Origin: Phycisphaerae bacterium
GTDB taxonomy: Bacteria > Planctomycetota > Phycisphaerae > Phycisphaerales > SM1A02
Assembly (NCBI GenBank): GCA_016795065.1
Contig: JAEUIU010000054.1
Coordinates: 1-64,000, forward strand
Length of the DNA stretch: 64,000 bases
Direction: 5' to 3'
This document shows, in pieces, positions 1-64,000 of the stretch (the first letter of the stretch is position 1; the number at the start of each line of letters is the position of its first letter). The notes beneath the pieces are model-generated. The model searched no databases. It saw only the letters and a list, made by a program, of their open reading frames with translations, and was not told the origin of the DNA. Both the position numbers and the translations under genes were made by a program.

Positions 1-128
1 AGCCTCACTCGGAGCCCTCACGGGCTCCTCGTCCTTGTGGTGAGCCACGGTGTGGCTCTCTGACGGTTGCATCGCCAGAGCGATGCTGGATTCGGAGAGG
101 GTCTCACCTGTGTTCACCGGGGGACAGA
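1..128. repeat. left arm of perfect 128-bp inverted repeat
   Basis: Bases 1-128 are the exact reverse complement of 871-998; identity stops at 129/870. The repeat begins at the first base of the window, so it may extend further left. The arm contains three consecutive perfect hairpins: 11-17 with 22-28 (loop TCAC), 42-48 with 52-58 (loop GGT) and 69-75 with 80-86 (loop CAGA), each with a 7-bp stem. This suggests the end of a mobile element or a fold-back repeat rather than a simple terminator. No transposase is visible between the arms. Confidence 0.9.
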
Positions 129-217
129 TTCTTCCAGAGGAGAACACGGGTTGGGGAAAGCAGTCTGACTCTTGGCGACTCTTTGCTCGAACGTGAAGCC
201 AAGAGGAGATGCCATCC

Positions 218-237
218 TATAGGACAAACGTCCTATA
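218..237. promoter_or_regulatory. operator-like palindrome
   Basis: TATAGGAC at 218-225 and GTCCTATA at 230-237 form an 8-bp inverted repeat around a 4-base spacer, inside the segment enclosed by the long inverted repeats. It has the size and symmetry of a dimeric repressor site, and it lies about 180 bases upstream of the small coding remnant at 416. The function is inferred from shape only. Confidence 0.35.
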
Positions 238-415
238 ACAGGACGCGGCAGTAGTCGGCTTCCTCTTCATTTTCTCATCGCTCAGCAATGGGTGACCAGC
301 TACGAGGTCGGCAGTCGGCGCGACTTTTTCGGGTCCGAGCGAACACCAGTTGCTCGTTTGGGGAAAGTTCGTATGATGTGGAGCGATACGGGTTGATACG
401 TCTCAGGGCAGCAAC

Positions 416-466
416 ATGGAATACCAGCTCAAAGACGCGGCGGAGCGAATCGGTGTCGCGTCCTAA
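416..466 (+). pseudogene. possible excisionase/MerR-like N-terminal stub
   Basis: A 16-codon reading frame encodes MEYQLKDAAERIGVAS and then stops. The pattern (basic/acidic start, then D-A-A-E-R-I-G-V) is what the first helix of Xis or MerR-type helix-turn-helix proteins looks like. The frame ends exactly where the methyltransferase-like frame becomes recognisable, so it may be recombination debris. It could equally be chance; 16 residues are too few to be sure. Confidence 0.25.
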
Positions 467-747
467 AGCCTGCCCGGTACATGTGCGTCATCGTGAGCGA
501 CTTCAGGCACAAGTCTCGGTTCTATCCGTTCCACTCGGATCTATTCGCCCGACTCGAACAGCACGAACTGTGCCTCAAAGGCATCAAGATCCTGTATCAA
601 TCCCACAAGGCGATCTTCCCGTACGGTTACCTCCCGCAAGCCGATTGTGACGCCATCGCTGTTCATGTGCTCAAGCAAGACTCCAGTCCGCGCATCGGCA
701 TGCCGCCGTGGTTTCGCGAGCCGATGGGGCAGTGGGACCTTGCTTGA
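463..747 (+). pseudogene. DNA methyltransferase fragment (decayed)
   Basis: The frame reads LKPARYMCVIVSDFRHK, then RFYPFHSDL, then KGIKILYQSHK and FPYGY. From memory this series matches the C-terminal half of phage and accessory N4/N6 DNA methylases (R-V-L-K-P-x-x-Y-M-C-V-I-V-x-D-F-R). The catalytic N-terminal part is absent, the frame is open only from about 463, and similarity is lost after about 630 although the frame runs to 747. An 88-aa ORF could start at ATG 481, but it could not be a functional enzyme. It lies between the inverted repeat arms and reads as phage- or element-derived debris. Confidence 0.55.
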
Positions 748-870
748 AGACGAGAGATGAGGCCGCACGTCTCGTCGCGGACGGGCTCATCAGTGCCGCC
801 CCGCGACAACACTCCAACTGAGACGAGAAGCAGCTCGAAGCCATTACAAACTACAGAACAGAAAACGAAT

Positions 871-998
871 TCTGTCCCCCGGTGAACACAGGTGAGACCC
901 TCTCCGAATCCAGCATCGCTCTGGCGATGCAACCGTCAGAGAGCCACACCGTGGCTCACCACAAGGACGAGGAGCCCGTGAGGGCTCCGAGTGAGGCT
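871..998. repeat. right arm of perfect 128-bp inverted repeat
   Basis: This is the exact reverse complement of 1-128, including the three 7-bp-stem hairpins. It continues directly into a further potential stem, 995-1003 with 1047-1055 (GGCTGGTTT / AAACCAGCC), and into short direct repeats around 1072-1090. The two arms bracket 742 bp of unique DNA. Confidence 0.9.
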
Positions 999-1422
999 GG
1001 TTTGGCCGACGGAGCGTGAGCGACGGAGTGCCCGTGAGTCGTGAGAAAACCAGCCGATGTCTGGGGTCGAACGCGACGCTCACGCGACGCTAAACCATTG
1101 CTGCATCTCACGAAGCAGCCAACGACGGGTATCCCCGCACCGGGAAGCGTGCGGGGAAGGGTCACAACGGTCACTCCCAGGCCGGGTTGTCCTTGAAGAA
1201 GGCCTCGATGCGCTCCAACAACACTGATCGAACCTCGTCTAGCGGTCTCCGCTGAACGCAGCAAGGGCCCCCGGCAAGCCGGGGGCCCTTGCTGCATTCC
1301 GCGGTGAGCGTCGTTCCGGGGGCGCCAACACTTCGACCACTGGGTTTCGCCGCGAGATGGCTGCGGCTCTCGCCGAGCTCGAGTCGAGGCTCACCCTGAT
1401 AGCCCAAACGGAACGAGGAACA
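999..1422. other. gene-free hairpin-rich stretch
   Basis: I find no credible gene here. It holds a 9-bp stem (995-1003 with 1047-1055), a GCGACGCT direct repeat around 1072-1090, an 8-bp hairpin CCCCGCAC/GTGCGGGG (1133-1140 with 1149-1156), and a terminator-like hairpin at 1258-1295 listed separately. Several of these may belong to the element defined by the inverted repeats. Confidence 0.6.
1258..1295. terminator. strong 18-bp hairpin, terminator-like
   Basis: Bases 1258-1275 and 1278-1295 are perfectly complementary (GCAGCAAGGGCCCCC and on). There is no clear T-tract on either side. It lies about 130 bases beyond the stop of the minus-strand DUF3365 gene, so it most likely ends that transcription unit; a GC-rich symmetric hairpin could also act in both directions. 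Confidence 0.65.
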
Positions 1423-2071
1423 CTATCCCTCGCTCTTCGGCGGCACTTCGATCCAGAACCAGCCGCGGAGATCTCCGTCCTGGAAACCTGTCGCCTGGTC
1501 GGCCGGGTAGTGCGTTGCAAGAGCAGTTCGAACGTCCGCTGCCAAGGTGTCGGCCGGCCCATGGCAGGCGACGCACATGGACCCCAAACGAATCGGCAAG
1601 ATCACGCCGAGGGTACCGTCGGGAGCGCGCAATGCCTGGGGTGCCGTGGGCCTTGTAGCGAGGAGCGGCGCGGCCCATGCGGGTGCGGCGTTGGCAGGAT
1701 TGCGGAGACGAACGCCGGTTCGCCCGATTCGTACGCCTGATTCTTGGGCGACCTCGGCGGCGATCCGTGGGGCCTGCGTTCGGCAAACGTCGATTGCCCC
1801 GGCGGGGCCGCCGCTTCGACCTTCGGCCTGGTCAGAGGGCGTGCCAACGGCCTCGCCAAGCGCCCCCATCAGCCTCAGCGCCAAGGTGTCTTTTGCTTCG
1901 ACCGCTCGTGCATATGCCCGGGCGTCCGCCGTCGGAGATTCCGAGAGGGCGAGCTGCCCCTGCGTCAAGTCGCTCCCACGCAACACGCTCGTTCGCACAG
2001 CTCGTCAAGGCTGCGCCGACCACCGATATCCCGATCAAACCCCTGGCCAACACCAGAACGCTGTGACCCAT
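1423..2071 (-). CDS. DUF3365 (Tll0287-like) heme-site lipoprotein, apparent frameshift
   Basis: The main frame (1998 down to 1423) has the DUF3365 pattern: a helical N-terminal part, AIDVC, VRIGRT, LRNPANA, then the heme-type motif CVACH (residues 142-146 counted from the GTG at 1998) and a C-terminal DLRGWFWIEVP. The good start lies in another frame: ATG at 2071 follows GAGGAGG by 7 bases and encodes a lipoprotein signal with lipobox A-L-T-S-C. The two frames meet between about 1965 and 1998, so a one-base indel or sequencing error is likely. The product would be an exported, lipid-anchored sensor or heme protein. It is the last gene of a minus-strand run after the LamG-dockerin gene. As read, the gene is broken unless translation starts at GTG 1998 without a signal peptide. 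Confidence 0.75.
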
Positions 2072-2129
2072 CGCCACACCTCCTCGATTCTCAGGTCGTC
2101 CGAGGTGCGGCGCTCCAGCGAAGTTCCCG

Positions 2130-3251
2130 TCAGCTCGTCCAGCCCCCCAACACCGTCGCAAGGTCAGCTCCGTCGACGATGCCGTTTCCGTCCAGGTCCG
2201 CCGAACAGCCGCTGCACGCGCCCCACGCTCCAAGCAGCAACGCGAGATCCGCTCCGTTGACGGTCCCATCACCATTGAGGTCGCCCAGCAGCGAGCTGGC
2301 GATGGGCGCGGTGTTCGTCGGATTCGCGCTCGCCAACGCCCATTCGCCGTTGCCGGGCACGCCGGCGATCAGCAGTCCCTGCGGCCCGCCTGATCCGCTC
2401 GTGTCGGCGATCGCGGTACCGCCGCCCTCCTCGAAGCGATAGGAGCCGACCAACCCCGGCGTACCGGCCGGGAGCACCTTGGCTCGATCCTCGGCGATCG
2501 CGAGCGGCTCGCGGGCGATCGACCAGATGCGAAGCTCGTCAAACCAGCCGTCCAACGACGGATAGTCGGGGCCGGCATCGTGCTTCTCGGCGCCGAGCAC
2601 GAGGTACGGGTTCCATGGCGTCACCGAGTTGGCCACACCGCCGTTCGGATAGCTGATGTTGTCGTTGGACAGGAACACCTGCGATTCGAAGTCGAGGTCG
2701 CCGTCCACCACGATGCGCTTGCGACCTGTCGCGACCTGGCGCACGCAGGCGACGTGATGCCAAGCGCCATCGAGCACCATGACGCTTCCCTCGATCGTGC
2801 TTTCGGTGTCGTTCCCGCTCGGAGGATCCCCGCGGCCCGTGCCGAAACGCACCCGACCTCCGGCGAGCGAAATGCCCCAATCGGCATCGGAGCTGCCCCA
2901 GATATCCCGGTCGACGACGATGTTCCCGTCAATCCACGCCGGGCCACTCACCTCGACATCGCCGCCGAAACTGGGCGTGGCATTGTCGACGAGCCATCCG
3001 CGCACCCAGAATTCGATCGTGAACGATCCAACCCCCACGTCGCACACCGTGCTCCCGTCGGGCCCTCGGCTGTTGTCGTCAATCGCGATGCGGACCCGGT
3101 CCTGCTGGTCTGTCCCGGTCCCGTGAAAGCGAAGGGCGGCCACCGATTGGGCAACCGCCGCTGGTGCCACGCTCGCACCACCAAGGCACGCGATCGCCGC
3201 GTGTATGCACGCCCTGATCAGACTGCTCGTTCGCCCGCCCGTGCGACACAT
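2130..3251 (-). CDS. secreted LamG-like domain protein with C-terminal dockerin
   Basis: The start at 3251 is chosen because GGAAGGAG sits 8 bases upstream and a signal peptide follows (MCRTGGRTSSLI ... APAAVAQS); the frame is open further upstream. The 373-aa product has a concanavalin/LamG-like domain (FTIEFWVRG, then DGAWHHVACVR and GWFDELRIW), as in glycan- or surface-binding extracellular proteins. The last 50 residues hold two EF-hand-type loops, DLNGDGTVNGADLALLLGAWG and DLDGNGIVDGADL, the dockerin-like module typical of Phycisphaerae exported proteins. It lies 50 bases downstream of the EamA gene and 58 upstream of the DUF3365 gene. Confidence 0.85.
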   Translation of the reverse strand: MCRTGGRTSSLIRACIHAAIACLGGASVAPAAVAQSVAALRFHGTGTDQQDRVRIAIDDNSRGPDGSTVCDVGVGSFTIEFWVRGWLVDNATPSFGGDVEVSGPAWIDGNIVVDRDIWGSSDADWGISLAGGRVRFGTGRGDPPSGNDTESTIEGSVMVLDGAWHHVACVRQVATGRKRIVVDGDLDFESQVFLSNDNISYPNGGVANSVTPWNPYLVLGAEKHDAGPDYPSLDGWFDELRIWSIAREPLAIAEDRAKVLPAGTPGLVGSYRFEEGGGTAIADTSGSGGPQGLLIAGVPGNGEWALASANPTNTAPIASSLLGDLNGDGTVNGADLALLLGAWGACSGCSADLDGNGIVDGADLATVLGGWTS

Positions 3252-3301
3252 GCCGAGTGCTCCTTCCGACAGAGTGTGCATGCGATTCGCGGGAAGGCCA
3301 C

Positions 3302-3811
3302 TCACGATCCCTGACCGTCTGCCGCCGACGAGACCTCCGGCTTCGCCGTTGTCGTTCCTCCGGTCAGAAGCACCACCCCAGTGAGAATCAGGGCGACCGC
3401 CATCGCCTTGCGGACTTCGAAGGGCTCGCGCAGCACGGTCCAACCCAGAATCACCGCCACCGCTGGCGCAACGCAGAAGGCGATCGGCTTGACCTGCGAC
3501 ACCGGGCCGAACTTCAACGCCAGATAGAAGGCCACCATGGCCGCTGCCCCTGCCAATACACCGGACCCAAGGACCAGCTTCGCCAGCACCGCCTTGTCCG
3601 CGCTCAGCCAGTTCTTAGGCTCAGGGGACGACCCGAAGATGCCGTCCTTGGCGATGAACCAGACCAACCAGATGAGCGGCAGCCCGACCAGCGATCGCAC
3701 GGCGATGGCGGTGAGCGGGCCGACTTCCTTCGAATGCAGCACGCTCTTCGTGCAGACTTCCCCCACTCCCCAGCACACACCGGCCAGCAGCGCGAACAGA
3801 ACGGCTTTCAT
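3302..3811 (-). CDS. EamA/DMT-family transporter, single EamA domain
   Basis: This 169-aa protein has five predicted membrane segments and a single EamA unit; full DMT transporters carry two. Typical features are the start MKAVLFALLAGVCWG, R-S-L-V-G-L-P-L in the second segment, and the terminal L-x-E-P-F-E-x-R-K-A-x-A-V-A-L-I-L-x-G-V region. Single-domain members usually work as dimers exporting small metabolites; the substrate cannot be told. GAGGAGG lies 5 bases before the ATG. It is probably the first gene of the minus-strand run 3811-1423. Confidence 0.85.
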   Translation of the reverse strand: MKAVLFALLAGVCWGVGEVCTKSVLHSKEVGPLTAIAVRSLVGLPLIWLVWFIAKDGIFGSSPEPKNWLSADKAVLAKLVLGSGVLAGAAAMVAFYLALKFGPVSQVKPIAFCVAPAVAVILGWTVLREPFEVRKAMAVALILTGVVLLTGGTTTAKPEVSSAADGQGS

Positions 3812-4104
3812 AGGGCCTCCTCGTTGTCGCGAGACAGTACCTGCTCGCTGAGGACCTCCTCACGGAAGGAAGGTCGTCGAATACTCGGTCGCTCGCTTGA
3901 GGCACATACCCCATTCGGCCGTTTTTGCCGACGCTGGGGGCTTTGGATTGGGACATGCTGATGGGGTCGGTCGGCTTCAGGAGAACCGACCACACCGCCA
4001 GCCAGTTGTGCAGAGAGCGCCTGGCAGCCCACCAGTTCAAAGACCTGCTTGCAGGCCGGGGCGTTGGTATTCCACTGCTGTCACTTCCCTCCTCGAGCTG
4101 AACC

Positions 4105-7100
4105 ATGGACCTTGCCGCTACCGCTCGTCGCTCGCTTTGCACGCTTCTCCTCACCGCTGGCATCAGCGCACAGGCGACGGCAGCCGAGAAAACCTGGGAC
4201 GGCGGCGGCGGCAACCTCTCGTGGAACAACGCCGCCAACTGGAACCCCGACGGACTGCCGACCGCAGCGGACGACGTGATCATCAACATCCTCGGCTCAA
4301 CCGAGACGATCTCGATTCCCAGCGGCACGGCTCTCTGCAACACGCTGAGTTCCAGTGAGAACATCACCGTCTCGGGCACCCTCAACGTCGCCAGCCCCTC
4401 GACGATCAACGGACTGATCACCGTCACCGGCACCCTCACCGGGACCGGCGACCTTGTGCTCAACGGCGGCCTCACGCTCTCGACAGGCGTCCTCTCCGGA
4501 GCGTCGACGGTCACGATCCCCGCCGGCGCCACCATCGCGTTCACGACGAGCACCAACGCCATCACGTCGCGCAGCGTCCTGATCGCCGGCACCGCCCTGT
4601 GGTCGGCAGCACAGCTCAACATGAGCAACGCGTCGATCCAGGTCCTGCCGGGGGGCGTTTTCCATGCGGATGCACCCGCCGCGGCGTTGGTTCAGGCGAG
4701 CGGAACGAATGCCTTCATCAACGATGGCACCCTCGTCAAGTCAAGCGCGTCCAGCTCGATCACGGTCCCCCTGACCAACAATGGGGCGATCCAGGTCAAC
4801 GGCGGAACACTAACGCTGGCCGGCTCGGGAGCGAACAACGGGTCGATTGAGGTCAATGCAGGCGGAACGCTCTCCGTCGCGATTGCCCGAACGTGGAGTG
4901 TCGGCTCCCTGCTGGGCGGCTCCGGGCAGATCGTCTTCAACAGTGGCACGCAGGTCTTCCCGGCCGACACCTTCGCCCCCAACGGAAGCTTTCTGGTCAA
5001 CAGCGGCACGAACGTCACCCTGAACAGCGCCTTCGCCCCCGCGACATTGGCGAGCCCTGTCGCAGGCACGCTGAACCTCCAGGCGGACCAAACCTTCCCC
5101 GCCGTCACCGTCACCGGAACCCTGACCGGAACGGGTGACTTCACCTTTCCCAGCGGCCTGACGCTCTCGAGCGGCAACCTCTCGGGAGAGGCAGCCGCTC
5201 TCATTCCGGTGGGAGCGACCCTTACCTTCGACACGAATACGAATTCGATCGCATCGCGGGACATCGACGTGGCCGGCGAGATCCAATGGAACGCGGGTCA
5301 GGTGAACTGCAGCAACGTCACGCTGCACGTCCTTCCGGATGCGGTCTTCCACGCCAACGCGTCCTCGACGTTGGCCGTGGCCACCGGCGCCAATCTGCTC
5401 CTCAACGAGGGCACCATTCTCAAGTCGAGCGGTGCTGGCACGATCGGCATTCCATTCACGAACGACGGCGTCGTCCAGATTGACGGCGGCTCGCTGACGA
5501 TCTCCGGCTCCGGTTCGAACAGTGGAAGCCTTCACGTGGCCGCAGGCGCGACCCTGTACTTCCTCACGAGCCGCACGTGGAACGCCGGTTCGACGCTCGG
5601 GGGTGCAGGGGCAATCGTGTTCACCAGCGGTTCCCAAGTCTTCCCTTCCGGCGCCTTCACCCCGGCCGGAAGCTTCCAGATCAACAGCAGCGCGAACGTG
5701 ACCCTGAACGCTGGATTTGCCCCTGACACGCTCGCCAGCCCGGTCGCCGGCACGCTGAGCGTGAACGTGGATCAGTCCTTCCCCGCCGTCACCGTGACCG
5801 GCACACTCGCCGGCTCGGGCAATTTCGTCTTTCCAAGCGGACTGACGCTTGCCGGCGGCGCCCTCTCGGGTGCGGCCACCGCCACGATTCCCAGCGGAGC
5901 AACGCTCTTCTTCCACACCTCCACCAACTCCGTCGTCTCCCGCAGCATCGATGTCGCCGGCGAGGTGGTGTGGAGCGCCGCTCAGATCAACTTCAACAGC
6001 AGCTCGATGCACATTCTCCCGGCTGGGGTCTTCCATGTGGAGGCCCCATCGGTTCTCGCCGTTTCGGCCGGCGTCAACACGATCGTCAACGACGGCACGA
6101 TCGCCAAGTCCGCAGCGTCCAGCTCGATCAACGTTGCCCTCACCAACAACGCCTCCATTGACCTCGACGGCGGAAGTCTGACCCTCAATGGCTCCGGAAC
6201 CAACAACGGCATCATTGACGTCGGTGCCGGTGCGACGCTCGTTGTGAACTCGACCCGCACCTGGGCTCCGGGATCTGCTCTCACCGGCCCCGGGCTGATC
6301 CAGTTCAATAACGGCACCCAGTCCTTCCCGAGCGGGACGTTTGCTCCGAGCGGGACGTTCAGCGTCCTTTCAGGTTCGACCGTCACGCTCAACAATGGCT
6401 TCCCGGTTGCCGCCTTGCTCAGTCCGCTCGCCGGAACGCTCAACGTCAACGCGTCACAGACGTTTCCCGCTCTCACGGTCACCGGCGCGCTCGGCGGCAC
6501 GGGCGACCAGCTCTTTCCCAACGGGCTGACGCTTGCGGGAGCCAACCTGAACGGTGCGGCAACGACCACCATTCCCGCTGGCGCGACCCTCACCCTAGGG
6601 ACGACGCCCAACCTGATCAGCGGCCGGACGGTGGATGTCGGCGGCGAGGTGCAATGGACCGGCGCCCAGATCAACTTCCAGAACGCCTCGATGCACATCT
6701 TGCCGGGAGGCGTCTTCCACGCGTCCGCGAGCGCGACGTTCGCGATCGCCGCGGGCACGAACACCTTCCTGAACGAGGGCACCTTCGACAAGTCGAGCGG
6801 CGTCACCACGATGAGTGTCCCCTTCACGAACGCCGGCACCATGAGCGTGACCGGCGGTTCGATCGCGGTCACCGGTTCCTATACCCAGACGGCCGGCGCG
6901 ACGCTCATCACCGGAGGCAGCTTCACCAAGACCTCCGGCTCTGTCGCCTTGCAGGGCGGCGTGCTTGGCGGAACCGGAACGCTCACCGGTTCGGTCAGCC
7001 AAACCGGCGGCACGATCGCGCCCGGGCTTTCGCCGGGTCAATTCACGATCACCGGAACCGTCACGCAGAACGCGACCAGCACCCTCGACATCGAGCTCGG

Positions 7101-9537
7101 CGGACTGACCCCGGGATCGCAGCATGACCGGCTGGTCGGAAACGGAACCATCACGGCAGCGGGCACGCTCCGCCTGAGTTTCGTTGACGGCTTTGTGCCA
7201 CACGGCGGCGACAGCTTCACCGTCGCCACCGCCGCGACCCTCAACGGCGGATACACGTCGGTCGATGTCCTCGGGTACCCCGACTGCGTGGCCAGCGCCG
7301 CGAAGGTCGGCAACACGATCGTCGTGACGATCGAGAGCGTTCCACCGACGGCGCTCTGCAAGAACATCGATGTCAACCTCAGCGCCGCGGGCAACGCGAC
7401 GATCACCCCCGCGATGATCGACAACGGCAGCAGCGACAATTGCGAGGTGGCGTCGCTCGAGCTCGACACGTCGAGCTTCACCTGCGCCGACCTTGGACCG
7501 AACATGGTCACGCTGACGGTCAGGGACCATGCCCAGAACAGCTCGACCTGCCAGGCGATCGTGACCGTTCACGACGTGACGGCCCCGGTCATCATCGGCT
7601 TCCCTGACGACGCCTCGCTGGGTTGCCCGAGCCAGATTCCGGCCCCCAACACGTCGCTCGTCACCGCGACCGATGCCTGCGGACCGATCACGATCACGCA
7701 TCAGGGCGACGCCGGCAATGGCGGCGCCGGCTGCGCCGCCAGTCCGCTCGTCGTTACCCGCACCTACCGGGCCACCGATGGAAGCGGGAACTTCGCCGAG
7801 GAAACCCAGATCTTCCTGGTGATCGACGTCACCGCCCCGAGCTTCGTCGGCTTCCCGGCAAATCAGTCGCTCGGTTGCCCGGGCGACGTTCCACCCGCCA
7901 ACCCCGGTGCCTTGACCGCCACCGACGGCTGCGGCGGGGGTGTGGCCATCACCCACGTAGGGGACGTCAGCAATGGCGGCAACGGCTGCCCCGAGTCACC
8001 CTTGGTCGTCACTCGCACTTACCGGGCGACCGACGCATGCGGGAACGCGACCACCCAAGCCCAGGTGTTCACCGTCATCGATTCGGCAGACCCGACGATC
8101 GATTCGTTCCCCGCCGACGCGACGCTGGAGTGCATCGGCGATCTTCCCGCGCCGGATACGGCTCTCGTTGTGGCCAGCGACACCTGCGACCCGGCCGTCG
8201 TCGTGACCCACGAGGGCGACACGTTCAACGGCGGCAGTGGCTGCGTTGCATCACCCCTGCTCGTCAGCCGAACCTACCGGGCCGCCGACGCCTGTGGCCA
8301 CGCCATCGAGCGGGTGCAGACGTTTACCGTCATTGATCTCTCGGCCCCAGAGATCACCTCGCCGCCCCCCGGCGGCTCCGCTCAGGCAGAATGCGGCACC
8401 GCCGTACTTCCCGACTTGCGCGAGACCCTCTCTGCCGTCGACAACTGCCTTGAGCCGACGGTGCTGCAGTCGCCCACACCCGGGACCCTCCTCGGCATCG
8501 GGAACCACGTCATCACCTTCTCGGTTTCCGACGCGTGCGACAACGTCACGGTGACGACGGCCGAGTACGTGGTCTCCTCCGACACCTGCGTTGCCGACGT
8601 GAACAACAACGGCATCGTCGATGCGACGGATCTTGCCCTCGTTCTCGGAGCGTGGGGAGCGTGCCCCGGATGCTGCGCGAACATCAGCGGCGGCGAGAAC
8701 GTCGACGCCGTCGATGTGGCCATCTTGCTGGGGGCGTGGGGACCGTGCCCCGGCGGCGATCAGCAGGCGGCCAGCGAGGCGCTCAACGGGAAGGACGGGA
8801 GCTCGATGGCCGATCGTATCGACGGCCGTGAGACCACCCCCGCCCCGACGACAGGCGCCGCTCCCGGAACACGCGGGGATCCCCGAGGTTCAGGTGCTGC
8901 GACCGATGACCACTCCTCAGCGTCACCGACCCCCCTGCCCACGCCAGGCGACTCAGCCGTCCCGACACCTCGCGTCATCCGCGCCGACGAGCGCACCGGC
9001 CTTCTCCTCATTGATGGGGACCTGCTGCTTGAGTCGTGTGACCGGGTGGTCATCCGAGTTTCCGAAGGGCGAAGTGACCTCATCATCGTGACCGGGATCG
9101 CTCAGCTTGCCGGGACACTCGTCATCGAACATCTGGATCCTCCACACGACCCCATCGCAGATGCGATGTACCGGACGACCCTCTGCATTCCGGTGCTCGC
9201 GGCAAACGAGCTACGAGGTGCATTCGAAGCAGTGACAGAACAGGAAGGAGATGGAACGCCGGTTCCGCTCGATTCCTCACGCCTCCGGACAACTGCTCAG
9301 GTATGCTCCGTGTACCTCACCCGGCCCCTCGACGAAGACGCGGCGCCTCCGGCTCCGGTTGACATCGACGGTGATGGGTTCACAGGCGTGTTCGATCTCG
9401 TGGTCATGTTCCAGGCCATGGGAAGAGACAGCGACGACCTCGCCCGCCGGGCCGACCTCGACGCCGATGGTGCGATCACCACGGCAGACCTCGTCGAGCA
9501 GGCCCGACGGCTGGGGTTCGCCGCGCGCCTGCCTTGA
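4105..9537 (+). CDS. giant secreted beta-repeat protein with HYR-like and three dockerin-like modules
   Basis: The 1810-aa protein begins with a signal peptide (cleavage near ATAAEK, about residue 27) and a WNNAANW segment seen at the start of autotransporter-type beta-strand repeat proteins. Residues about 150-920 contain four imperfect units of roughly 228 aa (at nucleotides about 4574, 5260, 5945 and 6630), rich in G, T, S and N and predicted to form a beta solenoid. An autotransporter-like G/T module follows (about 925-1080), then one HYR-like and three closely similar 84-aa Cys-containing modules (about 1165-1415), another HYR-like module, and a two-loop dockerin near 1493 (LVLGAWG, then LLGAWG). 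A P/T-rich linker leads to a further domain and a third, diverged EF-hand pair at the C-terminus (DIDGDGFTGVFDL, DLDADGAITTADL). No transmembrane anchor or beta-barrel is seen. Likely cell-surface or adhesin-like; function unknown. Confidence 0.85.
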   Translation: MDLAATARRSLCTLLLTAGISAQATAAEKTWDGGGGNLSWNNAANWNPDGLPTAADDVIINILGSTETISIPSGTALCNTLSSSENITVSGTLNVASPSTINGLITVTGTLTGTGDLVLNGGLTLSTGVLSGASTVTIPAGATIAFTTSTNAITSRSVLIAGTALWSAAQLNMSNASIQVLPGGVFHADAPAAALVQASGTNAFINDGTLVKSSASSSITVPLTNNGAIQVNGGTLTLAGSGANNGSIEVNAGGTLSVAIARTWSVGSLLGGSGQIVFNSGTQVFPADTFAPNGSFLVNSGTNVTLNSAFAPATLASPVAGTLNLQADQTFPAVTVTGTLTGTGDFTFPSGLTLSSGNLSGEAAALIPVGATLTFDTNTNSIASRDIDVAGEIQWNAGQVNCSNVTLHVLPDAVFHANASSTLAVATGANLLLNEGTILKSSGAGTIGIPFTNDGVVQIDGGSLTISGSGSNSGSLHVAAGATLYFLTSRTWNAGSTLGGAGAIVFTSGSQVFPSGAFTPAGSFQINSSANVTLNAGFAPDTLASPVAGTLSVNVDQSFPAVTVTGTLAGSGNFVFPSGLTLAGGALSGAATATIPSGATLFFHTSTNSVVSRSIDVAGEVVWSAAQINFNSSSMHILPAGVFHVEAPSVLAVSAGVNTIVNDGTIAKSAASSSINVALTNNASIDLDGGSLTLNGSGTNNGIIDVGAGATLVVNSTRTWAPGSALTGPGLIQFNNGTQSFPSGTFAPSGTFSVLSGSTVTLNNGFPVAALLSPLAGTLNVNASQTFPALTVTGALGGTGDQLFPNGLTLAGANLNGAATTTIPAGATLTLGTTPNLISGRTVDVGGEVQWTGAQINFQNASMHILPGGVFHASASATFAIAAGTNTFLNEGTFDKSSGVTTMSVPFTNAGTMSVTGGSIAVTGSYTQTAGATLITGGSFTKTSGSVALQGGVLGGTGTLTGSVSQTGGTIAPGLSPGQFTITGTVTQNATSTLDIELGGLTPGSQHDRLVGNGTITAAGTLRLSFVDGFVPHGGDSFTVATAATLNGGYTSVDVLGYPDCVASAAKVGNTIVVTIESVPPTALCKNIDVNLSAAGNATITPAMIDNGSSDNCEVASLELDTSSFTCADLGPNMVTLTVRDHAQNSSTCQAIVTVHDVTAPVIIGFPDDASLGCPSQIPAPNTSLVTATDACGPITITHQGDAGNGGAGCAASPLVVTRTYRATDGSGNFAEETQIFLVIDVTAPSFVGFPANQSLGCPGDVPPANPGALTATDGCGGGVAITHVGDVSNGGNGCPESPLVVTRTYRATDACGNATTQAQVFTVIDSADPTIDSFPADATLECIGDLPAPDTALVVASDTCDPAVVVTHEGDTFNGGSGCVASPLLVSRTYRAADACGHAIERVQTFTVIDLSAPEITSPPPGGSAQAECGTAVLPDLRETLSAVDNCLEPTVLQSPTPGTLLGIGNHVITFSVSDACDNVTVTTAEYVVSSDTCVADVNNNGIVDATDLALVLGAWGACPGCCANISGGENVDAVDVAILLGAWGPCPGGDQQAASEALNGKDGSSMADRIDGRETTPAPTTGAAPGTRGDPRGSGAATDDHSSASPTPLPTPGDSAVPTPRVIRADERTGLLLIDGDLLLESCDRVVIRVSEGRSDLIIVTGIAQLAGTLVIEHLDPPHDPIADAMYRTTLCIPVLAANELRGAFEAVTEQEGDGTPVPLDSSRLRTTAQVCSVYLTRPLDEDAAPPAPVDIDGDGFTGVFDLVVMFQAMGRDSDDLARRADLDADGAITTADLVEQARRLGFAARLP

Positions 9538-9673
9538 GACAGGCGGGTCCGAGAAGCGGGACTCCGGTCCTCTCCGCGGAAACCACCGGATTCTCGGGCG
9601 ATTCGAGCCGACCGAGAACGTGGAGGCACCCGGTCGTGCCCGCGTTCAGGCCCTTTCGCCGTCGGAGTCTGCC

Positions 9674-10114
9674 ATGCTCGTCAACGAGGTCATGACCAAG
9701 CACGTCATCTGCGCGCACATGGATGAGACGCTCGATGTGGTGCGCGATCTCCTCTCGTCGCGTCGGATCCACCATGTTGTCGTCCTGGAGGACAATCGCA
9801 TCGTCGGCATCATCAGCGACCGCGACGTGCTGCGGCATCTGTCCCCCTTCATGGGTACGAACTCCGAGCGCTCCATCGACGCCGCGACGCTCAAGAAGCG
9901 CGTCCACCAGATCATGACGCGCAACGTCCAGACGGTGCGCTTTGATGTCGAAGCGGTCGACGCCGCGAAGATCCTGCTGGAGCGGGGCATCTCCTGCCTT
10001 CCGGTGGTGAGTGACAGTGGCGCGTTGGTTGGAATCGTCTCGACGCGCGACCTGTTGCGCAATGCGGTTCGGATGGGTTGCTTCACGAGCTGCCCGAAGC
10101 GCGACGCCGCGTGA
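9674..10114 (+). CDS. CBS-domain pair protein
   Basis: A stand-alone pair of CBS domains, 146 aa: the first from MLVNEVMTKHVICA to IVGIISDRDVLRHL, the second from VHQIMTRNVQTV to LVGIVSTRDLLRNAV. Such proteins usually bind adenine nucleotides and regulate partner proteins. The frame is open upstream of the ATG at 9674, but GGAG sits 6 bases before it and the domain begins right there, so longer starts are unlikely. It has no obvious operon partner and is followed by a hairpin shared with the convergent gene. Confidence 0.88.
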   Translation: MLVNEVMTKHVICAHMDETLDVVRDLLSSRRIHHVVVLEDNRIVGIISDRDVLRHLSPFMGTNSERSIDAATLKKRVHQIMTRNVQTVRFDVEAVDAAKILLERGISCLPVVSDSGALVGIVSTRDLLRNAVRMGCFTSCPKRDAA

Positions 10115-10161
10115 TGCAACGACGGCCGGCGGCCCGATGACTAGGGCATCACACAAAGAAA

Positions 10162-10197
10162 AGAGCCTGATCCGACGCGACGTCGGACCAGGCCCTC
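10162..10197. terminator. bidirectional terminator-like hairpin
   Basis: AGAG-CCTG-a-TCCGACG pairs with CGTCGGA-c-CAGG-CCTCT around a short loop, with one internal mismatch. It lies between the ends of the converging CBS gene (10114) and dockerin gene (10253), where a shared terminator is expected. Confidence 0.7.
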
Positions 10198-10252
10198 TCT
10201 CATTGCGGAGGATGTTCAAGCGGATCCGGTGAGCCCGTCGCTCCGACCGCGA

Positions 10253-11851
10253 TCAACCCCAGGCGCCGAGCAGGATGCTCAAGTCGGCGGCGTTCACGAT
10301 GCCGTCATCGTTGAGGTCCGCTATACCGCCGGCGCTGTTCCAGGCGCCTAACAGGATCGCCAAGTCACTGGCGTCGACCGTTCCGTCGTTGTTCAGGTCA
10401 GCGGGGTTGCCGACCTCGCAAGCATCGGCCGAGCCGTTGCTGTTGCCATCGGCACAGTTGGTGCCCGCTCCGGCCCAGGTCGAACCGGTCAGGAGGCAAT
10501 CGGCTTCCTTCAGAACAAGGCAGAAGCCCGTCGAGAAGCAGCACGCCCCGGTCGGTGCCGGGCAGTTCGTTTGGGCACAGGTGGTGGCGTTACCTTGGAA
10601 GACGCCGCCCTGGGCTGCACAGGTCTCAGGGCTCACCGGCCCGACGCAATTGCCATTGGGCAGGCAACAGGCACCGGTCGGGAAGCAAACGTAACCGGTG
10701 CAGTTGGACCCCGTCGGTCCCGGAACGCCGCCGGCCGCTGCGCAGGTCTCGGGCAGGAGGTTGAGGCAACCGCCAGTCGCGGCGAAGCAGCACGCGACGG
10801 TCGCGTCATCGCAAGCCCCGAAACCGCAGCTCACGTTGTCGCCCAGATAGGTGCCGCCTTGGCTCTGGCAGGCCGCCTGGGAACCGAATGAACAGTCGCC
10901 GTTAGGCAGGCAGCAGCCGCCCTGGGCCTCGCAGATGAAGGGAGACCAGGTGATGCGCATGACCCAGTCACCGCTTGGCATGCAGAGCCCAAGCTGATTG
11001 AAGGAATGCCAGCCCGCCGGGCAGCCGAAGGGGCCGCAGTTCACGGCATAGAGCCAGTTCTTGGTCGGATTCTGAAGTCCGCCGACGTCGGTGGTCGGGA
11101 AGGCATTCGATGTCGCCGGCGGCTCGACCAAGCAGGGATTCGAGGTCTGGTTGTTGTGGTCGTCAATCCGATACGCGAAGGAGAAGGTGTGCGAACCGTT
11201 GTCCTGGATGACGATCTGCTCGGGGTCGCCAGGATCTATCGAGAACTGGATGTTCACGCCGTTGGTTCCCGGTGGGATGACCAGGTGCGGGAGGATCTTG
11301 CCGTCCGACGCGAAGCTGGCGATCTCCTGGCCCGTCGCAGGCGTGCCTTCGAAGAAGTGAATCGACCACTTGGTGGTCGTGGTCACAGTCGCGCCGCTGG
11401 TCGCGAAGATCATCTCCGCGAGGTCGATCCGGATCGGAAAGTTCGAGGCATCGATCGTGAAGCTCGCACCAGCCATCTCCTGCTCGGCGAAGCCACCTTG
11501 CACAACGTAGGTGCCGCCCTCAAAGCTGGCGTTGGTCAGGGTACTGACGGTTGGCGGGCAATTGCCTGCGACACCGCCGCTGCCCTCGCCCTGCACCAGA
11601 TCGATCTGGCCATTCAATGTCGTCGTCATCGGGATCGCCGTGACGATCGGATGCAGGCGGCTGTCGCTCGCGTCGCGACCGCGGCTCTCATCGCCCACAT
11701 TGGTCGAAACGGTCGACGGCGCGTTGCCCGGGCGTTCCATCTTCCCCTTGGGGTCGTTGGGGCGATCGGCGGCGGTCGAAAGAGTGGCGAGCGTGGTCAG
11801 CACGCAGGCAGACACGACCGTCAACGCGGCGAGACGACGAAACTCTGGCAT
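10253..11851 (-). CDS. secreted Cys-rich repeat protein with C-terminal dockerin
   Basis: Starting at ATG 11851 (AAGGA 8 bases upstream), the 532-aa product has a signal peptide MPEFRRLAALTVVSACVLTTL ending near STAADR. The N-terminal 290 residues form an unrecognised beta-rich domain. Then come four Cys-rich units of about 38-40 residues of the type G-A-C-C-L-P-N-G-N-C ... E-T-C-A-A-Q-G-G-x-F-x-G, each with six or so cysteines, presumably disulfide-bonded outside the cell. The C-terminus holds two dockerin loops ending ILLGAWN and ILLGAWG. The same Cys-repeat/dockerin architecture recurs in Phycisphaerae exported proteins. Function unknown. Confidence 0.82.
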   Translation of the reverse strand: MPEFRRLAALTVVSACVLTTLATLSTAADRPNDPKGKMERPGNAPSTVSTNVGDESRGRDASDSRLHPIVTAIPMTTTLNGQIDLVQGEGSGGVAGNCPPTVSTLTNASFEGGTYVVQGGFAEQEMAGASFTIDASNFPIRIDLAEMIFATSGATVTTTTKWSIHFFEGTPATGQEIASFASDGKILPHLVIPPGTNGVNIQFSIDPGDPEQIVIQDNGSHTFSFAYRIDDHNNQTSNPCLVEPPATSNAFPTTDVGGLQNPTKNWLYAVNCGPFGCPAGWHSFNQLGLCMPSGDWVMRITWSPFICEAQGGCCLPNGDCSFGSQAACQSQGGTYLGDNVSCGFGACDDATVACCFAATGGCLNLLPETCAAAGGVPGPTGSNCTGYVCFPTGACCLPNGNCVGPVSPETCAAQGGVFQGNATTCAQTNCPAPTGACCFSTGFCLVLKEADCLLTGSTWAGAGTNCADGNSNGSADACEVGNPADLNNDGTVDASDLAILLGAWNSAGGIADLNDDGIVNAADLSILLGAWG

Positions 11852-12136
11852 CGCGAATTGTCCTTGCCCACGGGTCGCGGGCCTTGCGGGAGGCTCAGGT
11901 CGCACCTTTCGAGATGCGACGCAAGGAACATCCCAACATGGGAAGCCTTAAGAAATGGATGGGGCCGCGGCTTCCGGCTTGGTCCCACAGACCATACGAA
12001 CCGGGCCGCCGCACCGATGCGGCAGAGCCCCCAATTGGGATCTGATTTCGGCGAGGTCGGCGTCGCCGCACGAGCGAGACCGAACCCGTCAGGCTTCACC
12101 CTACCCTACGAGAGAGGACAGGCAAGCGCCACGGGC

Positions 12137-12727
12137 TCACTCGCGCCAGCCGAGCGATTCCGCAACGGCCTCGATCAGTTCGTCCGGCTCGGGCAATCGC
12201 CCCGGTCCATTCGCCCGGCATGCCTGCCATCCGACTCCCGGGGTCAGCATCCGATATCCGTCGGCCTCGGCCTGACGGAGGTTCCGTTGGTTAGCTGGCT
12301 GGAGCCACATGACTTCGTTCATGCTCGGAGCTACCAAGACCGGCTTGGTTCGTCGGTCAATCGAGGCGATGAGGAGCGACACCGGGTCGTCGGCGATGCC
12401 CTGGACCATCTTGGCCAAGAGGTCCATCGTGCAGGGGGCCACGAGACAGGTGTCGATCGCGGTCGCAAGGCGAATGTGCTGCGGGTCGCTCTGGTCGACC
12501 TGATCCCAGATGCTGCGATGCACCGGACGCCCGGCGAGAGCCTCGAAGGTCAACGGCGTCACGAAGCGCGTCGCCGCTTCGGTCATGATGACGTGGACAT
12601 CGCAGCCAGCCTGGGCCAGCCCGCTTACAACCGATGCCATCTTGTAGCAGGCAATGCCACCGCCGATCCCGATCGCCACACGACGACCCTTGAGGTGCGT
12701 CAAAGCGTCAGGATTCCCGCGGTACAT
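12137..12727 (-). CDS. coaC: phosphopantothenoylcysteine decarboxylase (CoaC-type flavoprotein)
   Basis: It decarboxylates 4'-phosphopantothenoylcysteine in coenzyme A synthesis. The 196-aa protein is the HFCD flavoprotein fold alone: GIGGGIACYK near the N-terminus for FMN binding, the catalytic histidine in QHIRLA (H84), PSMNEVMW (residues 135-141, the P-x-M-N-x-x-M-W motif) and Cys170 in QACRANGPGRL. The usual ACG is ACR here. The CoaB synthetase half, normally fused, is missing and must be encoded elsewhere if made. The ATG overlaps the rpoZ stop (TGATG), so the two are translationally coupled, as in the common rpoZ-coaBC order. Confidence 0.88.
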   Translation of the reverse strand: MYRGNPDALTHLKGRRVAIGIGGGIACYKMASVVSGLAQAGCDVHVIMTEAATRFVTPLTFEALAGRPVHRSIWDQVDQSDPQHIRLATAIDTCLVAPCTMDLLAKMVQGIADDPVSLLIASIDRRTKPVLVAPSMNEVMWLQPANQRNLRQAEADGYRMLTPGVGWQACRANGPGRLPEPDELIEAVAESLGWRE

Positions 12728-12969
12728 CAGCCCTTCCTGTCGGCGTATTCCGAGCCCGGAAGCGGAATGCCGCTGGCCTCGAAATCGATGGTGATCTTCT
12801 CTTGGAGGATCTCCTCGATCACGACTTCGAAATCGCTTCGTCCGTTGCGGTCGACCAGTGGGCGAGCCCCTTCGATGAGCTCACCGAGACGGCGCTGGAT
12901 GAGGGCGGTCAGCTTGAAGCGGCCACCCAACTTGTTGACGATGTAGTCGCTCTTGAGGGCGTCAATCAT
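12727..12969 (-). CDS. rpoZ: RNA polymerase omega subunit
   Basis: The 80-aa protein begins MIDALKSDYIVNKLGGRFKLTALIQRR, the planctomycete form of the omega core, followed by G-A-R-P-L-V and EEILQEKI. Omega helps assemble RNA polymerase by holding the beta-prime subunit. The frame remains open far upstream over the divergent ClC gene; ATG 12969 is preferred because the family begins here, although no clear ribosome binding site is visible. It is followed by coaC with a one-base stop-start overlap. The gmk gene that often precedes rpoZ is not present. Confidence 0.85.
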   Translation of the reverse strand: MIDALKSDYIVNKLGGRFKLTALIQRRLGELIEGARPLVDRNGRSDFEVVIEEILQEKITIDFEASGIPLPGSEYADRKG

Positions 12970-13263
12970 GTTCGTCGGATCGCAGAAGGTGTCGGTGAGG
13001 ACGACACGGCAGGTGCCGAATGAAAGCCCGATGGAACGCCCAATCGGAAGCCGCGGTCGTGTCACGACGGGGGTCGCGGCCGAAGCCGGTGCCGGTCGCG
13101 TGCACGGGTGTGGGACCGACAGCCGGGACAGGCAGACAGAAAAATCACCCCTCCGTGCGGACGACCGTCCCACCTCGGAGGGGAAACGCCGGATGATAGC
13201 GACGCCCCGCTCCGGCCGCCACCAGTCGTGGAAAAGGCGATCGAGTCTCCCATTCGGCCCCTG

Positions 13264-15162
13264 ATGGTCACTCCCTCCCCCAGCCCTCCCGCTTCCCAAC
13301 CACCTGACCCCGGACGGGTCGGGCCGGTTGGCTCCGGAGACGTCCTTGGACGACCCGGATTGGCCATGGGGCCCTCCTCGGGGGGGCGGGCTTGGCCCCA
13401 ATTGGCCTTCGCCGCCGTCTTCGGGGCCTTCATGGGGGTCGTCGCCCTTGGCTTCATCCTGCCGATCCACTGGGCGGAGGCAACTGCCGAGCGGTGGTCT
13501 CGCGAGCATCCGGGCTTTCTCCTGCTCGTCACGGCAACCGTGCCTGCGCTGGGCGGACTCGCCTGCGGCCTGATCAACCGGTTGCTGACCCTCTCTCTTC
13601 GCGGGCACGGCGTCTCGATGGTCCTCTATGCCGTCGCGAGGCTCCAATCCCGACTGCCCATTCGACTGGCCCTTCGTCAGTGGCTCGCCTCGACGGCCTC
13701 TATTGTGACGGGCGGTTCGTCCGGACCGGAAGGGCCGATCGTGACGATCGGGGCGACACTCGGATCCAACGCGGGCGTCCTCGCCAAGCAGGATCGCGAG
13801 ATGGTGACCACACTGGTCGGGGCCGGCGCGGCAGCAGGCATCGCGGCGGTCTTCAACGCCCCGATCGCGGGCGTCTTCTTCGCCCTGGAGGTCCTCCTCC
13901 GCGACTTCTCCCTCCGCACCCTCGCGCCAATCGTCGTTGCCAGCGTGCTCGCCAGTGCGACCACCCAGTCGCTCATCGGCAGCCGGCGTCCGCTCTTCGG
14001 CGTCAGTCCGGATGTCATGGAGACGATGCGCGGTCTCCTCACAATCGGTGCCGCCCCCGCATTCGTCATCCTCGGCATTGCCTGCGGCCTGATCGGCGTC
14101 ATCTTCATCCGCTCGCTCCGGGCCGCCGAATCCCTCACGGAACACTCGCGGGTTCCGAAGCCGTTGCGCCCGGCCATCGGCGGCTTGGCTCTCGGCCTGC
14201 TGGGCGCCGGCTACATCGCCGCGTCGATGAAGTTCGGCGGCTCGGGCATGCCCGTTTTCATGGGCAACGGCTACAGCCTCATCGAACGGGTCACCGATCC
14301 GGCGTTCTTCACGATGAGCCTCGGAGCCGCCGGTGAGAGTTCCGGTGGCCAACTGGGCCTCGTGATTCTCGTCTGGCTTTGCCTCAAGATCATCGCGACC
14401 TGCCTCACCTTGGGCTCCGGGGGCTCGGGCGGACTGTTCGCACCGGGACTTGTGATGGGCGGACTCACCGGCGCCGCGTTCGGGATTGCCGTCAAGGCCA
14501 CCGGGCTCTTGCCGCAGGCGACGCCGGCCCACTTCGCGCTGGTCGGCATGGCCGGTGCCGTGGCGGCGATGATGCATGCCCCGCTCTCAGGCATCCTGTT
14601 GGTCTACGAACTCACTCAGGACTACAGCTTGATCTTGCCGCTCATGCTGACCGCAACGGTCTCGACGCTGGTCGCCCGTGGCCTCGAGCGGGAGAGCGTG
14701 TACACCGCCGAACTGGCCGTTCAAGGCGTGCGGCTGGGACTTCGCGGTGACACGTCGCTTCTGCGGCGCCTCACGGTGCGCGACGTGACCCTCGGTCCGG
14801 GCGTCTTCGTTCGCCCTTACGACACCGCCGATCGCCTGCTGATCCTCTCCGAGCGCACCAGCGTCGAGGACTTCATCGTCATCGGCGATGACGAGCGCTA
14901 CATCGGCGTGATCGGCGGCAACGAGCTGCGCGTCGCGCTGATCTATCGTGAGGCCCTCAACCTGCTGCAGGTGAGCGAGATCATGCGCACCGATGCTCCG
15001 ACCCTTACCAATGCCGATTCCCTCGACATCGCGCTCGAGCGCTTCAACGCCGGCAGTGTTGGGGCCTTGGCGGTCGTCGATGCCCGAGGTCGGGTCGAAG
15101 GCGTCCTGACGCGCGAGCGGTTGATGCGCCGTTATCACGAGGAGTTGGAGCGCGACGCATGA
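13264..15162 (+). CDS. ClC-family chloride channel/antiporter with CBS pair
   Basis: A 632-aa membrane protein with about ten to twelve hydrophobic segments. The ClC signature GGSSGPEGP carries the gating glutamate E156, and GLFAP (390-394) is the second ion-binding loop. The first ClC motif is SSGP rather than SGIP. Two CBS domains occupy about residues 507-632 and probably regulate gating. The start is uncertain: a GTG at 13108 opens the frame and ATG 13366 is also possible; 13264 keeps a short Pro-rich cytoplasmic N-terminus. The stop overlaps the rnpA start by four bases (ATGA), so the channel is co-expressed with rnpA and yidD, an uncommon partnership. Confidence 0.9.
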   Translation: MVTPSPSPPASQPPDPGRVGPVGSGDVLGRPGLAMGPSSGGRAWPQLAFAAVFGAFMGVVALGFILPIHWAEATAERWSREHPGFLLLVTATVPALGGLACGLINRLLTLSLRGHGVSMVLYAVARLQSRLPIRLALRQWLASTASIVTGGSSGPEGPIVTIGATLGSNAGVLAKQDREMVTTLVGAGAAAGIAAVFNAPIAGVFFALEVLLRDFSLRTLAPIVVASVLASATTQSLIGSRRPLFGVSPDVMETMRGLLTIGAAPAFVILGIACGLIGVIFIRSLRAAESLTEHSRVPKPLRPAIGGLALGLLGAGYIAASMKFGGSGMPVFMGNGYSLIERVTDPAFFTMSLGAAGESSGGQLGLVILVWLCLKIIATCLTLGSGGSGGLFAPGLVMGGLTGAAFGIAVKATGLLPQATPAHFALVGMAGAVAAMMHAPLSGILLVYELTQDYSLILPLMLTATVSTLVARGLERESVYTAELAVQGVRLGLRGDTSLLRRLTVRDVTLGPGVFVRPYDTADRLLILSERTSVEDFIVIGDDERYIGVIGGNELRVALIYREALNLLQVSEIMRTDAPTLTNADSLDIALERFNAGSVGALAVVDARGRVEGVLTRERLMRRYHEELERDA

Positions 15163-15641
15163 GTGGCACGCCCCGCCCGTTTCGGTTCCCGCGCGCGTCG
15201 CGACTCCAGCACAAGCGGGAGTTCGACGCCGTTTACGCCGGCAAGGCCCGGGTCGAGAGGGGGCCACTCGTCGCCAACGCGATCCCTGCCGTCGGCGGCC
15301 GATCGCGCCTGGGCCTCTCCATCGGCCGACGCATGGGCGGCGCCGTCCGGCGCAGCCGGTTCAAGCGACTCCTTCGTGAGGCCTTTCGCCACGAACAAGC
15401 CACCTTCCTATCGGCGTACGATGTCGTTCTCTCGCTCCGGCCGCATGAGGAACTGCCCCTCGAAACCTACCGGTCGCTCCTGAGCGAGGCCCTTACGGCC
15501 TTGGACCACCTGTGGACGAAACGCCGTCAACGCAATCGAAACGGACAGCCGGCCTCGCCGACCACACCGGCTGCGCCGGCGGATGTCGACACCCCTCGGC
15601 AGCAGGCGCCGGGCCCGTCGGGTTCATCGCCCGAGTGCTGA
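15159..15641 (+). CDS. rnpA: ribonuclease P protein component
   Basis: The protein subunit of RNase P, which matures tRNA 5' ends. The 160-aa product has the conserved basic helix RRSRFKRLLREAFR (the R-N-x-x-K-R-x-x-R-E motif with S for N), an N-terminal F-R-F-P-R-A-S-R-L-x-x-K-R-E-F entry and a D-V-V-L-S-L-R strand. A 35-residue Pro/Ala/Thr tail after the fold is unusual. It overlaps the ClC stop upstream and yidD downstream; the rnpA-yidD order is standard, but rpmH, yidC and dnaA are not adjacent. Confidence 0.92.
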   Translation: MSGTPRPFRFPRASRLQHKREFDAVYAGKARVERGPLVANAIPAVGGRSRLGLSIGRRMGGAVRRSRFKRLLREAFRHEQATFLSAYDVVLSLRPHEELPLETYRSLLSEALTALDHLWTKRRQRNRNGQPASPTTPAAPADVDTPRQQAPGPSGSSPEC

Positions 15642-15847
15642 TTGCTTTCGTGCGCGGGTATCAATGGATGCTTGGCCCGCTGCTTGGCGGGCATTGCCGC
15701 TTCGTTCCGTCATGCAGTCATTACGCAATCGAAGCGCTTCGGATCCACGGAGCGATGCGGGGGACTTTCCTCACACTGCGAAGGCTCAGTCGTTGTCATC
15801 CGTGGGGACCTCCGTGCGGCGACGACCCGGTTCCGTCGCGCCGATGA
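15635..15847 (+). CDS. yidD: YidD-type membrane protein insertion factor
   Basis: A 70-aa protein with the full YidD pattern: YQWMLGPLLGGHCRFVPSCS, HYAIEALRIHG and RRLSRCHPWG, including the three conserved cysteines. YidD assists membrane protein insertion with YidC. The GTG start at 15635 precedes the rnpA stop by a few bases, giving a 7-base overlap; the frame is open upstream but the family starts here. Confidence 0.88.
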   Translation: MLIAFVRGYQWMLGPLLGGHCRFVPSCSHYAIEALRIHGAMRGTFLTLRRLSRCHPWGPPCGDDPVPSRR

Positions 15848-15944
15848 TCCTGATCGAGTTGATCGACTTTCAACGAAACGGAGAGTTCGGGCTATTCATT
15901 GCTGTGCTGCATCGATACAACGGCGCGCGAAGGAGGTCATCACC

Positions 15945-17777
15945 ATGGCCATCACACGCGATCGTTGGAGCAGCATGCAATTCGGCGGGAAGCGTCTGAA
16001 TTCGTCGGTGATCGCACACGGCATCGCCGCAGCATTGGCTTCGCTTGCGCCGGTGGCGTCCTCGCACGCCGGCGGGTGGAGCGGCTTTGGGTGCGTTCCA
16101 CAGGACCTGAACGCCGATGGGGAGGTCAACGCCGCTGACCTTGCGATCCTGCTCGGCGCGTGGGGATTGAGCGAACATCCTGCCGACTTCAATGGCATCA
16201 ACGGCGTCGATGGAGCCGACCTGGGAAGCATGCTCGGCGCCTGGGGGCCGTGGCCACTGGCTGCTTGCCTCGAGGTTGACTCGATTGAGCCGACCACCGC
16301 AGGGATGGGCGATATCGTCTCCCTCGCCGGGCACTTCCCCGATCCGAATGTCGAGAACTACTGCCTGGTCAGCATGAACGACGCCGGCGGCGTGATTCCG
16401 TTTGAGGTGATCAGCGTCGACGGCAGCAAGCTCAAGGCACGCGTCGGACCGTCGAACGCCCAAGGTACGACCTTCGTCATGATCGGGCTCGGTGACGGGG
16501 ACAGCGGACTTCCCGGCGAACTCACGCCCGGCGTCGGCTACGGCGACGAGCCGTGGAGCTGGTCCACCGACGCCGGCGGCCTCATGACCGAGGTCGCTTT
16601 CAAGCTCGAGCGAGGAAGCGGCATCAGCGGCTCCTTCTACGGGACCCTCGACGGCGGCGCCCTCAAGGTCGTCATCAACGGGGATTGTGCAGCAGGGACC
16701 AAGTTCGCGATCTGGCCGCGCGCACACCACTATGCGACCGGACCGGGCGATCCTTACGTTGGCTTCGACTGCTACATCCCCTGCATCGAGATCTACCCGG
16801 GATCGGATGAATTCTCCTGTGCCCAGCAGATCTGCTCGGTCATCACCAACGTCTACGCGGCTCACGTTCCGCCGATCGCCGTGACCTGTTCGGTCGCGAC
16901 CGTCGCAGGCGGCACCGAACTCACGCTCAAGCTCAACGGCCTGAACATCGATTGGGGCGTCTTCAACATCGAGGTCCTTTCCGACGACATCGCATGCGGC
17001 CCGGGCCCAGGCAACTGTTCGACCGACTGCCCGTGCGACGTCAATGGCGACGGACAGGTGAACGAAGCGGACCTCCTTTTCATCCAGAACTCGTTCGGCG
17101 CTTGCCCCGGCCTCGGTGTCTTCTGCTGCGCTGACCTGAACGGGGACTCCGAAGTCAACGCGGCGGACGTCGCGGCGTTCCTCGCCTGCGCCCCGTGTCC
17201 GGTCCAGTGCAACCCAGCCTGTCCCTGCGACGTCAACGGGGACGGGGTGGTGAATGACATCGACCTCCAGCAGATCCTGAACTCCTTCGGCACCTGCGAC
17301 GGGACCTGCTGCGAGGACTTCGACGGAGATGGCATCGTCGGTGCGACCGACATGCTCCTCTGGTTCACGTGCAGCGGCGGCTGCGTTCCTGGCGGCTGCA
17401 GCCTGACCTGCCCCTGCGACGTCAATGCCGATGGCGCTGTGGACGATGCGGACCTCAACGCAATCGTTGCTGCCTTCGGACCGTGCGATCTCTCTTGTTG
17501 CGAGGACCTGAACGGTGACGGAACGGTCAACACCGCCGACGTCGCCGTGTGGCTCGCCTGCGAAAGCGAGTGCGTGCCACCGATTTGCAATGCAGACTGC
17601 CCCTGCGACGTCAACGTCGACGGCGCAGTCGATACCGCCGATCTGGCGTTCATCCAAGCTCACTTCGGGCCTTGCGATGGCATCGCATGTTGCACCGATC
17701 TTGACGGCGACGGCGACACCGATGGCGCTGACGTGCAAGCATGGCTGAGTTGCGGCTTCGGCTGCAACCCAGGCTGA
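15945..17777 (+). CDS. secreted protein with five dockerin-like modules
   Basis: ATG 15945 follows AAGGAGG by 8 bases and a signal peptide ends near SSHAGG (about residue 44). The 610-aa protein has a dockerin pair immediately after the signal (DLNADGEVNAADLAILLGAWG and a second loop DFNGINGVDGADLGSMLGAWG). The middle 300 residues are an unrecognised Cys-containing domain. The C-terminus is a tandem array of four more EF-hand pairs, each starting C-P-C-D-V-N-x-D-G and separated by Cys-rich linkers. That makes ten Ca-binding-type loops in all. No membrane anchor is seen. Most family members here carry one pair, so this looks like a calcium-stabilised or multivalent surface protein; function unknown. 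Confidence 0.85.
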   Translation: MAITRDRWSSMQFGGKRLNSSVIAHGIAAALASLAPVASSHAGGWSGFGCVPQDLNADGEVNAADLAILLGAWGLSEHPADFNGINGVDGADLGSMLGAWGPWPLAACLEVDSIEPTTAGMGDIVSLAGHFPDPNVENYCLVSMNDAGGVIPFEVISVDGSKLKARVGPSNAQGTTFVMIGLGDGDSGLPGELTPGVGYGDEPWSWSTDAGGLMTEVAFKLERGSGISGSFYGTLDGGALKVVINGDCAAGTKFAIWPRAHHYATGPGDPYVGFDCYIPCIEIYPGSDEFSCAQQICSVITNVYAAHVPPIAVTCSVATVAGGTELTLKLNGLNIDWGVFNIEVLSDDIACGPGPGNCSTDCPCDVNGDGQVNEADLLFIQNSFGACPGLGVFCCADLNGDSEVNAADVAAFLACAPCPVQCNPACPCDVNGDGVVNDIDLQQILNSFGTCDGTCCEDFDGDGIVGATDMLLWFTCSGGCVPGGCSLTCPCDVNADGAVDDADLNAIVAAFGPCDLSCCEDLNGDGTVNTADVAVWLACESECVPPICNADCPCDVNVDGAVDTADLAFIQAHFGPCDGIACCTDLDGDGDTDGADVQAWLSCGFGCNPG

Positions 17778-17810
17778 CGCCCAGCCTACGCCAACACATC
17801 CTCGTCCATG

Positions 17811-17842
17811 ACACCGCCGGGGGCTGTTGCCTCCGGCGGTGT
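17811..17842. terminator. bidirectional terminator hairpin
   Basis: A 14-bp stem (ACACCGCCGG plus GGGC pairing with GCCT-CCGGCGGTGT, one G-T pair) closes a TGTT loop between the converging ends of the dockerin gene (17777) and the FAH-family gene (17849). The position fits a shared terminator. Confidence 0.8.
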
Positions 17843-17848
17843 TCCTGC

Positions 17849-18541
17849 TTAGGCCTCAATCACCGGATTGCGCAGAAGCCCCACCCGCTCGATCTCGACC
17901 TCGACAACATCACCGTGCTTCAGGAAGACCGGCGGCTTGCGGGCCGAGCCGACTCCCGACGGGGTGCCGGTGAGAAGCACCGTGCCGGCAGCGAGGGTCA
18001 GGCCGCGCGAGAGCTCGCTGATCAGGAAGTCGACGGGGAAGAGCATGCTCGCCGTCGAGGCCTCTTGCATGGTCACGCCGTTCACGCGGGTACGAAGCAT
18101 CAGACGCTGCGGATCGCCGACCTGCGATGCGGGGACCACCGCCGAGAGCGGGCAGAAGGTGTCGAAACTCTTGCCGCGGGAGTATTGCCCCCCGCTTCCG
18201 TTCTTCTGCCACCAGCGGGCGCTCACATCGTTGGCACAGGCGTAGCCGCGCACGAACGAAAGAGCCGCGTCGCGCGGAACGTCGCGGCAATCACGGTCGA
18301 TGACGACCGCCAACTCGCCTTCCCAATCGACCTGGGGACCATGCTCGCGGCAGATCGACGGAATCACGATCGTCTCGCCGTGGCCGATCACCGAGGCCGG
18401 GTTCTTTAGGAAGATGATCGGATGTTCCTGCGGAATCGCCCCCATCTCGGCGGCATGTTCAGCGTAGTTCCGTCCGACGGCAAGGATGCACGGAGGGCGC
18501 GTGGTCATGCCTCGGATGGTACCGCCGCCGGCGGCCGTCAT
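17849..18541 (-). CDS. fumarylacetoacetate hydrolase (FAH) family protein
   Basis: The 230-aa protein has the FAH fold markers: GRNYAEHAAEM, VDWEGELAVVI (E of the metal site), YACANDVSARWW, GKSFDTFCPLS and TGTPSGVG. Members hydrolyse or decarboxylate acylpyruvates and related keto acids, including oxaloacetate; the substrate is not defined by sequence. ATG 18541 overlaps the preceding stop (ATGA), suggesting coupling to the 744-aa protein; ATG 18508 (MTTRPP) is an alternative that fits the family start better. It is the last gene of the SPFH/ABC cluster and may be a metabolic passenger. Confidence 0.85.
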   Translation of the reverse strand: MTAAGGGTIRGMTTRPPCILAVGRNYAEHAAEMGAIPQEHPIIFLKNPASVIGHGETIVIPSICREHGPQVDWEGELAVVIDRDCRDVPRDAALSFVRGYACANDVSARWWQKNGSGGQYSRGKSFDTFCPLSAVVPASQVGDPQRLMLRTRVNGVTMQEASTASMLFPVDFLISELSRGLTLAAGTVLLTGTPSGVGSARKPPVFLKHGDVVEVEIERVGLLRNPVIEA

Positions 18542-20772
18542 TTCGTCTCGAAGCGGTCGCGCTGCTCGATCGCCTTCTCGCGAGCTGCCTTCGCCGCCTG
18601 TTCCGCACGATGCTCTTCCATCCCCGGGGGCTCGGGCAGAACGACCTCGAAGTTCAGCCGCGTCGCGAGCGGGCTGTTCTGGAACTCCGCCTGGATATAA
18701 GGCTTTACCTGATCGTAGACCAAACGCTTCTCGCTGTCGCCGGCCCGACCGTAGATGATGAGGCGGTCGGCGAGCGAGGTCGAGGTGTCCATCATGACGT
18801 CGCGGAAGACGTCGCGTAGGCTCGTCTCGAGGCCACCGATAAGTTCCTTCATGCGACCTTCGCCGAACTTGTTGGTGAAGTCGTAGTAACGGCTGGTCTT
18901 GAAGTAGACAGTCACTTCGTTGGCGAACTTGATCGATTCCTTGTACACGTCCGGATGCCCAAGCAGCAGGCCCTCCCGGAAACCGCGACGCAGGGCCGCG
19001 TACACATCGCTTCGGGCGACGTCGGGCTGCATCTCGTATTCGCCCTCGGTGAACTGCTTCACCAGAACCTCAAGTTCACCCACATACTGGGTGTTCGGGA
19101 TGACGCCGAACTGGCCGTACAGTTGGTCTAGTTCGCCTAGGACTTGCTTTGCCCCCTCGAGGTCACCGAAACGGTAGAGCTCCCGGACCGCCTGCTTCAT
19201 GAAATTCTCATGGAAGTGCGTGAAGGAGTCGGTGATGCCGCCGGGAACGTGGAAGTACTTGCCGTGCAGTTCGCGGAAGTAGCGGTCGATGACCTTGATC
19301 CACCGCGGGTCGCTGAGGCGGGTCGGGTTGTCGTTGGCCAGCGGGTCAAAGAGCATGATGCCGGAGCGGGCAAGCGCCTGCATCGATTGGATGAAGGTCC
19401 GGTCGTTGTTGACGACCTTCGAGATGTTGTCCTCCATCGCGTATCGCAGCGATGCCATGTCGCCGCCGCGCTTCGCCCAATAGAGTGTGTGGGCCGCCGG
19501 GTGCCGCCAATCCAGCGGCCCGGTGTCGCGGGTGTACTGCCACATCAGGCGGGCATCCATGTTGTAGCGGTCGCGCAGAACCTTGCGGCGCAGGAACGCG
19601 AGGAAGTCATCGACCGCCTGCTGTCGGCCGCTGCCGCCGAGGGACTCACCGAAAGCGCCGTCGAAGGCTCGGAAAAGCCGGTTCTGAAGACGACCGCCAA
19701 CATCACCGTCGGTCCGCTTGAGTTGTTCCTCGACGCCGAGAATCCGGGCATACGGCGAGTCCTTGACCGCTCGCCACTGGCCGTAGGCAAGGAGGAATCG
19801 ATCATCGAGGCGGAACTGGAACCGCGACTCGAAGCCGGAGAGATCCTTGGTGAGTTGAGCGACGAGTTCCCGGGTCTCGGGGTTCTTCGCGTACAGCTCC
19901 TCTTCGGTTTCGGGCGCGTCGGCGATCCGCTTCATCCACTCGACCCGCTCCTTGTGGTTGGGCGGTGGGTCCCCGAGCAGGTATTGCCATTCGCGGGCGA
20001 ACTCCCGCTTGTAGTAGAGGTGGGCATCGTCAGCGACGCCATCCAGCTTGTGCGAGAACCAGAACGCCAGTTCCTTGTGCAGGACGACGTCGTTGGGGTT
20101 GTAGCGCAACCCACGGTTGCGGACGAGATCGATCCCTTCCTTCACCCACTCCCACCGTTCCTCCGGCGTGTTGGTGAGAACGGAGATGTTGTAGGCCATG
20201 TTGTGGCCGTGGAATCCCCACACCTCACCGAAGCGCGGCTGGAGCTTGGTGATCAGGTCCGCATCGGACATGACTTCGAAGAAGAGCCCCTTCTCCTTCA
20301 TCATGTTGACCTTGATCCACAGGTAGTCGACGATCAGGCCGCGGAACGCCCCCATGACCGTGCCTAACGCGACGATCGGCGGGGCCCCATCGACGGCGAC
20401 GTCGGTGTAGCGAAGTCCGTAGCCGTCGGTGCCGACTACCTGGCCGCGGACGTCGCGGCGCGTGCTGTCCGAGACCCATCCGACATCGACGAGATCGCCG
20501 AGCGCACCGGACCAGGACTGTCCTTCGGCATCGAACTTGAAGTCGAGCGGAGCGCCCGGCGTGGCTGCCGCCGTCACGGTCTTGAGGAGCCGCAGCTCGG
20601 TGATCGGTATGCGGACGGTGGTGCGTGCGTCGGAGTCGGGGTCGATCGCATCGATCACCACCACCGGCTCGCCGGCGCTGGCCGTGATGCCGGGCAGCAT
20701 GCGCCCGCCGAGGAAAAAGAGCAGGCACGCAACGGCGGCGGCGGCGAGTTGGACGAATCGGTCGGTGGCCAT
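18538..20772 (-). CDS. large planctomycete-type exported/anchored protein of unknown function
   Basis: The 744-aa protein has one N-terminal membrane segment (about residues 8-27, AAAAVACLLFFLGG) and a large extracytoplasmic part. I see no enzymatic motif. The region GAFRGLIVDYLWIKVNMMKEKG, followed by an aromatic and Asn-rich helix (HGHNMAYNISV), resembles an uncharacterised protein I recall next to ABC-2 transporters in planctomycete genomes. The rest is helical and hydrophilic, with repeat-like helical pairs that could be TPR-like. It begins 39 bases after the stop of the large permease and overlaps the FAH gene downstream. A periplasmic partner of the ABC-2 transporter is an inference from context. 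Confidence 0.75.
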   Translation of the reverse strand: MATDRFVQLAAAAVACLLFFLGGRMLPGITASAGEPVVVIDAIDPDSDARTTVRIPITELRLLKTVTAAATPGAPLDFKFDAEGQSWSGALGDLVDVGWVSDSTRRDVRGQVVGTDGYGLRYTDVAVDGAPPIVALGTVMGAFRGLIVDYLWIKVNMMKEKGLFFEVMSDADLITKLQPRFGEVWGFHGHNMAYNISVLTNTPEERWEWVKEGIDLVRNRGLRYNPNDVVLHKELAFWFSHKLDGVADDAHLYYKREFAREWQYLLGDPPPNHKERVEWMKRIADAPETEEELYAKNPETRELVAQLTKDLSGFESRFQFRLDDRFLLAYGQWRAVKDSPYARILGVEEQLKRTDGDVGGRLQNRLFRAFDGAFGESLGGSGRQQAVDDFLAFLRRKVLRDRYNMDARLMWQYTRDTGPLDWRHPAAHTLYWAKRGGDMASLRYAMEDNISKVVNNDRTFIQSMQALARSGIMLFDPLANDNPTRLSDPRWIKVIDRYFRELHGKYFHVPGGITDSFTHFHENFMKQAVRELYRFGDLEGAKQVLGELDQLYGQFGVIPNTQYVGELEVLVKQFTEGEYEMQPDVARSDVYAALRRGFREGLLLGHPDVYKESIKFANEVTVYFKTSRYYDFTNKFGEGRMKELIGGLETSLRDVFRDVMMDTSTSLADRLIIYGRAGDSEKRLVYDQVKPYIQAEFQNSPLATRLNFEVVLPEPPGMEEHRAEQAAKAAREKAIEQRDRFETK

Positions 20773-20811
20773 GGTGTGCGCCTCGCGGAGGCGAGCGTGT
20801 CGAGCGAACCG

Positions 20812-22866
20812 TTAGGAGTTGCCGCTGTAGACCGCGAGTTCCTTGCGGCGGAACGCGCTGAAGCCCAGAAAGAAGACGCCGCCGCTCCAGACGACGCCTA
20901 TCACCAGCAGGGCGTTCAACACCGCGCCGCCGGAGATAAGCCGTCCCTCGACGAGGGCCTGGGTCGGGGAGGTTTCGCCGAACGAGCGGAGCAGCCACTC
21001 GGACGCCGTGGCGATGCCCATCACCACATACTGCACGACCTTCCAGAGCGCCGGCGTGTCCGGCTTCACGTTGTACTCGGCCAGCGACATGCCCAGGAAC
21101 GGGGCGAGGCTGCCGATGGTGAGGACGGTGAAGCTGAGCATCGACGCGACGGGAAAGGAGAGGATTGTCGCCGCGCAGACGCCAAGCATGGCGAGGAACG
21201 CGAGCTTGATGAACTGAACGCACATCGCCCGCAGGAAGTTCGGCTCAAAGCTGTCAACCCGATAGAGAACTTCGAGGGCGTCGTGCTTGAAGATCATGGG
21301 ACCGATGCCGGGAATCCGTTCGGGTCCGCGCTCCGTTTCGCGATAGCCGGCATTCTCGATCGTCAGCCGCAGGACGCCGTTCTCGTCGATCACCCGCTGG
21401 GTATCAAGCGGCTGGATGGTCATGACGTGAGGCTGGGCAGGCACGAAGATGCGGTCGCTGTAGAGTCCCTCGCCAAACTTGAACATGACCGGATGGACCT
21501 CGTGGGGGTCGATACGGCCGATGTCGAAGGAGTAGCGAATCGTGAGGGGTGCCGCCGTGTCGCGGGCACGCTTCAGGCCATGGAACTCATACGTGCGTTC
21601 CTCGCCGGCCGGAATGGTCCGCTGTGCGGTGCCGTAGGTGGTGACGACATCCTTGGCGATCTCCCGTTTCACGTCGATCTCAGGGCGGAGCCCGTCGGCG
21701 ATCTCAGATTGCAGGACGGGGTCGGAAGAGATCCGCTGCTCGACGAGCTCACGAAGCTGATCCCCCATCAGACGCTTGTACTCGGGGTACGTGCCCTGCC
21801 GGGCGACGAGAATCTGTTCGCTGACCGCTTGGGCGTCCGCTGCATCTTGAGCCGGTCGGGTGCTGATGAACCGAACTTGCACGAAGATCGCCAGACCGCC
21901 GAGGACCAGGAGGATGACGTTCAGGGTGACGACCCCCAGCCACTTGCCCACAAGGTACTGGAGGCGGGCCACCGGCTTGGTCATGAGCTGCCAGATCTGC
22001 CGGTCGCGGATCTCAAACGCAACAGTCGCGCAAGAGAGGAAGACGGTCATGCTGGCCGCCAGCAGGAACATCAGGCCGATGCTCTTGGAGAGGTACGACT
22101 GGATCTGGTAGCGAAGCGGTTCGCTGATGTCGATCCAGAGTGGAATGAGCGGAAGGGCGACCAAGAGGACGCCGACGAAGAAGGTCGCGATGCGCAGTCG
22201 AAGGGCCTCGCGAAGGACGTTGGCGGCGATGGCCACGGTCGGGTTCGCCCCACTCAGGGCCATGGCCGCAGCCGAGACCAGAAGCGCGAAGCTATAGCAC
22301 AGGGCGACCGCGGTGACGATCGCAATGACCCAAGCGAGTTCGCCTTGGACGATGGACGGCACGATGAGAAGCGCCGTCGCCAACGCGGTCAGGACGAGAT
22401 GCGGAAAGAGGCCCGTCCAGACCGAGAGCAGTCCCGCCGTCAGCGCTGCAAATGCGAGGAGCAGCACCGTGTCGCTCTGTTCCAGCAGGAAGGGCGGCAC
22501 GAAAGGCGGAACCCGATCGGCCAGGAGCAGGCGGGCCGCGCCGAAAGGGCTCATCAGGGCGCCGCTGTCGTCGTAAAGGTCACGGGCCTGACGGATGAGC
22601 GATTCGTTGCCGAAGGTGCGGCCGTTGATGTCGACGGTGCCCGTCGTCGCGAAGTCGACCGCCGCCTGGTCACCTCGTGTGAGGTTTGCCTCGGCGAGCG
22701 TCTGGACGATCAGGTTGCGGTCTCGCTGAATGCCGGCACCGATCACGTACAGCCATCCGAAGAGGCCGAGGACCACCGCAGCGCAGAGCACGCTGAGAGT
22801 GACCCGAACGCCGAAGCGGCGTTGGATCTCGTCGGCCTTTGTCCATAGGAGCTTGAGGAGACTCAC
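20812..22866 (-). CDS. ABC-2 type transporter permease, large
   Basis: A 684-aa permease with a first membrane segment at about 27-47, a cluster of segments in residues 130-330 and another group near the C-terminus (about 545-680). The middle (about 340-545) is a large soluble, probably external domain. The segment FEIRDRQIWQLMTKPVARLQYLVGKWLG is the ABC-2 permease coupling-helix pattern. Its ATG overlaps the ATPase stop by four bases (ATGA), so the ATPase at 22863-24101 is the obvious partner. The substrate is unknown. Confidence 0.85.
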   Translation of the reverse strand: MSLLKLLWTKADEIQRRFGVRVTLSVLCAAVVLGLFGWLYVIGAGIQRDRNLIVQTLAEANLTRGDQAAVDFATTGTVDINGRTFGNESLIRQARDLYDDSGALMSPFGAARLLLADRVPPFVPPFLLEQSDTVLLLAFAALTAGLLSVWTGLFPHLVLTALATALLIVPSIVQGELAWVIAIVTAVALCYSFALLVSAAAMALSGANPTVAIAANVLREALRLRIATFFVGVLLVALPLIPLWIDISEPLRYQIQSYLSKSIGLMFLLAASMTVFLSCATVAFEIRDRQIWQLMTKPVARLQYLVGKWLGVVTLNVILLVLGGLAIFVQVRFISTRPAQDAADAQAVSEQILVARQGTYPEYKRLMGDQLRELVEQRISSDPVLQSEIADGLRPEIDVKREIAKDVVTTYGTAQRTIPAGEERTYEFHGLKRARDTAAPLTIRYSFDIGRIDPHEVHPVMFKFGEGLYSDRIFVPAQPHVMTIQPLDTQRVIDENGVLRLTIENAGYRETERGPERIPGIGPMIFKHDALEVLYRVDSFEPNFLRAMCVQFIKLAFLAMLGVCAATILSFPVASMLSFTVLTIGSLAPFLGMSLAEYNVKPDTPALWKVVQYVVMGIATASEWLLRSFGETSPTQALVEGRLISGGAVLNALLVIGVVWSGGVFFLGFSAFRRKELAVYSGNS

Positions 22867-24101
22867 CTCGACGCTCCTCCCCGCCTGTCGTCATCACCAC
22901 CACCGAGAAGGTCGTCGATCACGCTCGCGTCGACGTCTTTCGGCTTGGCGATCGGTTCCGCCGGCTTCGACGGCGCGGTGGGTTTGGCGGGCGTCGTCCG
23001 CTCCTCGATCAGTTCCTGCAGGACATCGGCTTTCGGCCCTGCCGGAGGCGCAGCCTCAAGACCATGCTGACCGCTTCCCTTTCCGCCGATCTCGACCGAA
23101 CGACTCACAGCGGCCTTCTCGCGGGTGAGATCCTCGATGAGTTCGCCGCCGTCCTCGGGCTCCTTCTCGACCAGGAACGCCGCGGTTTGCCCGCCGTGCT
23201 GGGCGCCGCTCGTCGCAACCTGCTCCTGCCTGGCCTTCTCGACCAGATCCATGAAGAAGTCCTCGAGCTTCTCGCGAGGGCTGTCGACCCGGTCGACGCC
23301 AATCCCCTGCAACTCCTGAAGCACCTGATCGATCCGTGCGATCGTGTCGGGCGAGAGCCGCTGGGTCGTCAGCACCGTGCGCGACGTGTCGGTGAGCAGT
23401 TCGTCGGCCGTGCCGCCCGCCCGGATCTTGCCGCCGTAGAGGACGACCATGCGGGTGCAGACATCTTCGACCTCATCCAGCAGGTGCGAGGAAAGGAGGA
23501 TCGTCTTGCCTCGTCGACCGAGTTCTATGAGCAGGTCCTTCACCTGCTTCGTGCCAACCGGATCGAGGCCGCTGGTCGGTTCGTCGAGGATGAGAAACTC
23601 AGGATCGTTGATGAGGGCCTGGGCAAGTCCCAAGCGACGGGTCATGCCTTTCGAGAACTCGCCGACCGCACGGTGCCGGACCTGGCTCAGGCCGACCATC
23701 TCGAGCAGTTCGCCAACCCGCCGCGTTCGCTCGCGGCGATCGATGCCGAAGAGCTTCGCGTAGTAGTCCAACGTCTCCTGCGGGTTGAGGAATCGGTACA
23801 TGTACGACTCCTCGGGCAGGTAGCCAATGCGCTTCTTCACCGTGACGTCGCTCGGTTCGCGGCCGAAAACAAGCAGACGGCCCTTGGTCTTGTGCAGAAG
23901 CCCGAGGATCATCTTGATCGTCGTGCTCTTGCCGCTGCCGTTGGGACCGAGCAACCCGAAGACCTCGCCGCGACGGATCTCGAAGTCGATTCCGTCGACC
24001 GCCCGGGCCTTCGCCCGAAGCCAGAAGTCGCTGAAGACCTTGGTCAGGCCAACGGCCTCGACGATCTTCTCCGAGGTTGTCATGCGTTCGGCGGTTGCCA
24101 T
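22863..24101 (-). CDS. ABC transporter ATP-binding protein with long charged tail
   Basis: ABC-2-type ATPase: Walker A GPNGSGKST, Q-loop region GYLPEES, signature FSKGM, Walker B FLILDEPTSGLDP and H-loop SSHLL. The ABC domain takes about 240 residues and is followed by a roughly 170-residue tail rich in E, K, A and P ending in DDLLGGGDDDRR, which is not part of a standard ATPase and may be a regulatory or docking segment. Start at ATG 24101 (412 aa) is chosen near the domain; ATG 24083 or the upstream open frame to 24167 are alternatives, and no clear ribosome binding site is seen. It is coupled to the permease downstream. Confidence 0.85.
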   Translation of the reverse strand: MATAERMTTSEKIVEAVGLTKVFSDFWLRAKARAVDGIDFEIRRGEVFGLLGPNGSGKSTTIKMILGLLHKTKGRLLVFGREPSDVTVKKRIGYLPEESYMYRFLNPQETLDYYAKLFGIDRRERTRRVGELLEMVGLSQVRHRAVGEFSKGMTRRLGLAQALINDPEFLILDEPTSGLDPVGTKQVKDLLIELGRRGKTILLSSHLLDEVEDVCTRMVVLYGGKIRAGGTADELLTDTSRTVLTTQRLSPDTIARIDQVLQELQGIGVDRVDSPREKLEDFFMDLVEKARQEQVATSGAQHGGQTAAFLVEKEPEDGGELIEDLTREKAAVSRSVEIGGKGSGQHGLEAAPPAGPKADVLQELIEERTTPAKPTAPSKPAEPIAKPKDVDASVIDDLLGGGDDDRRGGASR

Positions 24102-24188
24102 GGGTGGTCCCGTGCGCTCAAGCGCGGCTCGCTGTCCTACGTCGTTAGGGTCATTCGCTGCAGTCACTCGTCCCGACGTCGGGATCCG

Positions 24189-25661
24189 CTATTGCGGTGC
24201 TCCCGACTTCACCTCATCGCGACCGCGGCCACCGGTCGCTTCCTTGTTGAGCCGCGAGAAGCTCGATCCGATCGAGATCTGCGAACCCCGCAGGTGATGC
24301 GTCCCCAGCGACTGCCCCTCTTGAATCGCCTTCTTCCTCGCAAGTTGCTGGGCCCGGCGCGTCTGCATGATGTCCTGCGAGGACTTGATCCGGACGACCA
24401 GTTCCGAGAGTGAGGTCGGCGGCGACAGGACTTCGATCTCCGGCCCGCCCAGTACGCTGCGGACCGCGTCGAGCCAGATCTGGCGGACGAGTTGCTTGGG
24501 ATTGGCCCGGAATGCCGGAGCGAGACCTTCGAGGCGCGTCGCGTCCTTCCTGAGTTCGGCCAGCCGCAAGGCGTTCTCACCTCGGGCCTGCTCGATGATC
24601 CGGTCGACTTCGCCTCCGACGTCTTCGGACTCGAATCGGGCGCCGATCCGCTCAAACAGCTCGTCCGCCCCCTTCTCGTCGCCGCGCAACAGCGCCGCGT
24701 CGTAGTCACGGATGAGCTCGGTGATCTCGGTGAACGCCGCCGACCCCGCGAGGCCAGTCAGAAGACCGGCGACGCGCTGGCGAGCCTGTTCGACCGTGGT
24801 CTTGGCCCCTTCGCGCTTCGCTTGCACCTCGCGGAACTTGCCTTCGACAAACCGGGGCGGTGAACGATCGACGAATGTGATGGAGGTGATTTCAACCCCC
24901 GCGCCGACCCGATCGAGCACCTCTTGCGTGCGGAGCTTCACCTCGGCTGGTGCGGCTTGATTCACCTGCATAAGTTCGTCCAGGGTGAATCGGCTCGCGG
25001 CAATGACCGTGCCCCGCATCAGGGCGTTGCGGACGAGTCGGTCGATCTGCTCCGGGGAGAAGTCCTGGAGAAACTCCTGGGCGTCGCTGATGGTGTACTC
25101 GGCGGCGAGCGAGAGGTGGGCGATGTCGCCGTCGGCAGTCATGACCCAACCGTCGCGTTCGGCAAAGAGCTCCCGGTTGTCGGTCGCCTGCTCGATCTCC
25201 TTCTCCTTGGTCGTCGCATTCGGCCGCTCACGCGGCTGGAACTCAGAGCGGAGTTGCACTGGCCGCTTCTGGTCGAAGACAACCAGTTCGCCGATCGGAT
25301 AGGGCCAGAATGGCGTGAGCCCCGGCGAGAGCTGGGCGCCGTCGGGTCCCTCGACGATCTTGCCGAACATCGTCTTCACGCCGGTGCTACCTTCGCGCAC
25401 CGACTGGAAGCCGCTGAAGAGGAAGGTCACGACGAGTGCCACGATCGCGACCTGAAGGACGCGATAGGAAAGGCGCAGCGCCTCGCCCAAACTCTGGTTC
25501 GCCGGATCCATCGCCGCCCGCAGGTGGGCGGCCTTCGAATCGACCTCTTCGACGACAAAGCGGGCACTGGCCAGCCGGCGCGGTTCCTCAACCTCCAAAG
25601 GCCGTTCCGCCGGAACGTCGCGTTCGCCGTCGGGCGGGCCGTTCAACTCGTTCGCAGCCAT
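24189..25661 (-). CDS. SPFH-domain protein, HflK-like
   Basis: The 490-aa protein has a cytoplasmic N-terminal 65 residues, one membrane segment (about 70-90, VLQVAIVALVVTFLF) and an SPFH domain that begins FQSVREGSTGVKTMFGK. The feature series SLAAEYTISDAQEFL, VRNALMRGTVIAASRFTLDEL and VLDRVGAGVEITSI is that of HflK. HflK and HflC normally form a membrane cage around the FtsH protease. The C-terminal coiled-coil is extended here. It lies 3 bases after the HflC-like stop. FtsH is not in the window. Confidence 0.85.
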   Translation of the reverse strand: MAANELNGPPDGERDVPAERPLEVEEPRRLASARFVVEEVDSKAAHLRAAMDPANQSLGEALRLSYRVLQVAIVALVVTFLFSGFQSVREGSTGVKTMFGKIVEGPDGAQLSPGLTPFWPYPIGELVVFDQKRPVQLRSEFQPRERPNATTKEKEIEQATDNRELFAERDGWVMTADGDIAHLSLAAEYTISDAQEFLQDFSPEQIDRLVRNALMRGTVIAASRFTLDELMQVNQAAPAEVKLRTQEVLDRVGAGVEITSITFVDRSPPRFVEGKFREVQAKREGAKTTVEQARQRVAGLLTGLAGSAAFTEITELIRDYDAALLRGDEKGADELFERIGARFESEDVGGEVDRIIEQARGENALRLAELRKDATRLEGLAPAFRANPKQLVRQIWLDAVRSVLGGPEIEVLSPPTSLSELVVRIKSSQDIMQTRRAQQLARKKAIQEGQSLGTHHLRGSQISIGSSFSRLNKEATGGRGRDEVKSGAPQ

Positions 25662-25664
25662 GGG

Positions 25665-26624
25665 TCAGCTCCCTGCCTTCGGTTGCGGGATCGAAGGAGC
25701 CTTCTCCGACATCAGGCCGTCCTTGGGCAGCGGAATGCCGTTGGCGTTGGTCTCGGCGTTGAGATTGAAGAGATGGGCCGGGGCTTCGTTGGTGTCGGTG
25801 ATGATCGTCGTCGCCCCGGTCATGCTGGCCTTGAGCGTGTCAATCCACTTCAGGAAGACGGCCAGATCCCCGTACTCGTTCATCTTGGCGTAGTAGCGGG
25901 CGGCCTCGATGTCGCCGCGGGCCCGAATCTCGGCGGCCCACTGCTCGGCGAACTCGCGGATCGTCTGGGCCTCGGAACTGGCCGTGCTCTCAAGGGCCTT
26001 GGCCTCGGAGGTGCCGCGGCTCTCCTGCTCGCGGGCGAGGGTGACTTGCACCTCGGCCATGCGCCCGAGCACCGCGAAGGCGGCCTTCGGAGGCAGGACG
26101 ACCTGGTTGATTCCGACCGAGATCGGCTGGAGACCCGGTAGCTTCTTGCCCTGCAACTCGGCGAGGACAATCGCCTCGGCCTCGGCGAGCTTACTCTGGG
26201 CGCCGATCAGGTCGCCGAACTTGAACGATCGCATGCGCTGGACGGCGCTGGGGAACTCCTGTTCGATCGCCTTGTTCGCCGCCTCGAGCGAGCCGAATGC
26301 GGTAAAGAAGTTCATCGCGCTATCGTCGTTCGCGGTGTCGACCCGCCAAAGGACGAACGCCTGGACCACCACTTGCTGGTCGTCGGCGAGCTGGACGGTC
26401 TCGAGCGAACTCTCGACCATCTGCATACGCGTGTCGAGCCGGGTGACCTGATCGATGAAGAACGGGAGCTTCAGGTGCAAGCCAGCCTCTCGATCGACGC
26501 CGGCGGGCTTGCCGAATCGGGTCAGGATGGCGAGCTCGTGGAAGTTGACCGTGTACGTCGTGTTGAACGCGACGAGGATCAGGACGAACAGTGCGCCGAT
26601 GGCGATGGGAAGGCTGCGGGTCAT
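25665..26624 (-). CDS. SPFH-domain protein, HflC-like
   Basis: The 319-aa protein has an N-terminal membrane anchor (about residues 5-22), then an SPFH domain: VNFHELAILTRFGKP, GLHLKLPFFIDQVTRLDTR, VLWRVDTAND, and a coiled-coil C-terminal part with AREQESRGTSEAKALESTASSEAQ. This is the HflC pattern, with partner HflK next to it (3-base gap) and a third SPFH protein upstream (62-base gap). It probably assembles with them into a membrane microdomain or protease-modulating cage; this is known for HflKC, inferred here. Confidence 0.88.
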   Translation of the reverse strand: MTRSLPIAIGALFVLILVAFNTTYTVNFHELAILTRFGKPAGVDREAGLHLKLPFFIDQVTRLDTRMQMVESSLETVQLADDQQVVVQAFVLWRVDTANDDSAMNFFTAFGSLEAANKAIEQEFPSAVQRMRSFKFGDLIGAQSKLAEAEAIVLAELQGKKLPGLQPISVGINQVVLPPKAAFAVLGRMAEVQVTLAREQESRGTSEAKALESTASSEAQTIREFAEQWAAEIRARGDIEAARYYAKMNEYGDLAVFLKWIDTLKASMTGATTIITDTNEAPAHLFNLNAETNANGIPLPKDGLMSEKAPSIPQPKAGS

Positions 26625-26686
26625 GTGCGCTGGGTGTTCGGAGGATGCGAAGAGGAACGGGCCGTCGGATGGACCCGCGGAATGGT

Positions 26687-28834
26687 TCAGTTACCCTCGG
26701 AAGAGACGTTGTCCTGGAAGTTCAGGCCGGCGTCCCCTTCCTGGTTGTCGATTTCGAAGCGAACGCGGCTCGGGTCGATGCCGAGGATGAACTTCATCCG
26801 GGCGTTGCCGAACGAGAGCTGGTACGCCTCCATGAGCTTGCGCTGCTGATAGAGGACCGGATCGGCCTTCCAAGAGAGGGCCTCACCGAGGACCGACGCG
26901 GAGGTGCGGCGGGCGTCCATGTGCAGGCGCCACCGCTCGTAACGGCCGGTGGCGATGGCCGACGATGCCATCGCCGGGGTCGATAGGAGGATCCGCTCGA
27001 TGGCGATGCGTTGTTCGATCGCTTCGGGCGACGATGATGCGTCGACCGACGTGCCTGCCGCCTCGGCCGCTTTCTTGTCGCGGGCCTCGATCTCGCGGAG
27101 CTTCTTGATCGCTGCGACCGCCTCACTGGCGAGTTCGCGACTTCCCAGGAGCGCGGTCATGGTCGTGTCGACCGTACTCCGCATCTGCTCGACCTCCTTG
27201 CGTGCGTTCTGCACCGCGATGGAGGGCTCGAGGAACTTCTGGGCCTCGGCTCCAGGCGGCCGAAGGCGTGGCACGGCAATGCTGACGACCTCGACACCGG
27301 TCCCCTGCCGATCGAAGCTCTCCTGGATGCGGCGCTGGAGTTCGATCGAGTAGGACTGTTCGCCCCCCGAGAGAAGTTCGTTGAGCGGCTGGGTCGAGAG
27401 GTACTGGGTCACCTCGCGCATGGCGAGGTTGCGAAGGGCCCGCTCGCGCATGTTGAGCGTGCCGCGGCGGAGCTTGGTGTCGTTGCAGAACTCGAGGTAG
27501 TCACGGAGCTTTCCGGCCCGCACCCGGTACTTCAGGATGAGGTCGGAATCGATCAGGGCAAACTGATCGGCGAGCCCGGTTCCAGCCAAATCGGTCGACG
27601 CGGTCGGAGTCAGGGCGGTGCCGAGATTCTGCCGCCGCGTGCTGGACGCGACGATCCAGACGTTTCGTTGCGGATCAAGTGCTCCGTCGTCGCCCCACGC
27701 CTGGTACTTCCCCTTCGGCGCCGGGTTGTTGCCGATTGGTAACTCGCGAATGGTGCTGACGTCGTAGGTCGCGACCGTCTCGAAGGGCCATGGGAGCTTG
27801 AACATGGCGGTCTGCTCGTAGACCTCACCCACCGGCTTGCCGAATCGCAACCGAAGGGCCTGCTTGCCAGGCTCGATGACGGCCATGCAGGTCATCGCCA
27901 CCAGCACCACGCAGCCGAGGATGATCAGCCGTCCGAAACTCCGAAGAAGGAGCTGGTAGCCCCACGAACTGGTGATGTCGAAGCCGAATTGGTAGTTGAC
28001 GGCCTCGTTGATGCTGCGGACGATCGAGTCGGGGGCGGCGAAGAGGCTGAGTACGCGGCTGTCGAAGGCGGGCCGCGGGGTCTCGCCCGCCCGTCGGGGG
28101 CGGTAGAGATTGATGACGAAATTCAGAACGATCTCGGCCGCCACCGCGATCATGAAGAATGAGAGGCCGTACGCGATGGCCTCGATGACTTGCGGCTTCT
28201 GGAAGAAGTGGAAGACGATGCCGATGGCGATCGCCAGCAGGACAAGGGCGTTGCCGACCATGGCCCCGGCGCCGCCGCGGAGGTTCGCCCACGCCGGTTG
28301 CTTGGACATGCCCGCCACGAAACGCGAGCAGATGAAGGCGAACAGGGCGAGGCCGATGGCGATCGCCAATTGCCAACCGAGGCTCTCGCCGACGCTGAAG
28401 CGGCCGACGTCGGCGTTGGGTTCCTCGGAGAGGCGGAACCAGTTGATCCAGAACCACGCGAGCAGGACGTAGGTACCTGCCACAATCAGGCTCACCACTG
28501 GCATCAGCCAGGCGTGCATGAAGCGAAGTCGCCGAGCGGCGACGCGGGCCCCGTCACGTTCGAAGAGAGCCGCCGCCGCTTCGCCGCGCGAGGCTTGCAG
28601 TTCGTCGGCTTCGAGGGATTCAATCCGCTCAAGGCGATGATGATGGAAGACCAGCGTGAGCCCGATCCAAATCGGGACGCCAGCCAGGACATAGGTGGCG
28701 GCAATGACGAACGCGGTGTCTTCGGCAATGGCCCGGCCATAGATCAACAGCCCCAAACCAAGGAGCAGTTGGCCAAGGATGCCACCTCCGGCGACGCGAA
28801 CGGCCTGCTGGTAGGCGAAATGGTCGATTCTCAT
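26687..28834 (-). CDS. polytopic membrane protein fused to an SPFH domain
   Basis: The 715-aa protein is unusual: the first 340 residues contain about seven membrane segments (near 14-34, 40-62, 108-130, 150-170, 190-208, 215-240 and 320-340). An SPFH/HflK-like domain then starts at CMAVIEPGKQALRLRFGKPVGEVYE and runs to the C-terminus with TMRERALRNLAMREV and FDRQGTGVEVVSI-type segments. A typical HflK has one membrane segment. Start ATG 28834 is preferred because the upstream open frame is low-quality sequence; no good ribosome binding site is seen. It is the first gene of the minus-strand cluster and shares a 563-base promoter region with the divergent permease at 29398. Confidence 0.8.
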   Translation of the reverse strand: MRIDHFAYQQAVRVAGGGILGQLLLGLGLLIYGRAIAEDTAFVIAATYVLAGVPIWIGLTLVFHHHRLERIESLEADELQASRGEAAAALFERDGARVAARRLRFMHAWLMPVVSLIVAGTYVLLAWFWINWFRLSEEPNADVGRFSVGESLGWQLAIAIGLALFAFICSRFVAGMSKQPAWANLRGGAGAMVGNALVLLAIAIGIVFHFFQKPQVIEAIAYGLSFFMIAVAAEIVLNFVINLYRPRRAGETPRPAFDSRVLSLFAAPDSIVRSINEAVNYQFGFDITSSWGYQLLLRSFGRLIILGCVVLVAMTCMAVIEPGKQALRLRFGKPVGEVYEQTAMFKLPWPFETVATYDVSTIRELPIGNNPAPKGKYQAWGDDGALDPQRNVWIVASSTRRQNLGTALTPTASTDLAGTGLADQFALIDSDLILKYRVRAGKLRDYLEFCNDTKLRRGTLNMRERALRNLAMREVTQYLSTQPLNELLSGGEQSYSIELQRRIQESFDRQGTGVEVVSIAVPRLRPPGAEAQKFLEPSIAVQNARKEVEQMRSTVDTTMTALLGSRELASEAVAAIKKLREIEARDKKAAEAAGTSVDASSSPEAIEQRIAIERILLSTPAMASSAIATGRYERWRLHMDARRTSASVLGEALSWKADPVLYQQRKLMEAYQLSFGNARMKFILGIDPSRVRFEIDNQEGDAGLNFQDNVSSEGN

Positions 28835-29397
28835 GACTGGATTGGGTCCATCGCCCCGTTTGGGAAGGAGCGGCCACTCCGACACGGGCCACCACGGACG
28901 GTGGGGCCACACTGGACGGCTCGGCGAGACGTGGTCGACCCGAGCGTCACGAACGACGCGGACAGGTCAACGGCCGAGACCGGATCGCGATCATCGCCTG
29001 CGACATCCATTCCCCGACTCGCACAGGCGGATACCCGCCGATGGGCGGCGCCAGCCGAAGGGAAATAGAGGTCGGAGGAGAGCAATCACGCAATCCAGCG
29101 AACCGGAGAGGCTGTACCTCGCTACGAGGCTTCGCGCGTCCGGTTCGGGGACGCCGCGTACTTTATTGCAAAGCCGGTACATTTGCCTCGCTTGGCGGGT
29201 CGTCGCCGAAAGCCCTCGCCTCGTCGAGGCTCGACCGACGCCCCACCTGACGACCCTGACCTCCGGCCACCGCTCGCCAACTCGGCAGGTACTGTCTCGC
29301 ATCATCCCCCCAATGGGGCACCGCGAACGTACCCTCCCACACTCATCTCTTCGGGTTTGGCGACCCACGACCCTTCATCCCGCCTCGGATCCTCTCC
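28835..29397. other. divergent intergenic region with nested hairpin
   Basis: No gene is seen. The region lies between two divergent membrane-transport genes and must contain their promoters, but no convincing -35/-10 pair stands out in this GC-rich DNA. A nested stem structure at 29099-29147 is listed separately. Confidence 0.55.
29099..29147. promoter_or_regulatory. nested inverted repeat, possible structured RNA or regulatory site
   Basis: CGAACCGGA (29099-29107) pairs perfectly with TCCGGTTCG (29139-29147), and inside it CCTCG (29117-29121) pairs with CGAGG (29125-29129) around CTA. The outer 9-bp and inner 5-bp stems give a small nested structure about 250 bases from either gene start. 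It could be a leader RNA element or a protein-binding site. Confidence 0.35.
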
Positions 29398-30474
29398 ATG
29401 ACTGCCCTAGAGCAGCTCCTCGCGATTGCCCGAAACACGCTGTTTGAGAGCATCCGGCAACCCATCGTCCTGGTGGTCGCCGCGATTGCAACGCTCCTGA
29501 TCATCCTGAGCAATCCGCTGGCCGCGTACACCCTCGAGGACGACCAGCGCATGTTCGTCGACATCGCCCTGTCGACGATGTTCATCGCCTCCGCCATCGT
29601 GGCCGCCTTCATCGCCACGAACGTCCTGAGTCGGGAAATCGAAAACAAAACGGTGCTGACGGTGGTCTCCAAGCCGGTGAGTCGGCCGACCTTCGTGCTC
29701 GGCAAGTACCTTGGCGTGGCCGTTGCCCTCCTCCTGGTCGTCCTCTATCTCGCCTTTGCGTTCATGCTGGCCGAGATGCACGGCGTGCTGAAGACCGTGC
29801 GGACCCCCATCCACCAGCCGGTCTTGGTCTTTAGCACCATCGCCGTCCTCTTAGGCGTCGGCGGGGCGACGTGGGCGAACTACTTCTACGGCAAGAGCTT
29901 TTCGAGCACTGCACTTCTCCTGACCACGCCCCTCGCCGCCGTCGCGTACCTCCTCGCCCTCCTTTGGGGGCCGGATTGGTCGACGAACACGACCGACCAA
30001 ATCCTCGGGCGCGGAATCGTTGATCTGTACACCGTGGGTGTGGACCCAATCTTCGAGGGACAGCTTTGGATCGCGATAGGCATGATGACTCTTGCCGTCC
30101 TCGTCATCGCAGCCATCGCCTTGGCTGCGTCAACCCGACTCGGTCAGGTCCTGACCCTCTGCGTGACCCTAGGCGTTTTGCTGCTCGGGCTGCTGTCTGA
30201 CTGGCTTTTCGCCCGCAAGATCAGCGAACTGGCCAAGCTCGCGGCGACGGCGCCGGAGCAGTTCGGTGCCGGGCTGCGAATCGAATCGGCCTTCCTCAAT
30301 GCCGCGTACGCGATCGTCCCGAACTTCCAGGTCTTCTGGCTCGCCGACGCGGTCAACCAGGATCGTTCGATACCCATGGCCTATATCAGCCAGACCGTCC
30401 CCTACGGCCTTTGCATGATCGGCGCCGCCCTCTGCATCGCGGTGTCGCTCTTCCAGCGCCGCGAAGTGGGCTAA
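29398..30474 (+). CDS. ABC-2 type transporter permease
   Basis: A 358-aa permease with six or seven membrane segments (near 22-40, 60-80, 105-125, 140-160, 175-195, 225-245 and 325-350) and the ABC-2 coupling-helix pattern NVLSREIENKTVLTVVSKPVSRPTFVLGKYLG. No ATPase is next to it on this strand; the ATPase at 22863-24101 in the divergent cluster is a candidate partner. The gene ends 13 bases before the stop of the converging small membrane protein gene. Confidence 0.85.
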   Translation: MTALEQLLAIARNTLFESIRQPIVLVVAAIATLLIILSNPLAAYTLEDDQRMFVDIALSTMFIASAIVAAFIATNVLSREIENKTVLTVVSKPVSRPTFVLGKYLGVAVALLLVVLYLAFAFMLAEMHGVLKTVRTPIHQPVLVFSTIAVLLGVGGATWANYFYGKSFSSTALLLTTPLAAVAYLLALLWGPDWSTNTTDQILGRGIVDLYTVGVDPIFEGQLWIAIGMMTLAVLVIAAIALAASTRLGQVLTLCVTLGVLLLGLLSDWLFARKISELAKLAATAPEQFGAGLRIESAFLNAAYAIVPNFQVFWLADAVNQDRSIPMAYISQTVPYGLCMIGAALCIAVSLFQRREVG

Positions 30475-30486
30475 CGGACTTGCCAG

Positions 30487-31101
30487 CTAACGAATCATGT
30501 TCCGCCAGCTCTCGATCTCTTCCTTCTTTCGCGGGTTGGTCAAGAGGATGCCCATGAAGAGCGGGAAGGCGGTCACCATCACGCTGACACCGATCGTCGA
30601 CCACCTGGCCATGAGCTCCTGACGCTCCCGATTGAACGGCGGCATCTGCTTGCTCGCGCCCGCTTGGCGCTCCTCGATCATGGTTCGAACGGCCTCGTCC
30701 CATTGCTGGCCGTAGTCCACCTGCGCCTGGAGCGTCATGAATCCACCGACCAGTCCGATCACGACCAGTAGGAGTCGTGCGATGACCCACGTCATAAGGA
30801 CCTTCGCGCACGATGCCTGCCGGCGAATGAGCTTGACGCTTCCGACAATCAGCAGGATGCCAAGCGCCAGGCCGGCCACCGAGGTGAACGCGGCGTAAAC
30901 GGCGTTGGGCATGGCCGGCGGGTTCTTGATCCCCATCAGCGAGACGACCCAGTTGTTCAGGGCGATGCCGAGCCCGAAGAACGAATAGGCGCAGGTTCCC
31001 AAGATCGCGTACACCAGCCCGATCACGCCGACGATGAGGTGCCATCGTGTTGGCTCGGGCTGATTGGTGATGACAGGTTCTGAGGGAGGCGTCTGGCTCA
31101 T
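30487..31101 (-). CDS. small four-TM membrane protein of unknown function
   Basis: The 204-aa protein has hydrophobic segments at about 22-45 (LIVGVIGLVYAILGTCAYSFF), 70-90, 105-125 and 165-185, with a charged loop (EERQAGASKQMPPFNRERQE) before the last. I recognise no family motif. ATG 31101 is the natural start since the N-terminal 20 residues are hydrophilic and Pro-rich. It is convergent with the permease and lies just beyond the terminator of the protease-like gene on the same strand. Confidence 0.65.
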   Translation of the reverse strand: MSQTPPSEPVITNQPEPTRWHLIVGVIGLVYAILGTCAYSFFGLGIALNNWVVSLMGIKNPPAMPNAVYAAFTSVAGLALGILLIVGSVKLIRRQASCAKVLMTWVIARLLLVVIGLVGGFMTLQAQVDYGQQWDEAVRTMIEERQAGASKQMPPFNRERQELMARWSTIGVSVMVTAFPLFMGILLTNPRKKEEIESWRNMIR

Positions 31102-31184
31102 GCCAGAAGACTACCACCAAGGGCCATCGCGGGCAGCACGAGCAGTCGCTCGTGGGGTGAGTCAGGGTCGCACGCACCGAAAGC

Positions 31185-31212
31185 AACAGGCCCCGTCAAA
31201 GCGGGGCCTGTT
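31185..31212 (-). terminator. terminator hairpin
   Basis: AACAGGCCCCG (31185-31195) pairs perfectly with CGGGGCCTGTT (31202-31212) around TCAAAG. It begins 30 bases past the stop of the minus-strand gene ending at 31242, so it probably ends the 34095-31242 transcript. Confidence 0.8.
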
Positions 31213-31241
31213 GAACGATGCATGTCGAAGATCTTCAAACG

Positions 31242-32675
31242 TCAGCGGCGGCGAGCGTTCTCTCGGTTGCGCTCGCGGATCTCGGCGATCTGCTTCTTGA
31301 TGTCCTTGGCGATCTGCTCAAGGTACTCCTTCGGCGGGACGCCGACGCCCATTTCAAACTGGGCCTTGATCGCGCAGGACCAGCAGCGGTCGTGCCAGCG
31401 GATGAGCTCCTCAACGATATTGAGCTTCGTGGCGAGGATCTTCTCAGGTTCGCCGAGCGTGTCGCCCTTGTAGTTGAGCTGCACCATGAGTTCGACCATC
31501 CGCTCGGTGCCTCGCTCGAGAAGGGCTTGCCAATCTCGGTAGATCTTGCGGCCGGACTCGTTGTATTCCTTCCATTCCGGAAGGCCCATCAGCTTGGCGA
31601 GTTCGTCGGTCGTGTCGGCGGTGCCGTCGGAGAAACCGCAGGCCAAGGCCCTCGACGCGGTGAAGGTGAGCATGGTGTCCGGCCCGTCCACCAGGAACTG
31701 GCCCTTGCCGTCCTCACGGAAACGGGCGTCCTTGGGACCGCCACCTTCCGGGATGTCGTAGGAGCAGACCAAGTCCTTCACGATCATGCAGCGGGCGATG
31801 TGCGGGTCGCGGCCGGAGTCCTTGGCGACCTCACCGGCGAGAGCGAGCCATGCCTCGAGCGATTCGCCCTTCGCGACATTCTCCATGCCGCTGAACATCG
31901 TCATCGAGCCGAGGCTCCCGAGGTTCATGAAGTAGATCTCTTCGCAGTGCATCGCGGTGAACGCCGCAGCGGAGATTGCCTTCTTGATCCACGCCACGAG
32001 ACGGTGCCGCTTCTTGAGGTCCTTGAGGATCTCGTGAATCCGCTGGGCCTCGAGCACCATGCCGCCGGGCGAGTCGATCTCAAGAACGATGATCTGGCCC
32101 GGACCGGCCTTGTCGGCTTCCTTGGCAATCGCCTCGATCTCGTCGTGGCGAAGGCCGGTGCCGACCATTCCTTCCATTGGGAGGAAGAAGACCCCCTTGA
32201 AGCTGCCGTCGCTGGGCTTGGCGTCGGGAGCCGTCGGCGTCGAAGCACCTGCGGTGGCGCCGGCGGTGCCGTTGCCCTCGGCCTTCGCGCCGCTCGTCGC
32301 AGGAGTCGTCGAGGTGGAGTCGGTCTTCGCGGCGGCAGTCAGCGACTTCATGCTCTTGACGTCACCGAAGAAGATCGACTTCTTGGCCGTCTTGCCGGCG
32401 CTCACGGTCTCGACGACCACCATCGTCGAATCGGCTCGAACAACCTTGCCTTCGACCCGCTGCTCGCGACCACCTTCGTTGTAGACCACCTCGACGGTGT
32501 CGTTCAGCTCGCCGCGCCAGGTCTGCCCCGACTTGAAGCGAAGTTCAGCACCGAGACAGAGCGACGTGACGCTGATGGCAGCAGCCATGGCGATCGTCCC
32601 AAGGAGGCGGCGTCCGCGCCCAGCCTGACGAGAGTTCCGAGTGCCGCCGATGGTGTGGTTCGATGAGGAAGTCAT
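31242..32675 (-). CDS. secreted ClpP/SppA-fold serine protease-like protein
   Basis: Starting at ATG 32675 (AAGG 8 bases upstream) the 477-aa product has a twin-Arg-containing leader and signal (LLGTIAMAAAISVTSLCLG). It then has a small beta domain, an A/T/S-rich linker and a ClpP-like core. IIVLEIDSPGGMVLEAQRIHEIL is the ClpP/SppA/NfeD beta-helix motif, and AISAAAFTAM sits where the catalytic Ser would be, followed by GSLGSMTMF. This architecture fits a periplasmic peptidase or an inactive relative. The C-terminal 150 residues are helical and unrecognised. The gene is followed by a terminator and preceded, on the same strand, by a paralogue at 32875. Confidence 0.78.
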   Translation of the reverse strand: MTSSSNHTIGGTRNSRQAGRGRRLLGTIAMAAAISVTSLCLGAELRFKSGQTWRGELNDTVEVVYNEGGREQRVEGKVVRADSTMVVVETVSAGKTAKKSIFFGDVKSMKSLTAAAKTDSTSTTPATSGAKAEGNGTAGATAGASTPTAPDAKPSDGSFKGVFFLPMEGMVGTGLRHDEIEAIAKEADKAGPGQIIVLEIDSPGGMVLEAQRIHEILKDLKKRHRLVAWIKKAISAAAFTAMHCEEIYFMNLGSLGSMTMFSGMENVAKGESLEAWLALAGEVAKDSGRDPHIARCMIVKDLVCSYDIPEGGGPKDARFREDGKGQFLVDGPDTMLTFTASRALACGFSDGTADTTDELAKLMGLPEWKEYNESGRKIYRDWQALLERGTERMVELMVQLNYKGDTLGEPEKILATKLNIVEELIRWHDRCWSCAIKAQFEMGVGVPPKEYLEQIAKDIKKQIAEIRERNRENARRR

Positions 32676-32874
32676 GGAGGTCGCCTTTTCAGTCGCTGCC
32701 TTGGACGGCAGCCGTGTCAAGAATGTCGTTCGTTAGTATCCGTCCGTGGAGTTGGCCGAGCGTCATGCTTGCCGTTTGGCCGCACGCCCGACCCGAGTCG
32801 CCCCTGCCGTATTCACGCCGAAGGCCAGATGCGTCAAGGCCGGAATCGGGCCGGCAAATCGGCTCCGCAAAGCC

Positions 32875-34095
32875 TTATCGCGATCCGGGGCCGTTGCCAG
32901 GAGCGCTTCGGCCACCGCCACCACCGCCGCTACGACCACCCGGTCGGCCGGTTTCCTTTTCCTGCCGCTTGATGCCGTTGATCTCTTCCTTCAGCCGATC
33001 GATGTCAAGCTTCACCTTGAGGGCCGGGAGTCCGAGCCGCATTTCGATGGCCGGGTAACGCTCGAGCAGCGTCAGGGCCTTCTCGAGCAATGACTTGGCC
33101 TGTTGCAACCCCTTCAGGTCGCCGCCGGTCTCCTGGGAGTCGTTGTAGTACTCGCGGACCTTCTCCATCGCCCTGCGCCAGTCCTGCACGTAGTCGTCAA
33201 AGAGCTTCTGGCCGCTGTCGATCTGCTCAAACTCGCGATAGCCGAGGAGGAACATGAGGTCGGAGAAGGTGTCCGCGTTGCCGTCCGACAGGCCAACGTC
33301 CTCGGCCGTGGTGGCCCGGAAGCTGACCGCGTGGTCCTTGCTGGTGTCGATGAGCCACTGGCCTTCGAGGTCGTTGCGGAAATTGACCTTGCGCCCTTCA
33401 AACGACGCGCTCAGCACCTGCTCGGGGTAGATCAGCGCCTCGCCCAAGGCCGTCGGATAGCCGCCCTTTTCGAGAATGCCGAGGATGCCGCCGGCGGTCG
33501 CCGCCACCATCTTCGCCTCGACGTCCTCTTGGCTATACCGAGCCTTGATATTGGCGATCGCGCCACCGAGTCCTCCGAAGCGGGCCTGGTTGGCCATGTA
33601 GAGATTCGGCCACGCGAGAGCAACGAGGGATGACGCACCAAAGGCGTCCTCGACCCACATCACCTGCGGGACATCGCCGAGATCCTCGCGCAATGCCCGG
33701 ACCATCGTGCGGATGTGGTCGTAGTCCATGATGCCCCACTCCTCTCGGCGGTCACCCGGATCCTCCAGGAGCATCGACTTGGGCAGGTCGCTCGAATCCA
33801 TGTCGAAGACGATGAAGTCAGGCTTCACCTTACGGGCGTCCTCGATGATCTTCTTGTAGATGTCGACGTGAATGTCCGTCCCCAACTGACCCTTCATCGG
33901 AATCACGTAGACCTTCGGCTTCGCCACCAACGGCAATGCCTTGTCTTCGGATGGAGTCGGGACCGGAGCGGGCGAGGCCAGTGCCGGCGCGTTCGCGCTC
34001 AGCGTGATGGACACGGCACCAACCAGGGCCGGGGCGACAAGCGTAAGGGGCAACGTCGAGCGCATGGTCCTGGCGAGGCGAGTTCGGAGGGTCAT
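32875..34095 (-). CDS. secreted ClpP/SppA-fold protein, paralogue of the next gene
   Basis: ATG 34095 follows AAGGAAG; the frame is open upstream. The 406-aa protein has a signal peptide (LPLTLVAPALVGAVSITLSANAPALA) and a ClpP-like core: KVYVIPMKGQLGTDIHVDIYKKIIEDA, FIVFDMDSSD, then AFGASSLVALAW and ARFGGLGGAI. The order and spacing match the downstream paralogue (31242), but the D-S-P-G-G is replaced by D-S-S-D-L, so catalysis is doubtful. The C-terminus ends in a Gly/Arg/Pro-rich tail. The pair may function together in the periplasm; role unknown. Confidence 0.75.
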   Translation of the reverse strand: MTLRTRLARTMRSTLPLTLVAPALVGAVSITLSANAPALASPAPVPTPSEDKALPLVAKPKVYVIPMKGQLGTDIHVDIYKKIIEDARKVKPDFIVFDMDSSDLPKSMLLEDPGDRREEWGIMDYDHIRTMVRALREDLGDVPQVMWVEDAFGASSLVALAWPNLYMANQARFGGLGGAIANIKARYSQEDVEAKMVAATAGGILGILEKGGYPTALGEALIYPEQVLSASFEGRKVNFRNDLEGQWLIDTSKDHAVSFRATTAEDVGLSDGNADTFSDLMFLLGYREFEQIDSGQKLFDDYVQDWRRAMEKVREYYNDSQETGGDLKGLQQAKSLLEKALTLLERYPAIEMRLGLPALKVKLDIDRLKEEINGIKRQEKETGRPGGRSGGGGGGRSAPGNGPGSR

Positions 34096-34274
34096 CGAGC
34101 TTCCTTTGTGGTGCTGGCAACGTTCGCCGAAGGCGAGATGAGGCCGCAGGATACGGGCCATCGTAGACTTGTGGCGGTGCCCTGAGAAGACACTTGTTCA
34201 ATCAGCGAGTCGAGTCGTTGCAGCGGTTCGGGGTGACGACGAAATGGACGCGGCCCAGACGGAGCGGCACCGAC

Positions 34275-35582
34275 TCAGCCCTGGCTGGGGTCGGGCCGGG
34301 GGTTGGCGGTGCTCTCGCTCGGCCCGCCCGCCGATGACCGGACTAACTCCAGCGCGTCCGCCGCGTTGCCGACTCTCCCCTCCAATTGTGCGTCATACGC
34401 GGCATCCAGCAACTCCCGAAACTGAGGGCCTGGGGCAAATCCCGCCCTGATCAGATGGTCGCCGGTGAGAAGAGGCGGTGGAGCGATGGTGGCCGGGTCG
34501 GTTTGGCGGCGCCATCGGACGAGGTTGTCAGCCCCGCAGGGGGATTCGACGGCGAAGAGTGTTTGGGCCCAGGAGGCCATCGGCGACGCGGCCCATCGCT
34601 TTCGGGCCGATTCCCTCAGCTCCGACCAGTGGCGAACCCGCGCTAGGGCCGCCAAAGTCGCCAGCGTTTCAACCGACTCCCGGTTACTCAGGAGAAGCGC
34701 TTCCCGCCAGCCGTGAATGACGGACTCCCCGACGTTGGGACCATGCCGGTCCAGAGCCCAAGCCGCCAACGCGGCGGCGACCGGAACGGTGCGGTCCAGG
34801 AGCCCCACGTCCGAGAGGTCCCCGGCTACGGCCCCTTCGAGTCGGACCAACCGAGCCAAGCTCGGCGACACGCGAGCCGGTTCCCGCAAGGTCGGGGCAT
34901 CGAGCCCCTGCTCCTCCAACAGTTGAACCGCCGCGACCCGTGTCGGGTGTTCGAGCATCCGGCGCACCTCGCCGCCAATCCGCTCCCGGGCGATCACGGC
35001 GAGCTTCCCGGCATGCTCGCGCATCGCGGCGGCCGTCGCGGTCTCCAGAGCGAAGCCGAAGCGGGCGGCGAAACGCACACCGCGAAGGAGCCGTAGGTGG
35101 TCCTCAGCGAAGCGATCGTTGGGATTACCGATGGCCCGAATGACACGATTCGTCAGGTCGCTCTGGCCATCGACAAAATCGACGACGCGACCGGTCGACG
35201 GCTCCTCGAAGAGTCCGTTGATCGTGAAGTCGCGGCGGAAGGCGTCCTCCCGAGCGTCGGAGAAACGCACATCGTTGGGCCTTCGCCCATCGGCGTACTC
35301 ACCATCGTTGCGGAAGGTGGCAATCTCAAACTCGTGCCCCCCGTGCCGAACCAGCATGACCCCAAAGGATTCACCGACGCCTTGGGCCTTCGGGAAGAGC
35401 CGTCGTACGTCATCGGGTCGAGCGGCCGTCGCAATGTCGTAGTCGTCGGGAACGCCGCCAAGCAGTCGGTCGCGCACACAGCCGCCGGCAAAGTAGGACT
35501 CGTAGCCGGCATCGAGCAGGACACGGGCAACAGCCACTGCGGCGTCGTGCAGAGGAAGCGTCTTGCGGTGGGTGGCGGACAT
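34275..35582 (-). CDS. cca: CCA-adding tRNA nucleotidyltransferase / poly(A) polymerase family
   Basis: It adds or repairs the CCA end of tRNA (or adds poly(A)). The class II nucleotidyltransferase core is clear: GGCVRDRLLGG (residues 33-43), the metal-binding DYD at 47-49, RRDFTINGL, and EDHLRLLRGVRFAARFGF for the neck. The 435-aa length fits the family. Which activity applies cannot be told from sequence alone. It stands 55 bases downstream of plsC on the same strand. Confidence 0.88.
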   Translation of the reverse strand: MSATHRKTLPLHDAAVAVARVLLDAGYESYFAGGCVRDRLLGGVPDDYDIATAARPDDVRRLFPKAQGVGESFGVMLVRHGGHEFEIATFRNDGEYADGRRPNDVRFSDAREDAFRRDFTINGLFEEPSTGRVVDFVDGQSDLTNRVIRAIGNPNDRFAEDHLRLLRGVRFAARFGFALETATAAAMREHAGKLAVIARERIGGEVRRMLEHPTRVAAVQLLEEQGLDAPTLREPARVSPSLARLVRLEGAVAGDLSDVGLLDRTVPVAAALAAWALDRHGPNVGESVIHGWREALLLSNRESVETLATLAALARVRHWSELRESARKRWAASPMASWAQTLFAVESPCGADNLVRWRRQTDPATIAPPPLLTGDHLIRAGFAPGPQFRELLDAAYDAQLEGRVGNAADALELVRSSAGGPSESTANPRPDPSQG

Positions 35583-35637
35583 GCGAAGGCCTACTCGGAC
35601 GCTCCAGCCGTCAACGTTGGAACATGCTCACGGCAGC

Positions 35638-36444
35638 TCAACGCGCTTCACCGTCGGTAGCGGTGAGCACATTGTCGCCGATTGCGACCGGAGCGCTGGG
35701 GGAGGCTTCGGAATTGGCTCGTTTCCTTGGCTCGTCGCCGGGGCCGCGAAGCGGCCATCGTCCCCCGCTCCGCTCCCGGATCATGGCCCGCGCTTGCAAG
35801 CGGAGCCGATCGACCTCTGATTCGAGAAGCTCCATCGCGTCATCGGCACTCATGCTCGCGAGCCGCGATGCCGGAATGACCGGTCCCGCACAGGCAGCCA
35901 ATCGCCCGCGCCACAGCGGCTTCGCACGATCCCGCGGCCAGATGTCCGATGCGCCGTCGAGCCCCACCGGCACGACGTCGACCTTCGCCCGTCGCTGAAG
36001 GAGCAACACGCCTCGCTGGAAGGGCTGCATCGTCCCGTCGGACGAACGCGTCCCTTCGGGATAGATGAGGATGCATCGGCCCGCGTTCAGTTCCGCCAGA
36101 GCGATCTTGAGCGCCGCCGCGTCGCCACCTTCGCCCGCGACGGACAACGCCCCGATCGAACGGATCAGGAGACCAAAGGGCTTGAAGCGAAAGAGCTTCT
36201 CCCGGGCGATCGCGGTGAATTGCCGGTCGGTGGCGATCATCGCGTTGATCGCCGGATCGAAGTAGGACTGGTGGTTGGAGACGAACAGGATCGGACCGGT
36301 CGACGGCACATGCTCGATCCCCGTCACGCGCAACCGATAGAGAATCCGCAAGAGTCCTGAGGAGAGGAACCGGATGAAGTCCCACCAGAGGATCCGAATC
36401 ATCTTGCCGCCCGGAACGCGGCGCCGAAACTGAAATCGCCTCAC
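35638..36444 (-). CDS. plsC: 1-acyl-sn-glycerol-3-phosphate acyltransferase
   Basis: It acylates lysophosphatidic acid to phosphatidic acid at the inner membrane. The 268-aa protein has the catalytic NHQSYFD (H58, D63), the substrate-binding PEGTRSS (129-135) and an N-terminal membrane-associating helix (IRFLSSGLLRILY). A charged, Pro/Ser-rich C-terminal tail follows the fold. The ATG overlaps the cmk stop (ATGA), as in the frequent cmk-plsC order of other bacteria. Confidence 0.9.
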   Translation of the reverse strand: MRRFQFRRRVPGGKMIRILWWDFIRFLSSGLLRILYRLRVTGIEHVPSTGPILFVSNHQSYFDPAINAMIATDRQFTAIAREKLFRFKPFGLLIRSIGALSVAGEGGDAAALKIALAELNAGRCILIYPEGTRSSDGTMQPFQRGVLLLQRRAKVDVVPVGLDGASDIWPRDRAKPLWRGRLAACAGPVIPASRLASMSADDAMELLESEVDRLRLQARAMIRERSGGRWPLRGPGDEPRKRANSEASPSAPVAIGDNVLTATDGEAR

Positions 36445-37202
36445 GCTCGCACTCCCGCGCTCACTTCGACCTGGCGTCGACCTTCGGTGTCAACTTCGCA
36501 ACTCGCGCGGGCCCGGGAATACGTGTCGTCCCGTGCGGTGCCCATGCGCTCCCGTGCCCATGTTTCAAGGCAATCGACGACTTCTGCCACCGTCAACGGT
36601 CCGGTGTCCAACACAAGCGCATCGACGGGCTTCACCAGCGCGCCGATCGGGCGCGAGCGGTCGTTGCGGTCTCGCTTTTCGATCTCATCCCGCAGTCGGA
36701 AGAGGTCGACGAGTTCGCCTTTCGCCCGCAACTGCTCGGCCCGGCGGGCGGCACGGATGTCCACGCTCGCGTCGAGATAGAACTTGAGGTCCGCCTCGGG
36801 AAACACGTAGGAGCCCTGATCGCGCCCTTCGGTCACGAGGTGCGGATGAGCAGCAGCTATGGCCCGCTGAGCCTGCACCATCGCGTGACGGACCGGCGTG
36901 TGCCCGGCGACGACCGACACGGTGTTGGTCACCCGTGTGGAGCGGATCGCATCGCCGACGGCGCGACCGTTCAGGCAGAGCGTGGGCGGATCCTGCTCGA
37001 AGTCGAATCGCACGTCCGCCTCGCTGACGAGGGCCTCGACGGAACTGGCATCGGTCGGGTCGCCGCCGGCCTCAAGCACCACCAGCGTCAGCGCTCGGTA
37101 CATCGCTCCCGTGTCGAGGAACTCAAGGCCGAGTCGATGGGCAAGGAGATGGGCGACGGTGGACTTGCCGGTGCCCGCAGGTCCGTCGATGGTGACGATC
37201 AC
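36441..37202 (-). CDS. cmk: cytidylate kinase
   Basis: It phosphorylates (d)CMP. Start is a GTG at 37202, chosen because AGGGAGG sits 6 bases upstream and the P-loop GPAGTGKS then falls at residues 7-14 as in the family; the frame is open for 100 codons upstream. LEFLDTGAMYRALTL and EGRDQGSYVFPEADLKFYLDAS follow; the usual G-R-D-I-G is G-R-D-Q-G here. The 253-aa product has an extra charged C-terminal end. It is coupled to plsC and lies 85 bases downstream of the TIM-barrel gene. Confidence 0.9.
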   Translation of the reverse strand: MIVTIDGPAGTGKSTVAHLLAHRLGLEFLDTGAMYRALTLVVLEAGGDPTDASSVEALVSEADVRFDFEQDPPTLCLNGRAVGDAIRSTRVTNTVSVVAGHTPVRHAMVQAQRAIAAAHPHLVTEGRDQGSYVFPEADLKFYLDASVDIRAARRAEQLRAKGELVDLFRLRDEIEKRDRNDRSRPIGALVKPVDALVLDTGPLTVAEVVDCLETWARERMGTARDDTYSRARASCEVDTEGRRQVEVSAGVRA

Positions 37203-37287
37203 GCCGCGCCTCCCTTGTCGGTGGGTACCGGTGTGGGCAATTCCGTTGACGGTTCCGATCGTGTCGCGACGCTCGTTCCCACGGGCG

Positions 37288-38091
37288 TCATTCCTCGTCG
37301 GTCTGAACCGCCTGATCAAGGATACCGCGGGCCTTGACCAGGTCGTCGACGATGTTGCCCTTGCCGACGTAATCAAGGGCGAGGGTGTTGACATAGCCGA
37401 CCGCCCGCACGCTCTCCACGCACACGGCCAAGTCGAAGGGCTGATGGACATCGTCCTTGAACCCGACGATCGTCGCATCAATCGACTCGGCATACGGTGC
37501 CAGCTTGCGCAGCGTCTTCTCAATGTCGCCCGAGGCGTGAGCGTGGGCGAAGCTCGGCAAGGAACCGATACGGAATCCGCCCACCTTCTTGATGAGGTCG
37601 GTCAGTCGCATTGGCTCGAAGGTCAATCCCTCGTGCGGGACGAGCAGAACGTTGAGGTCGAAGCGGTCGATCTCCTGGAGCGCTGCCTTGATGCCTCCCG
37701 CCGCTCGCTCAAAGTCCTCGTCGGTGTTCTTGGCGAGGCATCGCACCGCGATGTCACGACATCCAAGGCGATTGGCGGCGGAAGCGAGGCGCCGGACCCG
37801 CTCCTCAATCTGGTTTCGGATGTCAGGACGCGGATCGGCAAAGCCTAGGGGCGTCTCCTCGACCAGTACAAGACATGGGGCACTGGCCTTGTCGGCCAAG
37901 TCCCGGAGCTTGTCCAAATCCGAGGCCTGCCGACCAGTCAGAATCCCCGTCGGGAGGTTCAACCCCCGCAGCCCAAGCTCTTTCGAAGCAAATTCCGGCA
38001 CCTGCATCAGGGTGGCGCAGCGTGGGTCCTTCGCGGCCAGCAGCGGCTTCACGGCACCAACAGAGAGTGTCAGAACGATCTGAGCCTGCAC
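37288..38091 (-). CDS. TIM-barrel sugar-phosphate isomerase/epimerase-like protein
   Basis: The product (267 aa from GTG 38091) has alternating strand-helix character. TPLGFADPRPDIRNQI, DLNVLLVPHEGLTFEPMRLTDLI and the C-terminal ALDYVGKGN fit the xylose isomerase-like / AP endonuclease 2 TIM-barrel family. The middle LNVLLVPHEG resembles the strand carrying the E/H ligands. The start is uncertain: no ribosome binding site is visible, and the frame is open to 38469 over non-family sequence. The substrate is unknown. Confidence 0.7.
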   Translation of the reverse strand: MQAQIVLTLSVGAVKPLLAAKDPRCATLMQVPEFASKELGLRGLNLPTGILTGRQASDLDKLRDLADKASAPCLVLVEETPLGFADPRPDIRNQIEERVRRLASAANRLGCRDIAVRCLAKNTDEDFERAAGGIKAALQEIDRFDLNVLLVPHEGLTFEPMRLTDLIKKVGGFRIGSLPSFAHAHASGDIEKTLRKLAPYAESIDATIVGFKDDVHQPFDLAVCVESVRAVGYVNTLALDYVGKGNIVDDLVKARGILDQAVQTDEE

Positions 38092-38683
38092 GCGTTCAAC
38101 CAGGAGGACTGGAAAGGAGGAAGGACGTGGGCAGACATCGGCATCGGGGAACCGAATGTCTGCTGGCACCCGGTTAGGCCCGCTTCGGGCGTTTCGGCCG
38201 GAGATCCGGCGCGGAGCGAAGTGGCGAAGGATAACTGGAATTGACCCGCATGACGAACTGCCCTCGGAGCCCCCCAGAAAGGGCTTCATTCCTCTCCTCC
38301 AAAGAAAACGCCGCCTGAACAACTCGGCGGCGTTTCCGGAGGGGAGAAAGACTGAGCAGAACAACAACGGCTCTCCATTCACTCCCGGAGACTTGTGCGT
38401 GAAGTCGGGACCGGGGGAATGGTTGGCTTTTCGTTGGCGAAGACTATTGGAGAACTCCCATCCGGGCAAGGGGGCAATTTGCCCATATTACCATTCGCTC
38501 AGTCCGGACCGAGACTCCCCCCTACGCCGGCAACCAACGACACGGGGTCAGTGGCCCCAGCGGAACGCCGGACAACGCGATCACCCGGCAGCGCGATCAC
38601 CCAGACGCTTGAAGTCTCCCCTTCCCGTATCTTCTTCCCTCCGTTCAGCTCCCCCAGCCCTTTTTTCGACAAGCGACCCTTCT
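38092..38683. other. divergent intergenic region upstream of gcvH
   Basis: No gene is supported here; ORFs that cross it lack family similarity. It contains a 10-bp hairpin with a 10-base loop (listed). I looked for a glycine riboswitch before gcvH and saw no consistent aptamer motif. Confidence 0.5.
38306..38335. terminator. terminator-like hairpin upstream of gcvH
   Basis: AAACGCCGCC (38306-38315) pairs perfectly with GGCGGCGTTT (38326-38335), loop TGAACAACTC. It lies between two divergent genes, 350 bases before gcvH, where no gene ends. It may terminate an unannotated small RNA or act as a leader element. Confidence 0.5.
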
Positions 38684-39067
38684 ATGGCCAGCCCTGCCAA
38701 TTGCCGCTATTCCGAGAGTCACGAGTGGTTCCGCGTTGAAGGCAAGACCGTCACCGTGGGCATCACGAAGTTCGCCGCCGATGAGCTCACCGACATCACC
38801 TATGTCGAAATGAAGCCCGCCGGCACCAAGATCTCTGCCGGCGGTTCGGTCGGCGAGGTCGAAAGCGTCAAGACGACCAGTGACATCTACTCGGCCATCA
38901 CGGGAACGATCGTGGCCGTGAACGCCGATGCCACGAAGGACCCGTCGCTGGTCAACACCGATTCTTTCGGCCGCGGCTGGCTGGTGCAGATCGAATGTGC
39001 CGACGTCAGCCCGCTCGAGAAGCTGATGGACGCAACGACCTACGACAAGAAGAATGCCGGCCACTGA
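38684..39067 (+). CDS. gcvH: glycine cleavage system H protein
   Basis: Lipoyl carrier that shuttles the aminomethyl group between glycine decarboxylase and T protein. The 127-aa protein has the lipoylation site ESVKTTSDIYS with Lys63, the N-terminal YSESHEWF and the C-terminal GWLVQIECAD. The start ATG 38684 gives the family length; the frame is open upstream. gcvT and gcvP are not nearby. It overlaps the next gene, a LolD-like ATPase, by 14 bases. Confidence 0.93.
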   Translation: MASPANCRYSESHEWFRVEGKTVTVGITKFAADELTDITYVEMKPAGTKISAGGSVGEVESVKTTSDIYSAITGTIVAVNADATKDPSLVNTDSFGRGWLVQIECADVSPLEKLMDATTYDKKNAGH

Positions 39068-39893
39068 GCCCGGCGCATCCGCAGCAGCGTCGTCGGCGTC
39101 CCCAGCGGAGATCGTGGTCCGCGGCCTCCGCAAGCGCTATCGCGTCGGCGGGCGTGACGTGGATGCCCTGCGCGGCTTGGACCTTGAAGTGCGGGGCACC
39201 GGCTTTGTTGCGGTGATGGGCGCTTCGGGGAGCGGCAAGAGCACACTCCTTCACCTCGTCGCAGGACTCGACCGGGCTGATGGCGGCGAGATCGAGGTCG
39301 CTGGCCAGCGCGTCGATCGCATGTCCGAGGCCGAGCTGACGCTCTATCGCCGCCGGACGATTGGGGTGGTCTTCCAACAGTTCAACCTCCTTCCGACGCT
39401 GACGGCACTGGAGAACGTGACCCTGCCGGGCGTCCTCGACGGCATGGACCGCAAGGCCCTGGAGGAACGCGGCCGATCGCTGTTGGCGGACTTGGGACTC
39501 ACCGAGCGGGCGCATCACCGCCCCGAAGCGCTTTCGGGTGGAGAGCAGCAAAGGGTCGCGATCGCCCGAGCCCTTCTCTTCGAGCCGCGCGTTCTCTTGG
39601 CGGATGAGCCGACCGGAAATCTCGATTCGAATACGAGCGAACGCCTCTGGGAACTCCTCAAGCGCGTCGTGCATGCGCGTAGCATCCTCGTCCTCATGGT
39701 GACGCACGAGCCGGCCGCGGCGGCCCACTGCCGCACCGTCCATGTTCTGCGTGACGGGTTGTTCGCCGGATCCTTTGATGTCGATGGAATCCAATCAAGC
39801 AATGCGGCCTCCGGCGCCAGCCAAGGGTTGGAGAGCCATGTGGCGAGCCAGTTGGCCCTTCGCGCGGCAGAGCTTGGCCGGGCGCCGCGGTAG
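39054..39893 (+). CDS. ABC transporter ATPase, LolD/MacB type
   Basis: The 279-aa protein has Walker A GASGSGKST, Q-loop VFQQFNLLPTLTALENV, signature LSGGEQQR, Walker B VLLADEPTGNLD and H-loop VTHEP. The A-E/N-V-x-L-P Q-loop context and N-L-D end are the LolD/MacB/FtsE type. It partners with the FtsX-like permease whose start lies inside its own 3' end (56-base overlap). A role in lipoprotein release, efflux or cell-envelope mechanotransmission is possible; not decided by sequence. Confidence 0.9.
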   Translation: MPATEPGASAAASSASPAEIVVRGLRKRYRVGGRDVDALRGLDLEVRGTGFVAVMGASGSGKSTLLHLVAGLDRADGGEIEVAGQRVDRMSEAELTLYRRRTIGVVFQQFNLLPTLTALENVTLPGVLDGMDRKALEERGRSLLADLGLTERAHHRPEALSGGEQQRVAIARALLFEPRVLLADEPTGNLDSNTSERLWELLKRVVHARSILVLMVTHEPAAAAHCRTVHVLRDGLFAGSFDVDGIQSSNAASGASQGLESHVASQLALRAAELGRAPR

Positions 39894-42435
39894 GACGATC
39901 CTCCTCGTCATTGCGGTCACGCTCGGCAGCGCCCTGGTCGTCGCGACGAGCTGTTCGCTGGCCAGCGTCGAGGCGAGCGTCGAGTACGGCATCACCCGGG
40001 CGCTCGGACGAACCGACGCCCGCATCATCGATCGCTACAGCCAGGAGTTTGATGTCGCGACGCTGGAACGCGTGCGTGCCCTTCCCGACGTGCAGTCGGC
40101 GACCGCGAGACTCTTCGGGTCGATCACGCTCCTGCACGAATCCCCCCCCGCTTCGCAGGATGGGGAGCCCGAGCGGCACCGTGTGACCGTCGGGGCCCGC
40201 GGGATTGATGTTCCGGCAGACGAGCGATTCCGGGAGATGGAACTGGAAGTGGGCACGCGCCCGATGAAGGTCGATGATGTGCTCCTGGACCCTGCAGCCT
40301 CCGATGCCCTTCATGCCAAGGTTGGTGACCGACTGGTGATCCAGCGCTTCGGCGCCCCGATCGAACTCTCCGTCTGCGGCATCTACAAGCGGGCAAAGCT
40401 CGGAGCGCTGCAGCGGCCGCACGTCGAACTCTCCCGCGAGCGCCTCGCCGAGGCAACGGGCCTCGAGGGCCAGGCGACCGTCATCGCCCTCATCCTGCGC
40501 GACGGCGACGATGTGCACGCCTGGTGCGAGCGCCACGCCGACGTCGTCGAAGAGCCGCTCGTTCTCGAACCGGCGGAACGGGTCACCACCGGTCTCGATC
40601 GGCAGGTGCTGGCCAGCCAACTCGGCTTCACCCTCGCCGCGTCGATCGCCTTCCTCTCCTGCGCGTTCATCGTCGCGGTCGGGCTGACCACGGCGGTCAC
40701 CGAACAGCAGCGCGAGATGGCCATTGCCCGCTGCATTGGCGCGGCTCGTCCGCAGCTCTTTCTCGCCCAGCTTCTCGTCGGCGGAGCGATCGGAACGCTC
40801 GGCGGCCTCCTCGGCATGCCGGTTGGCATCGGACTGGCGTGGCTTCTCGTCAACCACTATCGCGAGTTTCTCCAGGGAGGATTCTCCGTCTCGCTGCTCG
40901 GCCTCGGGCTGGCCCTTGTCGGAACGGTCAGCGCCGGCCTTCTCGGCGCGGCGTATCCGGCATGGCAGGCCTCGCGGGTCATGCCGCTCGAGGCCCTGCG
41001 GGTACGGGCCCGACCTCCCCAACCGAGCGGCCTGGGGATCTGTCTTGCCCTCGGCACGGTGCTCGTTGCGGGGCAACTTCTTCTCCTCCTCGTACCCGAC
41101 ACGCAGACTCGTTTCTGGCTCTACGCCATCGGCGGCATCGCCTTCCTGCACATCGGCTATTTCCTGTGGGCGCCGCTGGCCCTCTGGCTGGTGACCCGTA
41201 TCGCCGGCGGTGCGGTCGGAACGCTCTTTGGGCTTCCTGCAGGGCTCCTCGTGCGATCGGTGCGCTCGATGCCCTATCGCCTCGGCTTCACGGCCGGGGC
41301 CCTCATGGTCGGCGGGTCGATCATGGTGAGCACCTGGTCCAACGGCATGTCGGTGCTGGACGAGTTCCGCGACCGGATCCGTTTCGCCGACGGCTTCGTG
41401 ATGTGCTCGACGGGACTTTCGCCGGAGAAGCAACGGATCATCGAGGCGATGCCTGGCGTTCTGCAGAGTTGCCCCGTCGGCTACCTCCCGGTGCGCCTCG
41501 CGGCGGGCGAGACGTTAGGTGTCGACGGATTGGGACCGCAAAATGTCGTCTGCGTCGGATTCGATCTTGATCGGTTCCTGGGCCTCAACCGACTTGACTT
41601 CATCGAGGGTGATCCGGCCCATGCGGTCGAGCGGCTGCGCGAAGGCGATGCCGTGCTCGTCGCGGAGCAGTTCCTCATCGCACGGGGGCTTGGCCTTGGA
41701 ACGTCGATCGGGCTCGGCGGCAACGCGGGCGACAAGCGCTTCGAGATCGTCGGCGTCGTGTCGAGCGCGGGACTGGATATTGCCACGCAGTTCTTCGGAC
41801 TCCGCCAGGTCTATATGGAACAGGCGGCCAGTTGCGTCTTCATGGACTTTGACGCGGTCGCCCGACACTTCGGCTCGCGCGACGCTTTCATCATGCAACT
41901 GGTTCTTGACCCTTCCCGCGGCGAGGACCTTGATGAGGAACTGAAGCAGTACGTGCTCGAGAAGGTGCCCGGCGCCAACTACGCAAGCGGGCGGATGATC
42001 CGCGGCACGCTCGACAAGGTCGCGAACACGTTGCTCGGCGTCACCGCCGGCGTTTCCTTCGCGGCCCTGTTCCTCGCCTGTTTCGGCGTCGGGAACGTGG
42101 TTGCGGCCGGAATCGCCGCGCGGCGCCACGAGTTCGGCGTCCTCCGCGCCATCGGCGGCGCCTCGAGTCTCCCGATGCGCCTCGTGCTCGGCGAATCGGT
42201 CCTCGTCGCCCTCTCCGGCGCCCTCATCGGCACCGCGCTCGGGTTGCACCTGGCCAAGATGGGAACGCTCTGGCATCGCGACCTCGCCGGCATCGCCACC
42301 TCGCTCTCGCTCCCGGTCGGACCGATCGCGATCGGTTGGCTGGCGATCCTCGGCATGACCATTCTCGCCTCGGTTCCGGCTGCCGCGGCCCTGCGACGCC
42401 AATCGCCGCGGGCTCTCTTGGCCACGCGCGGATAG
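39838..42435 (+). CDS. FtsX/MacB-type ABC permease
   Basis: An 865-aa permease with two FtsX cores: membrane segments near residues 20-40, then three around 270-390, further ones near 420-490, and three at the C-terminus (about 735-860). Large external (PCD-like) domains lie between them. GTGATAAT-like artefacts are absent; the E-x-x-R-E-M-A-I-A-R-C-I-G-A (after the second segment) and H-E-F-G-V-L-R-A-I-G-G-A (near the C-terminus) repeats are the FtsX-like pattern. Start ATG 39838 has GGAG 6 bases upstream; ATG 39802 and 39784 are alternatives. It pairs with the LolD-like ATPase. Confidence 0.82.
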   Translation: MWRASWPFARQSLAGRRGRTILLVIAVTLGSALVVATSCSLASVEASVEYGITRALGRTDARIIDRYSQEFDVATLERVRALPDVQSATARLFGSITLLHESPPASQDGEPERHRVTVGARGIDVPADERFREMELEVGTRPMKVDDVLLDPAASDALHAKVGDRLVIQRFGAPIELSVCGIYKRAKLGALQRPHVELSRERLAEATGLEGQATVIALILRDGDDVHAWCERHADVVEEPLVLEPAERVTTGLDRQVLASQLGFTLAASIAFLSCAFIVAVGLTTAVTEQQREMAIARCIGAARPQLFLAQLLVGGAIGTLGGLLGMPVGIGLAWLLVNHYREFLQGGFSVSLLGLGLALVGTVSAGLLGAAYPAWQASRVMPLEALRVRARPPQPSGLGICLALGTVLVAGQLLLLLVPDTQTRFWLYAIGGIAFLHIGYFLWAPLALWLVTRIAGGAVGTLFGLPAGLLVRSVRSMPYRLGFTAGALMVGGSIMVSTWSNGMSVLDEFRDRIRFADGFVMCSTGLSPEKQRIIEAMPGVLQSCPVGYLPVRLAAGETLGVDGLGPQNVVCVGFDLDRFLGLNRLDFIEGDPAHAVERLREGDAVLVAEQFLIARGLGLGTSIGLGGNAGDKRFEIVGVVSSAGLDIATQFFGLRQVYMEQAASCVFMDFDAVARHFGSRDAFIMQLVLDPSRGEDLDEELKQYVLEKVPGANYASGRMIRGTLDKVANTLLGVTAGVSFAALFLACFGVGNVVAAGIAARRHEFGVLRAIGGASSLPMRLVLGESVLVALSGALIGTALGLHLAKMGTLWHRDLAGIATSLSLPVGPIAIGWLAILGMTILASVPAAAALRRQSPRALLATRG

Positions 42436-42444
42436 GCTTCCGCC

Positions 42445-44568
42445 ATGACCGTGACCGAGCGCGCCGACTTTCAGATCAGGAGCCAGTTCGAGCCCACCGG
42501 CGACCAGCCGCAGGCGATCCGCGAGTTGGTGCACGGCGTCGACGGCGGTCGTCGCCATCAGGTCCTTCTCGGCGCGACCGGCACCGGGAAGACCTTCACG
42601 ATGGCCAACGTCATCGCAAGAACGGGTCGACCGACCCTCATCATCAGCCATAACAAGACGCTCGCCGCCCAGCTCTACGAGGAGATGCGCGAACTCTTCC
42701 CGAAGAACGCGGTCAGCTATTTCGTCAGCTACTACGACTACTACCAGCCCGAGGCCTATATCCCGCAGCGGGACATCTATATCGAAAAGGACGCCTCACG
42801 CAACGACGACCTCGACCGGCTGCGGCTCCTGGCGACGAGCAACCTCCTCTCCCGCCCCGACTGCATCGTCGTCGCCAGCGTGAGCTGCCTCTACGGCCTC
42901 GGCTCGCCCTCGGAGTACGCGAAGCGCACCGTGCTGCTCGAGGTCGGCCGCTCAATCGACCGGCGGAAGTTCCTGCTGGGCCTGGCCGACATGCAGTATG
43001 GCAGGAACGACATGGCCCCGTCGCGCGGCAACTTCCGCGTGCGCGGCGACACGATCGAGGTCTACCCGGCATACGAGCAGTACGCGATCCGAATCGATCT
43101 CTTCGGCGACCGGATCGACGCGATCCAGCTCTTCGACCCGACCTCGGGCGAACTGTTAGCCGACGAGCGGAAGACGATGATCTTCCCCGCGGTCCACTAC
43201 GTCATGCCCGAGGACCAGAAGGCGAAGGCCCTGCATTCGATCCGCGAGGAGCTCGACGCCCGCGTGGCGGTGCTGCGCGGCGAGGGACGGCTGCTCGAGG
43301 CCCAGCGCCTTCTCTCGCGCACCAAGTACGATCTGGAGCTGCTCACCGAGGTCGGCTTCTGCTCGGGGATCGAGAACTACTCGCGGCATTTCGACGGCCG
43401 CCCAGCGGGAGCGCGGGCATGGACGCTGATGGACTACTTCCGTCAGCGCCCGGGGCGCAGCGAGGCCCGCGGCGAGGACGACTGGCTCGTGATCATCGAT
43501 GAAAGCCACGTGACCATCCCGCAGATCCGCGGGATGTACTTCGGCGACAAGGCCCGCAAGCAGACGCTCGTCGACCATGGCTTCCGCCTGCCGAGCGCCC
43601 TGGACAACCGTCCGCTCACCTTTGAGGAATGGGAAGAAATCATCCCTCAGGCGATCTATGTCTCGGCGACGCCAGGGCCGTACGAACTCGCCAAGGCCGA
43701 GGGCATCGTCGCCGAACAGGTCATCCGCCCGACCGGCCTGGTCGACCCCCCGATCTCGGTCCGCCCGGCGCGCGGACAGGTTCCGGATCTGCTCGAGGAA
43801 TGCAAGCTCCGCGCCGCCCGCGGCGAACGGGCTCTCGTCACGGCACTCACCAAGCGGCTCTGCGAGGACCTCACCAACTACCTCGACAAGCAGGGCGTGC
43901 GGGTGCGCTATCTCCATAGCGAGATCGAGACGCTCGAACGACTCGAGATCCTCCGCGAGCTGCGGGAAGGCGTCTTCGATGTTCTCGTCGGCGTCAACCT
44001 CCTTCGCGAGGGACTCGACCTGCCCGAGGTGTCGCTGGTCTGCATCCTCGACGCCGACAAGCAGGGCTTCCTGCGCAGCCAGTCGAGCCTCATCCAGATC
44101 ATGGGCCGCGCCGCCCGCAATGCCAACTCGCTGGCGATCCTTTACGCCGACGGCGTTACGCCGGAGATGCAGGCCGCGATCGACGAGGTCGAGCGGCGTC
44201 GGGCGAAGCAGTTGGCCTTCAACAAGGAACACAACATCACGCCGCAGACGATCCTCAAGGCGATCCGTCGCGGCATGGAACAGGAACTCGCCGGTCAACG
44301 CACCGCCCGCGGCGCCGTCGGCAAGGTGCGCGAGCAGACCTTCGATCGCGACGAACTCATCCTCGAGCTCGAGGGCACGATGATCGAGGCGGCCCAGAAC
44401 CTCGAGTTCGAGAAGGCCGCAAGCCTGCGCGACCAGGTCGCGAAGCTGAAGGCGATGGCACCAGGCACCAAGCTGCCAAAGCCATCGTCGAGCGATGATG
44501 ACGCCCCGCGCAAGGCGAAAGCCGGCATGCCCGGCACGCGCGCCGGCCGCCGCGGACGCAAGCGCTGA
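42445..44568 (+). CDS. uvrB: excinuclease ABC subunit B
   Basis: UvrB, the damage-verifying helicase of nucleotide excision repair. The 707-aa protein shows Walker A GATGTGKT (43-50), the beta-hairpin YYDYYQPEAYIP, IIDESH, GVNLLREGLDLPEV and RAARN, and a UVR domain near residues 655-690. The ATG at 42445 follows the permease stop by 9 bases. uvrA is 5 kb further on and is not in the same unit. Confidence 0.95.
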   Translation: MTVTERADFQIRSQFEPTGDQPQAIRELVHGVDGGRRHQVLLGATGTGKTFTMANVIARTGRPTLIISHNKTLAAQLYEEMRELFPKNAVSYFVSYYDYYQPEAYIPQRDIYIEKDASRNDDLDRLRLLATSNLLSRPDCIVVASVSCLYGLGSPSEYAKRTVLLEVGRSIDRRKFLLGLADMQYGRNDMAPSRGNFRVRGDTIEVYPAYEQYAIRIDLFGDRIDAIQLFDPTSGELLADERKTMIFPAVHYVMPEDQKAKALHSIREELDARVAVLRGEGRLLEAQRLLSRTKYDLELLTEVGFCSGIENYSRHFDGRPAGARAWTLMDYFRQRPGRSEARGEDDWLVIIDESHVTIPQIRGMYFGDKARKQTLVDHGFRLPSALDNRPLTFEEWEEIIPQAIYVSATPGPYELAKAEGIVAEQVIRPTGLVDPPISVRPARGQVPDLLEECKLRAARGERALVTALTKRLCEDLTNYLDKQGVRVRYLHSEIETLERLEILRELREGVFDVLVGVNLLREGLDLPEVSLVCILDADKQGFLRSQSSLIQIMGRAARNANSLAILYADGVTPEMQAAIDEVERRRAKQLAFNKEHNITPQTILKAIRRGMEQELAGQRTARGAVGKVREQTFDRDELILELEGTMIEAAQNLEFEKAASLRDQVAKLKAMAPGTKLPKPSSSDDDAPRKAKAGMPGTRAGRRGRKR

Positions 44569-44596
44569 AGCCGCCACAGGCTGGTAGAGTCCGCAC

Positions 44597-46315
44597 ATGC
44601 CAGTCGCCGCTGCTGCCCGCACGATCCGCCACGTCAAGCGATACAGCGAGATCCTTGATGTCCTGGTCCGGCACGGCTTCGACGATGTCGTCAGCAACTT
44701 CGGTCTCGATCGCCTGCTCCAGCGCGGATACGGACTGGTCGGTGCGAAGCGCGAACCGACCGAACTGATGAGCCGCCCGGCGCGGATGCGGCGGGTGATG
44801 GAAGACCTCGGCCCGACCTTCATGAAGCTCGGGCAGATGCTTTCCTGCCGCAAGGACCTGGTCCCCGACGAGTGGTCGAAGGAGTTCGAGAAGCTCCAGG
44901 CCGAAGGGCCGAAGCTTCCCTTCGAGGCAATTCGAGAGGTCCTTCACGCCGAGTTCGTGGGGCGCGAGCAGGAACTCTTCGCATCAATCGAGGAGGAGCC
45001 GATCGCGGCGGCTTCGATGGCCCAAGTGCATCGGGCGGTGCTCACCGATGGCAAGCCGGTCGTGCTCAAGATCCTCCGTCCGGGCACCGAGCAGCGGACC
45101 CAGGCCGATCTTGAGATCCTCAGCACCCTCGCCGAGTTCGTCGAGAACCACTTCGCCAACGTCGGCTTCCATCCGACCGACGTCGTGCGCGAGTTCGCCC
45201 GCGAACTGAAGCGCGAGGTCGACTTCACCTACGAGGCCCGCAGCACCGACACGCTCCGCCGGGCCTTCGCCGACGACCCGAACGTTCGCTTCCCCGAGGT
45301 GTACTGGAAGGCCACCACACGCCGCGTACTTGCCTTGGAGGAATTCACGGGCGTCCTCCTCTCGCGCATGACGGAGGAGAACCTCACCCCGGAGCAGCGG
45401 CGCGACGTGGTCAGCCACGGCGCCGACGCGGTCGCGAAGCAGTGCCTGGAAATCGGCGTCTTCCACGCCGACCCGCATCCCGGCAACCTCTTCGCCCTCG
45501 TGCAACCCGATGGTCGGGCAATCGCTGGCTTCATCGACTGCGGCATGACCGGACGGCTCGAGCGGCGCACGATGGACGAGCTTGCCCAGCTCGTGAAGGG
45601 GGTGGCCGAGGCGGACGTCGACCGGGTCATCGAGATTTGCGGTGCATTTGCCAATGTGCCGCCGACGACCCTCTCCAACCCGGCGTTCCGCGCCGACATG
45701 GCCGACATGGTGCGTTCCTTCGAAGTCCGCTCCTTCGAGCAGTTCGATCTGCCGGGCCTACTCAACTCGCTCTTCGAGACGATGCGGGCCCATCGCCTGC
45801 GCTTCCCGGCCGAGCTGATCATGCTCATCAAGGCCCTCACCACCATCGAGGCGGTTGGGCGAAGCGTGGATCCGACCTTCGATCTCATCGCCCACCTGCG
45901 GCCCTCGATCGAGCGCGTGGTGCGGCAGCGCTACGGATGGAAGGCGATCCGCGGTCGACTCCTCCGCAACCTCGGCGAGTACGCGGCGCTGATCGAGGAC
46001 CTGCCAAGCGAGATCAAGCTCCTCATTGCCGCCGCCCGACAGAACAACTTCGCGATCAACCTTCAGCACAAGGGCCTCTCGACGCTGACCCAGACGATCG
46101 AGCACGCCAGCCGTAACATCGGCTTTGCGATGATGGTGACCGGACTCACCGTCGCGTCGTCAATCCTTGTGCACGCCAGCGGATCTCCCGAGCGGGCGGG
46201 GCTCCAGTCGCTGGGCATCATCGGCTTCATCGCCGCGGGCGTGCTGGCGATCGTCTACCTCATCGCCAACCGCCGTTGGATCTCCTCCCAACGTAACGAC
46301 GAGAATGGGCGCTGA
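44597..46315 (+). CDS. ABC1/UbiB-family kinase-like membrane protein
   Basis: The 572-aa protein is an atypical kinase of the ABC1/ADCK/UbiB group. GPTFMKLGQMLSCR is the K-x-G-Q motif; AAASMAQVHRA, VLKILRPG, HADPHPGNLF and IDCGMTGRL cover the A-rich loop, the nucleotide-binding Lys, the catalytic loop and the metal-binding D. Two C-terminal membrane segments (about 520-560) anchor it. In other bacteria such proteins support quinone synthesis or lipid handling; no ubi genes are nearby. It lies 28 bases after uvrB. Confidence 0.88.
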   Translation: MPVAAAARTIRHVKRYSEILDVLVRHGFDDVVSNFGLDRLLQRGYGLVGAKREPTELMSRPARMRRVMEDLGPTFMKLGQMLSCRKDLVPDEWSKEFEKLQAEGPKLPFEAIREVLHAEFVGREQELFASIEEEPIAAASMAQVHRAVLTDGKPVVLKILRPGTEQRTQADLEILSTLAEFVENHFANVGFHPTDVVREFARELKREVDFTYEARSTDTLRRAFADDPNVRFPEVYWKATTRRVLALEEFTGVLLSRMTEENLTPEQRRDVVSHGADAVAKQCLEIGVFHADPHPGNLFALVQPDGRAIAGFIDCGMTGRLERRTMDELAQLVKGVAEADVDRVIEICGAFANVPPTTLSNPAFRADMADMVRSFEVRSFEQFDLPGLLNSLFETMRAHRLRFPAELIMLIKALTTIEAVGRSVDPTFDLIAHLRPSIERVVRQRYGWKAIRGRLLRNLGEYAALIEDLPSEIKLLIAAARQNNFAINLQHKGLSTLTQTIEHASRNIGFAMMVTGLTVASSILVHASGSPERAGLQSLGIIGFIAAGVLAIVYLIANRRWISSQRNDENGR

Positions 46316-46883
46316 AACGTCCACACCAGCGGCCAAGGCCACCCGTGGCACCGCCGACACGGGCGTCGCGCTAGGTATCGGCATCTGCAGTGCCTTCTTC
46401 TTCTGTCGAATCCTCTCCGACAGCGCCAACGATGCCCTCTCGCTCGACACGATGCGGGACCTCCTCCTCGGTTCCATCCCAATAGCGCTGCTCGCCGTCC
46501 TTGTCGGCATGACCTCGCCGATCGAGGTCCGGGCAACCATGGCCTACTTCCGACAGTCCCGCCGTTGGCGCAACCACCATTGTCCGCGGTGCGACCACAC
46601 CATCGACCCCACCCAGTTCGACGGGGTCTGCCCGGAGTGCGGCAGCCCCTTCGGACGTCCCAAGGCTCCGCCTCGGCGAACCGGCCGACGGATCCGTGCA
46701 AGCCTGATCGCCATCGGCGTGGCGGCGCTGGTCGCGATGATCTGGCAAGCCGCCGACCTGTCCGCCTTCCGCTCCAAGGTCGACGGCCAACCCCAGATTC
46801 GGCACTCCCGGGCCCGATGGTGGCCTGCGGAAAGTGCCGGCTTCGTCTACGAACCGGGTCGGGGCATCAGCGCACACGACTGA
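46305..46883 (+). CDS. zinc-ribbon membrane protein of unknown function
   Basis: The 192-aa protein has two N-terminal membrane segments (about 22-38 and 53-69), a four-Cys zinc ribbon C93-x2-C96 ... C109-x2-C112 and one more segment (about 132-150). The N-terminus overlaps the ABC1 kinase stop. Similar zinc-ribbon membrane proteins are common in planctomycetes and lack assigned functions. Confidence 0.7.
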   Translation: MGAETSTPAAKATRGTADTGVALGIGICSAFFFCRILSDSANDALSLDTMRDLLLGSIPIALLAVLVGMTSPIEVRATMAYFRQSRRWRNHHCPRCDHTIDPTQFDGVCPECGSPFGRPKAPPRRTGRRIRASLIAIGVAALVAMIWQAADLSAFRSKVDGQPQIRHSRARWWPAESAGFVYEPGRGISAHD

Positions 46884-47163
46884 GTGGCTTTCGGAGCCGC
46901 GAGATTCCTTCGGGTGGTCCACGCCGACCTCACGCTTCCTTTTCAGGTGGGCTAGGCCCGATCAGGCTCCGCCCCAGACCGACGCATCAGAGAGGATCCG
47001 CGAGGAAGGCCCTTCGCCCGGATGGTCCGGTTCGGTCATCGGCGCGCCGCCTGTTTGAAACTCGGTTGCGCTTGAGGCCTTCCGTTCTCGTGTACACCTG
47101 ACGACTCCCCTCTGTGGCCTTCGGTCCCCGTTCGCTCCATTCACCACAGGCTTCGGAATCACC

Positions 47164-48288
47164 ATGCGTATCCAGACTCTCCATCTTGCCTCGTTCGCCG
47201 CCATCGCCGGCCTCGCCATCACCACTGCTTCGGTCGCCAGCGGCCCCGTCTGTCCGTGTGCAACGGACCTCAACAACGACGGGATGACGGACGCCCCCGA
47301 CCTCGCGATCCTCCTCGGAGCGTGGGGGACTCGGGGTCTGGCCGACTTCAACGAGTCGGGCACCGTGGACGCCGTGGACCTTGCCATTCTCCTTGGCGAA
47401 TGGGGCCCTTGCGACCCACCCGCCAACGACAATTGCGGGCAGGCGATCGTCCTCGACGGCGAAACGGTCGTCGAGCCGATCTGCAACGCATCCGCCACCG
47501 ACAGCCCGGTCTCGTTCCCGACAATGTGCGACGGCGATCGGGCCACCATCGGCAAGGACATCTGGTACCGATGGACCGCCCCGTATGACGGACGGGTCAT
47601 CGTTCACACCTATGAGTCCGAGTTCGACACGGTGCTTGGCGTCTACGGTTCCACGATCCAGGGCTCTTGCGCATGCCCGGGTGGCCAGATCTCCTTCGCC
47701 ACATTGCTGGGCTGCGATGACGACGTGTCTGACGTGAACACAGCGTCCTTTGTCGAGGTTCCGATCACCGAAGGTGACTGCCTGACCCTTCGCGTCGGCG
47801 GCTACAAGTTCAGCGGCGGCGATGTCGATGAGGGACCGGGCCTCCTCACCGTTCGTCCGATCAAGAAGGGCGACCGCTGCGACATTGCCCACGACCTGCC
47901 CAGTCAGAACCAGGTGGAGGTGAATGGCACCAATGCCGGCGACACCTGGCTCGAAATCGATCAGAGCAGTTGCGCTAACGGCGACGACCGCGACGAGTGG
48001 TACCGCTTCGTCATGCCCTGCCAAGGCACGCTGCACATCTCGACCTGCGACCCCTTCACCGATTATGACACCACGCTCGCTGCGTACGTGGGCTGCGGTG
48101 GCGTCAACGACGAGATCACCTGCAACGACGATTCCACCACTCCGGGTTGCCAGATCGGCGGCCTCAACCGCAAGTCGGAGATCACCGTCGTGGGCGGCGG
48201 CGGCGATGTCATCTACATCCGCGTCTCAGGCTTCCAGGGCGCCGTTGGGAACTTCCGCCTGAAGCTCTCGGTGAGTTGCGTGGGCTAA
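47164..48288 (+). CDS. secreted protein with N-terminal dockerin and two PPC-like domains
   Basis: The 374-aa protein has a signal peptide MRIQTLHLASFAAIAGLAITTASVA, then a two-loop dockerin within the first 85 residues (DLNNDGMTDAPDLAILLGAWG and DFNESGTVDAVDLAILLGEWG), at the opposite end from the usual position. Two similar PPC-like (pre-peptidase C-terminal) beta domains follow: DIWYRWTAP ... DTVLGVYG ... GCDDD and DEWYRFVMP ... DTTLAAYVGC ... CNDDS. No catalytic domain is present. It is followed by a terminator. Confidence 0.82.
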   Translation: MRIQTLHLASFAAIAGLAITTASVASGPVCPCATDLNNDGMTDAPDLAILLGAWGTRGLADFNESGTVDAVDLAILLGEWGPCDPPANDNCGQAIVLDGETVVEPICNASATDSPVSFPTMCDGDRATIGKDIWYRWTAPYDGRVIVHTYESEFDTVLGVYGSTIQGSCACPGGQISFATLLGCDDDVSDVNTASFVEVPITEGDCLTLRVGGYKFSGGDVDEGPGLLTVRPIKKGDRCDIAHDLPSQNQVEVNGTNAGDTWLEIDQSSCANGDDRDEWYRFVMPCQGTLHISTCDPFTDYDTTLAAYVGCGGVNDEITCNDDSTTPGCQIGGLNRKSEITVVGGGGDVIYIRVSGFQGAVGNFRLKLSVSCVG

Positions 48289-48356
48289 CACGACAGCAAC
48301 CCACCAAGTCAGCACCCCAAATCGCCATCCCAAATCAGTACCATCGAACGGACGTG

Positions 48357-48382
48357 ACGCCCCGAGCCTCGGCTTGGGGCGT
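48357..48382 (+). terminator. terminator hairpin
   Basis: ACGCCCCGAGCC (48357-48368) pairs with GGCTTGGGGCGT (48371-48382) with one G-T pair, about 70 bases past the end of the N-terminal-dockerin gene, followed by a short T-rich run. Confidence 0.7.
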
Positions 48383-49287
48383 TGCGTTTCTGCCATGCGG
48401 TGCAAACATGGAGCGGTCGAAGAGTCCCCTTCCCATGCTTTGAATCGCCTGCGCAGCGAGCTGCCGCGACGGCGATCGCGACCAGACGTGAGCGGAGCGG
48501 GACGATGAATGGCTACGACTCTGCAGGCTGCGACAAGAACGCGTGACGGCTTCGTCAGCGAGCGGACCTGGCGATCCTCCTTGGCAACAGGCCGTTGTCA
48601 GCGTTGGAGGTCACTGTCACGAAGCGTCCGGCCCAAAAACAAACCGACCCGCTTTCGCGGGCAGCTTCGTGTCGTCTAACTTGGTCGTCGCGAGGCCCTT
48701 GGCCTATTGCCCGCGAAGCCGAATGCTGCGGGCGGCGGTACAGAGGAAGGCGAGTTCAGAGGGGTGCACTTGTTTTGGGGCGGGACGCGTAACGTCTGCT
48801 TGGGCTTTGGCTTCGGGTGCTTTTCCATCAGCCCGCATCTCGACCGGCTGCGTCGGGATGACGACCCGAAGCTGTTCCCGGGCGCGAAGCGAAGGGGTGG
48901 ATGGGGTCGACGAGGCGGGACTCATGGCAGACGGTGACGCGAACGAGGTCATGGAATGGCTTCCCTTTCATTCGGATGAACACCGCCAAGGGACGCAGAT
49001 TCCTGCCGTCTGTCGGGCGAACACCGTATCCGTTTGCCACAAATGGGGGACACGCCACCACAGTCTCGGACGTTTTCGTTCTCGGCGGGAGAGGCGTTTC
49101 CCCTCGACATATCTTCTGCGGCGGACTGGGAAAGCGAGACGTACCCTTGGTGGATGGTTGTAACGGCAAGGGTGAAGTGACCGCTACTTGCCAAGTTGGT
49201 CTCGGTGGATGAAGAGTGGCCGGTCCGGACGCTCGCGATCTTGCAGAAAATTCAGCCAGATTACCGAACAAACACCTATCAGGCGGT
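48383..49287. other. gene-poor stretch, about 0.9 kb
   Basis: Open frames occur on both strands (plus 48543-49163, minus 48704-48952 and 48828-49520), but none shows family similarity, convincing start or composition like the neighbouring genes. I see no rRNA, tRNA or CRISPR array. Part of the uvrA promoter must lie at its right end, where the base composition becomes AT-richer (about 49240-49285). It may be decayed coding DNA. Confidence 0.5.
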
Positions 49288-52200
49288 ATGATCGCTGCCA
49301 TGTGTCCGCCCCCGAGCGCCAACAGACGAGACCCCGCCGGAGACAGTTCCCTCGATCCCCGCCACTGCATCCGGGTCCGCGGCGCGAAAGAGCACAACCT
49401 CAAGGATGTCAGCCTCGACATCCCCCGCGACCAACTCGTGGTGATGACCGGCGTCTCGGGCTCCGGCAAGAGTTCGCTCGCCTTCGACACTATCTTCGCC
49501 GAGGGCCAGCGAAAATACATGGAGTCGCTCTCCGCGTACGCCCGGCAGTTCCTCGATCAGATGGAGAAGCCAAACGTCGAGGCGATCGAGGGCCTTCCTC
49601 CGACCATCGCCATCGAGCAGCGCACCGGCGGCCACACCCCACGGTCGACGGTCGCAACGACGACGGAGATCTACGACTACCTGCGACTTCTCTACGCACG
49701 ATGCGGGCAGCCGACCTGTTGGCATGTGAAAGAAGGCAAGGGCAAGTCGACCGGTGAGGTCTGCGGTGAACCGATCACCGCCGCAAGCGTCTCCCAGATC
49801 GTCGCGACGCTGGTCGATCACCGTGCCGGCAAGCGGGCCATGATCTGCGCTCCCATGGTGCGCGGAAAGAAGGGCTTCCACCGCGACATCCTCGAGGCGA
49901 TCCAGAAGCAGGGCTTCGTGCGAGCGCGCGTCGACGGCACGATTGTCGACCTGCGCGAGACACTCAAGACAGGTGGCGACAATCCGCTCAAGCTTGGCCG
50001 CTATGAGACGCACGACGTCGAGGCGGTCGTCGACAGGATCCAGATCGGCGAGGAGAGTCGACAGCGGCTTGCGGAGAGCGTCGAGGCCTCGCTCAAGCTG
50101 GCCGAAGGCAACGTCGTCGTCCTGATTGAAGAGGGCGAGGGGGCGGGCACGACGTGGAAGGAAGAGCGCTACAGCGAGAAGTTCGCCTGTTCAAAGCACC
50201 CCGAGTGCTCGCTGGAGGAACTCGAACCTCGACTCTTCTCGTTCAACTCACCGCACGGGGCGTGCCCGGCATGCGCCGGCCTGGGGCGGGTTAGCGAACT
50301 CGATGAGCGGCTCGTCGTGCCGCACCCCGACAAGCCGCTGGGCGAGGCGATCGATCCGTGGCGAAAGAACGGCCCACGGATGAACATGTGGTACGGGCGA
50401 CTGCTGCGAAAGCTCGCCACCAAGTTCGGTCTCGACCCGCAGATGCCCTTCGCGAAACTGCCCGCCAAGCCGAAACGCCAACTCATGCAGGGCCTCTCGA
50501 TCGAGGAGGAGGAGAAGCTCGGCTTCTCGTGGGAAGGCATCCTCCCGGGCCTCAAGCGCCGCTATCTCGAGACCGAGAGCGATATCGTCAAGGAGCGGCT
50601 CACCGCGTACATGAGCGACGCCCCCTGCCACGCCTGCCTCGGCGCGCGACTCAAACCAGCGGCATTGGCGGTGCGCATCCGGTCAGGCTCACTCTTCCTC
50701 AACATCGCCCAGGTCTGCAACCTCAATGTCGAGCGGGCGATCGGGTTCTTCGCATCGCTGGCCCTTGACACCGAGCGACGAGCCATTGCCGCGCCGATCC
50801 TCAAGGAGATCCAGGCGCGCCTTGGCTTCCTCTCATCGGTCGGTCTGGAATACCTCTCCCTCGACCGCACGAGCTCGACGCTCTCCGGCGGTGAGGCCCA
50901 GCGGATTCGACTTGCGACGCAGGTCGGATCGGGTCTCGTGGGTGTGGCCTATGTCCTTGACGAGCCGACCATCGGACTGCACCAGCGCGACAACGACCGG
51001 CTCGTCGCCACACTTCGACGGCTCGCCGACATCGGCAACACGGTCCTGGTGGTCGAACATGACGAGGACATGATCCGGGCGTCCGACTGGGTCGTGGACG
51101 TCGGGCCCGGCCCAGGTCGTCACGGCGGCATGATCGTCGCCAGCGGTCCGCCGCTTGAGGTCGCGGCCCATCCTACGTCCCTTACCGGGGCCTATCTCAG
51201 CGGGCGCCGCTCGATCGAGGTTCCCAAGTCACGGCGTGCGGTGGACCCCGCCAAAGGCGTGACCATTCATGGCGCGCGGGCCAACAACCTGAAGTCGATT
51301 GACGTGACCATCCCGGCCAACGGCATGATCTGTGTGACTGGCGTCTCAGGCTCCGGCAAGTCAACCCTCGTCAATGACATCCTCCTGAACTCGGCCATGA
51401 TCGAGATCCAGGACTCTCGCATCGTCGCCGGCGCGCACGACAAGATCACCGGCCTCAAGAGCTACGATCGCATCGTCGATGTCGACCAGTCGCCGATCGG
51501 TCGGACCCCTCGCTCAAACCCAGCGACATACACCGGAATCTTCGACGAGATCCGCAAGATCTTTGCCCTCACCAGCGAGTCGAAGATCCGCGGCTACGAG
51601 CCAGGCCGCTTTTCCTTCAACGTGAAGGGCGGACGCTGCGAAGCATGCCAGGGCCAAGGAGTCCGTCGGATCGAGATGCACTTTCTGCCCGACGTCTTCG
51701 TCGTTTGCGATACATGCAAGGGATCGCGCTACAACCGCGAGACCCTCGAGGTGAAGTACAAGCACAAGACGATTGCGGATGTCCTGGAGATGACCGTCGA
51801 CGACGCCGTCCAGTATTTCGACTCTCATCCGAAGATCCGACGAATGCTCGAGTGCCTTCAGGAAGTCGGCCTTGGGTACATCCAACTCGGGCAGGCCTCC
51901 ACAACGCTCTCGGGCGGCGAGGCGCAGCGAGTGAAACTTGCGTCGGAACTCGGCACGGCGAGCAGCTTGAGCGGCATCATCACGAAGACCCTCTACATCC
52001 TCGACGAGCCGACCACCGGCCTTCACTTTGACGATGTCCGCAAGCTCATCGGCGTGCTCGTCAAACTCGCCGATGCTGGCCACACGTTGGTGGTCATCGA
52101 ACACAACCTCGACGTCATCAAGTGTGCCGACTGGATCATTGACCTCGGCCCCGAGGGAGGCGATCGCGGCGGCACGGTGATCGCAACCGGCACGCCGGAG

Positions 52201-52737
52201 TCGATCGCAGCCCACCCGACGAGCTACACCGGGAAGTACTTGAAGTCACTGCTGACCCACAAGAGCGATGGAGTTTCGGAGCTCAAGCCCATCGAGCCCG
52301 AGCGGTCGACATCGTCGAACAGGCCTTTCGACGCGGCCGTCGGCAATGCCACAGATAAAGCAGCGCCCAAGGCAGCGGACAAGAAGGCCGCCACGTCCGC
52401 CGCCAACACCAGCACCCGACCCGATAGCCAACCCGACAGTCAACCTGACAGCAAGCCCGACAGCCAGACCGGCAGCCCAACCGGGAGCCCAACCGGGAGC
52501 CCAACCGGGAGCATGCCCAGCAGCAAGTCAGGCAGCAAGACAGGCAGCAAGACCACTTCGAAAACGGCTGCCGGCGGCGGCGCTGCCACAGCCAAAGCGA
52601 GCGCCACAACGAAAGCCACGACGACTGCCTCGCCGACAACCAAGCCCGCAACCAAGCCCGCAGCCAAGCCCGCAGCCAAGCCCGCAACCAAGCCTCCAAC
52701 CATGTCCCCGGCCGCGGTCGCTCCATCCAAGTCCTGA
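49288..52737 (+). CDS. uvrA: excinuclease ABC subunit A with long C-terminal tail
   Basis: UvrA, the DNA-damage-recognising ATPase of excision repair. Two ABC modules are present: Walker A GVSGSGKSS and GVSGSGKST, and LSGGEAQR in both. The zinc-binding knots are CSKHPEC ... CPACAGLG and CEACQGQG ... CDTCKGSRYN. After LLYAR the usual CPxCG knot is replaced by a longer C-x-x-x-x-C-W ... C-G segment. The core ends near GKYLKSLL; about 160 further residues form a low-complexity tail of DSQP, TGSP and TKPAAKP-type repeats. Start ATG 49288 is supported by AGGCGG just upstream; ATG 49300 and GTG 49216 are alternatives. The 1149-aa length exceeds the usual 940-960 mainly through the tail. Confidence 0.93.
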   Translation: MIAAMCPPPSANRRDPAGDSSLDPRHCIRVRGAKEHNLKDVSLDIPRDQLVVMTGVSGSGKSSLAFDTIFAEGQRKYMESLSAYARQFLDQMEKPNVEAIEGLPPTIAIEQRTGGHTPRSTVATTTEIYDYLRLLYARCGQPTCWHVKEGKGKSTGEVCGEPITAASVSQIVATLVDHRAGKRAMICAPMVRGKKGFHRDILEAIQKQGFVRARVDGTIVDLRETLKTGGDNPLKLGRYETHDVEAVVDRIQIGEESRQRLAESVEASLKLAEGNVVVLIEEGEGAGTTWKEERYSEKFACSKHPECSLEELEPRLFSFNSPHGACPACAGLGRVSELDERLVVPHPDKPLGEAIDPWRKNGPRMNMWYGRLLRKLATKFGLDPQMPFAKLPAKPKRQLMQGLSIEEEEKLGFSWEGILPGLKRRYLETESDIVKERLTAYMSDAPCHACLGARLKPAALAVRIRSGSLFLNIAQVCNLNVERAIGFFASLALDTERRAIAAPILKEIQARLGFLSSVGLEYLSLDRTSSTLSGGEAQRIRLATQVGSGLVGVAYVLDEPTIGLHQRDNDRLVATLRRLADIGNTVLVVEHDEDMIRASDWVVDVGPGPGRHGGMIVASGPPLEVAAHPTSLTGAYLSGRRSIEVPKSRRAVDPAKGVTIHGARANNLKSIDVTIPANGMICVTGVSGSGKSTLVNDILLNSAMIEIQDSRIVAGAHDKITGLKSYDRIVDVDQSPIGRTPRSNPATYTGIFDEIRKIFALTSESKIRGYEPGRFSFNVKGGRCEACQGQGVRRIEMHFLPDVFVVCDTCKGSRYNRETLEVKYKHKTIADVLEMTVDDAVQYFDSHPKIRRMLECLQEVGLGYIQLGQASTTLSGGEAQRVKLASELGTASSLSGIITKTLYILDEPTTGLHFDDVRKLIGVLVKLADAGHTLVVIEHNLDVIKCADWIIDLGPEGGDRGGTVIATGTPESIAAHPTSYTGKYLKSLLTHKSDGVSELKPIEPERSTSSNRPFDAAVGNATDKAAPKAADKKAATSAANTSTRPDSQPDSQPDSKPDSQTGSPTGSPTGSPTGSMPSSKSGSKTGSKTTSKTAAGGGAATAKASATTKATTTASPTTKPATKPAAKPAAKPATKPPTMSPAAVAPSKS

Positions 52738-52899
52738 CCGGCTCTGCCCAAGATTTCCGTTCGCGTGCTGCATCGGATCTGCGCGATGCGTCGAAGGAAC
52801 AGTCGTTCGCGGCGACCCCTTCTCTCGCCGCTGAAGCTGTCGGCCTGAGGACCCACGTCCCGGCGCTGCTTCGTCACCGCTCTCGTCCAAGGAACACCT

Positions 52900-53925
52900 A
52901 TGGTCCGCGCTATCTCATCGCCTTCTCCGCTCTCGTCGTTCTCAGTGTTCTCGTTCATCGCCTGCCTCGCCGCCGCCGGTCCCGTCGTTACCGCGTCCGC
53001 TCTTGCCGGAGGCGGTTCCTGCTCGGCGTCGCTCGCACCTGCCCCGAATGCCTCCCTGGCCGCCATCGCCGATGCCAAACCGATCATCGAAACGGCCGTC
53101 GCGGCTGGCAACTTCAAGATCCTCGCCGAACTCCTGACCACCGCAGGCCTCATCGAGCCACTCGGCGGCAAGGGACCGTTCACCGTCTTTGCCCCCACCG
53201 ACGAGGCTTTCGCGAAACTCCCGAAGGAAGTCGTCGCCGACCTCATGAAGCCGGAGAACAAGGCCAAGCTCGTCAACATCCTCACCTACCACGTGGTGCC
53301 GGCGAAGGCCTTGGCCAAGGACGTCACCACCATGAAGACGGCGACTACGCTCCAAGGGCAGCGGGTCGACATCAAGGTCAAGGGCGGCAAGGTCATGCTT
53401 GACGGTGCAAACGTCACCGCAGCCGACATCGTTTGCACGAATGGCGTGATCCACGTGATTGACAGCGTGATCATGCCGGTCAGCGATGACATCACCCAAG
53501 TCGCCACCAAGGCCGGAAAGTTCAACACCCTGCTTGTGGCGCTCGGCGCGGCCGGGCTCGCAGACACCTTCAAGGGTAAGGGGCCCTTCACGGTGCTCGC
53601 CCCGACGGACGAGGCCTTCGCGAAGCTCCCCAAGGGCACCGTCGAGGAACTGCTGAAGCCGGAGAACAAGGCGAAGCTTTCCGCCATCCTCTCCGCTCAC
53701 GTCATCCCGAACGTCGCCGCTTACAGCGACGCAGTGGCGACGATGAAGGAAGTCCCGACGCTCGGCGGTTCGCCGCTCAAGGTCGAGACCAAGGACGGCA
53801 TGATCATGATCGGCGGCTCGACGGTGATCATGGCCGACGTCGAGGCCAGCAACGGCGTCATCCACGCGATCGACACCGTCATTCTTCCTGCTTCAGCCGC
53901 GAAGGCTCAGGCTAGCGCCCACTGA
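52900..53925 (+). CDS. secreted protein with two fasciclin (FAS1) domains
   Basis: The 341-aa protein has a signal peptide (FSVFSFIACLAAAGPVV) and two tandem FAS1 domains (about 60-185 and 195-330). They are very similar to each other: GKGPFTVFAPTDEAFAKLPKE and GKGPFTVLAPTDEAFAKLPKG, then LKPENKAKL in each and V-I-H-V/A-I-D at each end. FAS1 domains mediate adhesion outside the cell. No anchor is seen. The close similarity suggests an internal duplication. Confidence 0.9.
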   Translation: MVRAISSPSPLSSFSVFSFIACLAAAGPVVTASALAGGGSCSASLAPAPNASLAAIADAKPIIETAVAAGNFKILAELLTTAGLIEPLGGKGPFTVFAPTDEAFAKLPKEVVADLMKPENKAKLVNILTYHVVPAKALAKDVTTMKTATTLQGQRVDIKVKGGKVMLDGANVTAADIVCTNGVIHVIDSVIMPVSDDITQVATKAGKFNTLLVALGAAGLADTFKGKGPFTVLAPTDEAFAKLPKGTVEELLKPENKAKLSAILSAHVIPNVAAYSDAVATMKEVPTLGGSPLKVETKDGMIMIGGSTVIMADVEASNGVIHAIDTVILPASAAKAQASAH

Positions 53926-53981
53926 TCCTCATCCACTCAAGCGGACGTCACGCGCCGCATACGACAACGCTGCAATGAACC

Positions 53982-54019
53982 GAGATCAGGTGCCGATCAG
54001 ACGATTGGCGCCTGGTCTC
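53982..54019. terminator. terminator hairpin between converging genes
   Basis: GAGATCAGGTGCC (53982-53994) pairs with GGCGCCTGGTCTC (54007-54019) over 13 bp with two G-T pairs, and TTTCCC follows on the plus strand. It lies between the FAS1 gene (ends 53925) and the minus-strand gene ending at 54060. Confidence 0.8.
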
Positions 54020-54059
54020 TTTCCCGTGAAGCTCCTCGCCTGCGAGAGTCTTCCATCGG

Positions 54060-55604
54060 CTATGACCGAACGGGCTCAGAGCCCGCCGCCGCGACGGGCC
54101 TCGAGAAGTACCCTCGCCCAACATCGATCGGCGTCGCCCGCAGCCGACACTCGAGCCAGCCGCCTTCGGCGCTCGAGTCGCTTCGGACGATCCGCGGCGC
54201 GGGACCAACGGTGGCCAGGCCTCCCACGTGACGGAGGAACGCGAGGAACTCCTCCGCGGTGAAACGGCAGCCGCGTTCGTCGATGTCGTCAAGCAACGCC
54301 GCCCGAAGCTCGGTCCGCACCAGAATCGTCCCCTCGCCGCTTACGACTCTCCGCGCTTCTCGCAAGATCCCAACGGGATTCCAGCTTCGCTCGAGGACCC
54401 CAAGGAGAGCAACCAGCGGCCTGCTTTCCGCGGGAAGCCCGGTGTGCGGAAACCGGTCGCACGCCGAGAAGATCGGCGGCCCCGCTGGGAACGCCTTGGC
54501 AACCGCGCCTGTCATGGACAGGGCTGCAGAGTGTGCGGGCCCAGGTCGCTCAAATCCCTCGAACGCCACTCCAGCTCGTGCGAGTGAAACGCCGAGCGTG
54601 CCGCAGCCCGAACCGAATTGTGTCACCAACCGCCCCGAAACAATGTCCGGGGCGATGAAATCCAGCTCCTCCCGCAGCCGCGTCGACAATACCCGGTCCG
54701 AGGCCAGCCGCGTCCACTCGTCCGCCGGCGCCTCGCATTCCCGCTCGGTCAGATCGCGCCACCACAGGGGCGTCCCCGCATAGCGTCGGCGCACTTCCTC
54801 CAGATCCGGTGCCAGACGATCGAAGCCCCAACGCTCGCGAAAGTGCTCTAACGATTCGTCCAGCGCCGCGGGGCGATCCGCGCGATTCGCCCGCGGAAGC
54901 CGATCGACGTGCCAATGCTCAAAGGCGACTCGCGACGTTACCTTCACCTTCCATCCACCGAGCCGCACGCGAACGCCGTACTCCTCGGTCTGTCCGCGGA
55001 GCATCTCCTCGTCATAGCCCCCTACGGACGCATGCACCGCGCGGCGGGTCATGTAGAAGCAGCCCATCGCGTGATCAACCTCTCGCTCCGGCGGCAACTC
55101 ATCGAGCCTTGCCCCGTGGGCAATGTGTCGGTAGCCGCGCGGCCCCCAAAGGTCGTCGCCGAACGCATGAACCGTTCCGTCAGGCAGAAGTTGCGTCGCG
55201 GTCACGACCCCGAGGCGTTCATCGACGTCGAACATCGCAACCAGCGGGGTGAGCCACCGATCGGTTCGGAGCACGATGTCACCATCGAGTCGGGCGAGAA
55301 ACTCGCCTTGGCTCTCGCGTTCGAGCACATTCAGCACGCGCGAGAGGACACCCGAATGCGGCAGCTCAATCAGCCGAAGAAAGGGCCGTCCATCCGGCAA
55401 GCGGCGCCTGGCCCACTGCCGACAGGTCGCCAGGCTGTCGTCGCTCGAGCCGTCGTCGGCAACGACGATCTCGAATGAGACGTTCTCACCTACGAGCGTG
55501 CGCTCCAGCGATTCGAAGAGCTGGCTCGCAAGGTCCCGTCCGGAACGCGAGCTCGAACGCCCGTTGTCGAAGTTGGGGATGATGATCGAGACGCGCGGCG
55601 ACAT
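54060..55604 (-). CDS. glycosyltransferase family 2 fused to a methyltransferase-like domain
   Basis: The 514-aa protein starts at ATG 55604 (MSPRVSIIIPNFDNG). The first 260 residues are a GT2 nucleotide-sugar transferase: VADDGSSDDS, then ARLDGDIVL as the metal-binding DxD-like motif. The C-terminal half (about 300-514) has a SAM-binding start, VTQFGSGCGTLGVSLARAG, with partner residues E-G-F-E-R and a later LVALLGVLERSWNP; it matches class I methyltransferases. The fusion suggests a glycan that is also methylated, for example in surface polysaccharide. The frame is open upstream to 55712, without family similarity. Confidence 0.82.
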   Translation of the reverse strand: MSPRVSIIIPNFDNGRSSSRSGRDLASQLFESLERTLVGENVSFEIVVADDGSSDDSLATCRQWARRRLPDGRPFLRLIELPHSGVLSRVLNVLERESQGEFLARLDGDIVLRTDRWLTPLVAMFDVDERLGVVTATQLLPDGTVHAFGDDLWGPRGYRHIAHGARLDELPPEREVDHAMGCFYMTRRAVHASVGGYDEEMLRGQTEEYGVRVRLGGWKVKVTSRVAFEHWHVDRLPRANRADRPAALDESLEHFRERWGFDRLAPDLEEVRRRYAGTPLWWRDLTERECEAPADEWTRLASDRVLSTRLREELDFIAPDIVSGRLVTQFGSGCGTLGVSLARAGVAFEGFERPGPAHSAALSMTGAVAKAFPAGPPIFSACDRFPHTGLPAESRPLVALLGVLERSWNPVGILREARRVVSGEGTILVRTELRAALLDDIDERGCRFTAEEFLAFLRHVGGLATVGPAPRIVRSDSSAEGGWLECRLRATPIDVGRGYFSRPVAAAGSEPVRS

Positions 55605-55751
55605 CCTGCACACTATCGACCGTCGGGAGAATTTGATGCAAAGTGAAGAGCTTCGATATTGCATCGGTTGCATCGGACCGCGATACTGCCGCTCATCTCG
55701 AATGGGCGTCAAATGGGGCGGCTCGCCCCCGACACATCATCGGAGCTTGTC

Positions 55752-57299
55752 ATGACACAGATGGGGGACACCGGCGGCAACCCGGGCACGCGAACGACGC
55801 GAAGGAAGCCTTGCGTCGTTTGCGACGCCGAATGCGAAGGACAGCCGCGGGTGAAAGACCCGAAGGGCCGTTATTACTGCCGGAGCTGCTACGACCGAAA
55901 GGCAGCCGAGCTGGCCGCTCGGGGCGGTCCTACGGTGGAGCTGAGCATTGATCCGCAACCGGCGAGCGACCCCTTTGATGACCCCTCGTCCGCCCCGTTG
56001 AGTGACCTGGGCAGCATTGCCGCAGCAGCCGCGGCTGCTCCGACCGCCGCCCCTATGCAATTGGCCTGCCCCGCCTGTCAGGCCCCCATTCCGAGTGGAG
56101 GCGTCTTTTGTGTCGGCTGCGGGCACGACCTTCGAACAGGAAAGAAGACGTCGATGAAGGTCCAGAAGGCGCCGAAGGCAACGCCGGCGGTCCGCGCCGG
56201 CTCACAGGGCCCGTCAGCAGGGGCGGGCGGCGGCGCCCTCGACGGCGTCTTGGTCAATTGGACGCTCGGGTTCAGCCCGTCGATGGCCATTCTCATCGTC
56301 TTTTTCTATGCCCTTGCAGGCGGCATCGTTCGGGTCGCGACGGCCGGATCGCTCTTCTCCGGGCGGACTCCCGTCATGGCTAACGGATGGGGCGGCTCGC
56401 TGCTCTTTCTCGGCATCGGCAGTTCGATCGCGGCGGTGCTGGTCTACTTCGTCGGGGCGTGGTGGTTTCGTGTCCGTGTTTCTTGGTCAGGCGGCGAAGC
56501 CGATGTCGACGCTGCTCGATCCAGCTACTGCGCGACCTACCTACCTTCCCTCGTGGTCTTGGTGATGGCCGCCGCCCTCTGCTTGCAATCCGTTCCCGGC
56601 CAGCTCTCGGAGTCAACGCAGACGGTTGCGATCAGCCTTCACCTGCTTTCCGAAGGGTTGGCGTACCTCGGTTGCCTTTGGCTTTTCTGGATCGCCCATC
56701 GGGCGTTCCGGGCGAAGTTGGTCGGCGCCGCGTTGCTCTTGGTGGCTTTGCCTTGGGTCGTGTTCATCCTTGCAGCGGTCTTGGCGGTCGCTGCGGAGGG
56801 CCTGAAGGAGCTCAAGGCCGAAGCCGGTGCGGCGAGCCAGCGTGCCGCACAGTTCGGCATCGCGGGACCGCATGAGGACCTTCCACTTGCTGTCGAGTTT
56901 CCTGCCGCGTGGCAAACTCGCTACAACCCCCCCGAGGAGGAGCTCCGGGGCATCGGCCTCGAGGCTCCCAGCGGCGAAGGAGTGCACGTCAGCGTTTCGG
57001 ACGAAGAGATCGACTTCGAGAGTTGGGCCTCGGCAGTCGTCGAAGGCTACGCCGAGATGGAGTTCACTGCCGATGCGGGTGTACCACTTTCGTCCTTGGG
57101 CAAGTGGCACGGAAAGGGACGCGCGTACCGCCTCAGTGGTCAAGGCGAAACGCTCATCGCCCGCATCTTGATGACGCCGACGGGAGAGGGTCGTTGGCTG
57201 CTGATCGAAGCGCTTCGCTCCGAACCTGATGTCAACCGGGTGCAGCCGCTCTTTGAGCGGATTTACGAGGGCATCGATCCGACCCGTCGAACCAAGTGA
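55752..57299 (+). CDS. membrane protein with two zinc ribbons
   Basis: The 515-aa protein begins at ATG 55752 (GGAG 6 bases upstream). Two Cys knots lie at the N-terminus: C21-x2-C24 ... C43-x2-C46 and C106-x2-C109 ... C120-x2-C123 (CPACQAPIPSGGVFCVGCG). Four or five membrane segments follow (about 190-365). The C-terminal 130 residues (from AVEFPAAWQTRYNP) form a soluble domain resembling PsbP/DcrB-like folds, unproven. The first gene of a plus-strand run leading to the thioesterase and purN. Confidence 0.72.
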   Translation: MTQMGDTGGNPGTRTTRRKPCVVCDAECEGQPRVKDPKGRYYCRSCYDRKAAELAARGGPTVELSIDPQPASDPFDDPSSAPLSDLGSIAAAAAAAPTAAPMQLACPACQAPIPSGGVFCVGCGHDLRTGKKTSMKVQKAPKATPAVRAGSQGPSAGAGGGALDGVLVNWTLGFSPSMAILIVFFYALAGGIVRVATAGSLFSGRTPVMANGWGGSLLFLGIGSSIAAVLVYFVGAWWFRVRVSWSGGEADVDAARSSYCATYLPSLVVLVMAAALCLQSVPGQLSESTQTVAISLHLLSEGLAYLGCLWLFWIAHRAFRAKLVGAALLLVALPWVVFILAAVLAVAAEGLKELKAEAGAASQRAAQFGIAGPHEDLPLAVEFPAAWQTRYNPPEEELRGIGLEAPSGEGVHVSVSDEEIDFESWASAVVEGYAEMEFTADAGVPLSSLGKWHGKGRAYRLSGQGETLIARILMTPTGEGRWLLIEALRSEPDVNRVQPLFERIYEGIDPTRRTK

Positions 57300-57317
57300 G
57301 GCCGAAGCGACGGCGTC

Positions 57318-57809
57318 ATGCCGGCTGAGGGACCTCATCCCAGCGCCGCCCACTACCATGCGTTCATGCCCGACTCCGACGGCTGGCTCCCAGCCCTCCG
57401 AAATCTCACGTCACCAAAGGATGCCAACCACCAAGGCAGTGTCTTCGGTGGCGTCATTCTCTCGCTGATCGATCAGGCGGGGTACGTCGAGGCCCGTCGT
57501 CACGGTGTCCATCGGTGGGTCACGATCGCGATGGACGCGGTTCAGTTTCACCAGCCGGTGTGGATGGGTGACATCGTCACCGCCTACACCCGGACCGCTC
57601 GGACCGGCACGACGTCGGTCACCGTTCAAGTCCGCGTCGAAGCCGAGCGCTATACGACCGGCGAACGGGTCGGCGTGACCGAAGCCACCATGACGCTCGT
57701 CGCCACCGACGCCAACGGCAAGCCGATTCCCTTTCGCAACGCCCCGTCCATGCCCGTCGCCCAAGCGAATCCACCGAGCACTCCTTCGTCCGGAAGCGGG
57801 GCAGCCTGA
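57318..57809 (+). CDS. hotdog-fold acyl-CoA thioesterase (YciA-like)
   Basis: The 163-aa protein (146 aa if ATG 57366 is used) has the YciA/acyl-CoA hydrolase pattern: NHQGSVFGGVILSLIDQAGYVEA, with Asn-x-x-G-x-x-F-G-G and the catalytic Asp, then VTIAMDAVQFHQPVWMGDIV. It hydrolyses acyl-CoA thioesters; the chain length is unknown. Its stop overlaps the purN start (TGATG). Confidence 0.85.
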   Translation: MPAEGPHPSAAHYHAFMPDSDGWLPALRNLTSPKDANHQGSVFGGVILSLIDQAGYVEARRHGVHRWVTIAMDAVQFHQPVWMGDIVTAYTRTARTGTTSVTVQVRVEAERYTTGERVGVTEATMTLVATDANGKPIPFRNAPSMPVAQANPPSTPSSGSGAA

Positions 57810-58429
57810 TGCTCCGCATCGGGGCCCTGATCTCGGGCGGCGGTCGCACGGTCCTCAATCTCGCCGAGTCGTTCCGACGCGATGCCATTCCGGCCTCGAT
57901 CGCCGTGGTCATCGCCCATCGGTCGGAACTCGCCGGCGTCGAGCGTTGCCGAAGCGCCGGTCTTTCGGTGGAGGTCCTGCCCCGCTCGCTCCCCTCGCCC
58001 CTCTCCCCAACCCAATCCTTGGATGACAGGATCGACGTCGCCCTCGCCGACGCCAACGTCGACCTGGTCTGCCTATGCGGTTACCTGCGGCACTTTCGCG
58101 TCGGCCAACGCTGGGCCGGCCGAACCCTCAACATCCATCCCTCACTCCTTCCCGAGTTTGGTGGCCACGGCATGTTCGGCGACCACGTTCACGCTGCGGT
58201 CCTCGCCGCCGGGGCGAGCCACTCCGGGTGCACCGTGCACCTCGTCGACGAGGTCTATGACCGCGGGCCGATCCTCCTCCAGCGACGGTGCCCGGTTCTC
58301 CCTGGCGACGACGTCCGCACCCTCGCCGCCCGCGTCTATGCCGAGGAGACGCTGGCCTACCCCGAGGTAGTCCGCCGCATCGCCACGGGCGAACTGCCCC
58401 TCCCGATTGCGTTGTCCCGCTCCTTCTGA
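57809..58429 (+). CDS. purN: phosphoribosylglycinamide formyltransferase
   Basis: The folate-dependent GAR transformylase of purine synthesis. The 206-aa protein has LISGGGRTVLNL at the N-terminus (phosphate loop), then the catalytic core NIHPSLLPEFGGHGMFGDHVHAAVL, GCTVHLVDEVYDRGPILLQ and the terminal RIATGEL. N, H and D of the catalytic triad are present (the N of NIHPS, the H of that motif, and the D of DEVYDRGPI). It is coupled to the upstream thioesterase gene. Confidence 0.9.
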   Translation: MLRIGALISGGGRTVLNLAESFRRDAIPASIAVVIAHRSELAGVERCRSAGLSVEVLPRSLPSPLSPTQSLDDRIDVALADANVDLVCLCGYLRHFRVGQRWAGRTLNIHPSLLPEFGGHGMFGDHVHAAVLAAGASHSGCTVHLVDEVYDRGPILLQRRCPVLPGDDVRTLAARVYAEETLAYPEVVRRIATGELPLPIALSRSF

Positions 58430-58473
58430 CGATGCTTGGCAACCAAAGCCAGACCTCCGCGTAGCATGAGGTC

Positions 58474-60090
58474 GTGCGACCACGCCTTCGATTGCCCATC
58501 GCTCTTGCCGCCGTTCTGGTCGCCGTAGCGCCCCTCTTCGATGGGATGCAGCCGAAGGCCCACGGCGCCGTGAGCATCGCCCCTCCGCTCGACGCCGCCG
58601 CGGCGAATGCCCTCCAGGATCGCATCGACCGGACACTCGAAGCCCACAAGTGGACCGAGGCCCTGCCGCTGATCGACCGCTACCTCACCGAGGTCGGTCG
58701 CGATCCGATCATGCTCTACAACGCAGCATGTTGCCACGCCCAACTCGGTGACAAGGACAAGGGCGCAGCGGCACTCCTCGACGCGGTAAAGGTTGGCTTC
58801 CGAGACTTCGACACGATGGAGGAGGACCCGGATCTCGAGCCCCTTCGCGAACATCCGACCTACACCGCGATCCTCGAGGCCCGCGATCGGGTGAAGCACA
58901 AGGGCGATGCCCCGAACCTCACCCCCGATCCCGATCCCGCCTCGGCGAAGCCGAAAGACGCCACGTCGCCCGCCAAGAGCAAGCCATCGAACGAGAAGGC
59001 GTCCAAGCGCAACGCTGAGCTGACCCTCGACGGCTGTCCGCAATGCGACGAATGGAAACGCCTGCACGGCGAGAAGCGCTATCGCTACGAGAGCGATCCC
59101 ACGCGTCGACTGAACTACGCGACCTGCCTCGATGAGGAGACGCACCAGGAAATGCGCACGCTCATCGAGCGCGAGGCCGATTGGTTGTCGAAGAATCTCT
59201 TTGGCGATGAGCCCGGCTACGAGACGCTCCTCGCCGTGCCAACGCCCACCGACGCGAAGCTCTACTTCCCCGACACCAACACCTCGGGCATCTACGTCCA
59301 CCACAATCGGATGCTTGTCGCCCGCGACATCGGCGAGAGCCTCCAGCATGAGTTCGTCCATCTCATGCACTACGGACACATGGAGCGGCTTCGCCAAAAG
59401 CACCCGATCTGGATCCAGGAAGGTCTCGCCGCCCTCTTCGAGGCCTACGAACTCGACGGCAGCGATGGGATTCGCTTCCTTCCCAACACAAGGCACAACC
59501 TCATCCACCGGGCCGTGAAGACCGGGGTCGCCATGCCGTGGACGAAGCTCTTCGCCCTCGCCCCCGATGCCTTCATGGATCGCGGTTCTGGCCTGTACCC
59601 GCAGGTTCGCTCGATCTTCCTCTACTTCGCCGATCGCGGAAAGCTCAAGCCCTTCTACGAGGAGTACACCCGCGGCTTTCGCGATGATCCCAGCGGCGCG
59701 AAGGCAATCGAACGCGTCTTCGGCAAACCGCTTTCCGACGTCGAGCGGCAGTGGCGCGAGTGGGTGAAGAACGGCGGCGCGATCGACGACACGATTCGCG
59801 CCGGAGACGCGTCATTGGGGATCTCGATCTCGGAGACGCCCGGCGGCATCAAGATCAAGGAGATCCTCCGCGGCGCCGCGGTGCGAGCCGCGGGCCTGCG
59901 CATTGGTGATGTCATCGTCGCCCTCGACGGCAAGGCGGTGCGTTCGTCGCGCGAGCTCGCTGTGGCGATCGCGGCGAAGCGCGTCGGCGAAGCGGTGATG
60001 GTGCGATTCCGGCGCGGCGAGGAATATGAAGAAGCGTCGGTCACGCTGAAGCCGCTCGCCCCGCAGTTCGAAACTCGCCCGCGCCCGTGA
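58474..60090 (+). CDS. exported TPR-metallopeptidase-PDZ protein
   Basis: The 538-aa protein has a signal peptide (LPIALAAVLVAVAPLF), a TPR-like N-terminal part (about 45-125), a charged Lys/Pro linker, a CPQCDEW Cys pair, and a gluzincin-type peptidase domain: H292-E-F-V-H296 with the third ligand E316 in QEGLA. That is the peptidase MA-like arrangement. A PDZ domain (about 455-530, GIKIKEILRGAAVRAAGLRIGD) closes it. The GTG start at 58474 begins the signal sequence. The substrate is unknown. Confidence 0.85.
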   Translation: MRPRLRLPIALAAVLVAVAPLFDGMQPKAHGAVSIAPPLDAAAANALQDRIDRTLEAHKWTEALPLIDRYLTEVGRDPIMLYNAACCHAQLGDKDKGAAALLDAVKVGFRDFDTMEEDPDLEPLREHPTYTAILEARDRVKHKGDAPNLTPDPDPASAKPKDATSPAKSKPSNEKASKRNAELTLDGCPQCDEWKRLHGEKRYRYESDPTRRLNYATCLDEETHQEMRTLIEREADWLSKNLFGDEPGYETLLAVPTPTDAKLYFPDTNTSGIYVHHNRMLVARDIGESLQHEFVHLMHYGHMERLRQKHPIWIQEGLAALFEAYELDGSDGIRFLPNTRHNLIHRAVKTGVAMPWTKLFALAPDAFMDRGSGLYPQVRSIFLYFADRGKLKPFYEEYTRGFRDDPSGAKAIERVFGKPLSDVERQWREWVKNGGAIDDTIRAGDASLGISISETPGGIKIKEILRGAAVRAAGLRIGDVIVALDGKAVRSSRELAVAIAAKRVGEAVMVRFRRGEEYEEASVTLKPLAPQFETRPRP

Positions 60091-60218
60091 CGGGCCCTTG
60101 TGCAGCACGATGATCGCCGTGACATGCGGCGAGCGATCGCGTTTGCTACACTGCCTCTGGCAAGCTCAGCAACTTACGCTGGTCTCGCCGTGTTGAAGTC
60201 TGGCCCATTCCGCGTGCG

Positions 60219-61184
60219 ATGAGCGTGTCCAAAGATCGATCCCCGCGTTTCGGTTTCAAGCGGGCGTTCTTGCGCGGCTGTGCGGTCCTGCTTCCCTCGG
60301 TCCTGACCCTGTGGATCTTCGCGGCGGCATTCCAATTCGTTGACCGCAACATCGCCGAACCGATCAATGGTGTCGCCCGCTCTGCCCTTGCGTGGGGCAG
60401 CACGGTCTCAGGTCCGCTCGGCGGCCGCTTCGAGCCCTCCGATGAAGCAGTCCGTTTGGCTGTTGCGGAGCGAGCAGCAGCGAGCCGTCGTCCACCTAGT
60501 GAAGAGGCCGTCCGAAGCGAACTTCGAGCCCGCGAGGTTGAGGCGTGGTGGAACAGCCATTGGTTCACGCACCCCTTCGGCTTCGTCGTCGCCTTGGCCT
60601 TCGTCTATGTCATGGGCCGACTCGTCGGCGGCTGGCTGGGACGTCGACTCTTCACCCTGTTTGAGCGCGTCCTCACCTCTACCCCGCTCATCCGGCAGAT
60701 CTACCCTAGCGTCAAGCAGATCGTCGGGTTTTTCTTCTCTGACGGCGGCGCCGAACAGCAGCGGCTGAAGTTCAACCGGGTGGTGATCATCGAGTATCCG
60801 CGGCCCGGTGTCTGGTCGATCGGCCTCCTCACCGGAACGGCGATGAAGGCGATTCAGAACGAGAGCGGCGAGGCCCTCACCGTCTTCATCCCAAGCTCGC
60901 CAACGCCCTTCACCGGCTGGACCGTCTCGGTTCGCCGCAGCGATGTCCACGAGCTGCCGATCTCCATCGATGAGGCCCTCCGCTATCTGGTCTCCGGCGG
61001 GGTGGTGGTTCCGCCTCATCAGGAGAGCTCCCCTTGCGACCCGGTGCCACCCCGAGCATTGGGCCAGGACACAAGCAGGACGTTGGCCGCGGTGGCCCCC
61101 TTCTCGGGCAAAGGTCCTGAAACCTCGGTAGGTCCATCGGACGTACCCCGGTCGAACGCCCCAATTCCACCTTCTCACACCTGA
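60219..61184 (+). CDS. DUF502 membrane protein
   Basis: The 321-aa protein has two membrane segments (about 20-45 and 125-145) and the DUF502 pattern: N-terminal LRGCAVLLPSVLTLW, then STPLIRQIYPSVKQIVGFFF, IPSSPTPFTGW, and ELPISIDEALRYLVSGGVVVP. An insert of about 60 charged residues lies between the first segment and the second, and a Pro/Ser-rich tail follows. The family is uncharacterised. Confidence 0.88.
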   Translation: MSVSKDRSPRFGFKRAFLRGCAVLLPSVLTLWIFAAAFQFVDRNIAEPINGVARSALAWGSTVSGPLGGRFEPSDEAVRLAVAERAAASRRPPSEEAVRSELRAREVEAWWNSHWFTHPFGFVVALAFVYVMGRLVGGWLGRRLFTLFERVLTSTPLIRQIYPSVKQIVGFFFSDGGAEQQRLKFNRVVIIEYPRPGVWSIGLLTGTAMKAIQNESGEALTVFIPSSPTPFTGWTVSVRRSDVHELPISIDEALRYLVSGGVVVPPHQESSPCDPVPPRALGQDTSRTLAAVAPFSGKGPETSVGPSDVPRSNAPIPPSHT

Positions 61185-61362
61185 TCCCCAAGGAACCACT
61201 GGGAGGACGAACCACCGATTGCGACCCTCGCGTACGCTCGCCGTTTGACCGACCCCGTTGGCTCCACGGACGGGGCAAACACCACAGCTCACCTCACGCG
61301 ACCCGCCTCTTGTCCCCAGCAAACGACCTCAGGCGTCCCGCCGCGTTCATCGGAGGCTTTTC

Positions 61363-61659
61363 ATGCAAACCACCATCGCCGCCAAGCAACTCCAACTGAC
61401 TCCCGCCATCGAGGAGTATGTCCATAAGAAGACCGAGCGGATCCGCAAGCACTACGACAAGGTGCAGGGCATCTACGTTCTCTTGGAGAAGGACGCGACC
61501 GGGTACCATGTTGAAGTCAAGACCGACGTCGAGCGGCACAACGATTTCGTCGCCAACGCCAATGACGGCGATCTCTACGCGTGCGTCGACCAGTGCGTTG
61601 ACCGGGCCATTCGGCAGTTGACCGATCACAAGGACCGCATTCGGAACCACAAGCACTGA
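61363..61659 (+). CDS. hpf: ribosome hibernation-promoting factor, short form
   Basis: The 98-aa protein matches short HPF/RaiA: LQLTPAIEEYVHKKTERIRKHYDKV, then VEVKTDVERHNDFVANANDGDLYACVDQCVDRAIRQLTDHKDRI. It binds the ribosome in stationary phase. GGAGG lies 7 bases before ATG 61363. It lies 9 bases ahead of ptsN, as in the rpoN-hpf-ptsN group, although rpoN is absent here. Confidence 0.9.
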   Translation: MQTTIAAKQLQLTPAIEEYVHKKTERIRKHYDKVQGIYVLLEKDATGYHVEVKTDVERHNDFVANANDGDLYACVDQCVDRAIRQLTDHKDRIRNHKH

Positions 61660-61667
61660 GAGTCCCC

Positions 61668-62147
61668 ATGAAGCTGCGCGACATCGTCGTCAAGAAGGCA
61701 ATCATTCCATCGCTCGCCGCCGTCAAACGGGACGACGCCATTCGCGAACTGATGGATGCCCTGGTGGATGCGGGCAAGGTGACCCAGGACCAGCGGGACA
61801 CGTTCGTGAAGTCGATCATCGCCCGCGAGAACCGCGGTTCGACCGGCTTCGGCCACGGCGTCGCCGTTCCCCACGCCAAGAGCTCGGTCGTCAAGCAACT
61901 CGTGGTCGCCGTCGGCATCAGCCGCAACGGTGTCGAGTTCAACGCTCTCGACAAGCAACCGGTGCATTCGATCTTCCTCTTGCTGTCTCCCGAGGATCGG
62001 CCCGAGGAGCACCTCGACGCGATGGAAGCCATCTTCGGCAACCTCAGCCGCGATCAGTTTCGCCGTTTCCTGCGCCAAGCGGGGACTGTCGACGACGTGG
62101 TGACGCTGCTTGAAGAGGCCGACACCCAGCAGACACCCGCTCGGTGA
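61668..62147 (+). CDS. ptsN: PTS EIIA component, nitrogen/fructose type
   Basis: The 159-aa PTS EIIA domain has GFGHGVAVPHAK, with the phospho-accepting H69, and LLLSPEDRPEEHLDAMEAI. It receives phosphate from HPr and regulates other proteins rather than transporting sugar, as no EIIB/EIIC is nearby. The start ATG 61668 follows the hpf stop by 9 bases. HPr is encoded 19 bases downstream. Confidence 0.9.
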   Translation: MKLRDIVVKKAIIPSLAAVKRDDAIRELMDALVDAGKVTQDQRDTFVKSIIARENRGSTGFGHGVAVPHAKSSVVKQLVVAVGISRNGVEFNALDKQPVHSIFLLLSPEDRPEEHLDAMEAIFGNLSRDQFRRFLRQAGTVDDVVTLLEEADTQQTPAR

Positions 62148-62166
62148 GTAGGCTAGCAGCCTCCCA

Positions 62167-62442
62167 GTGCGTTCCGCCCGAGCAACCATCACCAATCGGC
62201 TGGGCCTGCATGCCAGGCCGGCGATGACGTTTGTTGAGCGGGCCTGCGAGTTTGAATGCGACATCTCGGTTCGGCGTCTCGATCAGGAGGAGCTGGTCGA
62301 CGGTAAGTCGATCATGCAGATGCTCATGTTGGCGGGGACGTGCGGCACCGAGATCGAGATCACCTGCTCGGGGGGAGACGAGGAGTCGGCGATCGCTGCC
62401 CTGGTTGCACTCGTAAAGGCCGGGTTCGGCGAAGAGGAATAG
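62167..62442 (+). CDS. HPr phosphocarrier protein
   Basis: The 91-aa protein has the HPr core RLGLHARPA with the active-site His15 and DGKSIMQMLML with the regulatory Ser48 (Ser46 in the standard numbering). It passes phosphate from enzyme I to EIIA, here probably PtsN. GTG 62167 is the start; the leading R-S-A-R-A-T-I-T-N fits the usual short N-terminus. Enzyme I and HPr kinase are not in the window. Confidence 0.9.
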   Translation: MRSARATITNRLGLHARPAMTFVERACEFECDISVRRLDQEELVDGKSIMQMLMLAGTCGTEIEITCSGGDEESAIAALVALVKAGFGEEE

Positions 62443-62649
62443 TCCGTCGACCGCCGCACGTCCAGCGAACGCGGGGAAACAACAGAGTGGGCGAGTCTGC
62501 CAGCGCGTAACGCCCGCGGTGGGGCCTGCATGCGCCATCCATATGTGGTGTTCCAGAATTCCTTGGTATCTGCGGGTGACGAGGGTTCCTCACTTCCCAC
62601 GAGACCGTTGAAGCCGGAAGAGCCTCGACTACCCTCTACTGGACCCATC

Positions 62650-63951
62650 ATGCAAAATCGACACGACCTCTCCTTCCGTTCCAACGCCCTGCGTCTCAGC
62701 GGTGCCGCCCTCATCCTCACCCTCGCCACCGCAGCTCACGCCCAACTCTCCATCGCGGGCATCTCAACCGTTCCCACAGGGAATGGTCCCGACGGGGCGG
62801 CCCTTGGCGATTTCACCGGAGACGGCCTGTCGGATATTGCCACCACCGTGGACGGTCCGGATCGGATCCAGATCCTCGTCGGCGACGGTCTGGGCGGCTT
62901 TGTCGCCGGACCGACCTTCCCGATCGGCATTGGCACCGGCGCCGGTGACATCGTGGCATTCGATGCCGATGGCGACGGTGACCTTGACATTGCGGTGTGT
63001 CGCAAGAACCTCAACGACGTGATCGTCGTCCGCAACAACGGCAACAGTACCTTTGCCACCATCGGCACGTTCGCGACCGGCTCAGAGAGCGTCGGTCCGG
63101 ACGCTGCCGACATCGACGGCGACGGCGACGTTGACATGGTCGTCGCCAACCGTGGTGACGACACCGCCAGCGTCCTTCGCAACGGCCGCGGCACCTTCAC
63201 GGTGACAACCTTCACTGTCGGCCCGGATCCGCGCGGAGCAACCTTCGCCGACTTTGATGCCGACGGCGACCTTGACGTCGCGACCTCGGCCCATGATGAC
63301 CGGACCATTCGCATTCATCAGAACAACGGGGCGACCTTCGCAGCGCTGGCTACGCTGAATCTCCCCGCGACCGTGCGCCCCGAGGGCCTCAGCGCCGACG
63401 ACCTGAACGGCGACGGTCTCGCCGACATCGCCGTTGCGGCCAGCGGCAATGCCGCCAGCTTCGCGACGATCTTCCTCAAGACCCCGACCGGCTTCGCGGC
63501 GCCGGTCAGTTTCGCCTCCGGTGGCCAGGACGCCGCGTACATCGCGGTGGGCGACCTCGAGTGCGACGGCGATCTCGACATCGCGATCGTCAACCAGTCC
63601 TCCAACAACGTCGGCCTGCTGACCAACAGCGGCAGCGCCGCGTTCGCCGCCCCGACCCTCGTCGCTACCGGTGCCGATCCGAGCAGCGTCTCCATCGGAA
63701 ACGCCGACAACGACACGGACCTGGACGTGGCCGTCGCCAACACATCCGCCAACTCGATCACCGTCGCCTTGATGGGTTGCGGGACGATCGAACCGACCGA
63801 TCCGTCTGACCTCACGGGCGACGGAGTCGTGGATGCAAGCGACCTCGCCATCCTCATCGGTGGGTGGGGCTTCGGCGGGATCAGCGACATCAACGGGGAC
63901 GGCACCACCAACGCTGCGGACCTCAGCATCCTCCTCGGCGCCTGGAGTTAA
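62650..63951 (+). CDS. secreted FG-GAP/VCBS repeat protein with C-terminal dockerin
   Basis: The 433-aa protein (ATG 62650, open upstream) has a signal peptide (GAALILTLATAAHAQ) and about six FG-GAP/VCBS-type repeats with Ca-binding D-x-D-x-D loops: DFTGDGLSDIA, DADGDGDLDIAV, DIDGDGDVDMVVAN, DFDADGDLDVAT, DLNGDGLADIAVA and so on. These form a beta-propeller used in extracellular adhesion. Two dockerin loops end it (ILIGGWG and ILLGAWS). Confidence 0.88.
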   Translation: MQNRHDLSFRSNALRLSGAALILTLATAAHAQLSIAGISTVPTGNGPDGAALGDFTGDGLSDIATTVDGPDRIQILVGDGLGGFVAGPTFPIGIGTGAGDIVAFDADGDGDLDIAVCRKNLNDVIVVRNNGNSTFATIGTFATGSESVGPDAADIDGDGDVDMVVANRGDDTASVLRNGRGTFTVTTFTVGPDPRGATFADFDADGDLDVATSAHDDRTIRIHQNNGATFAALATLNLPATVRPEGLSADDLNGDGLADIAVAASGNAASFATIFLKTPTGFAAPVSFASGGQDAAYIAVGDLECDGDLDIAIVNQSSNNVGLLTNSGSAAFAAPTLVATGADPSSVSIGNADNDTDLDVAVANTSANSITVALMGCGTIEPTDPSDLTGDGVVDASDLAILIGGWGFGGISDINGDGTTNAADLSILLGAWS

Positions 63952-64000
63952 GTCACCCAGGCCATGCGGCGGCCGAATTCGGCCACGCGGGTCCGCCGGG

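Follow-up and report, generated by a model that had tools for sequence, protein, structure and literature searches.

The perfect inverted repeat that opens the 64-kb window (the whole 64,000-nucleotide stretch of DNA analysed here) has the look of an assembly dead end more than of DNA that moves or flips. Its two arms are 100% complementary in reverse, with 742 nucleotides between them and without a single mismatch, exactly as an earlier note on this DNA had claimed, and the complementarity ends abruptly at 129/870 (TTCTTCC vs. ATTCGTT). Base 1 of the window is also base 1 of contig C33 (106,352 bp), and the arm thus coincides with the contig terminus. The caveat raised in that note, an assembly edge or chimera, is favoured by the evidence, the repeat abutting the contig's opening base. 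On balance, the repeat is most likely to have arisen at the contig tip, by fold-back or mis-extension. The elements concerned are:

1-128, no strand: left arm, opening contig C33, and a probable dead-end mirror of 871-998.
129-870, no strand: spacer, 56% G+C vs. 65% for the window, with no intact gene recognised.
871-998, no strand: right arm, with three short hairpins (913-930, 941-957 and 971-988), running on into the remaining contig.

Within the 64-kb window no further exact inverted repeat is as long as 24 bp, and 1.28 Mb of the genome yields no further one as long as 45 bp, so that the arm pair is not a chance occurrence. That this single case happens to sit at a contig tip speaks for an artefact; as a counterpoint, real repeats too tend to lie at contig ends. 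The outer edge of the right arm seems not to be a natural boundary, since position 998 falls within the stem of the next hairpin (GGCTGGTTT/AAAACCAGCC, starting at 996, as read by eye), which the arm edge cuts. With base 1 being the first base of the contig, 998 is merely the mirror of the contig end.

The draft genome (5.0 Mb, 89 contigs, 95% complete) carries a signature of the way in which it was assembled. When 98 contig tips were compared, five pairs were found to dovetail by exactly 141 bp, and an exact end overlap at the largest k is the signature left by MEGAHIT or metaSPAdes (COBRA paper, PMC10914622). From this overlap, the assembly is probably of the short-read de Bruijn type with k=141. 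The simple idea that the arm length equals the assembly k was rejected, the former being 128 and the latter 141. In the favoured account, 871-998 would have been copied in reverse and attached to the spacer at its left edge, either through a small number of fold-back (inverted chimeric) reads or because the assembler extended the contig end wrongly; the mirror copy would halt before 141 bp, the length from which the graph would join it to the original. The spacer, including its truncated methyltransferase fragment, may on this account be authentic foreign DNA in a decayed state, lying next to 871. We infer both the absence of the mirror copy from the chromosome and the route by which it was made. 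The likeness to an inverted-chimera or dead-end contig tip lies in the mirror copy at the first base, its perfect identity and a length below the assembly k; the difference is that none of 60 other long tips examined here has such an inverted copy, and mirror-copy artefacts are therefore not common in this assembly. A literature search for inversions at MEGAHIT contig tips gave nothing specific.

Other tips of the assembly have features of their own. At two of them (locus L150, contig C21, 1-209; locus L174, contig C55, 1-74) the terminal 70 and 74 bp, both lengths below k, duplicate neighbouring sequence exactly and in direct orientation, and look like genuine repeats. Dispersed repeats of the CACAGAGG type are present in other tips and in intergenic regions, and a 300-bp "palindrome" at the tip of C32 was dismissed as a masked run of N.

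How a de Bruijn assembler would treat such a repeat was modelled by taking seven arrangements of arm, spacer and flank and building the k=141 unitigs of each, in a toy graph without depth-based pruning and without the assembler's local re-assembly. A real repeat of 128 or 138 bp with a covered left flank was assembled straight across, while a 188-bp repeat split the contig at the arm, and a left copy extending beyond 141 bp also split it; mixing both orientations of the segment split the contig at both arms. A covered true left neighbour together with fold-back reads gave a branch where the arm meets the spacer, and the arm was dropped from the contig. The contig as observed (spacer, right arm and beyond, with a short tip mirror) arose only when the data stopped at or near base 1. 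On these outcomes the left arm would be a dead end in the graph whatever the explanation, active inversion at an appreciable frequency is disfavoured by the unbroken contig across 871-998, and a real repeat would have to coincide with a coverage gap. The artefact account has a predicted cost of its own: it would also need thin coverage at the left of the spacer, because a well-covered true left neighbour would exclude minority fold-back reads from the contig.

A genuine recent local inverted duplication around a decayed foreign spacer, with read coverage ending at the left arm or inside it, is a possible but distinctly less probable explanation. Such a duplication could have come about by template switching, or from a hairpin-rich intergenic repeat present as two identical copies, and both the perfect identity of the arms and the sharp end at 129/870 would suit a recent event. 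Other inverted pairs of intergenic repeats exist in the genome, for instance a 44-bp perfect pair (CCTCCCCTCGACGAGCTCGGGACAGGG...) that flanks a gene on contig C2 with a gap of 870 bp (locus L137, 9354-10311), and the direct copies at the tips of C21 and C55 likewise resemble genuine repeats. Against this, nothing else among the inverted repeats of the genome sample approaches the arm in length. In addition, since repeats of 128 to 138 bp with a covered left flank would be assembled across and arms longer than 141 bp would have led to a contig break at the arm, a failure of coverage would have to coincide with the arm itself. If the repeat is genuine, it is most likely an ordinary recent inverted duplication.

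The original proposal for this region was a non-autonomous mobile element or an invertible segment with 128-bp terminal inverted repeats. Arms around a short debris spacer of lower G+C fit this in outline, but the proposal is left unsupported by the searches and we regard it as improbable. Within its own genome the arm is confined to C33, at one locus. It had no match in 60 relatives, no second locus thus being found in the genome or among them, and it gave only chance-level matches, up to about 60 bp, in 400 genomes sampled from the order; plasmid and phage records held nothing. Exact searches, which would miss diverged copies, found a 21-bp core of the arm absent from the GTDB genome collection and a 17-bp core absent from viral contigs. 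A 22-bp exact match in the same-genus genome G001 was set aside as a chance coding similarity (IEAFFKD) within an unrelated ORF.

Nor is an enzyme for movement or inversion apparent nearby. Matches to the tyrosine (PF00589) and serine (PF00239) recombinase families are on contigs C22, C23, C30 and C54 and none is on C33, and the genome has no Y1 transposase, this being the one transposase family searched. A MITE or other non-autonomous transposon would resemble the present arrangement in that a short spacer with no intact gene lies between inverted arms; it differs in that the locus here is single, no target-site duplication is visible (the contig having no sequence to the left of base 1), no partner transposase was identified and the arm edge lies inside a hairpin stem. 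Similarly, less than 1 kb between perfect inverted repeats recalls an invertible ("phase-variable") segment, but the contig is without a recombinase match, no promoter or gene layout was identified that flipping would switch, and the assembly has no sign of a second orientation, its continuity across the right arm (871-998) speaking against coexisting orientations. That this is a recently moved or switched single-copy element of a little-studied bacterial lineage, one whose long, perfect arms are hairpin-rich and which carries foreign debris but no enzyme of its own, is very unlikely. The case illustrates that perfect inverted repeats starting at the first base of a contig should be withheld from catalogues of mobile elements, and that the assembly k, once known, provides a quick graph argument on which real arrangements a contig rules out.

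The spacer holds the following short features:

about 218-237, no strand: perfect 8-bp stem TATAGGAC-AAAC-GTCCTATA, operator-like, read in the sequence.
416-466, plus strand: short reading frame MEYQLKDAAERIGVAS followed by a stop, Xis/MerR-like by eye only and too short for a profile search.
457-630, plus strand: internal/C-terminal fragment of a DNA methyltransferase, recognised by homology and truncated on both sides.

The methyltransferase fragment reported previously was borne out by homology, as was the description "decayed debris" insofar as it applies to this doubly truncated frame. The product of 457-630 matches an N4/N6-type DNA methyltransferase in its C-terminal part, and truncation on both sides is indicated by the abrupt end of homology at each end. 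Its relatives, found in a same-family genome (where the full-length ORF carries PF01555) and in several phyla, match at 45-63% over about 58 residues, with one further, more distant match at 36%; most are in other phyla. Searched against PHROGs, NCBIfam and Pfam, the fragment itself could be assigned to no meaningful family, tblastn of the fragment against plasmids and phages found nothing, and an IMG/VR scan with the stub-plus-methyltransferase peptide recovered no relative. Padding or extending the 416-466 stub to 20 residues gave no profile match. The 8-bp palindrome noted before (CCTATAGG) is indeed present, within the longer TATAGGAC-AAAC-GTCCTATA stem, the core of which (TAGGACAAACGTCCTA, 220-235, also written TAGGACNNNNGTCCTA) occurs once in the whole genome.

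These contents bear on a further alternative, namely that all of 1-870, the left kilobase, is foreign DNA joined chimerically to the contig. The lower G+C of the spacer would fit such a join, as would a methyltransferase whose relatives are chiefly in other phyla, and the same-genus genome has nothing similar, the arrangement to the left of its EamA gene being different. However, genes acquired by ordinary transfer have this same appearance, a relative of the methyltransferase is also found in the same-family genome, and the contig crosses the 870/871 join without a break, so that we think a chimera of this extent improbable.

Ordinary genes follow to the right of the repeat:

1423-1998, minus strand: Tll0287-like protein.
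2130-3443, minus strand: LamG/dockerin protein.
3302-3811, minus strand: EamA transporter.

The EamA gene of G001 is syntenic with 3302-3811 of the window, and is adjoined in that genome by an integron integrase (TIGR02249, E 4e-132; locus L199, G001:C72, 974-2548, minus strand). An integron cassette was considered for the present region and rejected, as 1-2549 is without attC-like core sites (RYYYAAC / GTTRRRY). Farther along, 4105-9537 encodes a repetitive, secreted-looking protein of 1810 residues in which dockerin-like stretches were noticed by eye towards the end; no such protein turned up in G001 in the interval flanked by the syntenic neighbours. A conserved RNA was likewise rejected, all Rfam matches being sub-threshold and located around a terminator-like hairpin at 1243-1310. 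Finally, the motif GGGGACAG at the inner ends of the arms prompted consideration of a RAYT/REP-type origin, which was rejected for want of a Y1 transposase; the motif itself recurs at just two further sites in the window, 9839 and 16497.
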